A DNA stretch of 64,000 nucleotides, taken from Megaleporinus macrocephalus (taxonomy: Eukaryota; Chordata; Actinopteri; Characiformes; Anostomidae). Below are positions 1 through 64,000 of the stretch, piece after piece. The notes beneath the pieces were generated by a model. The model saw only the letters and a program-made list of their open reading frames with translations, did no database searches and was not told the origin of the DNA. Made by a program: the position numbers and the translations under genes. The first letter of the stretch is position 1; every line of letters begins with the position of its first letter. Location of the stretch: the NCBI GenBank assembly GCA_021613375.1, contig CM038702.1:27449349-27513348 (forward strand), read 5' to 3'.

Positions 1-480
1 AAAAGAAGCGTATAGAGCTCTCCAGTGTCACAGTTTTGATGATTTTCTAACAAACATCTTTCTCCAGCAAACACATCAGTCTGTAGCAGGGATGGAATAA
101 GTACTGAAAATCACTAAGAGTACTGAGTACTACTTCAAACTACTTGAGTGATTGCCTAGAGTTTGTTTTTATTAAGTCCACAATCACAATCTGGACATAT
201 TTCTGCATTGATTTGACCATAGCATTTGAAATTATCCAGACAAACAACACTAGAGCAAAACATGACATTATGTGAGTAAAAGTCCTGAGACTGATTGTCA
301 TGTCCTGGCCTTGGGTCAGGCTGCAACCTCAGACTGAGAGTGGAATGTCTCGTCAGACCTGCTGCCAGATCCGACACCATTTAAACCGAAAATGCAAATT
401 TATTTTATTCAAATGTGATGATGGCTTCTGGGAGGAAAAGAAAAAAAAGAAAATAAGAAATAAGGTTAAACATCACCTTT
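1..480. other. non-coding sequence, no gene seen
   Basis: No coding exon, RNA gene or clear repeat boundary can be supported. Bases about 76-165 contain runs of AGTACT-like words that resemble ends of hAT-type fish repeats, but too little is preserved to assign them. Confidence 0.5.
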
Positions 481-755
481 CTCTTGAACACCACCATTCT
501 TCAATATTCTCCAGCAAACCCCAACATTCTCAATTAAACACCATTATTCTCCAATAAAGACCATCCTTCGCCACCAAACACTTTCTTACTCTCCACTGAA
601 CACAATTACTTTTAACCAAACACCAATATTCCCCACCAAACATTCACATTCTCTTAAAGACACCATCCTTTTCCATTTTCCTGAAATACTGTCATTCCTC
701 ACCAAATACCATTACTCTTCACCAAACACCATCAATTCCCAGCAACACCATTACC
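481..755. repeat. degenerate ~20-bp minisatellite
   Basis: About 13 imperfect units with the approximate form TCTCCACCAAACACCATTAT follow one another. Unit length varies from about 18 to 24 bp, and the words CACCAAACACC and ATTCTC recur throughout. The heavy drift between units indicates an old array. It has no coding capacity. Confidence 0.7.
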
Positions 756-2300
756 ATCACTGTAATAGTCTCTCTATAGACTTTATGGTCTAAGATAAAG
801 AACTAAGCAGTGAAATGAACCAATCAGAATGAGAGAGGATCACAGCAGTAATCACACCTGGCCTGGCTGTAATGCTATATAGAATACAGAACACTGAAGC
901 ATACAGCTTCACCATGCTGCTTTTCTCACTTTCTGCTTCTGCCTTCAGTTCACTCCATGACTCCAAACAAACTGCATCTTATGAAACAGGGCAGAGGTTT
1001 CCACAGCAACAGAGAAACGAGGGATGGACATGGAGCGCCTATCGACAGATCTAAAATAAAACTTAAACCAAAATAGACCCCCTGAACCTTTAGCTCTACT
1101 TATGACTACACAGGGCCTTGCTGGAACTTTGTCTGCCTCCACTTTTTAACAAGCTCCCCCGACAATGGCCCGAGGCAGTAAACCCTGACATGCTCACGCT
1201 CCCACTGAAGCTGCGCGAGTCGCATCAGAAGCGACGTAGTGAACTCCTGCAGACTAAAAACTAGACTCGATGCTGAGCAAATGTTCCTGGTAATCAGTGA
1301 TTGCTGTGTTTACTCTTTGATAAGAGTGCGGCAAGCAGAACAATACTTCATTGTGAAGGTGGGTGTCTTAGAACATGGAACATAATTAATGAAATGCATT
1401 AAAGATTAAAAATGCATTATTTAAAGATTACGAAACTACTTCCACAATGCTGATTCTGGCTTTTCGGATAGATTTTACCTTTATTTTTTTTATATAATAG
1501 TTATAGATTTTGGGCTCAAAACACCTAAACACTAACTCACCCTATAGTTATTACATATATTTATTCGATGTTTATTATTAAGACCTGTTGTTTTATTGAT
1601 AAACTGTTAGACTTGCAGAAACACCAGTGAATGAATTTCTTTTCTAGGTTACTAAGCTCTGCTACATCACCTCCACATGCACATGAATAGGACTAAAATG
1701 GTTTGATGTTGCTATGAATAACATTCTTAAATCACCATCTAGAATAACACCCATGTGCAACAGTACAGGGCCTGTTTCCCTGCTTCATTATTTTATAGGA
1801 TACAGCGCTATTACATCAGCTTTGGTTAAATATGTTTCCTCTGTCCTCCCCTAGGGTGAGTAACAGTTTAAAGAGTTTTCACCCCGAGACTCCTATCGGA
1901 CTTGAGCAGAGAGAACTCTTTTGCTGTGCACATTATCTCTGAGATTTAATTAACTTCCTCCTGTGTGGACTGCCTGACCTTTCTGCATGTCAAACTAAAC
2001 CCACAGACACAGCACAGCTAAAGACACTGGCCACACTAAAGTCCAGACTTTTGTTCCACAGCTTCAGGAGATAACCGCAACGAGCTATTGACTTCTCCAG
2101 ACCTCTGTGTTACTGTATGAATAGTCCTTGGTCCATTTTCTCAGGAATGAACAGAATGAAGGCATTTGATTCCACGCATAAAAAAATAAGAAAAAGGGCT
2201 TAATATTCCGAAGCAACTTGGACCAAAACTCTGCACACAAGGAATAAACAGGAAAAACAAAGACGCTCCTCACAAAACAGGCAGAACACTGAGTTGGCTG
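756..2300. other. non-coding sequence, no gene seen
   Basis: Only short ORFs without family resemblance occur here. Bases about 1150-1270 are slightly richer in CpG than their surroundings, but no exon structure or repeat is recognisable. Confidence 0.5.
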
Positions 2301-2322
2301 TTTTTTTTTTTTTTTTTTTTTT
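2301..2322. repeat. poly(T) tract, 22 bases
   Basis: An uninterrupted run of 22 T on the plus strand. It could be the tail of a minus-strand retroposed sequence, but no SINE or LINE body is recognisable beside it. Confidence 0.9.
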
Positions 2323-2798
2323 AATGTAAAGTAAAAGACTGAGAATGAACAGTTTCATTGCTTCATCTATCAGCTGAAAATGTGTGACCACAGTCTGAGT
2401 AGTTGTTGGAAATGCTAGCGTTAGTGTTGCAGTTAAGACCGCTAAAAGAATGGAATGTAAAAATATAAAGGCTGAAATTATGGCTCATTTAGTATTCACT
2501 ACACATAATTCAATGCATGCATTTCAAATAACCTGGGAGCCACTAGCCAGGTGTGTAGGGAAAAAATGTAGGGAAAAAGTGTCCGGTAATTATTTCCAAT
2601 TATGAATTTTAAGTAGAGCTGAAGCTACTGACTGCAAAACTGTCTTTGCAAAATAGACTGCAGATTGATTGTATTATCCTAATATGCATGTTTCAGTGTA
2701 CAGTGTTATCCAAGCTGCTCAGTTTCTCAGCGTGTGTGCTCAGTACCCATTGCACAACGTGTTGTTTTGAAAGAAACATTGCTCATAGCCAGAGTAAG

Positions 2799-3066
2799 GG
2801 CTGTGTTTCACATTCCAACATTTCTCCACTGCACAGCTACCCAGTCCAAGGTAACTGAATTGTTATTAGAATGCTGTTGGAAATCTAGTATGACTGAGGC
2901 TTAACTGTAAATGATGAAGCCAAACACACATGCTGGTGAAAGAAAATTCACAGGAGCTCACCAAAGGCTGAAAGTCTGTAATCTAAAACCCATGGTTAGT
3001 TTCAGGACTATGTTTCATATTCCAGAGATTCTCCACTGCAGAGCTACTCAGTCCGAAATAACTAAT
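2799..3066 (+). repeat. two imperfect direct copies of a ~60-bp segment
   Basis: The segment at about 2799-2857 is repeated imperfectly at about 3003-3062. Both contain TTTCA.ATTCCA, then TCTCCACTGCA, then AGCTAC.CAGTCC, in the same order and spacing. The copies are about 204 bp apart, which suggests an old segmental tandem duplication or two relics of one repeat. Confidence 0.6.
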
Positions 3067-3168
3067 GCAATATAACAAACAGGTGCACATAATTTGCAAT
3101 CAGCTAGGTTGATTAAGTCATGTTGCACTCATTTATCGACTTTAAACGTAAACAATTTGTCTTAATAT

Positions 3169-3210
3169 CAGTCTGACTGTTGCTGTTGACAGTCTGACTG
3201 TTGCTGTTGA
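3169..3210. repeat. perfect 21-bp tandem duplication
   Basis: A 21-bp word starting CAGTCTGACTG and ending GCTGTTGA occurs twice head to tail without a mismatch, so the duplication is recent. Confidence 0.9.
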
Positions 3211-4384
3211 TTTTGTTGTTATAGAACAAAACACATAGAGTGTCTAATACACATGTTATTATCCTTTGGAACTAAAAGGAGAATTGCATGGGACATTTAT
3301 TATGAAGCATTGATATTTCTGCTGATTGCATGTGAATTGCTGGGAATGGTTTGCAGCTATCTGCATTCACAGTGGATTTGTTTGACAGTGAATTCTGTTT
3401 GTTGATATTTAGTAATCATAGAATAAAGTTTAGTGAAGGCATGGAGATTTCAATGTCTATCCTTCTTTAAGACTTATGACCAAGAACTACAGCACTAGCT
3501 AGCACCATATGTTACGAAGCAGAAGACAAGTTAATACTTTCGACGTTTAACAAATTGTGTAGGTTGTTGGGTCATTGTTGCGCTGCTGATATCAACAGTG
3601 ACAACAATGTCTGGTGCAGACGGTCCAGCAGTCCGCAGTGCGTATAAACCAGCCTTAACGCTACTTTAGCCTACCTTTAGCCTACATTGTGAGATGCTCT
3701 GGATAAAGCATCTGGCAAACGCTGCAAATATAATGCAAAAGTTGACCAAAATTAAAAAAGGGGCACAGATAAAATATTGTATTCTCAGTGTTCAAAATAT
3801 GTCCATTAATAAATATCAGCAAATAAAAAACTCAAGATTAGTAGATGAATTTATTAATGGCGTTCCGAATCAAATTCAAACAACATTTAGCTTTATGTAA
3901 TCCCATAATAGACAGTGATATCATCTGATGTTTTTCAAATACCATTTAAACTAAAAACATACAAACATGTTAATGGAATTATATTTATAATAACCTGATC
4001 TACTCATCACCATCTTGTAAAAGTGACCTAGACTTGCTTTATAAAGTGTGAGACCTGTCTCCCAAGGAGACTGCAAAACTGTTCAGCAATTTCTATTATA
4101 GCTCCATTGATTTTTCCTTCACAGGATTTATGTATTGATGTGTAATTTGGGGCTTTCGTCTGAATGAATGGCCGAGATAAAATGTTGTTCAATCAAAGCA
4201 CCTGGTTGTTTGTGTAAGTGGGTAAATAAGAGTTTGATGCTGGGCCTATACAGTATGAACCATTACATTTCGCTGGAGAAAACAAGCTGACTCACTGTGA
4301 GATTATTTTTTTAAGTGCCTCAAAATGGAAAATTGATTTTTAATTCTTTTTAATACATGAGTTTGATGTCATATGTTCCTGATC
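3211..4384. other. non-coding sequence, no gene seen
   Basis: AT-rich sequence with only short, low-information ORFs. No exon, RNA gene or recognisable mobile element was found. Confidence 0.5.
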
Positions 4385-4607
4385 ATGTTTTTTACAGATA
4401 CTGATTCTAATTTTATTTGTGGCATGGAACGAGTTGTGTTTCTGATTCTGATCCCAGTGTTGATCAGAATATTGTTATATTACTGACACTTTAAATTTCC
4501 ACCTTTTTATCTTGATCCTGATTCTGATTGTGATTCTAATGTTAATTCTGAGCATGATGCAGTATGATATTCCATTTTTAATCATGATACAAATTCTGAA
4601 TCTGTTT
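4385..4607. repeat. degenerate GATTCT-type hexanucleotide array, left part
   Basis: The words GATTCT, GATCCTGATTCT, TGATTCTAAT and AATTCTGA recur with heavy drift. The same word set resumes after the transposon fragment at 4608-4750, so this looks like the left half of one interrupted array. Confidence 0.65.
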
Positions 4608-4750
4608 CTTAACCTGACCCATTCTTTCACAAATGTTAGTAGAGCAGTCTGCATGCCATACTCGGTTTTATACACCTTGTTTATATAGTGATTGGAACAC
4701 CTGAATTCAATGACTTGGATGGGTGAGTGAATATTTCTGGCAATATAGTA
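4608..4750 (-). mobile_element. Tc1/mariner-like transposon, terminal fragment
   Basis: About 140 bp correspond to the 5' untranslated end and terminal inverted repeat of a common fish Tc1-like element read on the minus strand. The diagnostic right end is GGGTGAGTGAATATTTCTGG followed by CAATATAGTA. The same family appears in a longer copy at 63040-64000, which runs off the window before this segment would be reached. The fragment has only the start of the element, so it is a truncated insertion or deletion remnant. Family placement rests on remembered resemblance. Confidence 0.75.
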
Positions 4751-4985
4751 TATATATGAATTCTGTTTCTGATCTTGATCTTATATCTGAATGTATATCT
4801 TGATTCTACTTGTGATACTTGATTTTAAGACTGATCTTGATCTTAATTCTGGTTTTAATTTTAAAATTCATGCTAACCCTGATCCTAATTCTGATTCAGA
4901 CTCCTTTGCTGATTCTTATCTTTATCCTAATTGTGACTGAGATTCAAATCTGATTCTAATTATAAATGATTTTGGTTTCTGCTAT
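4751..4985. repeat. degenerate GATTCT-type hexanucleotide array, right part
   Basis: After a short TA run, the words TGATCTTGATCTTA, TTGATTCTA, GATCCTAATTCTGATTC and CTGATTCTAAT recur as in the left part at 4385-4607. Confidence 0.65.
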
Positions 4986-5505
4986 ATGGAATCTAATAGT
5001 AGACAGATTTAAACACTTTTTCATCCCGGCAGGCCATGTGCTCTCCATCAGTGGAAAAATGTGAAGAATGCTGCTGCACCTGAGCCCTGAGCTGCGCTGC
5101 TGTCTGCACTGAAGAACCCTGCAGTTACTGCGTTGGGCTGCTTTTCAAAGAGGAATAACCTGATATCACAGCTGTTTTCCACACAGTGTAATAGCCCCAT
5201 ATAATCTGTCCTTTCCATTTAAGAGATGCTACACAGAAAGAATTATTGAGAAAATTCTTCAGTGGAAACGAGCCTGTCTGCTTTATCGGTGCTGTTTCTA
5301 AGCCAAACACTCCAGTAGAGTTTTAGATGAGTTTATAGTAGTGTAGAATAGTAGCCTACAGTCACATTCTGAAAGATACTCATCAAAAAATATAGTGAAA
5401 TCAGTTATACACATATTTCAGGTTATTTCAAGATATTTTTATTTTTCAATAACTTTCAATAAATCTCTAAGAAAAAAATACAAATAAAGTGTTGGAATTA
5501 GAAAT

Positions 5506-5507
<2 letters not shown>
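4986..5507. other. non-coding sequence, no gene seen
   Basis: No exon or repeat family recognised. Bases 5080-5130 contain clustered CTGC words, not enough to call anything. Confidence 0.5.

Positions 5508-5579
<72 letters not shown>
5508..5579. repeat. (AT)n microsatellite, ~72 bp
   Basis: An uninterrupted alternation of T and A over about 36 dinucleotides. Confidence 0.95.
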
Positions 5580-5580
<1 letters not shown>

Positions 5581-6619
5581 TACATTTTGATTATTTTACT
5601 TGCTAAGAAATGTTGTGACTTGGCATTTATGAGCTCAACACTGTAAAGAAAAGAAAGTGCAAAAAGTCAATGTATGGGCTGCTTTCAAATTTGGAGATAT
5701 TTGAACTTAATAGGTTTCTGGGCATAAAACACAAATTCTTGTTCTGCTAACCAAATTCAACTAAACATTTTAAGGCAGCCCAAATATTAACTGCATGTTT
5801 TCAGTTTATATATATATATATATATTTTTTTTTTAACAGTGTTCAGCACCAATTACTAGTAAATAAAGTTAATTAATACAAACTTTTTATATGGATGTTT
5901 TTCTTTAACACATGGAGAAAATTGAAAGTGCAGATTCTTAACTTTAATTTATATAACATATGTGTTTGCACATAGAACAGGAAATATATTCTTCTTCTTT
6001 ATATTATTATTATTATATAAACCTTTTTATCATTATATTTATTTTTTATTATGATCTGAACCCAATGAATACTGATCACTGATATGTGTACTGTCTTGTT
6101 TTGCTGAAAGAAAAAAATAAACTGTTTTGGCTGATTTTTTCATTTTAGAAAACTGAATTTGTCCATATAGAATGTAAACTGAAGCAGTATTTAATGCTTT
6201 TATGTAATTATTTTTAAAATTACAATTAATATCATTAAAATATAATAGCAAATAATATAATGTAAGACTTGGAATAGGGCCTTCTGTGCAGGTAACACTT
6301 GTGCATCATGCTAATTATATGCTATTTTTATATATTTTTTATGTTTCTGCTATCTAGAACCTGAAAATGCAAAAATGTAATAAAACAAAGAACTGCACAT
6401 TTATGGGAAATTTACACCCCAGTAACTACATAATAAAGTAACTGCTTAGAGGTTGTCAGTTGTGATTGTTTTTATATGGCGTGAAACTTTTGAAACCTCC
6501 AGCTGTCAGGATTTTACAAGGTCACATCTCTGCAAACAAGCAATTACTGAAACACCACCAGATGCTTAAATGTGTAAAAGTACAGTTTTAACTCGATTGT
6601 AATAAAAAACGTAACCAGA

Positions 6620-6620
<1 letters not shown>
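5580..6620. other. AT-rich non-coding sequence
   Basis: Very AT-rich with short TA runs (for example 5811-5826). No gene, RNA or transposon remnant was recognised. Confidence 0.55.
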
Positions 6621-6686
<66 letters not shown>

Positions 6687-6867
6687 CGAGAAAGAGACAA
6701 AGAGAGAGAGTGAGAGAAACAGAAAGAAAGAGATGGACAGAGAGAGTGAGAGAGAGCAAGACACAGACAAAAAAGAGAGAAAGAGAGCAAGAGAGAGAGA
6801 CAGAAAGAGAGAGAGTGAGAGAAACCAAAAGAGACAGACAGAGAGAGTGAGAGAGAGAGAGAGAAAC

Positions 6868-6898
<31 letters not shown>

Positions 6899-7015
6899 AA
6901 GAGAGAGAGAGAAACTGAAAGACAGAGACAGACAGAGTGAGAGAGAGCAAGAGACAGACAGAAAAGAGAGAAAGAGAGAAACAGACAGACAGAGAGAGAG
7001 AGAAAGAAAGAGAGC

Positions 7016-7063
<48 letters not shown>
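6621..7063. repeat. (GA)n microsatellite with degenerate GACAGA-rich core
   Basis: About 440 bp of nearly pure purine on the plus strand. Clean (GA)n blocks flank a core of mixed GAGAGA, GACAGA, GAAAGA and GAGTGA words. The long Ser/Leu-rich minus-strand ORFs here are artefacts of low complexity. Confidence 0.95.
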
Positions 7064-7065
<2 letters not shown>

Positions 7066-7559
7066 TTTGAATCAATGTCCTCTCATGGTGTAAATAAACC
7101 AAAGCAGAGTGGTTGACCCTCTTGTTCATGACTAGCTGATGCTACACACTGCAGTGTTAGAGAAGCTAATTCTGCTAATTAGTAAGAGATCACTCAGGGT
7201 CAGGGACACATCGTCCAGAGCAATGTGGAAGTGATTAGAATCTAAAAGAGACCAAATTGAAAAAATCACATCCAATTACCATCCTGTAACACATACACAC
7301 ACACACTGCTCACAGTGTCCCCCAGGGCTTCATCAGCGCTGGATAAACGGGCCTCGTTCCGCTACTGTCCGGGAGGAACGCCAGCTGATGCTCCGTGAGG
7401 TTCAGTTCAACACCTCACCTGATTTCTTCTATTTTTGCTAATTTGTCACATTAAAATGTTAAGAGAGACACCACAAGGACACACCACGCTTTTAAATGAT
7501 CATACATTTAATCTATTTAAAACCTCTATCACCCATAGAGAAACAGTTTCTCCCCTAAA
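7064..7559. other. non-coding sequence, no gene seen
   Basis: Contains a short CACA run at about 7291-7305. Bases 7310-7400 are locally GC-richer, without a recognisable exon. Confidence 0.45.
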
Positions 7560-8225
7560 GCCAATAACTGGTTGTCGGCAGTAACAGCTTTGCCATAACC
7601 TGTGGAGAGTCTTTTACATCACCATGAAGAATATTTGACTCTTCTTTGCAGAAATGTTTTAATTTGGCTACTTATGGTTTTGCCAAAGCATCTTAATGAG
7701 ACTCAAGCTTGGACTCCGCAAACTTTTTTAGTTTAGTTGGAGCCGTTTAGAGGTGGAGTTGTTTGTGCACATTGGATCATAGTCCTACTGCATAACCCAA
7801 CTGCACTTAAGCTTTAGATCACAGGTTAACTGATGGGTTAGCATTCTTCTTCAGAATTTTCTGATAGAGAGCTGAATTCATGGTTCCATCAATTATGACA
7901 AGTTGTACATGTTCAGCAGAAGCAAAGCAGCCCCAGACCATCACAGTACTACTACTAGTTTTACTGTTGGCATGATATTCTTATGGTGGTACTCACAGCA
8001 CTAGCTTTAGACCAGATGTAACAGAATATTTGACAGAATATTATCCCAAAAGTCTTGGAGGGGTTGTCTAGATGTTTTCGGACAAATGTGAGACAAGTGT
8101 CTGTGTTGTTTTCGGTCAGCAGTGGTTGTGGCTTGCCACTCTGGATGCTATGGTCGCCCAGCGTCTTCCAGCGTATTCTTGTTAATGACCTCCAAAAGGC
8201 ATACAGTTAAGGATGACACATTTCC
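7560..8225 (-). pseudogene. Tc1/mariner-like transposase relic (element A)
   Basis: Read on the minus strand, 7830-8000 translates in pieces to the central Tc1 transposase segment with motifs VMVWGCFASAE and IDGTMNSALYQKI. Farther left, 7570-7780 matches the antisense C-terminal part around the conserved cysteine and histidine-rich stretch of this fish family. Farther right, 8050-8180 matches its N-terminal half. Stops and frameshifts break every frame, and segments are missing, so no protein can be made. The intact enzyme family is a DDE cut-and-paste transposase of about 340 residues. The right limit is where similarity switches to a second element. I infer the family from motifs, and the name of the subfamily is not assigned. 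Confidence 0.85.
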
Positions 8226-8637
8226 TCTGTGTTTTAGGCAAAAAATATTTTTTTATTTTCATTGTTTACATTTTCAAAATGATCTACCCATATGCTTAAT
8301 GGTTGGTTCTGTTCCTGAAATTTTTCTCCAAGCATGTCTTTGCTTATTGCAGCCAAAGAATTAAATTTTAACCTCATCTGTCCACAGGATGAACAAAATG
8401 CATCAGGCTTGTTCTTTTGCAAACTTTTGACGTTAATTTTGTGGTGAGGACGCAGGAGAGGTTTTCTTCTGATGACTTGGCTTGTACAAAACCAAAATAA
8501 TACACTGATATTGCTTAAAATGTCAAAAAGTGTGCTTCATATTTAACTTTATGGCCTTTGGAGATCTTCAACTTGCTTAACTGTATACAGTAACTGTAAT
8601 TTTGATCAGGGGTGCCCAAACTTTTCCATGCCACTGA
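8226..8637 (-). pseudogene. second Tc1-like relic with terminal inverted repeat (element B)
   Basis: A different Tc1-like family abuts element A. On the minus strand, 8340-8400 can be read as a TDEVK-type first catalytic aspartate region. Positions 8405-8480 carry the antisense of the adjacent helical part. The right end GGGGTGCCCAAACTTTTCCA at about 8608-8627 is the terminal inverted repeat of a very common fish element. Frames are broken and the remainder of the element is missing on the left, so it is truncated at the junction with element A. Confidence 0.75.
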
Positions 8638-8946
8638 ATATTATTAAACACATGCATGTGTAAAAATGTTTGATAGTCAACATATTTTAGCTTCACTCAA
8701 CACCCTCATTTGACCAGTGTAGTAAATTCTGATAATCCTGAACATGCAATGAAGTTTGCTTTGTTTAAGCCTGAAAAGTGTAACTTAACAGTTAGTACTA
8801 TTAAAAACTGTGATGTCATTACACCAGTGATGTAATGAATCAATGGCTCCTAATCGCTGATGACACCAAGAAGAGAACCACAGGTGAAGGATTTTTTGAA
8901 CAATTTGCAACAAGCGGCTTAAATTTTTACTTTCCTCTGTGATAAT
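8638..8946. other. non-coding sequence, no gene seen
   Basis: No exon or repeat recognised in this interval between transposon remnants. Confidence 0.45.
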
Positions 8947-9145
8947 CAGTGTTGGGAAGGTTACTTTTAAAATGTATTTGACTGCAGAATACAAAATGCA
9001 TGTCCTAAAACATCATTTGTAAAGTACTCTGTTAGATTACTTAATGCAAGTAATGTATTCTAAATACTTTGGAATACTTCAACATTGTCTTACATTTTAA
9101 AACAGTATGAATGTGGCAATCACACCCTGCTTACTTAAGAAGAAT
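8947..9145 (+). mobile_element. hAT-like non-autonomous element, left end
   Basis: It begins CAGTGTTGGGAAGGTTACTT, the terminal sequence of an abundant fish hAT-type repeat, and continues with the typical TACTC/GATTAC words. The right end is not recognised; sequence rich in GCTAGC and GCTAA words continues to about 9550 and may be internal to the same element. Confidence 0.6.
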
Positions 9146-11857
9146 ATATGTTGTGTTCTTTTACTGTAGCAACTAGCTGAAGAGTTTTCCTGAATGTATA
9201 GTTTGCTGTATAAGGGTAAAGAGTATAAGGGTATGTAAACACTACATTTTTTTTTCTGAAAACGAAAGAACAAAAAAGACCCAATATTTTTTCCACAGCA
9301 GTTAGCTGGCTGTAGCTGGAGAAGCCTACCACCGTATTACTTGTCTTGTTCATTGTTCAGTGGAAGCTCTGCCATAAAGCAATACCCTAAAACCACTATG
9401 CTAGCTACGTCGCATCTTATCTAACGCTAACACAGTGTGCAGAAACATTTAATCATGCCTTACACATGAATGCCAGGAACAGCCTATATTGTCTGTAAAC
9501 TTGGGACCACATTAAATCTGATGTTAGCTAATGCTAAATTAACTAATAGCTAAATTACGAATGAACAGTCTCTATTATGCATGGGCATCTGACATCCTAT
9601 CTAGCGTTTGTTAGCACATAGAGGATAGACAGTTCGACTAAGTAGGCAGCTATCTATAACTATAAAGAGTTTGGATAGCCAAGCTAAGCTAACCAATAAG
9701 CTGCAGACCAAAAAAAGGAAATCAGACATACAGACCCCCAAATCATCTGGCTCCTCACCTGTTGTCTTCTTTGTTGTTTCCATGATGTTAGTTTAATAAT
9801 CATTTGGTCAGTGACTAGTCAACTTCAAGCTTATAGTGTCATCACTGAGCAGTAAAGTTAACAAACTGATTAGTGGACCGGTCTGTGCAACCCAAAATAT
9901 CTACTATGCATTATTTATTACATTATTTAGAGAATACTAAGAATTATTTAGTATCTATTTAATATTTTTTTTAGTATCTATCATGTAACAAATGTGTATT
10001 GGAGCCTGTGTGGAGTATTAATGGGGGAAATTAAATTTTAAAACTATTTTAATATATAACATATAGAAATAAATGTAAATGTATATATAAATTATGCTAG
10101 ACATGTTGAACATCTTCACAGTAACTGCTTCTTCTGGGTTTGCAGTTGTTCACCCCAACGTTTAATTCACCTTCTCTGACATTTTAAACACAGCTTTAAT
10201 ATAAACTCGCTCCTGCTCTGACTGCATCAGCAGCCGTGGTGGTTTTGGACAGGATGGAAGCCAAGGCCAGCAGAGTGATGAAAAGCGCTGGTGATGTTTT
10301 GGAGGAAACGGATACAGAGCTGAAACCAGAGGTTTTTAGTTTTGACCTTGAAAGATTTACCCACAAACCCACAGTGCCTGAGCTATAGTACAGTTACCGC
10401 AGCGCTAGAGACGGAGAGAGACACAGTCCAAAAACTGGACTCATTCACAAAACCCTTTATTCCCCAAATTCTGCCCCTCCTGCAGACACGATAATTGTTT
10501 ATTTATAGTAATTTCTTGGTACATTATCTGCCTGAAATTTGATGCTCACTTTTCAAATACAAGCCATTCCAAATGTTAAGTTTAACCTGCTTGCTCCACA
10601 ACAACAAGAAACTTATTAGTTTATTAGAATTAGTCTGTAGCTGTTGTAATTAGTGTTTAGCAGTTAGCATTTTGGTTACATTGTTTTGTGCTGGTACAAT
10701 CTAAACGATGCTATATGTGATGTCTGGCACATTTTCGTGAACATGTAGCTCACTGGTAGTTTCACAGACGCTTGCTCTCACACATGCATATTTGCCCAAA
10801 CGCTGATTATTGCTGTGCTGCTGCCTTCTTGCGGAAAGTTCACTCCTCTGCCTCTGCATGCTCTGACTAGTACCTCAAAGTAAAGCACACTTATAGTTCT
10901 TTGCTCTCTCTTAGCAGCATTTATTCATTATTCAGTTTTTTATTTTAAAGGTAAATTTGATGTTTAAAGTTATTTCTGGCTGTGTGGATTGGTTTTGCAG
11001 AAAGAAACATTTATAAGCTCTTTAAACTGTAACTGTTTGAGGTTGGAATCCTTTTGTGTATATAAATATATTTTCTGTATATAAAACAAGCCGTTACACA
11101 TCTTGATGTTTTATTACCAAAAATATGATGCATTCTTCAGTAGCATGAGCTTGTTTGAATGACTATAAACTGCACACTTGTTACACCTTTATGTTACATC
11201 ATTTATTAGGGTTTAAACATAGGGTTCATTTTCCATCACAAATGTTTGGTAATGTAGGCATTTTTAACTTCAAAAGACACATAAATGCACAATTATGATG
11301 CAGGAACTTGCAAGAAAGAATCGCAACGCATGCACCGTAATTAAATATGCAACATGTGTCTTAAAATCAACAGTACAGAAAAACAGCTTAATGATTAATA
11401 CAGCATACATACATACATCCATATATTTGGTTCTCTTTGTTTATAAGCATGGCTTGAACCTGTAAGTGGCAGCTCAGGTGTGTTATCACATGTCACACGC
11501 TGTAAGGGCCTCTTCTTTCTGTTTATTTTTGCTTTCTGCAGTCGCTGGGGAACCCACAGAAATGAGTGACACGTTCTCTCTCCTGCATTCCTCACCTGTC
11601 CTCCAGTGTTTTTCCTAAAGCTAACAGCTCATCCTAACAGCAAACAAGAATTCAAACATACTCACCTCGTAAAACCTCCAGGATGTTTACACTGGAAAAC
11701 CTTACTTGTCAAAACATAAGCAAACTAGGGACCAATCAACTGCAACCTGCGTGGCTGTGTGAGCTATCTTAAATATTTGTTTTTAGATATTTACAATATT
11801 TTTACTAAACCTGTGTGCAGCTGTGTAACAGATGAAGAAACAAGTGTACAGCAGCTA
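9146..11857. other. non-coding sequence, no gene seen
   Basis: No convincing exon. Bases 9805-9895 (CAGTGACTAGTCAACTT ... GGTCTGTGCAACCC) resemble another fish dispersed repeat. Positions 10210-10400 have a long low-quality open stretch without family resemblance. Otherwise nothing recognisable. Confidence 0.45.
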
Positions 11858-12590
11858 CAGTGCTTTCCACAAATATTGGCACCCCTGGTAAACATGACCA
11901 ACACTCAATCTACACACACTGCTGCTAATTTTCCATAAAAAAAATATATAAACAGAATTTAAATCTTTTTTTTGTTGTTGTTTAATAATTTTGGAATAAA
12001 CCAAATCCTACTATGAAATGAGTTTTTTGTTAAATCTATACATGTGACAATAACGGCTGTGGCAGTTGGGCTTCCAGTTTATTCCTGCTGGTACTTGATG
12101 CAGTCTGTGATAAACTGTTCAGAGCTTTTGGAAGAAAAGCAGCCACAGAAGATCACAGATCCACCACCAGTGGGGGTGCTTAACAGTGGGGGTGAGATAC
12201 TTTTCTGCACAGCTGTCTTTGTTTCTACACTAAATCCAGCTTTTGTAGCCAAAAATGTTCACTGAGAGTTTCAGAAGCATCTGGCAGACTGTACGGGCTA
12301 GAGTTTGTTGATGGCTCCTGAAAGCAGTGGTCATGTTGTGGTGTCTTATTGTAGTTTGGGAAACATTCTGATCCAAAGAACTAACTAATGTCCGCAGGTC
12401 TCCAGCTTATGATGCCTGGAGATTCTTTAGTGGCACATTCCCGCTGTATTCTCTGGTCTTTAACTGAATTTGTGTGTTACTTCATATTTATACCCCACTG
12501 AGACAAGACGTTACAGCTGATCATTTAAGTGTTCCATAGCACTAAAGTGAACTTCAGAAATATGAAAGACTTTTCACATAAATTTAAGAA
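11858..12590 (-). pseudogene. Tc1/mariner-like deletion derivative
   Basis: The left end follows a TA dinucleotide and reads CAGTGCTTTCCACAAATATT then GGCACCCCTGG, the terminal repeat of a fish Tc1-like family. On the minus strand, 12070-12450 corresponds to the transposase middle part: sequence around a tyrosine/glutamine-rich helix, then the segment preceding the first catalytic aspartate, then the DNA-binding part. Frames are disrupted and the 5' portion is heavily reduced. The right end is fuzzy. Confidence 0.7.
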
Positions 12591-12777
12591 AATATAGATT
12601 TTTTTGTGATAAAATATTTTGTTATTCTTTTATCAGTTTCATGTGTTTTGTTAATATTTTAAATCCACATTTAAAAGCAAATTTACTATTTTATTTACAT
12701 GTTGGACCTTGTTGTTGTTATTGTTGTTTCCCACATAGCAGACTATTGTGACTATTTTGTCCGGCAGATCTGCGCAG

Positions 12778-13820
12778 GAGTCAAGTCAAGTTTATTTATA
12801 TAGCGCTTTTTACAACGATGTTGTCTCAAAGCAGCTTTACAGAGTTTTGAAAACAGACAGTTATAACATATATCCCCCAGTGAGCAAGCCAGAGGCAACA
12901 GTGGCAATGAAAAACTCCCTCAACTGGAGGAAGAAACCTTGGGAGGAACCAGACTCACAAGGGGAGACCCATCCTCCTCTGGTCAAACAGTATTTACAGT
13001 TTGAACTAAATACCAAAGAAATGAGCCTCTGTTTGAAATCTGGATAGCAAAGCTTTAGAAGCTGCACAGATAGAGGCAGTGTATGACTGAGGCAGTCTCT
13101 GGCTGAGGCAGTCTATATGTCTTTATGTTAAGTGGGCGTGAGCTGAAACAGAGCTGAAACAGTCCCATCCTATCTCAGTGCTGGTGCATCTGGATGGCAC
13201 AGTGATGTAACTGAGGGTGTAGTAGTAATGGACAGGTGAGCTGTCTGGTGATGGTGGGGTGATGGGCCGATGATCAGTCCTTCAACAGCGTTCAACAGAC
13301 GGGAGGACAGTCATTTCCTCAGGAAGAGTAAAGAGAGAGAGTTAGTTGGGCTCGGGAGTATGACTGTAGAGAATATGAATTTTCAGAATATTATAGTGCG
13401 GCTGGCAACTCCGGCAGATCTAACTGTAACAGCCTAAACTAAAAGGAGAGAACCAGAAGGTAACATGGACATGAGAGCACCCTGAGAGACTGGGGTCCCC
13501 CCACTCCACCATCAACAAACCTGTGTGATCGCGTGAAGTGGTGGAACAACAGCACCAACATCTCAGTTTACCATAAACCTCTGTGTCCAAGAACCCCCAG
13601 ATCTCCTGCCTTTATCTAAAAGAGAAGATTAATTACCAAAAGCTAAACTAAACAAGTATGTTTTCAGTCTAGACTTAAATATTGAGACTGTGTCCCGAAC
13701 ATTAACTGGGAGATTATTCCACAATTTTGGGGCTTTGTACGAAAAAGCTCTTCCCCCCATTGTAGTCTTCTGAATTTTAGGAACTTTTAGCAGGAGTCGT
13801 CGACTGTTTGGCTAAGGTTT
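12778..13820 (+). mobile_element. widespread fish dispersed repeat, class unassigned
   Basis: It starts with GTCAAGTTTATTTATATAGC, then CGCTTTTTACAA and TCAAAGCAGCTTTACAGA. It continues with AACTCCCT then GAAACCTTGGGAGGAACCAG then CCCATCCTCCTC, and ends with a stretch containing GGCTTTGTACGAAAAAGCTC. I recognise this order of motifs from many fish genomes. No protein is visible, and the short ORF at its start is just the repeat. Its classification (non-autonomous DNA element or LINE-derived) cannot be told from this copy. Confidence 0.75.
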
Positions 13821-15414
13821 GCTGCCTGTTCTGGTCCTGACACCTAAACTCTGATACTGATCTGTTTTAATGGCAGTAAATCCGCATAGCAGTCACATTT
13901 ATTTAACGCCTTCAGTTCGATTTTAGGATTGAGTCAGAAACCGTATGTTGTCATTATATCGATCCAGTCCAGTCCCAGGCAGGAACACATGCACAAATTT
14001 TAAATCAGCGCAAGGACCAACCAACAGACAATATCCAATATATACCCGCACCAGAGCTTCGACTTAGCAAAGATTACATTTAATGATGTTTATTTAACTT
14101 AAATGTCTTTTTGTACAGGTTTTGTTGGAAAATGCTACCAATATTTTTTGTGTTTTATGATTCTGCAGCCTTACGTTTATGCAATCTTTATGCAATCAGT
14201 TTGGCTAGTAACGATAGCTAGCTAACATCAGCTATCTAACGTCAGCTACCTACCGAGCTAAAGACATGCTGATAACTCGTTTTGCTAATAAAAAAAAAAA
14301 ATGTAATAAAAATCACCAGCTTCTTGTTTGAATTTTGCAGTTCTACTCAGATTACTGAGACATTCAGGCACCATTTAAGGTGGAACGGCAGAATCAAGAA
14401 GCTGGTAAACGCACTTGTCAGAAAATGTTTTCAGCATTAAAAAGATAATAAGGATATTGTGCTGCATATTGGGAGACAGTAATGATCATTAAACTGACTC
14501 TGAAATGAATTGACTGTAAAAACACAATTTCATATTTCGCATTAGAAAACATTACGTGAAAATAGTTATTGTTATTGTGGAAATTTATATTTTTTTATAA
14601 TAAGAAAGTTAGCTAAATTTGCTAGAAAATATAGCTGAACGACCCTGTCTTGTTATTTGTCAGGTTAAATGCCAAAAGACTGATAAGGCTCGTTAGACAG
14701 TACAAGAATTTGCATTTGTTAGATGACCACATGAAAATTAAGCTAATTGATGCCTGTAGGCATCAGCGAAAAAAGGAAAGATGCTAGACTGTTACTGAGG
14801 TGGTACCCTTCTTATCTTTGATGTGTTACCCTAAGAGATTCTAACTAGAATGTTTGCTATGTGTTGACCATTGTAAATATCACACATTAGATTGGAATGT
14901 AAATGTAATAGCTGTTTCACGTATGAAGTAAATTCATAAATATCAATACAGCTGATACAACACTGATCTGTGTATCATCCTTAGCTTATCCACAGTATAT
15001 TGCTGTATCGATATTCTGAACATGGCCCAAGCAATAGCTGTGACTTCTCCACTGAACCTTAGGAAACGTTTATCATGCAAATAGCCTCAGAACACACACT
15101 GCTCTACTGAAAAATGCCACCATGAGGCTAAACTCGTTTAACAAGAGCTTAGCATGCAGAGTGAGGTGCAGACACTACGTGCAAACACGTCGCTCTGCAT
15201 CTGTGAGTTTTTTTCCTCACTGCATGGGTCACTGCACCCTGTGCTTTTATATTACTACAGAAAAAAACCCTGAAATGAGCCTGACTTTCAGTTTAGAACT
15301 GCAGTGCTGGATTTCTCACTGTCCTCAGACGCTTCTCACACTCATGTGCACCTTAATTGCTATTAATGAACCTGTTTCACAAACATTACCATTTTTACTA
15401 CTTAATCAGTCAAT
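13821..15414. other. non-coding sequence, no gene seen
   Basis: Bases 14205-14265 are rich in GCTAGCTAACATCAGCTA-like words, typical of decayed hAT internal sequence. No exon or RNA gene was recognised elsewhere in the interval. Confidence 0.45.
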
Positions 15415-15600
15415 CCAATGATGTTTATTACAAACAAGCTCAACATGTGCCATATGTTCATATGACCTACACAGTAATTCTGACACATTGTAAAAGACTA
15501 TAGGACGTGTAGAAGCTTCTATAACGGCTTCTATTGTTTCAATTAAAAAGTGCACCATAGTATTGATATGATCTACACAGTCATTCTGACACACTATGCA
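15415..15600 (+). repeat. two imperfect units of a ~100-bp dispersed repeat
   Basis: CATATGACCTACACAGTAAT then TCTGACACATTGT (about 15459) recurs as GATATGATCTACACAGTCAT then TCTGACACACTAT (about 15563). A related copy lies at 28285-28380, so this is a dispersed family. Confidence 0.6.
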
Positions 15601-15732
15601 GATTATTTAATGTTATATAGCGCATTTTTATGTTTTATGTTTTTTTTATGTTTTACATGCATTTCCAGTGCAAATGTTAGTTTCAGACACAAAACATTTG
15701 ATAACATTAAACTGAAATTTAAACTGTTTAAA

Positions 15733-16008
15733 CGTATTGTTATTGGGGGCAGTTACAACAAAAAACAAAAACCGATTGATACAGGCAGATTGCAACAACC
15801 ACATTGAACAGCATGTCTAGTGTGCTGTCCCTGGTGCTGAACACAGAGGTCCAGCACCATGGACAGCTCACTATACATGCTGTTCAATGTGGCTGTTGTT
15901 GTAACCTTCTGTGTTGATAACATTTGATAACAAGGAATATTGCAAATGTGACTGCATCAATCAATTTCTGTTTTTTGTTGCCAATTCCCCCCCATACCAA
16001 CATTGGTA
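15733..16008. repeat. foldback element: long imperfect palindrome
   Basis: Inner arms 15790-15840 and 15850-15904 are reverse complements with few mismatches and one 3-base gap, separated by a loop of about 9 bases. The words CACATTGAACAGCATGT and ACATGCTGTTCAATGTG mark the arms. Outer arms 15738-15788 and about 15950-16005 also pair, with an unpaired block of about 45 bp on the right side only. No protein is encoded. It could be a foldback MITE, a hairpin-RNA precursor, or an inverted duplication. Confidence 0.85.
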
Positions 16009-16342
16009 ACAGTTACACTGTTGTTGTTACACTGTAAATAGCCTATAGAATAGTAAGAGACGTGACTATTTTTGAAATTATAAATATTTCAGTGGCTAAA
16101 TGTCCAAGATTTCTATACTTTTCAAATAGTGTCACATCAAATGTACCATCATTTTCTATCAAATTAAATTCTGGTCTTTTTTGATCTGCTACATTGACCA
16201 CCTTCCCGGAAAAACTTGGCCTTGATCCAATATGGTGGCTTTCAAAATGGCAGTCGTATTCAGGACATAGTTTAAAAGATGTTACCTGCTGGGGTATTCA
16301 GATACATCATTTTCCCTTTAGTTTCTGAAATAAAAGACTCAC

Positions 16343-16347
<5 letters not shown>

Positions 16348-16412
<65 letters not shown>
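16348..16412. repeat. (AT)n microsatellite, ~65 bp
   Basis: Uninterrupted TA alternation. Confidence 0.95.
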
Positions 16413-16417
<5 letters not shown>

Positions 16418-16939
16418 AATTTCCACCTGTGGTATACTTGCTTTACCCTATAGAACAGTATTTTACATACACCACTGCTTTGTTATGACTAGTTTGTTGT
16501 TTTAGCGTTGCAACTCTACACTTTTGCAGATTTAGGTCTCATCACTGTATGTCTGATCATGACTATATTTCAGCAGCTCAGCACGCCAGAGTCAATACGC
16601 AGGCAGAAACAGCCCTATCACGTTTTATTGCAGACATATACAGCAATACAGCCCAGGCAATTCCATTTGCGTTACAACTCCTACTGTAAGCACTGGGGGC
16701 TGTGATTTAAGACCAGGCTCTAATAGGCACCGAATACACACATACACTCTTCACACACACATACATTCAGGGCAGAGGGAGCAGAAGGATAGCCCACTTT
16801 TTCTTTTCCCGCTGCATTTGCAGAACAGGGGAAATGAGGGGCTTGATATTCAGACGATGAGCTCAGTTAATAATAATATTAATAATGATACTGATGTCTT
16901 CTAATTATATCCTTGCACTCAAGGTCACTTTACAGTTCC
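16413..16939. other. non-coding sequence, no gene seen
   Basis: No recognisable exon or repeat; a short ACACAC-rich stretch lies near 16738-16762. Confidence 0.45.
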
Positions 16940-17280
16940 ACATATTTCACATATGAAGTGCTTTAAAACCACACGATCATCAAAGTCATGTGAAAAATGT
17001 GGTCCAGTTTGACGTGTCAAGGCCTGAAATAGCAAGTGATCAAATTTTTTTTTACATAAACGCAAACGACGTGTGATATGTTTTTTTTCATCATGTTTTT
17101 CAAATGTGAATTCACCATGTGAGGTGTCTAAAAGTCATGACATGATCAAGACGTGTAACGGCACATGGCCACATATTTGTTTCACATGATCACATGATGA
17201 AGTGTTTTTTTCCCCAACACACATGCTGTATGAGGACATGAGGACATATGATCACATTCACATGATAAAAAAACCACAAG
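16940..17280. repeat. CACATG/TCATG-rich degenerate array
   Basis: The self-complementary words CACATGTGA, TCACATGA, TCATGACATGATCA and CATATGATCACA occur at a density far above the surroundings for about 340 bp. Spacing is irregular. It is best described as a degenerate simple repeat with palindromic character. Confidence 0.55.
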
Positions 17281-17530
17281 TTAAGTCATGAGGAGAATAA
17301 AATTTGCAACTATATGCATGAATGAATATAAAGAAACTCCCACCAGAGTAGCAGTGAGAACCAGCTCAGTGTTTAGTGAAGCTAGAGAAGGGACTGATGC
17401 GTTTGTGAAAGCAGGAACAAAATCGTCTGTGATTAAGTAAATTAAATATGTGGAGGTGTCAGGGTTATGCAGGCAAAGCTTTACTTTTACTTTAATATTG
17501 TCTATTTATTGTATGTTTGCACTGTTTTAC

Positions 17531-17648
17531 ATATAATGCTGCCCTGCTGTAGAGTTGTATCTGAGCCTCACCCCAAGCATTTCAATGCATGTTATGTCCT
17601 GACATGATGTGCAAATGACAAATAAACTTGAAACTTGAAACTTGAATT
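17531..17648 (+). mobile_element. LINE-like 3' tail with (AAACTTG)n end
   Basis: ATATAATGCTGCCCTGCTGT through CAAATGACAAATAAACTTG is shared almost base for base with 50103-50212. It ends in three tandem copies of a GAAACTTG-like word, a terminal repeat typical of 3' ends of fish non-LTR elements. No reverse transcriptase sequence lies upstream, so it is a 5'-truncated copy or a SINE with a borrowed tail. Confidence 0.7.
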
Positions 17649-18829
17649 AGGTTGTTTTACACACGGCTTTGTTTTTCCATTGTTTGGAACTGCTAGCTGC
17701 CCTTTATATTATGATAAATGAACAATAATAATAAATGATAATACATTGCTCCATTACCTACCATTAAAAATCAGGATGCACAAAATGAAATTTCTTCTAA
17801 CTAACCAGACACATTCAAATCAGTCTCTACTTCATTCACTACTAGTGCTACAATAAACTGTCTGTATTTTTGCACTACATAAAAAAATGATAGTTTTGCA
17901 ATAAGAACAGATGCAAATACTTCATTATGCTACATAATGCAAATGACCTTGTTATGCTGCTTATCACAGTTCACTAAAACAATAACAGCTATTTTAACAA
18001 ACCGGCTGAAGCTAAAAATTATGCTTAGGTTTGGCAAGTTAGAATGCTTCCATAAAATGATTTTCTTATTTTGAGTTCAATGAATGAAAATCATAATAAA
18101 TGAAACTTGTTCTGGTGTTGATGCCTTATCATATTATCAAAATGAGAGAATCCAGTATATACACAGAGATAACTGCGCCTGAATCAAACTGTGCCCAATT
18201 AATAATATAATGACAGATCAGCTGGATCCAGAATCAAACACTGCTGGATCAAAGGGGTTTTTTTTGTAAAACAGGATTTTGGATTAGCCAGAGGGTGCAG
18301 GTTAATGGGGAAGTCTAATCAAGTTAAGCTAATTAAAAGTCCTGAAATGAAGAGAATAGAGCTGCCTGTTACACAGCTCAATACTACAGCCTCGCACATC
18401 TCCCAGCTGGTCCGGTACACATGCTCAGAGGCCACAGAAGACTAATCAGATTGCATGTGGCATCCGCAAACGCTCAAAGGTCACAATATCACAGTAAACT
18501 TGTACACTGCCCTTAAACATCTAAAAAAAATATGACACCTATATAACCAGTCAAAAGTTTATATCATACGATCCGTACTGCAGTACATATACATAAACAA
18601 TACATTTTGACCACTCAGAAATGAATTGAATAAATTGATCTTGTAAGACAGGTGCATGTAAAGGTAACAAAAACATTAACAAAACATTATGGCAAGGTCG
18701 ACAGTGGTGAACTGTGGGCAATGTGCTGGTATTTAACACTGTCCACTCACTTTTCAGTAAATCACACACTTCTACAATGGCTTGCCCACTTTGTACATGT
18801 AAAGTCAAAGATCGTTTATCTGTTTCTGT
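17649..18829. other. non-coding sequence, no gene seen
   Basis: AT-rich sequence with no exon or recognised repeat. Confidence 0.45.
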
Positions 18830-19170
18830 TTGTGCTGGTCATCCTCTAGTCTTCCATCACAGGTCACAGTATGCGGTCCCCAGGACACTGTTGGCTGGAT
18901 GTTGCTGGTTGTTGGACTATTCTCAGTCCAGCAGTGACACTGAGGTGTTAAAAACTGTGTCTGAACCACTCATACCAGCACAACACACACTAACACACCA
19001 CCATCATGTCTGCGTCACTGCTACAAAGTATATAGAGAAACAGATGGACTACAGTCTTTAATTGAAGAACTACACAATGCTCCTATAAGGCAAGTAAAAC
19101 TGAACAAATAGGTAATAAATGCAGAAAAAGGGGAGGCACCTAATAAAATGGCCAATGGGTATTTAGATAT
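18830..19170 (+). mobile_element. otophysan-type foldback repeat, partial copy 1
   Basis: Contains TTCTCAGTCCAGCAGTGACA then CTGAGGTGTTAAAAACT, then CCACTCATACCAGCACAACA, then CAGATGGACTACAGTC. All of these recur in the fuller copy at 60487-61085. The left inverted repeat is absent or too decayed to see. The right side ends near TAATAAAATGGCCAATGGGT. Confidence 0.75.
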
Positions 19171-19835
19171 ATAATATATAAGATATATAAGAACCATATA
19201 AGGCCAATACATATAAAAACTATTTGAACATTCTTTGTTATCATGTGATAACTTGTGAACTCATTTTAAAGAATGTATTCCATGATTTCCATTCCATACA
19301 CTGTAAAAAATTGCCACCGCCAGGGGCATATAGCTAGTTGCACATCACATCAACTCAACAGGGATTTTTACTGCTTTGTCTAAAAACCCCTCAGAGCCAT
19401 GGGAGATACTATGTACCTGCAGTTCTAGAACTAATAAATAGATAAAACCCCAAAGAGCCACAGAGAAATGCAGGTGCAGTATGTGGGGCAGCAGAACTTG
19501 CATAGCAGAGGTGGCTTTGTGTTAGCATGCTAGCAGTGTAGTTTAAGAGAACAATGATATGGCCAGAGGCAGCCGCCAATCTGAGGTCAAGCAGGTTCAT
19601 CTACCAACAGCTGCTTAAACCGACCCAGCAGAGCTTATGTTTAAAAGATAAGAGGATCTAAACGATGCACACTCCTGCTGCGCTAAGTGTGGTGATACTG
19701 CCATTAGCACAAAAACACCACTATAGCCTCAGCCTGGCCTTGATTCACTATCTAAACCACTATAACAGAGTCCTTTATTAACACACACACACTGACCTGG
19801 GAACAAAACACAGGCAGATATATGTATCAGCCATG
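19171..19835. other. non-coding sequence, no gene seen
   Basis: No exon recognised. A short CACACACA run lies near 19782. Confidence 0.45.
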
Positions 19836-20020
19836 TGGTGGTCCTGTGGGGGTCCTGACCCTTAAATAACAGGGGATAAACAATGTATGCAGTGAATCAG
19901 ATGGACTACAGTCTGTAATTGTTAAACAGCAAAAGTGCTCCTATGCGGTAAGTAGAGCTGATAAAAAGCATGATGTGTGTAAATATAAGCAGATGGTTTT
20001 ATTGGCTAATCGGCGTATAC
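19836..20020 (+). mobile_element. otophysan-type foldback repeat, partial copy 2
   Basis: GGTGGTCCTGTGGGGGTCCT, then CAGATGGACTACAGTCTGTA, then GGTAAGTAGAGCTGATAAAA give the right half of the same family as 18830 and 60487. The copy ends near GGCTAATCGGCGTATA. Confidence 0.75.
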
Positions 20021-20524
20021 ACCGATTTAAAAAGTGTTTAGGAATGCTAATGCTACTACACATTTTATTTAGCACACGTCCCTTCGACCTCATTAAAACC
20101 ACCAAGTCATGCAACTCAGTGAGAAAAAATAATTTGCACAAACGATTGAAAGTAAACTTATTCTTTTGTGCAATGGCCTTTTTAATGCAATATCAATTGC
20201 AGACTAGCAGGATCTAAATGTGTTTGCAGCAATGAAACAAGTGCCGTTTTATACCTGTTATGTCCAGTTAAGAATGCAACAATCGCTTAATTATTTATTT
20301 GATGGCTTATTAAATAAAACGTGGCTTTACCAGGGCAGCAGCCACTCCACACTAACTGACTGCACACGCTAGTGTTCTATAATTTGGTACTGCCCAATAT
20401 TAAAAGCTCACAATCAAGTTATCATAGGCACTTCAAAATATCCTCACTGCTATTTACTCAATTTTTATTATTTGTTATTTTTATTGTATTATTTATTTTA
20501 TTTTATTTTATTTATTGTTTTTAA
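20021..20524. other. non-coding sequence, no gene seen
   Basis: No gene seen. Bases 20480-20518 are a TTATTTTATTTT-type run. Confidence 0.45.
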
Positions 20525-20697
20525 TTCCAAAAACTTGAACAGTGATTTTAAACTTTTAAACAGTGATTCCAAACATTTAAACAGTTATTCCAAAAAGTTA
20601 CACCAACATTTTGATTCCAACAAAACTTGAACAGTGATTGTACTTTTAAACAACAATTCCAAAAAATTTGAACCACGATTAAAGTTTTAAACAGAAG
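20525..20697. repeat. degenerate ~25-bp minisatellite
   Basis: Seven or so drifted units built from AACAGTGATTCCAAAC and ACTTTTAAACAG words. Confidence 0.65.
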
Positions 20698-21544
20698 AGA
20701 AAAACTCTAGTGGTGCAGCTTTTCCTCCATGTTGGATGAGAAACAGACAGAAGATATCCTGAACATTGACTGGTCAGTACTGGAAGATGTATGGCTCTAT
20801 TTCCTGATCTCTCAGCTCCATGGACAACAGTGGGGTAAAATGTGCATGCCATTTTCATAGTTGCATCCCTTTTCAGATGCATAGTGTGTGCATGCTGTGC
20901 TTGCAAGCATGTTTTGCATTGTGTTTGCGATCATACATCTGGCCTACGTGTGTGTGTGAGCGTAACAAACACCACCAGACAAGACAAATGAGGACAATTA
21001 GGAAGATCATGCACGCTCTCCGCTTCTCTATATAATAAATACATACCCCAAAGGAGTGTGCACTATTAGCACTAACAACGCTGTGATAGAAACAGAACAA
21101 GCAGTGTTTTAGCAGATGGTTTTAATAACCTGCGCAGGGACGCAGTAGCCCCTGTACATTTCATTGAGAAACGTGTAACCATGCGTGATCAGCCATTGTG
21201 CCCGAATCCCCCTGTTCATTATGCAGAACTGGCTGCGGCAAGCCTCTCCACTGGGACTGGAGTCTAACAGGCTGTCGAAAAACTATAGCACTCCATCCGT
21301 CTCAGCCATTGTAAACAATGTTTTACTGGAGAGAGGTGTAAACAGAATAAAATTGAGAGTAGCTCTGTCCAGTTTAAGTCATGAATATAAATCCTGAATC
21401 AGGCAGCAGTGGTGAAAATAGCAAGACAAAATAACTATGTAAATGCATTGAAAATATTTAGCATTATTTGTGAATGACACAAAATTCAATGGAAATTAAA
21501 TACACATTCATTCTGAATATTGAATACAAAATATTTCAGACATT
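20698..21544. other. non-coding sequence, no gene seen
   Basis: Only short ORFs without family resemblance. Confidence 0.45.
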
Positions 21545-22080
21545 TTTCAGCAGCATCTGCACAAGAGCTGTGCATTGGGAGATTCATGACAAGTGTTGGA
21601 GTGACTGATCAACTCCACACAGGCCATAGATCAATATGCACAATGTCACGCATTGGCTAAAGTGGTGTAAAGAACGCTAGCACTAGCCTCTGGAGCGGTG
21701 GAAACATGTTCTGAGTTTGGCAAATGCCAGGAGAATACCTACTGGAATGTATAGTGCCATTGGGCCCTTTAGTTTTATTGAAGGCTGAGCTACAGCATAC
21801 AAAGACATTTTACACGTCATCGTTATGCTTCCAACTTTGTGGTAACATTTTCTGTTCCAGACTGGTGAGCTCCATAAAGACCTGGTTTTACAAGTTTGGT
21901 GCACAGGAACACCGGCACCTTACACAGAGCCCTGACCTTAACCCCACGGTACACCTTTGGAATGAACTGACTGCGAGTCAGGCTTTTTAATCCTACATTA
22001 CAGCCTGAAATCACACTTTTGACTGAATGGACACAAATTCTCACAGACAGACACTGGAGATGGAAGGGCCATCCCAGAAA
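21545..22080 (+). pseudogene. Tc1/mariner-like transposase relic
   Basis: Plus-strand relic covering the central and C-terminal transposase. Bases 21550-21740 match the segment before and after the first catalytic region (TGGTGTAAAGAACGCTAGCA then TGGAGCGGTGGAAACATGTT). Bases 21870-21985 translate to MKTW-like and then QSPDLNPTVHLWNELT. In functional Tc1 enzymes the latter motif is SPDLNPIEHLW, with the catalytic glutamate following NPI; here valine occupies that place, so the third acidic residue is lost. Frameshifts and an internal deletion after 21770 remove the second aspartate region. Clearly non-functional. Confidence 0.85.
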
Positions 22081-24094
22081 AGGAGAGGCATTTTACTTTG
22101 TTTCACAATAACTGTGTTATTATGCTGAAAACCAGTTAGTTAGTAACAAGTGGCTTTATGTTAGTCACAACTAAACAACTTCTTTAGCACATACAAAAAC
22201 AGTACATATTAGATTTCTTCTATGAGACAATGTTGGACCTGTAGCATATTTGGTCAGATATTGAAGAAGAATACAGGACTACGTAAAATTCTTCTGCTTG
22301 TTTTGGAGGTTCCTCAGTTTTGCACTATGCATGCTAAATGTTTTCTTTCAGTTATGTTGATGGATTGTTAATGTTAGTATATGTCAATATATGTCAAAAC
22401 CTGAGATTAACTAGTTTTTTGTCTGTGTATGTAAACAAACAGGACAGCATTTCTAAGTGCTTTTTAATGTACAGGATTTTTTTATACGAAGAAAGCAGTA
22501 GTTGTGCTGTTGGTTGTATCTTAGCACAGCTGTCTTTATGGTGATGTATAAATTGTGGTTCTCACTCCTCTACTTTCACTTCTCATTGCTCATTGTGATA
22601 TCCTCATTTAGATGAGATAAGATTATTGTAATGTATAATGTCGTTACAAAAATAACACATCACTGTATTGCACACAGCTGATTCAGCCACCGATGAGACG
22701 CAGGAGTCGTACATGAACCTGCCCGATCTTGGTCCCTGCTCTGATTAAAAAGAACTCAAGCAGCCTTGATATCGATAATTCCACACATCAAAAGCCTGAT
22801 CAATTAACAGCTGTAATGAACACTGCAGATCAGACCTTAATGCAGGCTGACCGGGTCAAACTGACCAAAGAACAGAGCTCTACTGTCTCAAACTGTGCTC
22901 TTTTTAGGCTAGAATGCTAAATTATTATCAGACATTATCTAGATTCCTTTCTAACTGGTTAATTTCATTGTCTGAATGACTCGGACTCACTGAATGTGTT
23001 TGCGAAAATATTGAATAAAGAAATGTGAAAGTGAGTAAATAATGTGGTATGAATTTCATGCAATTAACACTAAAGCTAATGTGGTGCTGAATATAAATCA
23101 CAGTAGGAATTTAGAAATGCAGGTGATAGTAGTCTCTGCAATCTCCACCAGATTTTGTTCTCTAATGATAAGGCAGCAGTCCAAATCTGTAAGCGCTGCT
23201 GGTATGCAGAAGGAAAAACGTGTGTAATCTGCACACATCCTCAACAGAACGCTCCAACTAAACTATTCATGAGACATATGCCACACATTAGCATGGCACT
23301 CCAACACTGGTACTGCATGGATTAGCATGTGCTGCTTTCCCCCATAGCTATGTGGGTTTCCCTTGATTACAATGCAATTACTTAACTTACAATACCTCAG
23401 CAATAGAAGCTATTACTGAAGTACATCTCTTTGTTATGCACAGCTTGTCACATGCTGATTGGATGTTCCTTAATCCCATGTGTGTCCTAATTACGAAGTC
23501 TTAAATTCAAGTGCATTATACAAAATAATTATTAGCTACTCAGTTTCGTTTAACTGTACGCATCAAAAAGGTGTAGCTTAAACATGCAAATAGGGGTAGC
23601 ACAACAAAGGACATGACATGGCAGTGGAAATTTATGTGTTGCAACCATGGTAATGGGCACCACTAACTATGGTAATGAATGTAGCCACTGATCCATATAT
23701 GAATTGATGGGTTTTTCATTAATTAGTCCATCCAATGTAACAGCGCAGTATTCCATACACTTTGATATGTATTGCAACTTCATATTTACTTGTCATTTAT
23801 CAACTGTAATTGTCATATAACCCTGTTCACATCAAATCTGCATTAAGAAGTGATCTTTCACCAGTGTGAAAAGAATGGGTAGGAAAGTATGGGGATGTAA
23901 ATGTGAAAGGTGAATTAAAGACAAATTAATACATTATGTTTAATACTGAGATTCATCTCCGTTTACAGCTTCAGCCTTCTAAAGTTACCTTATAGAGTTC
24001 TTGCAGCCCTGCAGCTTCATAGTTCTGTCTCACTGTACTGTGCTTTTTTCTGTTAATTGCAAATATTGTTTCTATTAATTTATTTATATAATTA

Positions 24095-24128
<34 letters not shown>

Positions 24129-24559
24129 TATTGTATAATTTATAATTTGTTAAAACAAACATATGATCATTTAATGGTCATTTAAAGCAATTCAGTCTAA
24201 TAACATTTAAATGCAGGAAAATATGGAAATCTACTTTTTCTGTGGCAGCTGCCGTACAGAATACTGATAGCCCAAAGTGGCCAAACGTGCCTGTGCCGCT
24301 CAGTGCCTGCAGTGGTCTCAGTCTCCAGAGTACTAGGTACCCCAGGATACACCCACCTCCTGCACGCGCACTCATCAACACATACACCTGCCACTCATCA
24401 CATCTGACTGCAGTAGCTCATTAGCACTGCCCATATAGTCTCTCCACTCACTGCACTCAGTGCGTGGTATTGGACGTGACACGTATTGGCCCAAAAGTGA
24501 ACAATCAAAATGCATTTTGGTTGCTATGCAGATTTTGCTGAATTCAATCAATCATCATA
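22081..24559. other. non-coding sequence, no gene seen
   Basis: No exon, RNA gene or transposon recognised in about 2.5 kb, apart from an (ATT)n microsatellite at about 24096-24128. Confidence 0.5.
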
Positions 24560-25265
24560 CAGTGAGGAAAATAAGTATTTGAACACCCTGCGACTTCGCA
24601 AGGTCTCCCACTAAGAAATCATGGAGGGGTCTGACATTTTTTAATGATTTTTTTAATTATTTATTTGTCTGTTACTGCTGCAAATAAGTATTTGAACACC
24701 TGCCAATCAGCAAAAATGCTGGCCCTAAAAAGTCAATCTCCACTCCACTTATTATTCTAAATTAGATGCACCTGTTTGAGTTCGTTAGCTGCATTAAGGC
24801 ACCTGTCCACCCCACACAATCAGTAAGACTCCAACTACTAACATAGCTAAGACCAAAGAGCTGTCCAAAGACACTAGAGACAAGCTTGGTAAAAAAAGAG
24901 AGCTGACACCCCTGTTTCCAAGGTTACTGTGGGTAATACACCAAGACTTCATAGTTTAAAGTCATGCATGGCACGAAAAGTTCCCCTGCTTAAATCAGCA
25001 CACGTCCAGGCCCGTCTTAAGTTTGCCCATGACCATTTGGATGATGCGGAGGAGTCTTGGGAGAAAGTTCTGTGGTCAGATGAGACCAAAATAGAACTTT
25101 TTGGTCTTAATTCCACTCACCAGGTTTGGAGGACGTAGAATGATGAGTACCATCCCAAAAACACCATCCCTGCTGTAAAGCATAGGGGTGGAAGAGGGGT
25201 CGTGGCTGGGTCTTTCAACATGACAATGACCCAAAGCACACAGCCAGGAGAACCAAGAAGTGGCT
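24560..25265 (+). pseudogene. Tc1-like transposon with internal deletions and missing 3' end
   Basis: It begins right after a TA with the inverted repeat CAGTGAGGAAAATAAGTATT, then TGAACACCCTGCG. The 5' region (TAAGTATTTGAACACCTG at about 24685, then TAGATGCACCTGTTTGAG) and the sequence upstream of the start codon are preserved. Most of the DNA-binding region is deleted after 24895. An open stretch at 24929-25138 encodes the piece around the first catalytic aspartate (VLWSDETKIELFG). A second deletion at about 25195 skips the WGCF region, resuming at the second aspartate ([14 protein letters not shown] reading of the HDNDPKHT segment). The copy stops at about 25265, with no 3' inverted repeat. 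Confidence 0.9.
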
Positions 25266-25439
25266 CTTTTCTTACATCACATGTAACTCACTGGTAGGCC
25301 CTGTTTACCATCAGCAAAGATCTCACTAGAAAGTCTTCATGTTTAAATTCTTTGCGGTTGAAGGCATGAAAGATATTAGTAAGCCGATTTCTTAGCTCAT
25401 TTATATTATTTTACCTGATTGATCAAAGGCAGATATAAA

Positions 25440-25600
25440 CAAATGTTTATAAAAAGCCAACATAGACCAGTCTAGCTGGTCACCAACAATACCAGCAGAT
25501 ATATTGCAAATATTGGAGAGTGTCATAGTGGTCAACCAACATGATCATACCGAGCGACCAGCTAAACTAGGACCAGACCAACATTAACCGGCATACAGTC
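25440..25600. repeat. degenerate minisatellite of ACCAGC..AGACCAG units
   Basis: The words AGACCAGTCTAGCTGG, ATACCAGCAG, GACCAGCTAAACTAGG and GACCAGACCAACATTAACC recur at about 20-30 bp intervals with strong drift. Confidence 0.55.
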
Positions 25601-25749
25601 AGAGCTTAGATCAGACTGGAATTGATGATAGTTATACAGCAGCCGCTGCCACAAACGCAGGTTGCCTGCAGCAGGTTAACTAACTGGCATAGCTGACATA
25701 TGTGTGCACGGGGTTGGAGAGCAGGGTTTGGTGTGGTGGGAGTGGGGAG

Positions 25750-26270
25750 GGAAAAACATCCACACAGTGGATGAACAGTACTTGAAGCTTTCATCTTTTA
25801 GAAAGAGAGAGAACATTAAGATATTCTCTTGCTTCAGATCTAAAAACATTGGTGTTTCTGTCCATCCTTCCACTGTGAGAAGACAACTGAACTCTATGGG
25901 TGAGAAAGGATGTGCAGCTGTTAAAAAAGCAGCTCCTAAACAAAGAAAAAGAAGAACATTTTGACCCAAACACCAAAAACTGCACCTCTGTGATGTAAAC
26001 GGCTGTGAGTTTATGGACTGATGAGTCTAAAGTTGTAATTGGGACTACTTGGATTATCAAAAGCAAAGAACATGAGCATGAGCCAATTTCTACGACTGAA
26101 GTGTGTGGAAAAGTATTCCCTACAGATTTCTCTGGAGAACTGGAAATCATGAGAAGACATTTAGAATTGGGCAAAAGTCACTACACTTTGATCAAAACAA
26201 TAACAATTTTCATCTGTTAAAAGAAATGACACAATGGGGCTGTGCTCAATATGACCAAGGACGTAAACTA
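25750..26270 (+). pseudogene. Tc1-like transposase N-terminal relic
   Basis: The frame at 25704-25964 includes SVHPSTVRRQLNSMG followed by AVKKAAPKQRKRR, matching the second helix-turn-helix and following linker of Tc1-like transposases. After a stop and a short gap, 26005-26060 gives SLWTDESKV, the first catalytic aspartate region. The remainder to 26270 is drifted. The stop between these parts and lack of inverted repeats make it a relic. Confidence 0.75.
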
Positions 26271-26514
26271 ACATACCCGTTTTTATATTAACTTCAAAGG
26301 GAAGTTAAATGCATCTGTTTGGGTCAGGAAGTCACACATTTACAATCATTCTGCTAGTACATAAAGGCAGCATAATATTTTTTCCGGAGAAGCCTTTGTT
26401 TTGACATCTATTGCTACCCTGGGTAAACCCAAAGGTTTGCTGAGTGTGTATAATCCTCATACACAAGCACACTTGTACCACCATGGCAAATATATCAAAT
26501 AAAGCTGGGAGCAG

Positions 26515-26579
<65 letters not shown>

Positions 26580-26594
26580 CAACAACAACAACAA
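26515..26594. repeat. compound microsatellite (CT)n(CA)n(CAA)n
   Basis: Three simple repeats run directly into one another without spacer. Confidence 0.95.
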
Positions 26595-27155
26595 GAACAA
26601 ACAAAACAGCAGCTCCATCCCACTTGTGCTTGCAAGGGCAAAACACATCTCACGTTGATGTGACATGATTTGTGACTGCTGACAAATTCAGCTCACTCCA
26701 AATCTGTACAGCGCTGAGGAGAGGTCTGACCTACGCCACTGTGTCCAAACCTGTTCCCCACAAACTACAGCAACCTGAGCAGCCAAATGCAAGAATCCAC
26801 AGGAATTCCAGGTTTCAAGTGGGCTTGATAACAGGCACTACACATTGTGGCCATCATTATTATCATGCAAATTCTGCCCATTACCTCTTACTCTCCAGAG
26901 AACCTGCTGCAAATTTCAATACACTCTGTTTTCTCGCTTAACCTTATGGGAACATACTGGAAAACCATGCAATAGTTTATGTACATGCCATATTTTGTAT
27001 ATTTGATTTTTGCTAAATTTTGTGGTAAAATGTGATATTGAAGTGTATTCTCTTTTTCACTTATATAAAATAAACTAAACATGTAATTTGACCAGGGATG
27101 GCCTTTGCATAAATATACTGTAACTGTAGATGCACAGCTGTAAATGCTGTAATAT
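26595..27155. other. non-coding sequence, no gene seen
   Basis: No exon or recognisable repeat. Confidence 0.45.
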
Positions 27156-27252
27156 ATATAGAATCTCACAAAAGTGAGTACACCCTCACATTGGTAAATA
27201 TTTAATTAAATTTTTTCATGATACAACACTGAAGATACAATACTTTGATACA
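27156..27252 (+). mobile_element. Tc1-like terminal inverted repeat region
   Basis: TAGAATCTCACAAAAGTGAG then TACACCCTCACATT, then the stretch down to ACAATGTAAAGTAGTCAGTG, is the end of a known fish Tc1-like family. The element is not continued beyond the minisatellite that starts here. Confidence 0.75.
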
Positions 27253-27900
27253 ATGTAAAGTAGTCAGTGTACAGCTTGTAGAACAGTGTAGAGTAGTCAG
27301 TGTACGGCTTGTAGAACAGTGTAAAGTAGTCAGTGTACGGCTTGTAGAACAGTGTAAAGTAGTCAGTGTACAGCTTGTAGAACAGTGTAAAATAGTCAGT
27401 GTACAGCTTGTAGAACAGTGTAAAGTAGTCAGTGTACGGCTTGTAGAACAGTGTAAAGTAGTCAGTGTACGGCTTGTAGAACAGTGTAAAGTAGTCAGTG
27501 TACGGCTTGTAGAACAGTGTAAAGTAGTCAGTGTACGGCTTGTAGAACAGTGTAAAGTAGTCAGTGTACGGCTTGTAGAAAAGTGTAGAGTAGTCAGTGT
27601 ACGGCTTGTAGAACAGTGTAAAGTAGTCAGTGTACGGCTTGTAGAACAGTGTAGAGTAGTCAGTGTACGGCTTGTAGAACAGTGTAAAGTAGTCAGTGTA
27701 CGGCTTGTAGAACAGTGTAAAGTAGTCAGTGTACGGCTTGTAGAACAGTGTAAAGTAGTCAGTGTACGGCTTGTAGAACAGTGTAGAGTAGTCAGTGTAC
27801 GGCTTGTAGAACAGTGTAAAGTAGTCAGTGTACGGCTTGTAGAACAGTGTAAAGTAGTCAGTGTACGGCTTGTATAACAGTGTAAAGAGGTCAGTGTACA
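27253..27900. repeat. 33-bp minisatellite, about 19.5 units
   Basis: A 33-bp unit (GTGTAAAGTAGTCAGTGTAC plus GGCTTGTAGAACA) is repeated head to tail about 19.5 times with only a few point variants: CAGC or CGGC, TAAAG or TAGAG. The first five units are the most variable. The last unit carries GTATAACA in place of GTAGAACA and then breaks down. The unit length is divisible by three and lacks stops in several frames, which creates spurious 210- and 231-residue ORFs of 11-residue repeats on both strands. Confidence 0.95.
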
Positions 27901-29335
27901 TTGTTTACATTGTTTTCAAAAGCAGAGAAATATTTAATCACTAATAGAAGAACATAATTTGTATCACTTATGAATATGAAATGTTGATTTTAGTAATGAT
28001 TGTTTTAACTTCAAGGCTTTATGTGTATAATAGTCATTGCCCTTGTTTGTATGCAGCTGATCTGTGAACCCCTCAGTTTGGTTTGTTGCAGCTGTGTGCT
28101 TTCTCCATTCTGTGATTCTGTGGAATGGTATACAGTAGAAATGATCAAAGCTGCTTTCAAAGAGGCTTTATTTACTGTAATGGAAAATCACACTGCAGTG
28201 CAACACCATAAGAACAAAGGTTATTCCCTGTGTTCAAACTGATGTGTGTTTCACTTAACAATCTCTCTATACTACTCTATTCAGTGCATGTGATCCACAG
28301 TGATTCTGACAGATTGCAATACACTACAGGAAATGTAGCGGGTGACAAGGCCTATAATGTTCACATGATCCACACTGAGCTGAACATTATATAATGTGTC
28401 TTATTTTGTCTCTATTGGCCTTTGTAGTGCTAATATTGCTGAAAGTTAAATATATGTAAATATATTGTCTCTGTCCAAAGAAAAACAAGTGAAAAACAAT
28501 TTGTTTCTCTACACTATTTAAACAAGACAGCTGCCGTGTACACTACGTGACAATTACATAATAACTGGACCGACAGAAACTCTCCAGTAGCATGGAAAAA
28601 TTTCTGGTTCCATTGAATTACACTGAAATCATAGACTCTTCTGTAAAGTTGTTATTTTGGTCATGTTTTTTTTAAACACTGATATACAAATATGCAAACA
28701 AACCTCAAATCCCCAACATCCTCTTATGAGCTCTTTCATGAAATCAAGGCATTCTAATGGGTCACATTATCCCACAAAAGTACATTTTTTAATCAAAATA
28801 TTCAAGCCAGTCTTTAATTACATCATTTATCCGTATATCATTAATACAATGCACAGAAAGCCTTAACACTTTAGCTGCTATTAAGTCTAGCATTGTAGCT
28901 GTGTAGTCCAACACTGACTAAATGGTCAATGTAGTATTTTGTAAAATGTTTTCAATTAAAGCTGAAAGTCTTAATTTCAATCACACTTGCATTTATTATC
29001 CATTGTGGCGGTGTACAGTCGTTTCACTGTTCAACTGCATATTCCACAAAGACTGTATTATAGACAGAGGTGGGTAGTTCTGGTCCCCAAAATAAAATCC
29101 TCCACAGAACATTCATCTAGCTTCAGAACTTCTCTAATCTATTTTACTTTTTGGACCTGAACTGTCCTCCTTTGATTATAGACAACATGACTTTATTATA
29201 AACATTCCAATAGTATAGAAAACATATGGCACTGCATCCATACACTTTAGTTTCAATCATAAAAAAGTTTTTATTATTTGTTATTTATGTAGGTATTAAA
29301 GTGATTTAAGAGGCAGGTCAGATGTGTGCTGCAGC
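27901..29335. other. non-coding; includes two dispersed-repeat scraps
   Basis: No exon seen. Bases 28285-28380 resemble the repeat at 15415-15600 (TGATCCACAGTGATTCTGAC). Bases 28550-28670 resemble the repeat at 62790-63025 (TTTCTGGTTCCATTGAATTA and a TCTGTAAAGTTG word downstream). Confidence 0.5.
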
Positions 29336-29538
29336 CACGCACACACACACACACATGCACGCACGCACGCACGCACACACACTCCACTCTGTCCATTTGT
29401 TTTCAGTGTAAGTTAACGAGGGACCTCCCAGTGGGGGATGTGTCTAAAACAGGAGAAGTAATGAACCCCAATTCCTCAACATATTAGCAGCAAACACCAC
29501 AAAAGATATATCACACACACACACACACACACACACAC
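29336..29538. repeat. (CA)n and (CGCA)n microsatellites
   Basis: CACACACA with an inner GCACGCACGCACGCAC stretch at 29336-29383, and a second (CA)n at about 29513-29538. Confidence 0.9.
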
Positions 29539-29627
29539 CAAGTCTCACTTTCCGAGGAGAAACTTATCATGTCTACCTCATTAGCCAGAACCAGGTCAGG
29601 GTAAAAGAACACACACCTTTTCACACC

Positions 29628-29630
<3 letters not shown>

Positions 29631-29690
<60 letters not shown>

Positions 29691-29743
29691 AAGAGAGAGA
29701 GAGAAGAGAAGAGAAGAGAAGAGAAGAGAAGAGAAGAGAAGAG

Positions 29744-29785
<42 letters not shown>
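29631..29785. repeat. (GA)n / (GAGAA)n microsatellite
   Basis: (GA)n at both ends, with a central block of pentanucleotide GAGAA repeats. A pentamer array has apparently arisen within a dinucleotide array. Confidence 0.95.
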
Positions 29786-29788
<3 letters not shown>

Positions 29789-31438
29789 AGAAGGTAGAGC
29801 AAGAAGAATTTTGCAGGAGGTGCAAAGAAAAAAGCTTTACATCCACAAACTCAGAAGGAACAAAAAACAAAACAAAACATAAAACATGAACAGACCAAAA
29901 ATATAAAACTTAAGTAAGAAGAAATCACATTTTTCCAATAGGTTTATTCAGCAAGTAAAAATGTATTGTGTACCACACAATGCAGAAGTGTATTATCTGT
30001 AGAGGACGTGTTAACTTATTGTGTTCTTCGAAAACAGTTTTTACATATGACTCTAACGTTACATCGCAATAATGCATGAATCTGTATTTAAAATTCAAAT
30101 ACATGCAAATTTTACAAAAAAATAAATGGGAAATTCTAATGTGATTTCTGATCCCCTCTGACAGCCTTTACGTAACACATTACCAACCAAGTCTGCTTGC
30201 AACGGAAGCTATGAAAGACCACATGTGTGGACGGATCATGGAGAGGTGAAGTTTGTGACTTTACTTCAAAATTTAATGAGCAGGTCTCACTCAAACACCA
30301 ACCAGCAGAGAAAACACATCCACCTTCATATCCACTCAACCTGCAAGAATCTAATTTCAGCAAGAATTCTTACTTCACCTCGAAAAGCATCTCCTTCCAT
30401 TTACACAGAGTGTCTGACATGAAAGGCTGTGCGTAAATGCGTGTGTCTCTGAGAGGGAGTGTGTGTTTATCCTCCAGAGGGAGCCGCTTAGAACAGCGGG
30501 CTGGGAAAGATGATGAGATAAAAGAGAGCAGGGCAACAGGAGGGATGGCACCCCCTAACAGTTGGCACTATAAATAGCCAACAGGACGTCCAACACATCA
30601 AACTGAATCTGAACTCAACAGTCAAACACAAAAGATTCCACCCACACATGCTGCTAATCACATATCAGCTTAGAGCATTTAACACCAGAGGTTAAACAGG
30701 GCCAGCACAATCTGGAACAGCATTCCAGCAGGTCTGTAATTTGGAAGTAGATCTGGGTGAATAAATCATTAACATTAAATACTGAAATCAATAATGTACA
30801 TTTGGGGCATTTTCACTACAAAGATGACGCTGTTCTGTTCCTTAATCTGGCATTAGCAGCAAAAGTTTCAACTTTATACATGTGCTAATTCAGTACACCA
30901 GGTGGCACTGACAGGACAGGAGAAGTCTAGCCATTCACGTACAACAGCACAAACAAACAGAGAGATAGGGTTATCTGTGTTATGGTTCATGGAATGTAAA
31001 AAAAAACTGTGTTAAATTGAAATAAACAGTCAGTTGACTTGGTATATGCATGGTGTAGATGAGGGGATTCAACTGGCTGACTCAATTTCCCCAAATTAGC
31101 TCATAAAAAATGTTGTAGCCTTTAGTCTTACGATTAGAATAAACACAAAGAAAAAACTTCCAGCTTATGTCACATAGAAAAGTATTAGGCTGGTAAAGAA
31201 GCTCATTCAAATTCACGAAGCCTTGCTTCGTCAGATATCTATTTAATTCTCCTTCTAACTAGTCAATTAGCAAAATGTTGTATGTATGATGCAAGTTGTG
31301 CAGCTGTTTTGCATCTGCATATAAAAGGAACCAAATCAACCTTGAATCCAGACAACAGAACAGGTATTATTGTCTATTATTGGAATTTGTTACTGCATTT
31401 CTGTGATACTGGAGGTGCTTTGAAGTTGACAAATTATA
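29786..31438. other. non-coding sequence, no gene seen
   Basis: Bases 30540-30600 contain a CTATAAATAGCC word that could be a TATA element, but there is no downstream exon to support a promoter call. Confidence 0.45.
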
Positions 31439-31859
31439 GACAATAATTATCCATCCATCCATCATCTTCTGCTTTATCCCGCTAGTCAGGGTCACAGGGG
31501 GGCTGGAGCCAATCCCAGCGACATTGAGCAAAGGTGGGGTACAGGTTGCCAGTCAATCACATGGCCACACCTATGGGCAGTTTAGAGTGAGGATCAACCT
31601 AACATGCATGTGTTTGGACTGTGGGAGGAAATTGGAGTACCCAGAGGAAACCCACTCAAGCACGGGGAGAACATACACACTCCACACAGAACAGCCCGGA
31701 CCGGGAATCCAAACCAGGATCATTTTGCTATGAGGAGACAGTGCTGACCACTACACCACTGTGCTAACCACTACACCACTGTGCTAACCACTACACCACT
31801 ATGCTGACCGCTACACCACCCTGCCGACCACTACACCACCGTGCCGCCTGGACAATATT
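31439..31859 (+). mobile_element. ATCC-headed fish dispersed repeat with target duplications
   Basis: It begins (ATCC)3 and continues TTCTGCTTTATCCCGCTAGT, GGTCACAGGGGGGCTGGAGC, GGACTGTGGGAGGAAATTGG, AGTACCCAGAGGAAACCCAC and CACGGGGAGAACATACACAC, ending GTGCCGCC. This motif order is common in fish genomes and usually tied to non-LTR retrotransposon 3' ends. GACAATAAT at 31439 and GACAATATT at 31851 match 8 of 9 bases and look like target-site duplications. Confidence 0.8.
31741..31840 (+). repeat. 20-bp tandem repeat, 5 units, inside the dispersed repeat
   Basis: GTGCTAACCACTACACCACT-type units occur five times with exact 20-bp spacing and a few substitutions, near the repeat's 3' end where a single unit is usual. 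Confidence 0.95.
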
Positions 31860-32840
31860 TATATAAAGAATTTTTATTTAGCGCAATAAACACTGCATAT
31901 TTGTACGGGATTAAAATCATGGATCCCACCTGTAACCGCTCATATTACAGTACCTCCCCAACGATTCCAGCTCAACTGGGCTAACCTAACAAGCCATAGT
32001 AGACACATAAGCCAACATTTGCAAACTTCAGTAAAAGATCCATCACCTTTCATATTACACAATAACCCCAGAGTAATTAGAAAAGAAGAGAAACAGCATT
32101 TCTCTAGTCAAAACAAACACAGTGTCTTACCTTTTTCTGGTCCTCCAGCTTTTGACTTGTGGACTTCTTCTGAACTTTGCCACTTTCTGGTTGTACCTCC
32201 ATCCCTGGTGAGAATGGTAATAAATCCAAGATCCAAGAAAAATATTTTCCAAGAGAACTAGATGCTCGCTTGTGCTACATGGACAAAAAGGGGGCTGATT
32301 CTTGAGTCACATCTTTTTTGGACTTTTGGTGGACATGGAGGTTTAAGATTAAAAACATTTGTTCAGGTTAGCATATGCTTAGTTTACTGGGTCTTTTAAA
32401 CTTTATATTCTCTATTTTCTAAAAAATTGTTTTGTTTTTTGTTAATTATTTATTATACTTTTTATAGACATAAAGCACTTTGAGATTCTGTAACCAAATT
32501 AAAAATATTATGTAAATAAATATTAGTGTTTTTTATTATTATTATATTTATTATTATTATTATTATTATTGTTGATGTAAAGTTTAAAGTAGTCACATCA
32601 GCAGGACAGAAAAACCAGCATAATCTTCATTCAATAAAATATCCATTTGGAAGTATTTGTCCAGGCAGTAAATCCCCTCCTGTCCACACCGCTGGTCCAG
32701 CAGGTTCACGTTTCACACCTGCAAGACAGAAATGTGATTCATAAAGCCACTGTTGATAAAAATGAAAAATCTGCAGTAACTTCATAGGGGAAGGGGAAAC
32801 TTTGTCAACCTCTTTAGAATCTTTTGCATTCCAAATTACA
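31860..32840. other. non-coding sequence, no gene seen
   Basis: AT-rich, with an (ATT)n run at about 32530-32570. No gene recognised. Confidence 0.45.
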
Positions 32841-32845
32841 CCTGA

Positions 32846-32925
32846 AGCTTAGGGACCAGCCTTGCAATCAGAATGTCACTGGTTTGATTCCCTGAACCGA
32901 CGGGACATGACTTCCTATGTAAAAT
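32846..32925 (+). mobile_element. tRNA-derived SINE fragment
   Basis: GCTTAGGGACCAGCCTTGCA ... GGTTTGATTCC ... CCGACGGGACATGACT matches the promoter part of a fish tRNA-type SINE. GGTTTGATTCC at 32881-32891 is one base from the RNA polymerase III B-box consensus. The A box and tail are not visible. Confidence 0.6.
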
Positions 32926-33234
32926 TTAAACTGAATAGTATTCTAACATACATTTCCTGTAGTACACAAAATTTTGTAAACTTTTATCAATAAATTATTC
33001 CAAATTCTAGGGGAAAAACTGAACACATTTACATGAGCTTCTTTAAGCTTTACCCAGTTTCTGACTATTGCCTGTTCTTTGTTCCTTTACTCATGATTTT
33101 CACTAATTTCAATCTATTTTCAATCTATTACTTTTATTCTGACCTTTTACTTTAATTAAGTTTTATTTAGATTAAAATTCTCTGTAAAGGAACTTTAGAT
33201 ACTCAGTGTATGACAATGTTCTGTTTATGTTGAC

Positions 33235-33525
33235 AGCACTCAGCCAACAAAGATCACTCTAAGAGCAAAATGTGTAATAGTACGGAGTCCACCATCAGGA
33301 GAATACCGAACAACAAAACTATAAAGGATACTGCTGTCTGTCTGCAGAAGGACACATGGACAAGCCAGAAGTTTTGTGGACAGATATTTTAGAGACCAAC
33401 ATGGTTTGGTTTAAATGGGAGGACTATCTGGAGAAGGGAAAACACTGCTTTGCGACAGTTCATGTCACAAAATCAAAAATAACTTCTGTACAGAGGAATT
33501 GTCCAGAATTCTTCATAGCTGATGT
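33235..33525 (+). pseudogene. Tc1-like transposase relic
   Basis: AGTCCACCATCAGGAGAATA marks the end of the second DNA-binding helix region of a fish Tc1-like family. CACATGGACAAGCCAGAAGT then TTTGTGGACAGAT corresponds to the HLDKPE...LWTD stretch leading to the first catalytic aspartate. TGGAGAAGGGAAAACACTGC follows it. Small deletions break the frame, and the catalytic core beyond about 33450 is lost, apart from ACAGAGGAATTGTCCAG, which resembles a C-terminal piece of the same family. Confidence 0.75.
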
Positions 33526-34790
33526 CCAGGTACTGCTGCATTTCATAAACAAAAAAAAAAAAAACAGCCCCTCGTGCAATGCCACAAAAGGACCACCTTT
33601 GATTCCCTTACAAATACTTACAATGGACCCTTTTAGAGAACTCGTGTAAATGTGTGAGTGCAAAGAAGTGTGTTGTGGTTGTAAAAGAAGAACTCTTAAA
33701 CTGTTACAGAGTTTTTACAGTATGACATTTACATTTAAAAGCTTCCTTACATTCACAAATATCTTTTTATACATAGTTCTTCAAAGAACCAGTAGCATTT
33801 CTTCTATGGCATCTCTCACAGAGCCCCTTTGTCCAATGGGAAGGGCAGCTAATGTCCTTGTGTAAAAAGAAAAAGAAAATTCTGAGTTTTCTCATGACAG
33901 CACTGATAAACAGCGAAAAGCTACAGACAAGAGCACCTTTGTAGTCGTAGCATCACAATTACGCAATTGTGAACCGAATGCATTGAAACTCTCTCTAGGA
34001 AATCAAACCACCACCACCCCCCAGGTGTAATACGCTCCATATGAGCGCTGCATCTACATATCAAAGCCAGCCTCTACTGCTGGTGTTCTCCTCTGTAGAT
34101 GAATAAACATGCACTTTGGAGCAATTGGTTCCCCAAAAACAAAATTGACTGAACAGGAAGATTGAGTCATATCTGAAGCTGGTATAAGGCATTCTGGGTA
34201 CAGTCCAAGCTTAGAACTATAAGATCAGGATCGATGGTCGGCACCCGCTGGCAGACTTCAGCTGGCATCTGACTTAGAAAAACATCAAGAGGAGATATCT
34301 ATTAAACACAAAGCTGTACGATCTTAAAGCAGGCACCTTGCGGGGGTTAGTGTGATGCCCTTGGGCTGACAAAACAACATGCATAGCAAGCAATTTATTA
34401 GCTTTACGTTTTAACTGCCAGTCTATGTGAATAATGTACTTTTAAATACTGCCTTGCCATTACATGTATATATTTCAGCCTGCTGTTTTTCCAAATTCCG
34501 TTAGATGACTTTCTGCTACACTTCATTTCTATGAGAATTAAATTACATATTAACATATTATAATGCGTTCATAAGGCATCATACATATGGGTATATATAT
34601 ATTTATAAATAATGCATTACATTTTATATTCATGTTTATTATGCATTAGAAATTGTTGGCCTTCTAAGTAGTGTTTATGTTATATTGTCCCAAAGAAACT
34701 CACAGCTTGTAGAGAACATTATGACTTACAAACCTGCCTCTTCATAAACATAATCATATAATTGACATAATGTGTATAGATTTTTATAAA
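33526..34790. other. non-coding sequence, no gene seen
   Basis: A 14-base A run lies at about 33550. No exon or repeat family recognised. Confidence 0.45.
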
Positions 34791-34851
34791 TATAATATAA
34801 TATAATATAATATAATATAATATAATATAATATAATATAATATAATATAAT
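34791..34851. repeat. (TAATA)n pentanucleotide microsatellite
   Basis: Twelve perfect tandem copies of the pentamer TATAA/TAATA. Confidence 0.95.
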
Positions 34852-37394
34852 GAATAGGATGAATAAGCGACATGAAGTAGATGTAGGTTGAACGAAACCA
34901 TGTTTGGGGGAGCTTGAAAATGAATTGGACTCTATGGGGAAAAAAGAGGGGTGGGTCCAACCAACACTGCTGTCATGGTGGGGTGTCTACCCCGAGTCAA
35001 TGTATGCGAAACATAACTTGTAAGCTGTATTTGTCAGCTCTGTCTATGAATTGAGACATATTTATCCAAATGATTTTTCAAAACTAAACTTAATTTACCT
35101 GAGATTAGAAAAGTAACTTAAAGGAACAAGAAACTGTGCCCCAAATTTGTACAGACCTATCCACAAAGAGCTGGTGTTGCTGCACGTTTTATTTCTTAAC
35201 TGTAAATAATAAAAACCTGCAGCTAGACCGGCACACTGTGACATACACTGGACCCCTCCATCCAAAAAACAGTTGATCAGTCAGGACATATTTGAAGTTT
35301 GCTTATTTAGTGTTGCGCTGGAGGATAATGTAGCCTGGGTACAACAGAAACAACTGGTATGTCAATCTCAACTTCCACTGGATTTTCTATGTATCAGACA
35401 GGAACATCATAAACTTTCCACAGTTTGTATCCTAATCAAAGTACTGATGGAACTTGTGGAGTAATTGACCAGCTGTCAGCACATGAGCAGAATTAGGCCA
35501 ATCAAAGGCAAGCAGCCCTCCAGGCTGTGTGATCTATATGTGATGGATTCAAAATGACCCCTCCCTCCCTAACACAAACAACATGGTTGCACCCAATCAG
35601 TGCTAGTGATCACAGTTTCCACCCACAATGCTTATCAAACTTCAGCTTCTGCTTTTCAAAGTGATCTAGAGTTTGTATGTGAAATACGTAAATCATGCAG
35701 ATCGACTCTTACAGTCCAGTTGTCCTTAATCCAGATAAAGTACAATTATTACCTGGGCTGGTTAATACACATCCATCTATAGTACAACCACACCACGGAC
35801 ATATGGAGCATTATACCTGTTTTTAAGGTTATGCTACACTTAAATTTACTGACTAAAAGAGTAAAAGATAAAAAAAATGGTGTGAAAAGAGAAGGAAGAT
35901 AAAGTAAGTCATTTGATTTGAAGACAATTCAGCAACTTTTATTCTACCAGCAAATTTATCATGTGTCCTCACTAAAAGCAAAGTTACTCCTCTGCTGATG
36001 ATGCAGGCTTTCCTTTCAGCATCTTTGTAAAAAAGAGCTCATGTCTTAGAAGAGAAGTCTGATCCATCTCAGGAACCCCTGGCTACACAGTAAAACTCCA
36101 TATACCTTGGATATGTGTGCAAGCATGTGTGCTGTTACTTGATACAGTCCTTAAATGTGTTATAGAAAATTAGTCTAAAGTGCTAACAGGACTTGCTAGA
36201 GACAAAAAACTCAAGGGAATCAAAATAAGTGCAGCTAGCCACATGCAAAACACACATTGCATCATTCCACCAGGCTCCAGGCTCATGCATAATTCAGCAG
36301 CGCTAATTTCCCTCTTCTCCTCTCCAATATCCCTGAAAGAAACAGCTCACACATGGGAAACAGCATGACACACTTTTCCTTCTTAATCTACATGATACTG
36401 GCACGCACAGTGATGTAATTAGGCTTTATGACTGTCCGCCTTATTCTCCTGCCCAGCATCAATTTCGTTTTAATCGGCTGTGCTTTAACCATGACAGTTA
36501 GCAACACTGACATGAAACTACAGCATGCTTTTGTTAAAGTGCAGCTATTCTTCTTTTTGCTATGTGTGTCTGAGGTCTACATTTTTGTGGGTTTATGCAC
36601 CAAATAATTGTTTTTTATGACAATGTATCAACCTCTTTTAATTGAAACACTGTTCATAACATCAGAGTGAATGGTGGCTAAACTGCTGTAGACTGATCAG
36701 AATATGTAAATCTAAAAATGTAAATGTAAAAATTGTAAGAAATCTAAATATGCTTTTGTGCTCCCATAAAAAAAAAGATTTTAAAACCGTAGCAATATTT
36801 ATGTACTACATCAAACTCTGGAATTTACACACAGTGTAAACAGCAGTTGCTGGATTTAATTGACGTAGAAATATACATGTTTTTCATTCGTTTTATATAT
36901 ATATATATAATCACAGATTACAATTAATTAAGTAATTACATTTTAATGACATAGAAAAATGAAAATAATAACTACCAGGCTACAGACTACAGGTCTTGAG
37001 GGTTCTAGAAAAAAAATAAACTGTCCATCAGCACTCATGCTAAGTGTCCTGTCAGTTCTGGCTGTTGACATGACACACAGGAAAAGCTGAAAGCACACAA
37101 CATGACAGGAAAAATATAGAGGCATGCTGTCAAAGTATAGCAGAGGAAAAGTGCTGTAAGTGGCAGGGATACTGTTGCACAATCTGAGAGGAGTCATGTC
37201 TGGGTGACAGATAAATTACTAGTGGGGAAAAAATGACCTGTGGTTTTCTGAGGAAGGCTTTTAGCTTTGTATTCAGCTTCAATGCTGGTTTACGCTGCAT
37301 TTACAATACAGCCAAGCAAATGCTTACCTGGCCATTCCCTAAAATACAAGTAAGCTTACCTATCCAGACAGATTCCGTGCTCTGATGATGTGCT
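34852..37394. other. non-coding, comparatively repeat-poor sequence
   Basis: No exon or mobile element recognised. Bases 36290-36500 contain homeodomain-type words (ATGCATAAT, GCTAATTTCC, TTTTAATCGG) in non-repetitive sequence. This is compatible with, but not proof of, a conserved non-coding element. Confidence 0.4.
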
Positions 37395-37655
37395 AACTTC
37401 TACTCCAGCTTCCATCAACTAATACAGGCTAATATAGCAAACAAGTAATGAAACCATAGAACCTACTAATTACACTGCAGCACTGGTGCTACTAATATAG
37501 CTAATGATTATACCCCACCAATTACTATCAAAACATAGGGCCAGGCTGATACAGCTAACAGCTTCCACCCACAAATTAACACTGTAGCTCTGGACTGGAC
37601 GAGACTAATTTAGCCAACAATGGTACAACACTAAACAGCACCGTAGCATTAGCGC
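37395..37655. repeat. degenerate ~60-bp tandem repeat
   Basis: CTAATATAGC(A/T)AA, GATACAGCTAAC and AATTTAGCCAAC recur at 54-63 bp spacing. Each is accompanied by AATTA(A)CACTG(C/T)AGC words. About four drifted units are visible. Confidence 0.65.
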
Positions 37656-39179
37656 CAAAAAAACCAAGATGGCTTTTGATGTATTTTCATCAGTAAGTCT
37701 GTTTACATGCACTTCATAACCCAACAATTGCAGAAAAAAAATATTTTTTTAGGAATCTGATCAACATGTTTATTTGATAATCCAATAGTGGGAAAGCTCC
37801 AGATCTACAAGCGTCAGGCAATAATCAGATGTCTGCTCTGCAAACGGCCAGTAAACTCACATAATAAAAGGTGATGTAAATTTAATGTAATACTCAAACT
37901 TTGTGCTACAACTTTTTTTCAAGTCACTTTAATGGAAAATATAAACATAAATCATTTAAAAGATAAAGAATATGTCAATCGTTGTCAAGCATGCAGTTGG
38001 TTTCAGCTTTGTCCCAAAAGTTATTTTTTGCAATCCAGTGGCTGCTGTGTTAAACGCTACTCACTTATTTTCTGCAGCAGCCTGTTTTTGCATATGTGCA
38101 GACTGATACATCTGAAAAAAATCTAAGTAAAGGTATACATACACTGAAAACCCTGATTACTAAGCTAATAACAAGCTTTTTTCTATCAAATTTCTAGGCC
38201 TTACTAAGACCAAACTAAGAAACTGGAATAATCAGACAACTGCAGCTGGACATTAATAACATGTAAACGCAGTCAGTTTCACAGTCACACTGAAGACTCA
38301 CATATTAATAAAGACCTAAATATAATAAAATGTAATTCATTATTTAACCATGTATAGCAAAACTTCTAAGAGTTACATTCAGCATATGTATTCAAAATGT
38401 GTGTTTTTATAAAAACAGACAGATATTAGACGTTAAACAGGGCAAACTGCAGTAGAACTGCAGAGCACTTTACTAGCCATGGTCCAGCATGCATATTCCA
38501 TTTTTTGTGTTCAGAGAACGTGAGAACCATTTAGATGCTAAGGCTACGGTTTTATGTATGCCTTCTCCACACTGGCTGCATTAAGATTAATGAATTCGAC
38601 TGGAGTGAATGTGTTAAAATGTCTCATAAGCATCTCTCCAAGGCAGATAAAAGCCAAGCCAATGCATGCAGATCAATCACTTTACACTGCTGAACTCTGT
38701 TAGCTGCTTATCTGATTGCTCAGTAATGAAATATTGATAGTGAACAAAAGTGCATTGCTGCTGGTGGGATTACTATATGAAATGATGCCCACCATACAAC
38801 AGATACAGAGATCAATAATACATTCTGAATAAGAAGCATCTTTAAATATATTACAATACCAAAGTATTATTTTCTTCACCTTCATTACCGTGCTCAGTAT
38901 AAAATGAGTGATATCAAGTCACATGTGTAGAAAATCCTGTTTGGATGGCACAAAAGTGACTGTAGCCGGGGGGAACTGCTTGCTAGCTATCTTTTTTTTC
39001 ATCAGTGTATTAACCCCTGGTCTATGCTTTGAGCTGCTTTTATGCAGGGACAATTACAAGCAACTTTGGTTGCTTGAAACCCACATGAAACTAAATGGCT
39101 CTTCAGATATCTCATAAATGGGATTCATTACCAAGACTGGTAATCAAGAACAACAGCAAAACACTTACAAACAACACAA
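37656..39179. other. non-coding sequence, no gene seen
   Basis: No exon or mobile element recognised. Bases 38500-38750 look non-repetitive. Confidence 0.4.
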
Positions 39180-39457
39180 AGAGGCAATGTGAGATTGTAG
39201 TCAGGGCTACAGGCAAGAGTCCAAAGCAGAAGAGCAGCAGACCAGGCAACCTAGACATTATGAAGAGACAGGAGAATAGTCGAGAGGACGGAAACGTAGT
39301 CAAAACCAGGAGATCAAACAAAACCAAGCAACCAGAAAGGGCATAAGAGACGAACAGAGGAGAATCGCTGAACAAAGAGAGTCAAAGTCAGAGATCAAGA
39401 CAAGATATAGAGAAAGAGAAACTTCGCAAGGAGTGAATGTGTGGATGCGGTTTAAAT

Positions 39458-39532
<75 letters not shown>

Positions 39533-39660
39533 TGAGCTGCAGGTGTGTGTATTCTGGTGACGCAGAGTGTAAACATGTTGCGTGATTGTGTGTTGGTGCA
39601 CATGTGGTAGTGACATTATCAGGTAGTGCACACTGGGAAATGGAGTCAGGAAGTTCGTTG
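39180..39660. mobile_element. probable fish dispersed repeat containing a (GT)n array
   Basis: ACGTAGTCAAAACCAGGAGA, TCAAACAAAACCAAGCAACC, GGGCATAAGA and CTTCGCAAGGAGTGAATGTG are phrases I recognise from a dispersed fish repeat. A clean (GT)n microsatellite sits at 39459-39531. Element limits and class are unknown. Confidence 0.5.
39459..39531. repeat. (GT)n microsatellite, ~73 bp
   Basis: Uninterrupted GT dinucleotides. The His/Thr-rich minus-strand ORFs here are artefacts. Confidence 0.95.
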
Positions 39661-42169
39661 GTGTCGGAAGAGACCGCAGGCGTGACGAGATGCATAATAT
39701 GAAGCGTACTGAAACAAACAATTAAAAGACTGAGACACGGTCCTCACTAAACATGTTGTGCCTATAGGACAGAATAAGATGTCCAGTGGTTATAACACCG
39801 AGCATACACACAACAGATAACATACATTCAAATAGCATGAATAACACAGTGAATAAAATATAAAAATATAAATTTTGCTCTTATGTTTACTTTGAAATTC
39901 TGTTGCAAGAAAGTCTTACTAATGAAATACAGACTTAGTTGAAAACTAGTGCAATATCTTGGTGTGTTAGCTTGTAGCTAGCACATTAGCCTGTAGCTAA
40001 TGTATTAGCTCACAGCTATAGATAATATTAACAAAACATAAAAGAAATGTCCTGCAGCCACTGTTGTCTTTTCACCATAATGTATATGGGCAGTGCTGGC
40101 TATATCTCCCGTATCAAAATATCAGGAAAAAGTAAATTTGATCAGAGGTGTTGGTTTATACCAAATTGATGTTATCATTGATGTCTTATAATTTACCCAT
40201 TATAACATATCCAAATATCTATAATTACCTTATAAATACTGCAAATTGCTAGAATTATATGACAGTTTGGTCTGCAATATTTTTTTTCTATTTTTGCTAT
40301 ATCTTTACTATCAACAACACCATTAAACATCATGCAAAAGTGAGTCTGTTTTTGATGGGGATTTAGCGTGACCTTAACTTTAACATGTTACATGAGCCTC
40401 GCTAATGTTTTGGCATTAACTACACTGATTGTCTAGCTCAGATTAGCTAGATCTAGCTAGATTTTAAAGGTCAAATCTGTGGCAACACTGGAAAATAACT
40501 GCAGAACTACAGACTTAATCATTTCTACCTGTTGAAGTGTCTACCTGTGATTTATTAAATCGCAAGATTAACATTTTTTATTCTTTTCTCTTCAGATGTA
40601 GCTCATGTTTAGATATGGATAGTTTAAGCTCGTAACAGGAAAACAGTAAAAGTGGTAAAACTTCTTTTTTATGCCTCAGTATTGTAAGAAATGCTTGATT
40701 TAAAGGTTTGAATATCAAGTTATTGTGATGTTAGCCTAGTAGCCGATACAAGTAAAAGAGTAGTAATAAAGAAATGAACTAATAAAGAAAATAAAGTTAA
40801 TACCAGCTAAAGCGAGTCTGTTAGGAATAATCAGTGCTATTTAACTGACAGTTCATTATTTGGTTGCATTTTATGGGTGCAGATTTCAACATAATCAATG
40901 GGACAGTCATTATGAGGCTACATACACTTGTCTGCAGCGGCTCTGTGCTATTAAGGTTTGTAGCATTGCTGGTCTCGCTGTAAATTCATCTTCTCTCAGC
41001 TGAACTGACAGCTGCAAACTGAATGCTCTCCCAGAAACACCTCAGAGACATTTAATGGGACAAAACATAACATAAAAGATGAGGACACTTTTACTTAAAA
41101 TGTTAGGAAATCACACTTCTATTCCCTAACCAGATATGATTAGCTTTAATCTCAAAATAAAATGGTCTCATGAAAAATAAGGTGCCTATAGTCAATTAAG
41201 TAGGGTCAATAAAATATGATTTAATATGGTCGATAAAGAAAGATTTACTGGGCAGGGCAGTGCAGTGCAGGTTTAAATTAAGCAAATGCTTTGTTGCTGA
41301 GCAAGACCTGATTTCCTCAGGGAGATAAATTCACAGTGAGGAAAGTCTTGCTTCTGACAAAAGACCACAGATCACAATCCTGACAGTGCAATCACTGACA
41401 GCTACAGATAATACAATATTAAACACACTGACCACGTTTTATATGACTCCTATCTGCTGCTCTGATGAGATTTTAAGCACCTGCATTTACATTTAGTGTA
41501 ACTTTGCTACATTTGTTCATTTTGGATGTTTTACAACTTCTTTAGTGATTTTAGAATTACCTGCAGCTGGACACAGAATCATTCCATTGACTTCTAGCAT
41601 CTAGAATCTAGATGCTAGAATCTAGAGATTTTTTTTCCTGGCAGCTTATAGTCAGACTGAGGGCACAGAGGAGTCATGAAGGAGGCACAACACAGAAAAA
41701 TATAGCAACAACAATCTCAAAGCAAAACCAAACAGCAGAGCAGAATCAATATAACACATAAAAACGTCAGACTTTTCAGTATATCAGCGTCAGCACAGTC
41801 ACTTTCCGAAAACTCCACCCATTTCTCATCCTATTTACAGGATTTGAGCCACAATTCAATATATTTAAGATCTGTTGTTTAATCGGACGTGAGAAAGCTT
41901 TTATGAAATGAACACTGCAGGCTATAAGCTTAGTCAATAAGTCCACAGTGTTAAGATATGAATGAATTAGAAAATAAAATGTACTCTGGTAAAAAAAAAT
42001 AGTCTGGATTACATTTTTTACTCAGCCTTAAGTATAAAAGTACACGCCTCTAGATGAACTTTAAGTAAAAATGTACTTAAGCATTTGTTATTACATTTTT
42101 GAAACGTGCTGTTCTTTGTGCATTATGTTATTATATAGCTTATTTTTTTATTTAGGATTTTCCTGAAAT
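39661..42169. other. non-coding sequence; small perfect palindrome at 41593-41619
   Basis: No gene seen. TCTAGCATCTAGA and its reverse complement TCTAGATGCTAGA flank one A at 41593-41619. The stretch 40855-41060 is non-repetitive and contains paired words such as TTATGGGTGCAG and ACATAATCAATGGGACAG, which might be regulatory. Confidence 0.4.
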
Positions 42170-42440
42170 CAGTTAATGTCACGAAAGGTGTCAACAGTCT
42201 TTACTGTATGACAAAAACAGAGTAACAGAGTAACAAAGAAACAAAGTATCATCAGAAACAACATCAGAAACATAATCACAACGCTAGACAAACACAGGGA
42301 GCAAGCAGAAGGTATAAGTGAGATACAGGAAACAGAGAACACCTGGGACAGAGAGGGAGACACAAACTAGGAGCAGATGAGGGGCGTAACAAAAGGGGTG
42401 AGACAAGGAGGAGCAAACAACCGAAATAAACATAAGCACA
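42170..42440. mobile_element. probable dispersed repeat, purine-rich
   Basis: ACAAACTAGGAGCAGATGAG, GACAGAGAGGGAGACACAAA and the AACAGAGTAACA tandem resemble phrases of fish dispersed repeats similar in style to 39180-39660. Boundaries are unclear. Confidence 0.35.
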
Positions 42441-42539
42441 TGGAATATGACAGAACAGAGTATACATATACAGCATGACAGGCATCAATGAGTACATTGC
42501 TAGATTACTAGTACTTCTGAGTAAGACACTTAAAGTTCC

Positions 42540-42712
42540 TGCAGCCTCTGCGTATCAGAGACATCACCATTAATGCTGATGGGTACATATGAACTTATGC
42601 CGCCATTAAGAAAATGTCTTTTCCAGGAACATCCCTGCTTGTTTCAGCAAGACAATGCCAGTGTCACACTGTTCACGTGTTACAACAGCATGGCTTTGTA
42701 GCAAGACTGTCC
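42540..42712 (+). pseudogene. Tc1/mariner-superfamily transposase fragment
   Basis: CTTTTCCAGGAACATCCCTG then CTTGTTTCAGCAAGACAATG translates to LFQEHPCLFQQDNA, the stretch around the second catalytic aspartate of a fish DDE transposase family. It is followed by a match to the following helix (TGTTACAACAGCATGGCTTT). Only about 170 bp remain, with frame breaks after the aspartate. Confidence 0.7.
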
Positions 42713-44219
42713 TCTGTGATAGCTCTGGTTTAAAATTTGGTTTTAAATTTTGCATGAATTAAACATCTAAAAATGATTTCAGTCTTAAATAACAAAGAAC
42801 AAACTATATTCATATATGTTTAAAAATGTCTGCTGTTACATTTTGCATAAACAAATATTTGTACTACATTGTTTATAGAAATGCAGTTTTTTAAAATGTA
42901 TTTATTTGTTGGGGGTTTTTTTTGTTTTCTGTTTTTCAGCAATGAAGAAATGTAAGTTGGATCATTTCTTGAATGTTTATTTCCTCAAATCAAAGAGATA
43001 AAGAGATTGTTTAGTGTCTGTGATAAAATAGAAACATAAAATGATTCTCAACCAATCAGATTGGGCCATCAGAGCTAGTTTTTGTATAATACTACTGTAA
43101 TTTAATTTGCAAGTAGGGTACTAGTACTTTATTACTGCTGAGGTGTTGATATGACCTTATGGAACACAGAACTCACAGAACATTTAATAAAACATTTTCA
43201 TTGCCTGCCATGCTGTCTGTCAAAGCAAGCCCCAAAAATCACAATCTCTACTTATGTGTCCACACCGTAAGCCATGCCCACTCTGACCCCACGTTTTAGA
43301 CCACACCCAGATGCCTAGTTCAGTCACCGACAATGTTTCCACGAAAAACAGTAAATTAGACTTATATATTATATAAAGCTAACATTTCTATACACTGTTT
43401 GTACACTAAATGATCAGTGCTTTAATTTCTTACTATTGAATTATTATTTTCTCATAGTGCTGAAATCATTACAGCTCTAATGGTAACACATGTAAGGTTA
43501 GGAGGACTGTGATAGTGTCAGTGACAGCATTGTGTAGCAGGTACGGAGCTGTGGGGATGTGTAGAGTAATTTAATTGGAGGCTGCCATCTCTGCACTTTC
43601 CTCCCATCTGTCCCCACTGTGCCAATTACAGCACATCCAGAAGTTTCCACGGCCCTCAGGCACAACAGCAAAGTCCAGCAAATCCATACACACACTGCCC
43701 TGTGACCAGGATGTCATCTTTAAATGGGCATTCTTGTGTTTTTCAGCTGTTTGAAGCCATCAATACTGAGTGGAACAATACTGACTCTTCTTTTCGCAAA
43801 TGATTGTCTGCAAGTTAAACCCACAAAACGTAATCATTTAAAGTAATTAAAGAGAAAAGCTTCATTTTATCTGTTTGTTCATTAATTTTTTTTGAGCATT
43901 GTAACTGCCCTTTATATCGTGTGAAAAAGAATGAACAATTGCTCCAAAACTGTTTGGAATAAAATTCCACATGAACTGCAAATCCAAAATGCTCTAAAAG
44001 TAATTTTACATGAAAAACTTCTAAAATCAAAAGTCCTACATTCCTGATAGACTCTGTTATCTGACAGGCTGCGACTTAGAAGCCTAGATGATAGGCAGTA
44101 AATGAGAGACACCTGAAAAGTAAACGTGGGGCGTATCAGCCATACACTTTTACATTTCATACAGAGTTACGCATAATCAGTGGCACGGAAATCTGTACAG
44201 CCTCAGTGAGGAGCAGATC
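42713..44219. other. non-coding sequence, no gene seen
   Basis: No exon or repeat recognised with confidence. Confidence 0.4.
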
Positions 44220-44345
44220 TATTCAAACGGCTTACTGGTTTTGGTTTATGAACCACAGCAGAAATAAAAATGCAAAATGCTGTTTCTCCCACATGTGTGT
44301 GTTCGGCACAAAGATAAATCTCTCATTCAACAGCATAATAACGGG

Positions 44346-44390
44346 GTTGTCGCGGTGACGGTGACTCGGCTTACCGGTTGTCACGGTAAC
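44346..44390 (+). promoter_or_regulatory. pair of RFX X-box-like motifs
   Basis: GTTGTCGCGGTGAC (44346-44359) and GTTGTCACGGTAAC (44377-44390) match the X-box form GTNRCCNNRGYAAC with two and one mismatch, 31 bp apart in the same orientation. Upstream, TGAACCACAGCAG and AAATGCAAAATGC resemble RUNX and octamer sites. This is motif matching only. Confidence 0.35.
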
Positions 44391-44837
44391 AAGCAGATAG
44401 GAATTGGTCTAAAAGGCGCTCATCACAGCAAACAATCTCCAAGGACGCCAACCTTCTGCAACCTGTGACCTGTACAACACAGCCCCCCAAAAAGCTTTCG
44501 AGGCCCACAAGAAGATTTAACTGGCCTGATTGGTTTAAATGAGTAAAATAACCATCACATATATGATGAGCGAATTCTATGTAATTAAAAGAAACGTTAA
44601 CTTTCTGGAAATGACTTGTTTGGATAAATGTGTACATATGTTGTATTTATATATACAGAAAAAAATTGGTCCCCAAGCAGTATCCCTATTTACCTCCAGC
44701 ATTAGCCTGTAGGTTAAAATCCTATTAAATAAAGAAGAAAATGATGAATATGCATAGAAAATGTAAACATAAATATCTTGCATTGATGTTTTATTTTTTC
44801 AAAGCTAGATCACAATACACAGCTGCTAATTGCAATA

Positions 44838-45002
44838 ATGTTGTTAGATGGTTGTTTCCCATTGGTTTCTATTGTGTTCTAGGTGGTTGTTAGGGTTGAT
44901 CGCTATGATACTGCAGGTGGTTTCAAAGTGTTGTTACTTGATTTCTATGGTATCTGTGATGGTTGCTAGAATATAGTAAGGTGGGTGTTATGGTGGTTGG
45001 TT
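44838..45002. repeat. degenerate GTTGCTAGGTGGTTGCTATGG-type minisatellite
   Basis: GTTGTTAGATGGTTGT, CTAGGTGGTTGTTAGGG, GTGATGGTTGCTAG and TTATGGTGGTTGG recur at about 20-bp steps with drift. Confidence 0.65.
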
Positions 45003-45349
45003 AAGGGTCAAACATTCATTGTAATAAAATTAATCAGATATGAATATTGAATATGTTTGCTGTGGACCCTGCCTGTACTTTCAGATGAATTCCGTTTACT
45101 TCAGCTCAGTTCATTACGGTATATTATATGGTGCAGTAGTGTGCATTTCTTATTATGTTTTATTATGGTTTATATGAAAATCTGTCAACTTGAAAGCTTT
45201 TCATTCGTCACCAAGTCCTCCAGCACACTGTTCTTTCCTCCTCTCACTCGTTCTCTGGCTCTGAATCATGAACATGTCACTCCTTCCTTTGTTCTCGTCT
45301 CACGCTGCCTGGCACTCCCTCTCCACACACACACACAAACCTCTAGCTA

Positions 45350-45355
<6 letters not shown>

Positions 45356-45411
<56 letters not shown>
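45356..45411. repeat. (AG)n microsatellite
   Basis: Uninterrupted AG alternation. A looser purine-rich stretch continues to about 45550. Confidence 0.95.
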
Positions 45412-45415
<4 letters not shown>

Positions 45416-45549
45416 AATGAAGAGAGAGAAAGAGAAAGACAGTGATATATAAAGGAGAGAGACAGGGGACAGAGTGATGCAGGAGAGAGGGTGCGAGAGA
45501 GACCCAGAAATAAAAAGAGAGGAAGAGAAATAAAGAGATAGAGACAGAG

Positions 45550-48409
45550 GAATAAAGCACCTTTCCTAGTCCATTCATCTGAGTGAATATTGAATTAGAG
45601 CTCATTACTCTTAGATTAGACTAATGCTATTCCTCCAGAGCTGCTGAAGCACAGAAACGGCGTAATCTGCAGATATTGTGTCTGGGATTAAAGTGGAATC
45701 TCATTACGGGCTGTTTTGGTTCGGGAGAATCGCGGAAATGGAGATGGAGCTGGAGGCCCAAATCTCAGCGTGAAATCGCGATTGGCGGCGTGAACGTGTT
45801 AACATGCAGGACACACATGCAGACTCCCGTGGGACATGTCTCTGAGAGCATCACAGAGCCGGCGGCAGTGATATGTCACTCGCGAGCCATTCATGCTCAA
45901 ACGAATCTTTTGGGTCAACAAAGTGAACCGATTCACATCCTCTAAAGAAACCTTCTCAGCTTAAGACCAGCTCACGCTGAAAAATCTAGATCATCTTAAC
46001 GTTCAAGCTTTTGCAGCTCACGGCCCACATAAACCAACACAGGGACGGTTTACTTAATCCGGTCATGTTTTAAATAACTTTACAGTTATCAAATGTTGGA
46101 GCTCAGTCTGAAAAGAAGAAAGTTGCAATCAGTGTTTTGGATTAATTCGAACTGGTTTACATATATACTCGGTCTGTATGTTCAGTCTTCAAGTGATGAT
46201 GTGAACTGGCTTCAAAGCCTCATTTCACGTGAGCCCTGTGTAACAATAGCCCCTGTGCGGGTGAAGCCTAGCACTAGCTACTCAATGCACTTTCTTCATT
46301 TTGGTTAGGTTTTAAGCTGTCTGCTAAGCTTTTTCAGTCTCTGACTGTATCACTTTGTATCTGTATTACAACAAATTTTTTGAAGAAATTTTGGAAGAAT
46401 TTAAAAAACAACCAGCAGGCCCATAGCCATACGAGCATGGCCCACTGTGACAGACCTCAGATACAACAATCCCACGCCACAAGATTTACCCAGAAACACA
46501 CTTTTAGATTATCCCTGCAAATCAGTAACCTGACCAGCATAAGTCCTAATGTTAAAACTGATTTCTACATTGCTGATAATTATAAATAAAATTTTCAGTG
46601 GTAATAAAAGCATGGTGGGGAAAAGTTTATACATCAACGTTAGCTGGGTTTCGCATGAGACAAACCAGAGGTCATGACTGGACTGTAAATAGATCAGAGG
46701 GGTATAGACACACACCATAGAATAATCTGGGAAGATCATTATTTAAAATCATCCTGCAATTGGATTTGTGACTGTCCAGAGGAAACAATAGGCCACAAAA
46801 TCGATTCAAATATCCTGACATGACATATTAATGTTGTAAATTTTAACCTATTAACTTTTTTATTGAATCCTACTGGTGACATAACAATAATCTGTGACCA
46901 CAATTTACCAAGGCTTGGGAATGTGATACTAATAACATGTTTGTTAAACTGTGGCCACGACCAAGTTACACACGGGAATAAAACAATTATATTGAATCCA
47001 CTAGTTAATATGGCCTGGAAAGAAGATAATTAGGTTCTGGCCATTACTTGGCTACGATCAACCCTACACACTACTTGACTGCTCACTATTTGCGTCATGG
47101 CAAGTCATGGCTGTGCATTACGATTTCATTCCCATGTCTTAGTAAATTGTGACCACGTGTTACTTTTATGAAGAAAGGATGTCACTGAATGGGTGCCATA
47201 CTTCACTGATGATTACTCATTACTTTCCGAACACGCTAATCATTCATTATTAAATACTTACTTTATTAATGCTAACTTAATTTGACTTATAAACATCGTT
47301 AATGCATGGGTTTGTTGGTTTACTGCTAACTTCAATATGATCAAAAACTGTAGTATATATGGAAAACATTCATTAGTCATGGCCAGTAGTATTTGAGAGA
47401 AAAGATGAACAGGTCAAAGGTCAGAAAGGAGACATTAGGTGGTGAATCTGCAACCTAAACACACCCCCTTCACTATCCCAGCATGCTTTTCCAATTCACG
47501 ACCTCAACCATCAGGCCTGTTTTATTACAGCGTTGTAATTGCGAGGGTGATATACAGCCTGCCCATGAAAATACGGCTCAATTTCAGCTCCGTTCACATG
47601 CTGAGATCTGGTTAATAAAACAGGGTCTCCAATAACGCAGCCCAAATCCCATTACAACACACACCCAAGTCCCAAGGGTCTTCACAGGGCCAACCAGCAA
47701 CAGTGTGTGTGTGGCTGTGAGATTGTGAACAGCGTTTGCATGATTGAATCAGAATGAGTGACGAGGGTTCTGCTGAGAATTTCTCCTCTTTCAGCTTTAC
47801 AGCTACCCTCAGTGGGTGATAGGAAGGAAAAAAGCACAACACACACACACACACTCACACACACACACTGTCAAATCTAAATGACGACGGGTCATTTTCA
47901 CAGCACTGCAACCATGATTACCCAAAAAACAACAAGATTGGACTATTTTTTGCGATTTTAGATCTGTTCAGATTCCACCAGTGACTACAGACACAAAGAT
48001 TTCTATATTTTAGGCACAAGCAGAGCTAAAATAACATTTTGCAAACTAATTCCTACGTGAATCTTCATTTCATCTACATTTAGGATTAAGTAGAATTATT
48101 GATTAAGACGTTTTACCAAATTCACTCTGCGGAACTGTGCACAGTGAAGCTAAGTGCAGTGTGAAGCTGGGTAAATGAGAGGAGATTATTTATATTTATT
48201 ATGCCAACATTAGTGGTTTTTACTGTTTGTTGCAATTAGAACAGGCTTCAGATACTAAATGAGCCTAATATCTTCCACACAGTATAAAGTCTGGAATGTT
48301 TGGCACAGTGCTCCTAACTTGTAGGACTGATCCATCAAATCTACTGAAACACAGAAAACTGAATTGAAGCTCAAGCCATTCCAGGGGAAGTGTACCTGTA
48401 GAACCTTTT
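45550..48409. other. non-coding, comparatively unique sequence
   Basis: Bases 45640-45900 are GC- and CpG-richer than their surroundings and non-repetitive. Bases 47500-47650 contain TTTTATTACAGCGTTGTAAT and GGTTAATAAAACAGG words. No exon with splice sites can be supported. A (CA)n-like run lies at 47836-47870. Confidence 0.4.
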
Positions 48410-49160
48410 GCAATGGGGGGCTCAGATCTATGGAGAATCTGTTTGAGATCTTTTAGAGAAATTAATAAGAGGAAGAGTCTTTGGAGAATATATGGGAAAT
48501 ACTAATAGGCAGATCTGTGGACAATCTACGGCAGATCTATTGGGAGGTATAGACAATCTAAGAGAGAACTAAGGAAGATCTAAGTAGATCTTTTAGTAGT
48601 AGAGGATTATCAGTTGATAATCCATTGGTAGTCTATGTATGGTGTATGAGTCATATGGTATCTATAGGCAATCTATGAAGAATTAAGAAAAATCTGTGGA
48701 ACATCTTTGGGTGACCTATGGAAGATCTAGGGAACCTCTATGGGGATCTTTAGGGGATGAACTGGGTATATATAATCGATCTATATTGATCTACAATGGA
48801 ATGGTGTGATAATCTGGGGTGGGGGTCTATCTATATAGGTTATATGAGGTATCTATTGGTGATTTATGGAGAATTAAAGTAAATTCTGAGGATGATCTTT
48901 GGGTGATCTATGGAAGATCTACGGAACATCCAAGGGAAATCTATGGAGGATGTCTGAAGGATCAATGGGGAATTTATGAGAGATGTATGTATAGATGATC
49001 TATGGAATATCTATTGATTACCTATGGGTGATTTATGTAGGGTCTTTGAGTGATTTGGAGAGAAACTGTGGTGACCTACAAGGGATTTATGAGTGATCTG
49101 TGAAGAGATCTATGAGTGATCTGTGTGTGGTTTATGGGTTATATATGTGTGATCAATCCC
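48410..49160. repeat. degenerate ~13-bp GATCTATGG satellite with ~191-bp higher-order period
   Basis: GATCTATGG(G/A) variants occur every 12-14 bp for about 750 bp. A longer block at 48657-48750 recurs at 48848-48942. Shared landmarks, in order, are GGTATCTAT, GAATTAA, ATCTTTGGGTGA, CTATGGAAGATCTA and GGAAC. The array therefore has a second-level repeat of about 191 bp. No protein is encoded. Confidence 0.8.
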
Positions 49161-50102
49161 AAAGCTCATCAGTCCAATATCTTCAGCTGTATTTAAGAAA
49201 TGCCTCATTCTTTTTGTTTAGTCATTCAATTTTACTTTTGATTATAAAGCATTATCATGAATGTTCAGTACAGGCAAGAGGACTAGTGATCTGTGCTCAT
49301 TAGTTTGGTCTGAGGCTGTGGGAGGGCTGGAGGTTGGGTAGAATCATCAATTCAGCAGAGTTCTATTAACCTGCCTGTGATAAACGCACTCCACATAAGA
49401 CCTTTCCTCCCCCCTCCTCTCTCGCTCTTCCTTGCTCTCTCAGTCCTCCACTCCCCCAATCCCCCAACCTCCTTTTCTCAGATGTGATCCATCACTCCCC
49501 CCTCTGCTGATCCACTGTCCCAGGCCACTGAATTACCCAGCCATCAGAGTCCTGCTCCAACACTGCGGAAACCATTACTGACCTGACACTTATTCATCAG
49601 CCAAAGGCACAGAATACCGATGTCAACGGGGGCAGAGGGAGAGAGAGCTTGTGTGTGGGTGTGTGTGTGTGAAAGAGAGAGAGAGAGAAAAAGAGGGAGA
49701 GATGAAACACAAAATCTGAGAGGCAAAAAAAGAAGCAAAAGTGCTGTGCATGTAGAGAAAGGGGGGCTCCTAGATATGGCGTGAAACTACTTTTTAATTT
49801 ACGATACCAATACTGACACCTTGAATATCAGCATCACTCAAATTAGAGAAATATAAGTTCACACCTGATACTTCTTATTTAAACTAGGCACCAGCTTTGT
49901 CTGTCAACAGTCATTGAATCCTGTATTTATGATGCATTATAAATACATTTTCATTGCATTATATATTTAAAATAACACCCTATAATGCCTGGCATAAGCC
50001 TGTATAATTGATCATAACTACATGTTACGTGTGTAACATAATATGAAGTAAGGTTTCAGAATATCAGTTCATAAGAACATTGTAGATACATAATACTACT
50101 AT
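49161..50102. other. non-coding sequence, no gene seen
   Basis: A short GT/GA microsatellite lies at about 49640-49690. Nothing else was recognised. Confidence 0.45.
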
Positions 50103-50214
50103 ATATAATGCTGCCCTGCTGTAGAGTTGTATCTGAGCCTCACCCCAAGCATTTCAATGGATGTTATGTCCTGACATGGTGTGCAAATGACAAATAAACT
50201 TGAAACCTGAAACT
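50103..50214 (+). mobile_element. LINE-like 3' tail, second copy
   Basis: Nearly identical to 17531-17640, differing at a handful of bases (for example AATGGATG for AATGCATG and ACATGGTG for ACATGATG). Its tail repeat is shorter: ACTTGAAACCTGAAAC. Confidence 0.75.
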
Positions 50215-51054
50215 AATGACACGTAAAAGAGCAACATTTAGCCCAAAAATCCAAATGCCCTTTTTTGCACATATTTTATTGATCAAGGAAAAGTAGACCA
50301 TTCTGAAAGTAGCCCTGTTTATTAAAATTTGAAGTGCTGCAATAACATGGAAAGCATATACTGTGATAAAGCCCATTTTTTAGTTTTTGATTGAGGTCAT
50401 TACAACTTTAGTGGTGTTATGACCAGATGATATACAATTACAATTACACAGGCTTATGACAGGAATTGTAAGAGGTTATGCATGTCGTAATAACACACTG
50501 TTAATTCATTTATAACACATTAAATGCAGAGCTCATTTTCTTTTAGCTTTTATTTACAGGTGCTCTACACAAATAAATGGAAAATTGGTCGCAGTTGTTG
50601 CAATATGTAAATTGTACTGTTATCTAGTTATAAACCACCAAGTTTTTAAATAAGCTCTATATGGCCATCTAAAATGATTTTTTTGATAATGGTATTGAAT
50701 TCTTTAGTATTAGGCAGTAAACACTGTCAGGAAATTCGCCAAATTGCTGAAAAGACCATGAACTCTGTCATACTGAATTGTGGAGTTAGATTATTAAACT
50801 GTTTTGTGTTCAGAATTTTTGGGTGGGCCTGAAATCATGGCTTGATGACACACTGGAACCACTTAAGCATTACCCCACCGCTAACACTACAGTCTTATAA
50901 AAACTAGATCACACTAGCATTAACTAGGTCATTGGTCAGCGACTACAGTTCACACTGTGAGCTGTGGCTCATTTGATAGCACTCCGACCGTCATCAGGCT
51001 TACCTTTGCTTGATGGGCTAATGGCGTTATCAGCTTCTCAGTCTTTTGAGCGGC
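50215..51054. other. non-coding flank of the retrotransposon
   Basis: No exon or repeat recognised. Confidence 0.45.
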
Positions 51055-51059
51055 AAAGG
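51055..51059. repeat. target-site duplication, left (AAAGG)
   Basis: AAAGG directly precedes the 5' LTR and is repeated at 55958-55962 directly after the 3' LTR, the 5-bp duplication expected for Ty3/gypsy integration. Confidence 0.8.
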
Positions 51060-51274
51060 TGTTGTATTTACACTCATATATAGTTGCTCTGGATAATAAG
51101 CACTATTAGACAATACACCTCCTCCCCGCTAGAGGGCTGTTTGAATGGTAAATAAGAGAGAAGGAAGAGAAGAAGTGTGCGTAGGTGAGAAGGAGAAAAA
51201 GCAGCGACTAAGTGAAGTAAAGACAACTAAAAGAGCTCGCCGTTGTCCTGTGTTTTTGACTCACCCACATAACA
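51060..51274 (+). repeat. 5' LTR
   Basis: Begins TGTTGTATTTACACTC and ends CACCCACATAACA, giving TG...CA termini. A TATATA at 51077-51082 may be the promoter TATA element. No canonical AATAAA is present; AATAAG words lie at 51094 and 51151. The gag reading frame is open from an ATG at 51145 within the LTR through its end. Confidence 0.93.
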
Positions 51275-51277
51275 ATT

Positions 51278-51291
51278 TGGCGACGAGGATG
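51278..51291 (+). promoter_or_regulatory. primer binding site, tRNA-Ser(GCT)
   Basis: TGGCGACGAGGATG, three bases after the LTR, is the exact complement of the last 14 bases (including CCA) of vertebrate tRNA-Ser(GCT). The final ATG of the site is the likely gag start codon. Confidence 0.88.
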
Positions 51292-52740
51292 AGTGTTTCA
51301 GTAGCGACCCCACCGCCGTTCCTACCTCATGTAGGTGAGCCACCAATACCGTTTGTTACATGGCGGAAATTTTTCGACAACTACATGCTTGTAATACATG
51401 CTACGGGAGACGCATGGCCAGACGCGAGGAAACGTGCAGTTTTACTACATTGTCTGGGTACGGAAGAACAGCGGTTATTCTACACTCTGCCAGATCAAGG
51501 TACAACGTTTGGAGAAGCAATGACTGCCCTCGAGAAGCATTTCGTACCGAAGGTAAATGTAGTGGCATGCAGACACACTTTCAGACAGCGAGTTCAACGA
51601 GCTGATGAAACCGCGTCTCAGTACGTGGCTGCTTTAAGAGCTTTAGCTACACCGTGTGCTTTTGGACAAATGGAGAGCGAGATGATTAGGGATCAGCTCA
51701 TTTCCAACGCTTATCTTAGTGCTGTGAAGGACAAGTTACTACTGGAAGAAAATCTCACATTGGACAAAGCTCAGACAATTGCATGCCAGATAGAGGCAGC
51801 GGTTAAAAATGCCGCGCTGCTTTCGTCCACTAATCCGGTTCAGACTGCATCAGTACAGGCAGTGGGTGCGGCTAATGCACAATTGCGAGGGAAAAGAGGA
51901 CCGCGCACAGCTAAAGCCCTAACGCAAGACCGTCGCAAACAAACAAATACTAACCAACAGCAACGTAAATGCTTCAGATGTGGTTCTGGCAAGCACTTAG
52001 CAAATGATATAAACTGCCCAGCTGCTTCAGTAAAATGTAACAACTGTAGAAAAAAGGGGCATTTCGCAAAGGTCTGCAAGTCAGCTGTGAGTGAAGTGAG
52101 GGAAGTGGTGGTGCCAGAGCTAGCTGTGCTGTACATAGGCGATGTTAAAAGGGTGGCAGAAGCTCATGATAAAATCACATGCACTGTTAACATTGAAGCA
52201 CCTTTAGGAAATTCTCACGCTTTGGAGCTAATTGTAGATAGTGGAGCTTCTGTATCTATTCTGCCAGAAACCTTGTACAAACAATATTTTGGTAATTGCT
52301 CACTCAGAAAACCTGCAGTCAAACTACTCACTTATGCTAAACAGGAACTAGCTGTGATTGGATGTTTACCAGCGGTGGCTACCATGACAGATCAAAGAGA
52401 AAAAATTCCAGTCTGCTTTTACATTGTCAAAGCTGGATCTCCTTTGTTAGGCCTGGACCTAATTAAAGCGCTCAACATTAACATCATAAGGGGCAAGGTG
52501 AGCTATATCAAGGAGGACAATTCTAATGCGCCACCAGCGGTCAGAAAAGATTCTGCAGTGTACAATGTTTGTGCTGCTTCACCCCATTCGCTTGGATGTG
52601 TGAAAGGGTTCATGCACAAGGTACAGATAGACAAAGCGGTGCAGCCTGTACGTCAAAAATTGAGACGCTTACCATTGAGCATACGTAAGGTGCTCAAGTG
52701 TCAGCGGAGCTCAATCGCTTACTCACAGCAGGCATCATAG
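51289..52740 (+). CDS. gag: gag-protease polyprotein
   Basis: Structural capsid protein plus aspartic protease of the retrotransposon, 483 residues from the ATG at 51289. I prefer this start because it follows the LTR and has A at -3; the frame is also open from an ATG at 51145 inside the LTR, which would add 48 residues. Residues about 20-165 are a typical retrotransposon Gag core. Two zinc knuckles follow: C228-X2-C-X4-H-X6-C243 (long last spacing) and C250-X2-C-X4-H-X4-C263 (canonical). The protease active site is DSGA at 317-320, with LLGLDLI at 386-392 near its end. The frame then runs into the first residues of the RT linker before stopping at 52738. The RT continues in the -1 frame. 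Confidence 0.92.
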   Translation: MSVSVATPPPFLPHVGEPPIPFVTWRKFFDNYMLVIHATGDAWPDARKRAVLLHCLGTEEQRLFYTLPDQGTTFGEAMTALEKHFVPKVNVVACRHTFRQRVQRADETASQYVAALRALATPCAFGQMESEMIRDQLISNAYLSAVKDKLLLEENLTLDKAQTIACQIEAAVKNAALLSSTNPVQTASVQAVGAANAQLRGKRGPRTAKALTQDRRKQTNTNQQQRKCFRCGSGKHLANDINCPAASVKCNNCRKKGHFAKVCKSAVSEVREVVVPELAVLYIGDVKRVAEAHDKITCTVNIEAPLGNSHALELIVDSGASVSILPETLYKQYFGNCSLRKPAVKLLTYAKQELAVIGCLPAVATMTDQREKIPVCFYIVKAGSPLLGLDLIKALNINIIRGKVSYIKEDNSNAPPAVRKDSAVYNVCAASPHSLGCVKGFMHKVQIDKAVQPVRQKLRRLPLSIRKVLKCQRSSIAYSQQAS

Positions 52741-55286
52741 AACGCGTAGATGCATCCGAATGGGTTAGTCCCCTTGTGGTGGCACGAAAGCGCAAAGGGG
52801 GACTGCGGCTTTGTGTTGATCTTCGGGAACCCAATAAAAGTGTAATCATGGACTGTTACCCTCTTCCCCATATGGAAGACTTGTTTGCAGAACTGGCGGG
52901 GGCTACACACTACAGTCAGATTGACTTGAGTTCAGCTTACCACCAATTACCTCTGCATCCTGAAAGCCGCAAGCTGACTGCTTTCATAACACACGAGGGG
53001 GTATTCCAATTTACACGTGTTCCGTTCGGTTTGGCCTCAGCACCTTCAGCGTTCCAGAAAATGATGGAGACAATCCTGAAGGACCTACCCGGGGTACAGA
53101 ACTACCTAGACGACATAATAGTCTATGGAAATTCAAGGGAAACGCATGACAGGCACCTGCAAACTGTTCTACAGCGTCTTAAAGACACTGGACTTCAGAT
53201 TAACTTGGATAAAAGCGCTTTTGGTCAAACCAACATAACATTTCTGGGCCATGTCATTTCTAAAGATGGGTTGCGTCCAAGCACAGATCATCTAACTGCC
53301 ATTGCTGAAGCTCCTGCACCAAAAGACATGGCAGCACTGCGCTCCTTTTTGGGTTTAACTTCTTGGTTCAGTAAATTTCTGCCAAACTATGCTACATTGG
53401 TAGAACCCTTGCGACTACTGCTTAGAGCAAACTCTCAGACTGAACTACAGTGGAATGATGCAGCAGACGAAAGCTTCACCAAACTGAAAACAATGCTTCT
53501 AAAAAGCCCTGCACTTGCCATCTATGACCCCAAATTACCCACCTTCATCTCTACAGATGCCTCAGATTACGGATTAGGGGCTGTCTTGACTCAGCTGCAT
53601 GAAGATAAGGTTGAACGTGTTGTTGCCTTTGCTTCCCGTACGCTGTCAACTGCTGAGAGGAAGTACTCCACGACAGAAAAAGAAGCCCTAGCCTGTGTAT
53701 GGGCCGTGGAACGATGGAGGACTTATGTGTGGGGCCACAGATTCACACTTCGTACTGACCATCAAGCTCTCACAACTCTCCTCAACACCAAAGGCATGAA
53801 TAGAGCTGGTATGAGGATTGCGCGATGGTCGGCTAGGCTGATGTGTTTTCAGTATGATGTGCAGTACCGTCCAGGTAGCCAAAATTTTATGGCTGATGGC
53901 CTTTCACGTCTTCCCCTCAGCAACTCCAATAATGCTATTGATGCAGAGCAGGACTTGTTCACAGAGATAGCTGAGATTTCTCCTCTCCTGACTGCAATAC
54001 CTCTCGCAGACTTCAAAGCTGAATGTGAGGACTGTCCTGAATTAGCAGAACTACGACGGATCATTTGTTCAGGATGGCCAAAGGTGAAAAAGTCTCTTCC
54101 AGGCGTGATACAGTCATATTTCCTAGTGCGACATGAACTCGCTGTTGAGGCGCCACTGATTTTTCGTGGAACACGTCTGGTGGTTCCTAAGTCCCTGCGA
54201 GAGAGGATAGTACACCTAGTGCATGAAGGTCATCAGGGTATAGTTCGCACGAAACAACGCCTCACAGAGCTTTACTGGTGGCCACGCATGGATGACTTAG
54301 TCCACACAGTTCTGTCATATTGTTCAGTTTGCCAGGCTTGTGACAAAACAGCCAGAACAACTCCTACCCCTTTACAGCCTGTGCAGTTCCCAGGTAGCCC
54401 TTTTCAACATGTAGCTATTGACATTGTGGGTCCGTTCGACCGTGGGGCCTATGATTGTAGATTTGCCATTACCCTTGTGGATTTCTTCAGTAAATGGCCA
54501 GAAGTAGGCTTTGCTGCAAATGCAACAACAGACACGGTTATTACATTCCTGACTTCAGTCTTTGCACGTGAAGGAAATCCCTGTGCCATCACCACAGACA
54601 ATGGTCCGCAGTTTACATCTTCAGCTTTCGCTGAATTCTTAAGGGAAAGGGGCATCAAGCACATCAGAACAAGTGTCTACCACCCTCAAGCTAACGGCTG
54701 TGTAGAACGATTCAACAGAGTTCTTAAGGACTGTATTCAAGCAGCCCAAGCAGCACAACGACCATGGAAGTCTGCAGTAACTGAGATGCTTCACAGTTAT
54801 CGTGCTACGGCTCATGCAACTACTGGAGAATCCCCGTTTCAGCTTCTGAGGGGTAGACCTATGCGAACAAAACTGCATGTCCTACCACCAGCACAGGATA
54901 GTAAAAGGGACACTAAAGTCAAAACCAGAGTGGCCTTGCAACAGGCCAAGAGTAAACTCTACATTGATGTCAAGAGAGGTGCAAAGCCTTCCAAGATCAA
55001 AGTTGGTGACAAGGTGCGAGTACGAAAACCTTTCCATGTGGGAAAGGGAGAGAGACAATTCACAGATCCTTTGTCTGTGCAGCAACAAACAGGGCTAAGC
55101 ACTTTCATCCTGAGTGATGGGAAAAGGTGGAATGCATCTCGCCTTTCTCTCTGCCCAGAGAGAGAAGATTCATCTAGGGCTGGTATGACCGAGGAAAATA
55201 TCAGCCCACCGCAGACTCCTGCAACACGCACCCTGCCAGAGAGAGAGAGACAACCTCCGGCTTGGACTAAAGACTATGTGATGTGA
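52698..55286 (+). CDS. pol: pol: reverse transcriptase, RNase H and integrase
   Basis: An 862-codon frame copies element RNA into DNA and integrates it. Numbering from GTG at 52698 is arbitrary, since this frame lacks its own initiation signal and would be reached as a fusion with gag-protease. RT has catalytic D76 (SQIDLSSAYHQ) and YLDD at 136-139. RNase H has D287 (TDAS), the TEKE motif at 326-329, D354 and D400. Integrase has a zinc finger H509-X2-H512...C542-X2-C545, then D575, D634 and E670, giving D-X58-D-X35-E. A chromatin/GPY-like module lies near 765-780 (KIKVGDKVRVRKP). The frame opens only at 52689 and overlaps the gag frame by about 50 bases. All catalytic residues are intact. Confidence 0.93.
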   Translation: MSAELNRLLTAGIIERVDASEWVSPLVVARKRKGGLRLCVDLREPNKSVIMDCYPLPHMEDLFAELAGATHYSQIDLSSAYHQLPLHPESRKLTAFITHEGVFQFTRVPFGLASAPSAFQKMMETILKDLPGVQNYLDDIIVYGNSRETHDRHLQTVLQRLKDTGLQINLDKSAFGQTNITFLGHVISKDGLRPSTDHLTAIAEAPAPKDMAALRSFLGLTSWFSKFLPNYATLVEPLRLLLRANSQTELQWNDAADESFTKLKTMLLKSPALAIYDPKLPTFISTDASDYGLGAVLTQLHEDKVERVVAFASRTLSTAERKYSTTEKEALACVWAVERWRTYVWGHRFTLRTDHQALTTLLNTKGMNRAGMRIARWSARLMCFQYDVQYRPGSQNFMADGLSRLPLSNSNNAIDAEQDLFTEIAEISPLLTAIPLADFKAECEDCPELAELRRIICSGWPKVKKSLPGVIQSYFLVRHELAVEAPLIFRGTRLVVPKSLRERIVHLVHEGHQGIVRTKQRLTELYWWPRMDDLVHTVLSYCSVCQACDKTARTTPTPLQPVQFPGSPFQHVAIDIVGPFDRGAYDCRFAITLVDFFSKWPEVGFAANATTDTVITFLTSVFAREGNPCAITTDNGPQFTSSAFAEFLRERGIKHIRTSVYHPQANGCVERFNRVLKDCIQAAQAAQRPWKSAVTEMLHSYRATAHATTGESPFQLLRGRPMRTKLHVLPPAQDSKRDTKVKTRVALQQAKSKLYIDVKRGAKPSKIKVGDKVRVRKPFHVGKGERQFTDPLSVQQQTGLSTFILSDGKRWNASRLSLCPEREDSSRAGMTEENISPPQTPATRTLPERERQPPAWTKDYVM

Positions 55287-55742
55287 TGACGTAGTTGGTG
55301 AAAGAAAAAAAAATGAAAAGAAGACATGTAAAGGGTGTAGGCGGATCGCTGCCCTATAAAAAAGAAATGTAACGAAATGATAATGCAAATGTGAATTTAA
55401 GGTTAAAGTGAAAACTTGAGTTATTATGAGTCTTGAGAGTGTACTTTAGTTAATACATAGAGTCAAGACTTAAAGTTGGATACATAACTGTTAGTTCTTT
55501 TGACAAATGTTGTTATATTGGTTAAGTCCTAACATTTGAAGCACTTTTGTACTACAGCTATTCTCTAAATGTTTCTGAAAGCGACTGTTCAAACTTGTTT
55601 GCACTAATTTCATTAGTCATTGTAAACAAACAAACAAGGTAAAGAGATTGTTAGTACAGAACATACCATGTTATGTTATATCACAGAAGATTTGTTAACA
55701 CATTAAGTTTACAATGAGTTAGTAATGTTTTGTGAGTAAAGG
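55287..55742 (+). other. 3' untranslated region and short polypurine tract
   Basis: There is no env or other ORF between pol and the 3' LTR. AAAGGG(G) at 55738-55744 is the only purine run abutting the LTR and may act as the plus-strand primer. It is short for a polypurine tract. Confidence 0.6.
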
Positions 55743-55957
55743 GGTTGTGTTTACACTCATATATAGTTGCTCTGGATAATAAGCACTATTAGACAATACA
55801 CCTCCTCCCTGCTAGAGGGCTGTTTGAATGGTAAATAAGAGAGAAGGAAGAGAAGAAGTGTGCGTAGGTGAGAAGGAGAAAAAGCAGCGACTAAGTGAAG
55901 TAAAGACAACTAAAAGAGCTCGCCGTTGTCCTGTGTTTTTGACTCACCCACATTACA
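55743..55957 (+). repeat. 3' LTR
   Basis: It is 215 bp and differs from the 5' LTR at four places: first base G for T, position 7 G for A, one C/T near 55810, and T for A near the end (CATTACA against CATAACA). The first change replaces the canonical TG start with GG. Confidence 0.93.
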
Positions 55958-55962
55958 AAAGG
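55958..55962. repeat. target-site duplication, right (AAAGG)
   Basis: Copy of the bases at 51055-51059. The pre-insertion site would have read GCGGC-AAAGG-CTATC. Confidence 0.8.
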
Positions 55963-56742
55963 CTATCTGACCAGGCCTCGCAAGGTAAGCATGTTGTGAC
56001 TTCGGGTGATATGTTTAGAAAGCTTGCACTTACAGAACAGGGCTAGCAGGCTACAGGTTACTGCTTGTCTGTTAGCTACATCTTGAATACATGGAAGAAA
56101 GACAACTGTTGCAGACTGAGAGAAACTAGGCTGATTCTCAGGATAGTCTGAAATGGAATCTGGTTCTGGTGGCTCTAGGGTTAGGGTTAGTCCAGTACCA
56201 CTACTAGACGGAGTGTCCTTTTTCAGCTCGTGATGGTATTTGACACTTTAGACAATCTGTACCTTTTCTGCCACTGGACACGCCCCCAGCAGTTGATTTT
56301 GTAATTATTTTAAAACCTAATTTACTACCTTGCCAGTTTTTTAAATCACTCAAATTCCACCACGTGTTTAATAACAAATGTTGCTGTGTGACATCTGCTG
56401 ACTCTAAAAGCTAATAAACTTTAATGTGAGCTCTTTATAATTAAAGAACTTAATGTAAAGCGAAATACAGCAGGATACATTGATAATAGCAGGACAACAG
56501 TAATCGCTAGAGATTAAACTTTAAATTGCAACAACTATGTGATTTTTCAAGCTAAATTTGTTACAGAATAAGATCTGGATAGTTCTGTTTTTTCCACCAC
56601 CTGCAACAAAATTTCCTGCCGATAACAACCTGATACAAATATTGGAAGTATCTGTAAACACTCTTAAAAATGTTTTCTGAAGCTTTCTTTAGGTCATAAA
56701 ACTATAAAGAAGCAAATATATATGTATCAGTATTTTTCACTA
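55963..56742. other. non-coding sequence, no gene seen
   Basis: No exon or known repeat. A single GGGTTAGGGTTAG at about 56178 is too short to be telomeric. Confidence 0.45.
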
Positions 56743-57130
56743 TACAGTACCGCCAAAATGTCCAAAATCTCAGAGATCTGTCAAAAATATTCAGAGAGTC
56801 CTTCCCATGAGTGAACTGAAATACTTTCAACTACACCCATTGCAACAAGAAAATGACTGACCAATTGAAGAGGACACTTCAGAACTGCTACACAAGAGCC
56901 TAAGGTCACCATGTCAGCAACAGGGGTATAAAGTCTCACCTCACTGGGCTGTGGAATAGTAAACCAAGTTCTCCAGAGTTGTGGAGCTCCATTCAATACC
57001 TTCAAGATGAGCTGGAGTGGCTTTTGCGAGCCATAACTATTCATCCAACATCAACCAACATGTTGTGTAGTGGCTGTTACTGCAGCCAAGTGAAAAAATA
57101 CTCTTGATCTTGACATTTTGTTTTTCAGTA
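56743..57130 (+). mobile_element. MITE-like relic with Tc1-type C-terminal fragment
   Basis: It starts at a TA with CAGTACCGCCAAAATGTCCA. Bases 56985-57060 read roughly as SSIQYLQDELEWLLRAITIHPTS, resembling the Tc1 segment NPIEHLWDEL...R.RPTS after the third catalytic residue. The rest (56760-56960) is a known-looking fish repeat without coding sense. The right end is unclear. Confidence 0.5.
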
Positions 57131-57639
57131 AATATTTTTGAAACAATTTGAACATTTATTTTATGTACACACACAAAAACACACACACGTAAATATATAT
57201 AGATTACTGTACACTACACCAACAACTGTAAATATAGAGCGAAGATACAGTTTCTGATTACATCAAATCTCATACAAACTGTGTTGAAAGGATGAAACCA
57301 CAGCTCAGATGTTTAGAAGCCCACATGTACACGGTCCAGTTTCATGTATCTCCCCTTCAAAGCTGCTCTTACCTGCACTGTTAGAGCTCTCCATACCGAC
57401 ACACACAGCTAACCACAGCTACAGCAGGTGGTCTCATGGCTGTAGGTGTGTGTGCAGGATAATCCGATTACTCCTCATTAACCTCCAGACGCAGCACAGA
57501 TAGAGCAGTCTGCATGAAAGAAGGAGGAAAAGATGGAAAAAGGGAGCAACTCCCATCACCAGAGCTGAAGCGAGGGTGTGTGCATCCCTCTACAACACCA
57601 GCCAATACAGGAGACAGTGATGCTCAGCCCAACCCCCAG
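57131..57639. other. non-coding sequence, no gene seen
   Basis: Nothing recognised beyond a short CACACACAC near 57170-57188. Confidence 0.4.
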
Positions 57640-58098
57640 ACCCACACCCTTTCCCGTTCTCTCCCGCTCTATATCTCACTACCCTTCCCCTCTCTCTCTC
57701 TCTCTTTCTCTTACTACCCTTCCCCTCTCTGTCTCTCACTACCATTCCCCTCTCTCTGCTACTACCCCTCCTCTCTCTGTCTTACTACACTTCCCCTTTC
57801 TCTCTCTTACTACCCCTCCCCTCTCTCTCTATTACTACCATTCCTCTCTCCCTCTTACTACACTTTCCATCTCTCTCTATTACTACCCTTCATCTCTGTC
57901 TTTCTCTCTTACTACCCCTCCACTCTCTCTCTTACTACAATTTCTCTAAATTCCTCACACCCCGGCTCTTACTACAATTCCTCTAAATTCCTCACACCCC
58001 TTTCTTTCCTCTTCTTATCATCTCTTCCCTTTTCTTTCCTGTGTTGTCTGTGTTTTATGCTTCTCATTCCCCATCTCTTTTCCACCCTCTCTACCTTT

Positions 58099-58132
<34 letters not shown>
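57640..58132. repeat. pyrimidine-rich degenerate array TCTCTTACTACCCCTCC...
   Basis: CTCTCTTACTACCCTTCCCC-like units of about 25-30 bp recur through 57960. A ~40-bp word (TTACTACAATT then CCTCTAAATTCCTCACACCCC) occurs twice at 57934-58000. The tract ends in (TC)n at 58101-58132. The 217- and 123-residue ORFs are low-complexity artefacts. Confidence 0.85.
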
Positions 58133-58135
<3 letters not shown>

Positions 58136-58230
58136 GTGGTGGTTGCATTGCACTGATTAAATTTTAATGGTTCCTGTATAATGAACTGGCAGCTCCTATA
58201 GTCAGAATAACTATAATACACATACCTATA

Positions 58231-58260
58231 ACAGAACACACACACACACACACACACACA
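58231..58260. repeat. (CA)n microsatellite
   Basis: Clean CA run. Confidence 0.9.
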
Positions 58261-59050
58261 CTCGACATATTACATATTAAAACAACACATACAAAATATG
58301 CATGCGAGTGCACACATGCACACAATTGCATACATATATTACAACATATTACAACATATTAGAGCACATGAAATATATGAAATACCCAGAGGCGCATATA
58401 CGTATACAGACCCAGACAACAGTACATTTAGACAAACAGTGATAATCTGCAGAATTATAGTAATTAATTATATGATGATTCATTCTATTATGAAAAAACA
58501 CATGATCATTACAGAATCTTGCATTAGCTCTCACATAGTCTTACATAGCTCACATCTTCTCTGGTGCTAATATAATTACTATACAATTACTGGCATCTAA
58601 TATTACTTCATTATTTGCAATCACATGTTATTCACAGATGATGTGTAAGATCCTGTTGTTCTCTGCCTTTGTTTGATTGGAAACACAAATATTATGCTGC
58701 ATTAGCATTGTTTATTGTATATTATTTTACATTTCTCCTCAGTGATAACATTCTCAATTCTGATTACCATGAATGTACCATGGGACAAACAAGTTTCTAG
58801 TGGGTTGTATTTTTTATCATCAGAATTTTACATTATTTATTTAAGAAAAAGTCATTTATACACCTAGTCATTATTTCTAGATGTCTTTCTAAAAACTGTT
58901 ATTGCACATAAGGAGGAATAAAATAAGGCTTTACAGCTATACATTCTATTATAATTACCTCCTTCTAACTATGTTCATTTCATTTCATTTTGGAAAGCAG
59001 AAGGACCTACTCCATTAAAAAGGAAGCTGAGTGCAGGATTAATGCCAACC
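58261..59050. other. non-coding sequence, no gene seen
   Basis: AT-rich. No exon or repeat family recognised. Confidence 0.45.
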
Positions 59051-59311
59051 ATCACTGCTACTGAGTACTTATTGGTTAGCTGTAATGTTTCTTAGCACTC
59101 ACTGGTTAGTGTTATTGCTATCAAGCACATATTGGTTAGCATTTCTGCTACTGAATAATTATTGGTTAACTATACTGTTTCTGAGTATTTACTGATTTCG
59201 TTATTGTTACTGTGCACTGATTGGTTAGCCTTACTGCTGCTGAATGCTGATTGGTTAGCCTTACTGCTACTGATCACTGATTGGTTAGCATTTCTGCTAC
59301 TAAGTGCTGAC
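59051..59311. repeat. 30-bp minisatellite, 8-9 units
   Basis: ATTGGTTAGC (or close variants) occurs at about 59072, 59102, 59132, 59162, 59192, 59221, 59251 and 59281, a strict 30-bp rhythm. TACTGCTACTGAGCACTG-like sequence fills each unit. Each unit carries an ATTGG (inverted CCAAT) word. Confidence 0.9.
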
Positions 59312-60015
59312 TGACTGCAGAGCTGTTCACCTCACTGGTTTAGTAAAACTTGTTTTGCTCACTGAGTTGACAAACATACTAGTACTATAACGTTTTTAAA
59401 ATTGGGTTTCAAAATTGTTTTGTGTTGTTTTTATTGTAGTGTGTTGAGCAAATTAGTGCATATTCTGTGTAAAAAAATATAAAATATGCTTTTGTGCAAA
59501 GACTCCCTAGGAACCCATTCATTTGAGACTCACTCTGGAGCACCAACTGTCTTACCAACCCAGAAGACAACACAGAGTAGGTATCCTCATGAGAAATGAT
59601 CTAGCTAGCAGGTGGAATTGCACATAACTAAACTACAGAAAAAAAAACTAGGGGTGAAATGCAACGTAGTAAACAAATAAATAAAAATTGAAACAATAAA
59701 CAGTAAATGGAAGCATTTACATTTTAACATTATAATTTCTGAATTGTTACACCTCTGAAACATACATCTATGTATGAACCTTCTTTCTGTTACCACAGTG
59801 TGATAAAATTGGCAAACAACTGTGTTTTAATATGACTTCAATTATAGCAGGAGAAATCAGAAGAACATTACTGAGCGGAATACAAAACACGGGCTCTCAT
59901 TTACTTCACTTCATTCATTTCATAGATCGTGGAAATTACTACACATACTGCTACCATCTCGTCTCATTCTCTCTGTCTGTCTCTCTGCCAATTCTCTCCC
60001 CCTGTTTTCTCTCCC

Positions 60016-60061
<46 letters not shown>

Positions 60062-60166
60062 TTCTCTCTCTATTTCATCTCTCTACCTCTCTCTCATTTT
60101 CTTGTTTAAATAAATAAATAAATAACAGTGTAACAGCAGGAGACAGTATGAAACCCCATCAGCCAT

Positions 60167-60247
<81 letters not shown>

Positions 60248-60486
60248 GCTCCATTGATTGGTTCATGAATCAAAATAAATCACAGCTCTGTTTTTACTAT
60301 GTACATACATTAGGGTGAAAATCACTTCTGCTGGTGTCCGGACAAAAATTACTATCAGGATATCTTTCAGGCTGGTTGACCCATTAAAGGGTCCATTTCC
60401 CACATTTTATTTCACTTCACATATTGTTTGTGGTTTTATAAACCAAAAGCCCCTGTGCGTTTACAGCTGATACACACCAAACAATG
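59312..60486. other. non-coding sequence with two microsatellites
   Basis: No gene seen. (TC)n lies at about 60020-60058 and (CA)n at 60172-60241, with TAAATAAATAAATAA at 60108-60123. Confidence 0.55.
60172..60241. repeat. (CA)n microsatellite, ~70 bp
   Basis: Uninterrupted CA run. Confidence 0.95.
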
Positions 60487-61085
60487 ACTTCATTAGCTAC
60501 ACCACCTAAATTTACATTGACTGGCCATTTTATCAGCTCCACTTACCATACAGGAGCACTTCATACTTCTACAATTATAGACTGCATACTTTGGTATGTG
60601 AAGTGTTCTTTAAAGACCAGGACCCTCAGCACCAGCCTCCATTCACAACAGTTTCCAATCACTGTCTACTCCATTAGACACTCCTATCTTGTTGGTCCAC
60701 CATGTGTATGTAAAATCTGAGACAATAGCTCATTTGTTGCTGCACAGTTTGTGTGGGTCATTCTTCAGGCCTTCATCAGTGGTTACAGGACACTGCCCAA
60801 AGGACACTGTTTGCTGGATGTTGTGGGATGGAGGACTATTCTCAGTCCAGCCGTGATACTGAGGTGTTTAAAAAATTGCTGATCCACTCATACCAGCACA
60901 ACACACACTAACATACTGCCACCACTTTACTGAGAATGTTCTACCACCCAAATATAGCTGCTGTGTGGTGGTACTGTGAGGTACTGTAAATTAGATGGAC
61001 TACAGTCTGCAAGTGCATTTATATGGTAAGTGGAGCTGATAAAATGGACACAGGGTGTGGATACAAGGAGGTGTAGTTAATGAAG
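60487..61085. mobile_element. foldback element, fullest of three copies
   Basis: The left end (CTTCATTAGCTACACCACCT ... CATTTTATCAGCTCCACTTA) is the inverted form of the right end (TAAGTGGAGCTGATAAAATG ... AGGTGTAGTTAATGAAG), about 65 bp with moderate divergence. Between them is CTCAGTCCAGCCGTGATACT, CCACTCATACCAGCACAACA and AGATGGACTACAGTCTGC, shared with 18830-19170 and 19836-20020. There is no ORF, so it is non-autonomous. Confidence 0.85.
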
Positions 61086-61429
61086 GGTTGGTCTCTGTCC
61101 ATTGTGTTCAGCTGCCCTCATGTAAAAAGCAGTCTGGACTGAAACACTCCTTATAACACTAAATGAGATTGATGTGAAAGTAATATTTTTGTGACATTCT
61201 ATTTGCTCACATTATTATGGTTATAAATATAATAGAAATTTTACTGTGATGAAATTGGCAAAGACAGTGTTCGAAAGAATGGCTGATAAAAGCAAAAGAA
61301 AGAATGACCTTACTGAAAAATACCTTCTCTCATTTACTGGAAAAGAGCTAGTGTGACATCATTCAGGCTAGAGAAGGTGAGGACAACCAAGTTGCAGTTA
61401 TGCAGTACCTTAATACTGACACCCAGACT

Positions 61430-61870
61430 GCCCAATCCGATTTTTAGGGATAGTCAGAGTGGCTATTCAAATGTCAAGGGTAGCCAGAGTGATGACCAGG
61501 TCAGTGGTGTCACCTCAGCTACTCTTCTGGGTTTCCATTTAATGGTGTGACTGTGTGTGAGGGAGACTTAAGTAGTGGCACTGGCCACAAATAAAACTGC
61601 AGAGAAAATTGTATAGACAGTATGACCAGGGGTCATTCAGATTTCAGAAGTTGGCAGGGTGGCCAGTCAGATCTGAGGTTAGGGTTAAGGTTAACCATGG
61701 TGACCAATCAGATTAACCAAGGTGGCCAATCAGATTTCAGGAGTAATCAGGGTGGCCAATCAGTGCCACCTCAGCCTATCCTCTGGGTTTCCATCTAATT
61801 GTGTGATTGTGTTTGGGGGAGACCTAGCTAAGCGGTGTGATTGGCCACAACTGAAACTGAAGCAAAATCA
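61430..61870 (+). repeat. ~256-bp tandem duplication with inner ~30-bp repeats
   Basis: CACCTCAGC...TCTGGGTTTCCAT.TAAT.GTGTGA...GGGAGAC...GGCCACAA at 61511-61595 recurs at 61767-61850 with drift. Between them GGTGGCCAATCAGATTTCAG and similar words repeat three to four times. The left copy also has degenerate versions of these words (61440-61500). Confidence 0.8.
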
Positions 61871-62166
61871 AAGGAATTCAATATCAACAATCAAAAGTTA
61901 GAAACAGTCTTGGCTGAGTTTTCTTATTATTCGTGTCCGTCTTAGTATATGAGCTTCCATTACAGGTTAGACCTAAAGAAGCAAACTTCAGACACTAGGC
62001 ATGTCTTGGCAGATCAACTACATTTGGAGTAACTGGGGAAAAATTTGTAAATGAGATTTTTCTTTGAACTATCACTTTTAAAAAATTGACTGCTGCTTAC
62101 AACTCGCCTCTTTGCTGCTGCTGCTGCTTCTGCTGATTTTCAGAGCTCAATGGAACTCTAAAGCTA

Positions 62167-62183
62167 GAGAGAGAGAGAGAGAG

Positions 62184-62230
<47 letters not shown>
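62167..62230. repeat. compound (GA)n(GT)n microsatellite
   Basis: GA run directly followed by a GT run. Confidence 0.95.
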
Positions 62231-62231
<1 letters not shown>

Positions 62232-62389
62232 CTCTGAGAGTCTCTCAGCCGAGACAGACCTGTTGGAAAAGAGAGAGAGTGGAGGCGAGCTAGTGAGGAA
62301 GTGTTTGCTTTAAGCTCAGAGATTTGTATTTAGATGGTGGTTTGCTGTGGTGATGAAGCTGCTGTGGAGAACGTGGTGGAGGAGCTCAG
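62231..62389 (+). other. possible first exon with splice donor
   Basis: Purine-rich, moderately GC-rich unique sequence carries an ATG at 62334 and 18 further codons (MVVCCGDEAAVENVVEELR reading). CAG/GTGATT at 62387-62395 could be a splice donor, and the frame ends in TGA directly at that GT. No downstream exon is visible in the window and I recognise no protein. The -3 base of the start is T, a weak context. Chance occurrence is quite possible. Confidence 0.15.
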
Positions 62390-62395
62390 GTGATT

Positions 62396-62789
62396 TTGGG
62401 CAGAAATTGTCACTCTGCTGAGCAGGTTGGAGAAACTTTGGGTTGGGATTTGTCAAGTGTTATGTGAGCACTGGATTTAATATGCTGAATTTAAAAGCGC
62501 CTCAAACTGTAGTGTCAGAATCTTGTCATCCAGCAGCTGTGCAACTCCAGAAACAGTCAGCTATTTTTATTTTGCTCATGTATTTTTGCTGGTTTTCTAC
62601 AAGAGGCAACTGCAAGTGCACTGGTATAGGAGTACTGGGCTGACTTTTCCAGGTGCAGGTACTGAGAACACTGAGATCATTATTTGGGTATACAAGCCAG
62701 CAAGTTAACTAAATGCTGACATCTTGATAATAGGCTGTAACGAGTAAAGTGCAAGCCCACTATGTATCTAACCATTACGCATATCGTCG
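62396..62789. other. non-coding sequence, no gene seen
   Basis: Nothing recognised. Confidence 0.4.
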
Positions 62790-63025
62790 CTATCCAATGA
62801 AAAACATGTATCTCTGACTATTTTTTGTCGATTTTGAGTTTTCTACTTTATTTAAACATCATTTACACTGTGTGTCAATTTCATTATGAATGGACCAAAA
62901 GAAATGCTCCAAAACAGCTTGGAAACAATTCTGGTTCCATTGACTTACATTAAAAGTGAAGTATGTTTTTGGTCTCCTGTAAAGATGCAATTTTGGAGGA
63001 ACTACTTTTGTTTATTGGACAGCAA
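62790..63025. mobile_element. fish dispersed repeat, class unassigned
   Basis: TTTCATTATGAATGGACCAA, AAGAAATGCTCCAAAACAGC, TTCTGGTTCCATTGACTTAC and TCTCCTGTAAAGATGCAATT form a motif order I know from fish genomes. A decayed relative lies at 28550-28670. Confidence 0.55.
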
Positions 63026-63039
63026 CGATATATGAGCTT

Positions 63040-64000
63040 GTTTGACGTCCCATTCCAAAACCATGGGCCCCCGACCTTTGCGTCTATAACAGCCTCCACT
63101 AATCTGGGAAGGTTTTCCACGAGATTTTGAAGTGTATCCATGAGAATTCGGTTGAAGAAGCCGGGGAGGTCAGGCGATGATTTTAGATGAGAAGTCTTCA
63201 TTCCAGTTCCTCCTGGTGTCCACACCAAAGTCGCCTATATGGGCCTCTTATTGTGCAAGGGGGTCATGCCCAGCCATGCTGGAGCAGAAAAGGGTCTTCC
63301 TTAAACTGTGACCACAATGTTGGAAACATAAATGTTGTTATCAAATGTTGTTATATGCTGTAGCATTTACATTACTCTTTACTAAAGCAGAGGGGCTGAG
63401 CCACAACCCCTGAAACAGCCTGAGATCATTTTCCCGCCTCCTGGCATACGTCAAACCTAGATTCATTCATCAGACTGCCAGAAGGTGAAGTGTGATTCAT
63501 TACTCAAGAGAACATGTTTCTACTGCTCCGGAGTCCAGTAAGCGGCATGCTTTACAGCACTCTAGCTGATGACTGCCATTAAGCATAGTGATCTTAGGCT
63601 TATGTGCAGCAGCTCAGACATAGAAGACCATTTCATAAAGCTCCCAACACACAGCTCTGGTACTGATGATGCTTCTAAAAGCAGCTTGGAGCTCTGTAGT
63701 GAGTAATGCAACAGAGGATGCTCTGTGAGTTTGCAGGGTCTGATGCTTTGTTCATAGGAGCTGTTCGGTGCTCCTACATGCTGTCATCGACACTTACAGT
63801 TAATGAGGGCAGACCTAGCAGGGCAGAACTTTTACAAACCAACTTCTAACAGGTTCTAGATGACAGTGCTAAGTTTAAAGTCACTGATCTCTTCAGCATG
63901 ACTCATTCTTCTGCTAGTGTTCATCTGTGGAGACTGTGTGACTGTGTGAATGCCTCATCATTACACAACAGTGTTAAGTAGCAACTTTGTCAGTCAGAGC
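63040..64000 (-). pseudogene. Tc1/mariner-like transposon relic, runs off window end
   Basis: On the minus strand, 63228 down to 62950 gives a frame with DTLQNLVENLPRLVEAVIDA, the C-terminal helix of a common fish Tc1-like transposase. Farther right, 63390-63560 matches the antisense WGCF-to-first-aspartate region (the TGATTCATTACTCAAGAGAA phrase). Bases 63600-63960 match the DNA-binding half. The catalytic segment between about 63250 and 63390 is reduced, and stops break the rest. The 5' end lies beyond base 64000. Confidence 0.85.

Follow-up and report, generated by a model that had tools for sequence, protein, structure and literature searches.

Origin of a 33-bp array at a transposon end

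At one locus of the window (the whole 64,000-nucleotide stretch of Megaleporinus macrocephalus DNA analysed here), a Tc1-like inverted repeat runs directly into a 33-bp tandem array, which raises the question of whether the minisatellite was born from the transposon end or only lies beside it. The pairing itself, proposed in a sequence-only reading of the locus, was confirmed by TRF (19.7 copies, 96% matches, no indels, score 1209) and by comparison of the terminal inverted repeat (TIR) with a consensus of the family's arms (Table 1). The Tc1-like region had been rightly recognised, with its boundary now placed at an element start of 27,159, directly after the TA. The TIR form taken from this copy does not represent the family's usual ending: the window's TAGAATCTC is atypical, and the usual form after TA is CAGTATCTC. 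As a genome query, the window TIR together with 11 bp of unit 1 recovered its own locus plus 39 others at 84-88% identity (40 of 462 candidates scored; 30 of those 40 places retrieved).

Table 1. Features of the transposon end and the adjoining array, in window positions
Feature	Position	Strand	Remarks
TA target-site dinucleotide preceding the element	27157..27158	.	Arm consensus is TA then CAGTATCTCAC; right-hand end lost in the window copy
Outer part of Tc1-family TIR, 91 bp	27159..27249	+	80 of 90 aligned bases agree with the arm consensus
Outer IR/DR direct repeat, lacking one C of the consensus	27168..27186	+	Here ACAAAAGTGAGTACACCCT; consensus ACAAAAGTGAGTACACCCCT
33-bp tandem array of 19 complete units plus 23 bp of a further one	27250..27899	+	TRF and in-register reading of units
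Unit 1, single-unit start (ACAATG...CAGC) with array-type TAGA end	27250..27282	+	
Unit 19, the sole full unit with the single-unit TATA end	27844..27876	+	
Partial unit 20, array edge, 2 mismatches in 23 bp	27877..27899	+	
Possible inverted stub of unit and inner TIR edge, 26 bp	27895..27920	-	TGTACATTG / TTTACATTGTTTTCAAA

Within the array, 11 of the 19 full units equal the consensus ACAGTGTAAAGTAGTCAGTGTACGGCTTGTAGA, and old bases stand at the edges (units 1 and 19) with uniform sequence common in between. Both edges thus look like the element, as had been proposed: unit 1 carries the base-4 A and the last full unit the TATA ending (T at base 32) that are usual in the single-unit arms described below. 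CAGC, whose A at base 24 is likewise the usual single-unit form, was correctly read in units 1, 4 and 5, and the remaining 16 carry CGGC. The directional homogenisation suggested by this pattern is less well supported, adjacent units being no more similar than shuffled ones (P = 0.21). The leftward placement of the CAGC units (P = 0.010) was tested after being noticed, and we find little support for a direction along the array: CGGC contains a CpG (the G form at base 24) and appears at least twice in each of four further arrays (C1:28335772, C1:67356850, C18:32184333 and C5:22185403). At least two CGGC units are present in 5 of the 27 sampled arrays, including 3 among the four sampled on C1 (27.48, 28.34 and 67.35 Mb); this concentration on C1, noticed after looking, gives a hint of within-chromosome exchange.

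The statement that the rest of the transposon is absent also stands, with one possible exception. The 19-bp TIR word does not recur on either strand of the 64-kb window, even with up to three mismatches, blastn of the locus within the window gave no other good match (best E 0.55), and the window copy holds the outer repeat only, with no transposase and no inner segment (score 15). The possible exception is the right-edge sequence TGTACATTGTTTACATTGTTTTCAAA, which resembles an inverted unit plus the inner TIR edge. Its alignment score was equalled by 11 of 29,585 other 53-bp windows when gap extension was eased from -2 to -1, and by 32 of 19,717 windows with a shorter query, such low values arising only in subsequent tests tied to the edge of the array. 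Whole-flank searches for an inverted right-hand TIR were not significant, with 43 of 300 shuffles as high for 27,877-28,100 and 74 of 300 for 27,877-29,500; in direct orientation, the corresponding counts were 25 and 152 of 300. The 26-bp match is only suggestive of an inverted stub of the element's own arm. At another locus (L057, ~1591-2130), an array of the same unit runs into a unit in reverse orientation at a TGTACA palindrome, and we think, after several trials, that the right edge in the window may be a fold-back of this kind that was cut short.

The 33-bp word in the transposon family

In the one genome searched (1,281,940,832 bp, 100 contigs), in which the window is C1:27449349-27513348, the majority consensus of 24 non-array arms consists of TA, the stretch beginning CAGTATCTCACAAAAGTGAGTACACCCC, the word ACAATGTAAAGTAGTCAGTGTACAGCTTGTATA once, the stretch beginning ACAGTGTAAAGTTGCTGTGCCC, and a second ACAAAAGTGAGTACACCCCT. 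The family consensus therefore contains the array monomer, as the sequence-only reading had supposed. The outer and inner direct repeats are identical at 20 of 20 bases in the consensus, and the word sits in the spacer between them in 37 single-unit arms with both flanks (49 single-unit blocks were collected, 44 with the outer and 41 with the inner flank). Among these 37 arms, base 4 is A in 34 and base 24 is A in 36, while base 32 is T in 29, C in 4, G in 2 and A in 2. Single-unit elements with the array-type ending also exist, namely L096 and L097, whose two inner junctions each read TAGA. The word is directly followed by a repeat of its own first 12 bp, identical at 11 of 12 bases (ACAATGTAAAGT ... 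ACAGTGTAAAGT), which forms a short seed.

The family is a Tc1 family of the IR/DR type: arms face each other in several loci, their inverted repeats hold two direct repeats each, and transposase sequence lies between arms. TA, a candidate target-site duplication, precedes the arm in the consensus. Sleeping Beauty-type IR/DR Tc1 elements likewise have two direct repeats in each inverted repeat; unlike here, their spacer is not known to hold a tandem array. By analogy, the direct repeats are candidate transposase sites. The best matches of a transposase query included the Hucho hucho Tc1-like transposase P0004 at 99% (7986 candidates scored, best 120 listed), and P0004 gave 116 matches in the genome (105 of 32,606 candidates scored). 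Internal stop codons interrupt all six top matches, and the seventh, free of stops, spans only part of the protein. Decayed transposase with ~62-78% identity to the fish P0004 lies inward of the arms in L009, L010, L013, L021 and others, and the genome also contains less closely related Tc1 families that have open frames (~39-48% identity).

Array loci across the genome

Allowing up to two mismatches, we counted 225 TIR-to-unit, 248 unit-to-inner and 11,014 unit-to-unit junctions genome-wide, and reversed control patterns gave 0 matches in the same search. The unit-to-unit junctions correspond to at least ~363 kb of array, or 0.028% of the genome. We further examined a non-random sample of 27 array loci obtained via TIR, array or transposase queries, scoring their flanks with a cut-off of 40 (the maximum among 500 random stretches was 27 and 25). 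The TIR is present at 17 of the 22 readable left ends and no transposon at the other 5; at C1:28335772, which was scored negative with its damaged first unit cut off, a partial TIR (30/34) would raise the count to 18 of 22. The 22 readable right ends comprise 11 with the inner segment, 4 with transposase and no inner segment, and 7 with no transposon, the window's included. Where both ends could be read (17 loci), both flanks are present in 10. L069, a stretch from the wrong side of the array in L011, was left out of the end readings. Neither flank was found at C18:32184333-32186059 and C12:4526837-4527848, and the third locus scored so is C1:28335772 with its partial TIR. These two or three loci indicate that arrays outside the element also occur, although arrays are not mainly without a transposon flank.

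Copies with one and with many units, which the sequence-only reading proposed to look for, both exist. Beyond the single-unit arms, sizes range over ~6 units (L022), 13 (L059), 37 (L005) and ~44 (L007), up to ~365 units in a 12,038-bp array on C10 that lies between TIR and inner segment; a C23 span of ~35 kb (23271003-23305783) shows unit matches with a TIR at its start, both of these large loci having been read at their ends. The C10 length comes from pairing 65 of 100 listed left-junction rows with 36 of 100 listed inner-junction rows, selected by eye, and the pairing serves for this length only. The largest array spans lie on C23, C7 and C3. Two elements, L011 and L013, contain transposase and differ between their arms, one arm holding an array and the opposite arm a single unit. 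Fifteen arrays have a transposase match past the right end, some of these matches being short, weak or distant, and the frame of the match assigns 9 arrays to the 5' arm and 6 to the 3' arm. In L011, ~540 bp of other sequence (~820-1370) splits the single unit of the non-array arm. Among the matches listed, further unit-unit junctions on C1 lie at 6.40, 28.13, 61.17, 62.02 and 63.29 Mb.

Probable growth from the transposon end

The monomer occurs once in the element and the arrays stand in register at the same place, and we consider it very likely that the window array is a minisatellite born from the end of a Tc1-family transposon. The single-unit state, the seed repeat, many array sizes at the same site and old bases at array edges were all observed, and growth is deduced from these stages within one genome. 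Misalignment of the two 12-bp seed stretches, in replication or exchange, would have duplicated the word; once two full copies existed, unequal exchange or slippage could have lengthened the array and spread variants, with edge units retaining old bases. Most internal array units start with ACAGTG, as would follow from an origin in the second seed copy. The inward part of the window copy was probably lost, either by deletion or through rearrangement of a fold-back type at the palindrome TGTACA.

Two observations sit uneasily with this origin. G at base 32 (G32) is common in arrays and present in only 2 of 37 single-unit arms, a pattern not expected if random copies had grown arrays independently, and 7 of 22 right ends and 5 of 22 left ends lack a transposon. 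If the array were instead an ordinary dispersed satellite that came by chance to lie beside TIR-like sequence, loci such as C18:32184333 and C12:4526837, with no transposon at either end, would be readily explained; single-unit arms, however, contradict this account, the word belongs to the transposon-arm consensus, and the TIR enters the array at the same place at 17 of 22 left ends, so that we regard chance proximity as extremely improbable.

Shared units and the spread of arrays

A birth at the transposon end would leave the question of how so many copies came to hold similar arrays. Across 892 units of the 27 arrays, base 32 is G in 789 and T in 83, and G is the majority base in every array; accordingly, array units mostly end in TAGA and single units mostly in TATA. 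Minor variants recur as well, with at least two TATA units in 10 of 27 arrays, A9C in 8 arrays, and a TATA ending of the last unit in the window array, L007 and L059. Unit difference averages 0.058 within arrays and 0.070 between them. In contrast to these shared units, the flanks of the arrays form no cluster, requiring 8 changes versus a shuffled mean of 9.2 in a first flank tree (a value this low in 85 of 500 shuffles, with 10 arrays and 39 single arms) and 7 versus 7.6 in a second (172 of 500 shuffles; 8 arrays, 43 single arms), which included L096, L097, L098 and L102, chosen for G at the junction. Single-unit arms ending in TAGA were likewise unclustered in the second tree (5 changes versus a shuffled mean of 4.8). 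AU tests of arrays as one clade gave p = 0.078 in the first tree and p = 0.046 in the second, and p = 0.058 in the second for arrays joined with TAGA singles; both flank trees contain very few firm forks. In the first tree, one of TIRs, the window arm pairs with the single-unit TATA arm L040 (93/85, below the program's firm limit). Shared units combined with scattered flanks can mean either an expansion-prone TAGA subfamily or units moving between copies.

The former would have spread from one founder, an element or TAGA subfamily that gained a short array once and then transposed, its copies lengthening separately, which is compatible with birth from the transposon end. Such a history accords with the G32 majority in all 27 sampled arrays, with the single-unit TAGA elements L096 and L097, and with units being slightly more alike within than between arrays. 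A single founder should nevertheless leave the array flanks clustered, and they are unclustered in both trees, with the AU values for one clade also weighing against it; arrays occur, moreover, in both arms, although inversion of the element's middle could also yield this distribution. With so few firm forks in either tree, we treat a single founder as possible but somewhat doubtful. Equally compatible with the transposon-end origin is exchange, in which homologous recombination brought units, perhaps in circular form, into the single-unit arms of other copies, so that flanks stay local while units share G32. The presence of arrays at the same site in many copies, the unit variants common across arrays, the scattered flanks and the old bases at some array edges (the TATA of the last units) all fit such transfer, but the shared variants could also be produced by recurrent mutation, the old edge bases are just as expected under a founder, the flank trees are poorly resolved, and no circle, intermediate or breakpoint was seen. 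Exchange is a route that we likewise treat as possible but somewhat doubtful.

More specifically, the single-unit word in hundreds of arms might serve as a landing site, with TAGA-lineage units moved between copies by homologous exchange, a proposal that we rate as rather unlikely. If true, a dispersed transposon family would supply ready-made seeds, and one satellite could spread genome-wide without transposing. This genome holds the stages side by side, from the single-unit seed through arrays of a few to hundreds of units, with and without transposase, to arrays without a recognisable element, and makes satellite birth testable, above all in whether arrays grow locally, are carried along by the transposon or pass from copy to copy by exchange. 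As a separate observation, a shortened unit with 5 bp missing, ACAGTGTAGTCAGTG, recurs in 10 of 27 arrays and possibly marks a deletion hot spot.

Comparison with known systems

Searches for relatives outside the genome found none in viral_contigs, where no relative was encoded by any of 24 pattern matches, nor in genome_contigs or in phages and plasmids, and a protein search with the open frame of the array gave no match at E <= 0.001 among 6551 candidates. A paper search for the family word TGAGTACACCC returned a zebrafish tdr7 primer among its matches, as far as the available text of the papers goes; no other DNA words of the locus were found in open-licence papers, and literature searches covering open-licence papers met no report of a transposon-end origin for a 33-bp array.

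Among described systems, Tetris/TIR-220 of Drosophila virilis is the closest in anatomy: according to the available text, it likewise has tandem repeats in its TIRs between outer and inner parts, with variable copy number and arrays of kb size, and a short internal similarity was likewise proposed as the seed (PMC4079207). It differs in being a foldback, apparently non-autonomous element with 220-bp units, whereas the unit here is 33 bp long and belongs to a Tc1 family with recognisable transposase. In Xenopus, Xmix/Xstir and miDNA4 are likewise tandem repeats in MITEs, that of miDNA4 being a Tc1-mariner MITE (PMC9659126, a review available in part). These MITEs are non-autonomous, unlike the present family, in which the array-bearing copies include some with transposase sequence. 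Satellites derived from transposon ends are thus already known from Tetris, Xstir and miDNA4, as these partial sources describe them, and what is added here is an unusually complete series of stages.

PmeSat30-33 of Piaractus mesopotamicus has a 33-bp unit, an A+T content of 63.6% and a divergence of 5.67% (PMC9859320), and the unit forms here have 58-67% A+T and a within-array difference of 5.8%, so that the two are close by descriptions of length, A+T and divergence only. Its listed abundance, 0.00006, is roughly one fifth of the value counted here (at least 0.00028), and Tc1 has 0 occurrences in the available text of that paper (PMC9859320). We regard PmeSat30-33 as a lead only towards a relative of the array unit. 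For Myloplus tiete, no 33-bp family is listed in the accessible part of the corresponding paper (PMC13156159).

Other repeats in the window

Elsewhere in the window, decayed Tc1-like transposase pieces were detected with a transposase query at 7825-8470 (-), 21715-21969 (+), 24911-25266 (+) and 63388-63555 (-), those at 21.7 kb (E 0.003) and 63.4 kb (E 1.1) being weak. Two long overlapping open frames at 51145-55286 appear gag-like, with a CCHC zinc knuckle, and pol-like, of Ty3/gypsy type, the pol assignment having been made by eye only. Two further minisatellites are present, one with a 20-bp unit in 5.2 copies (31741-31844) and one with a 30-bp unit and a 90-bp higher-order period (59050-59301).
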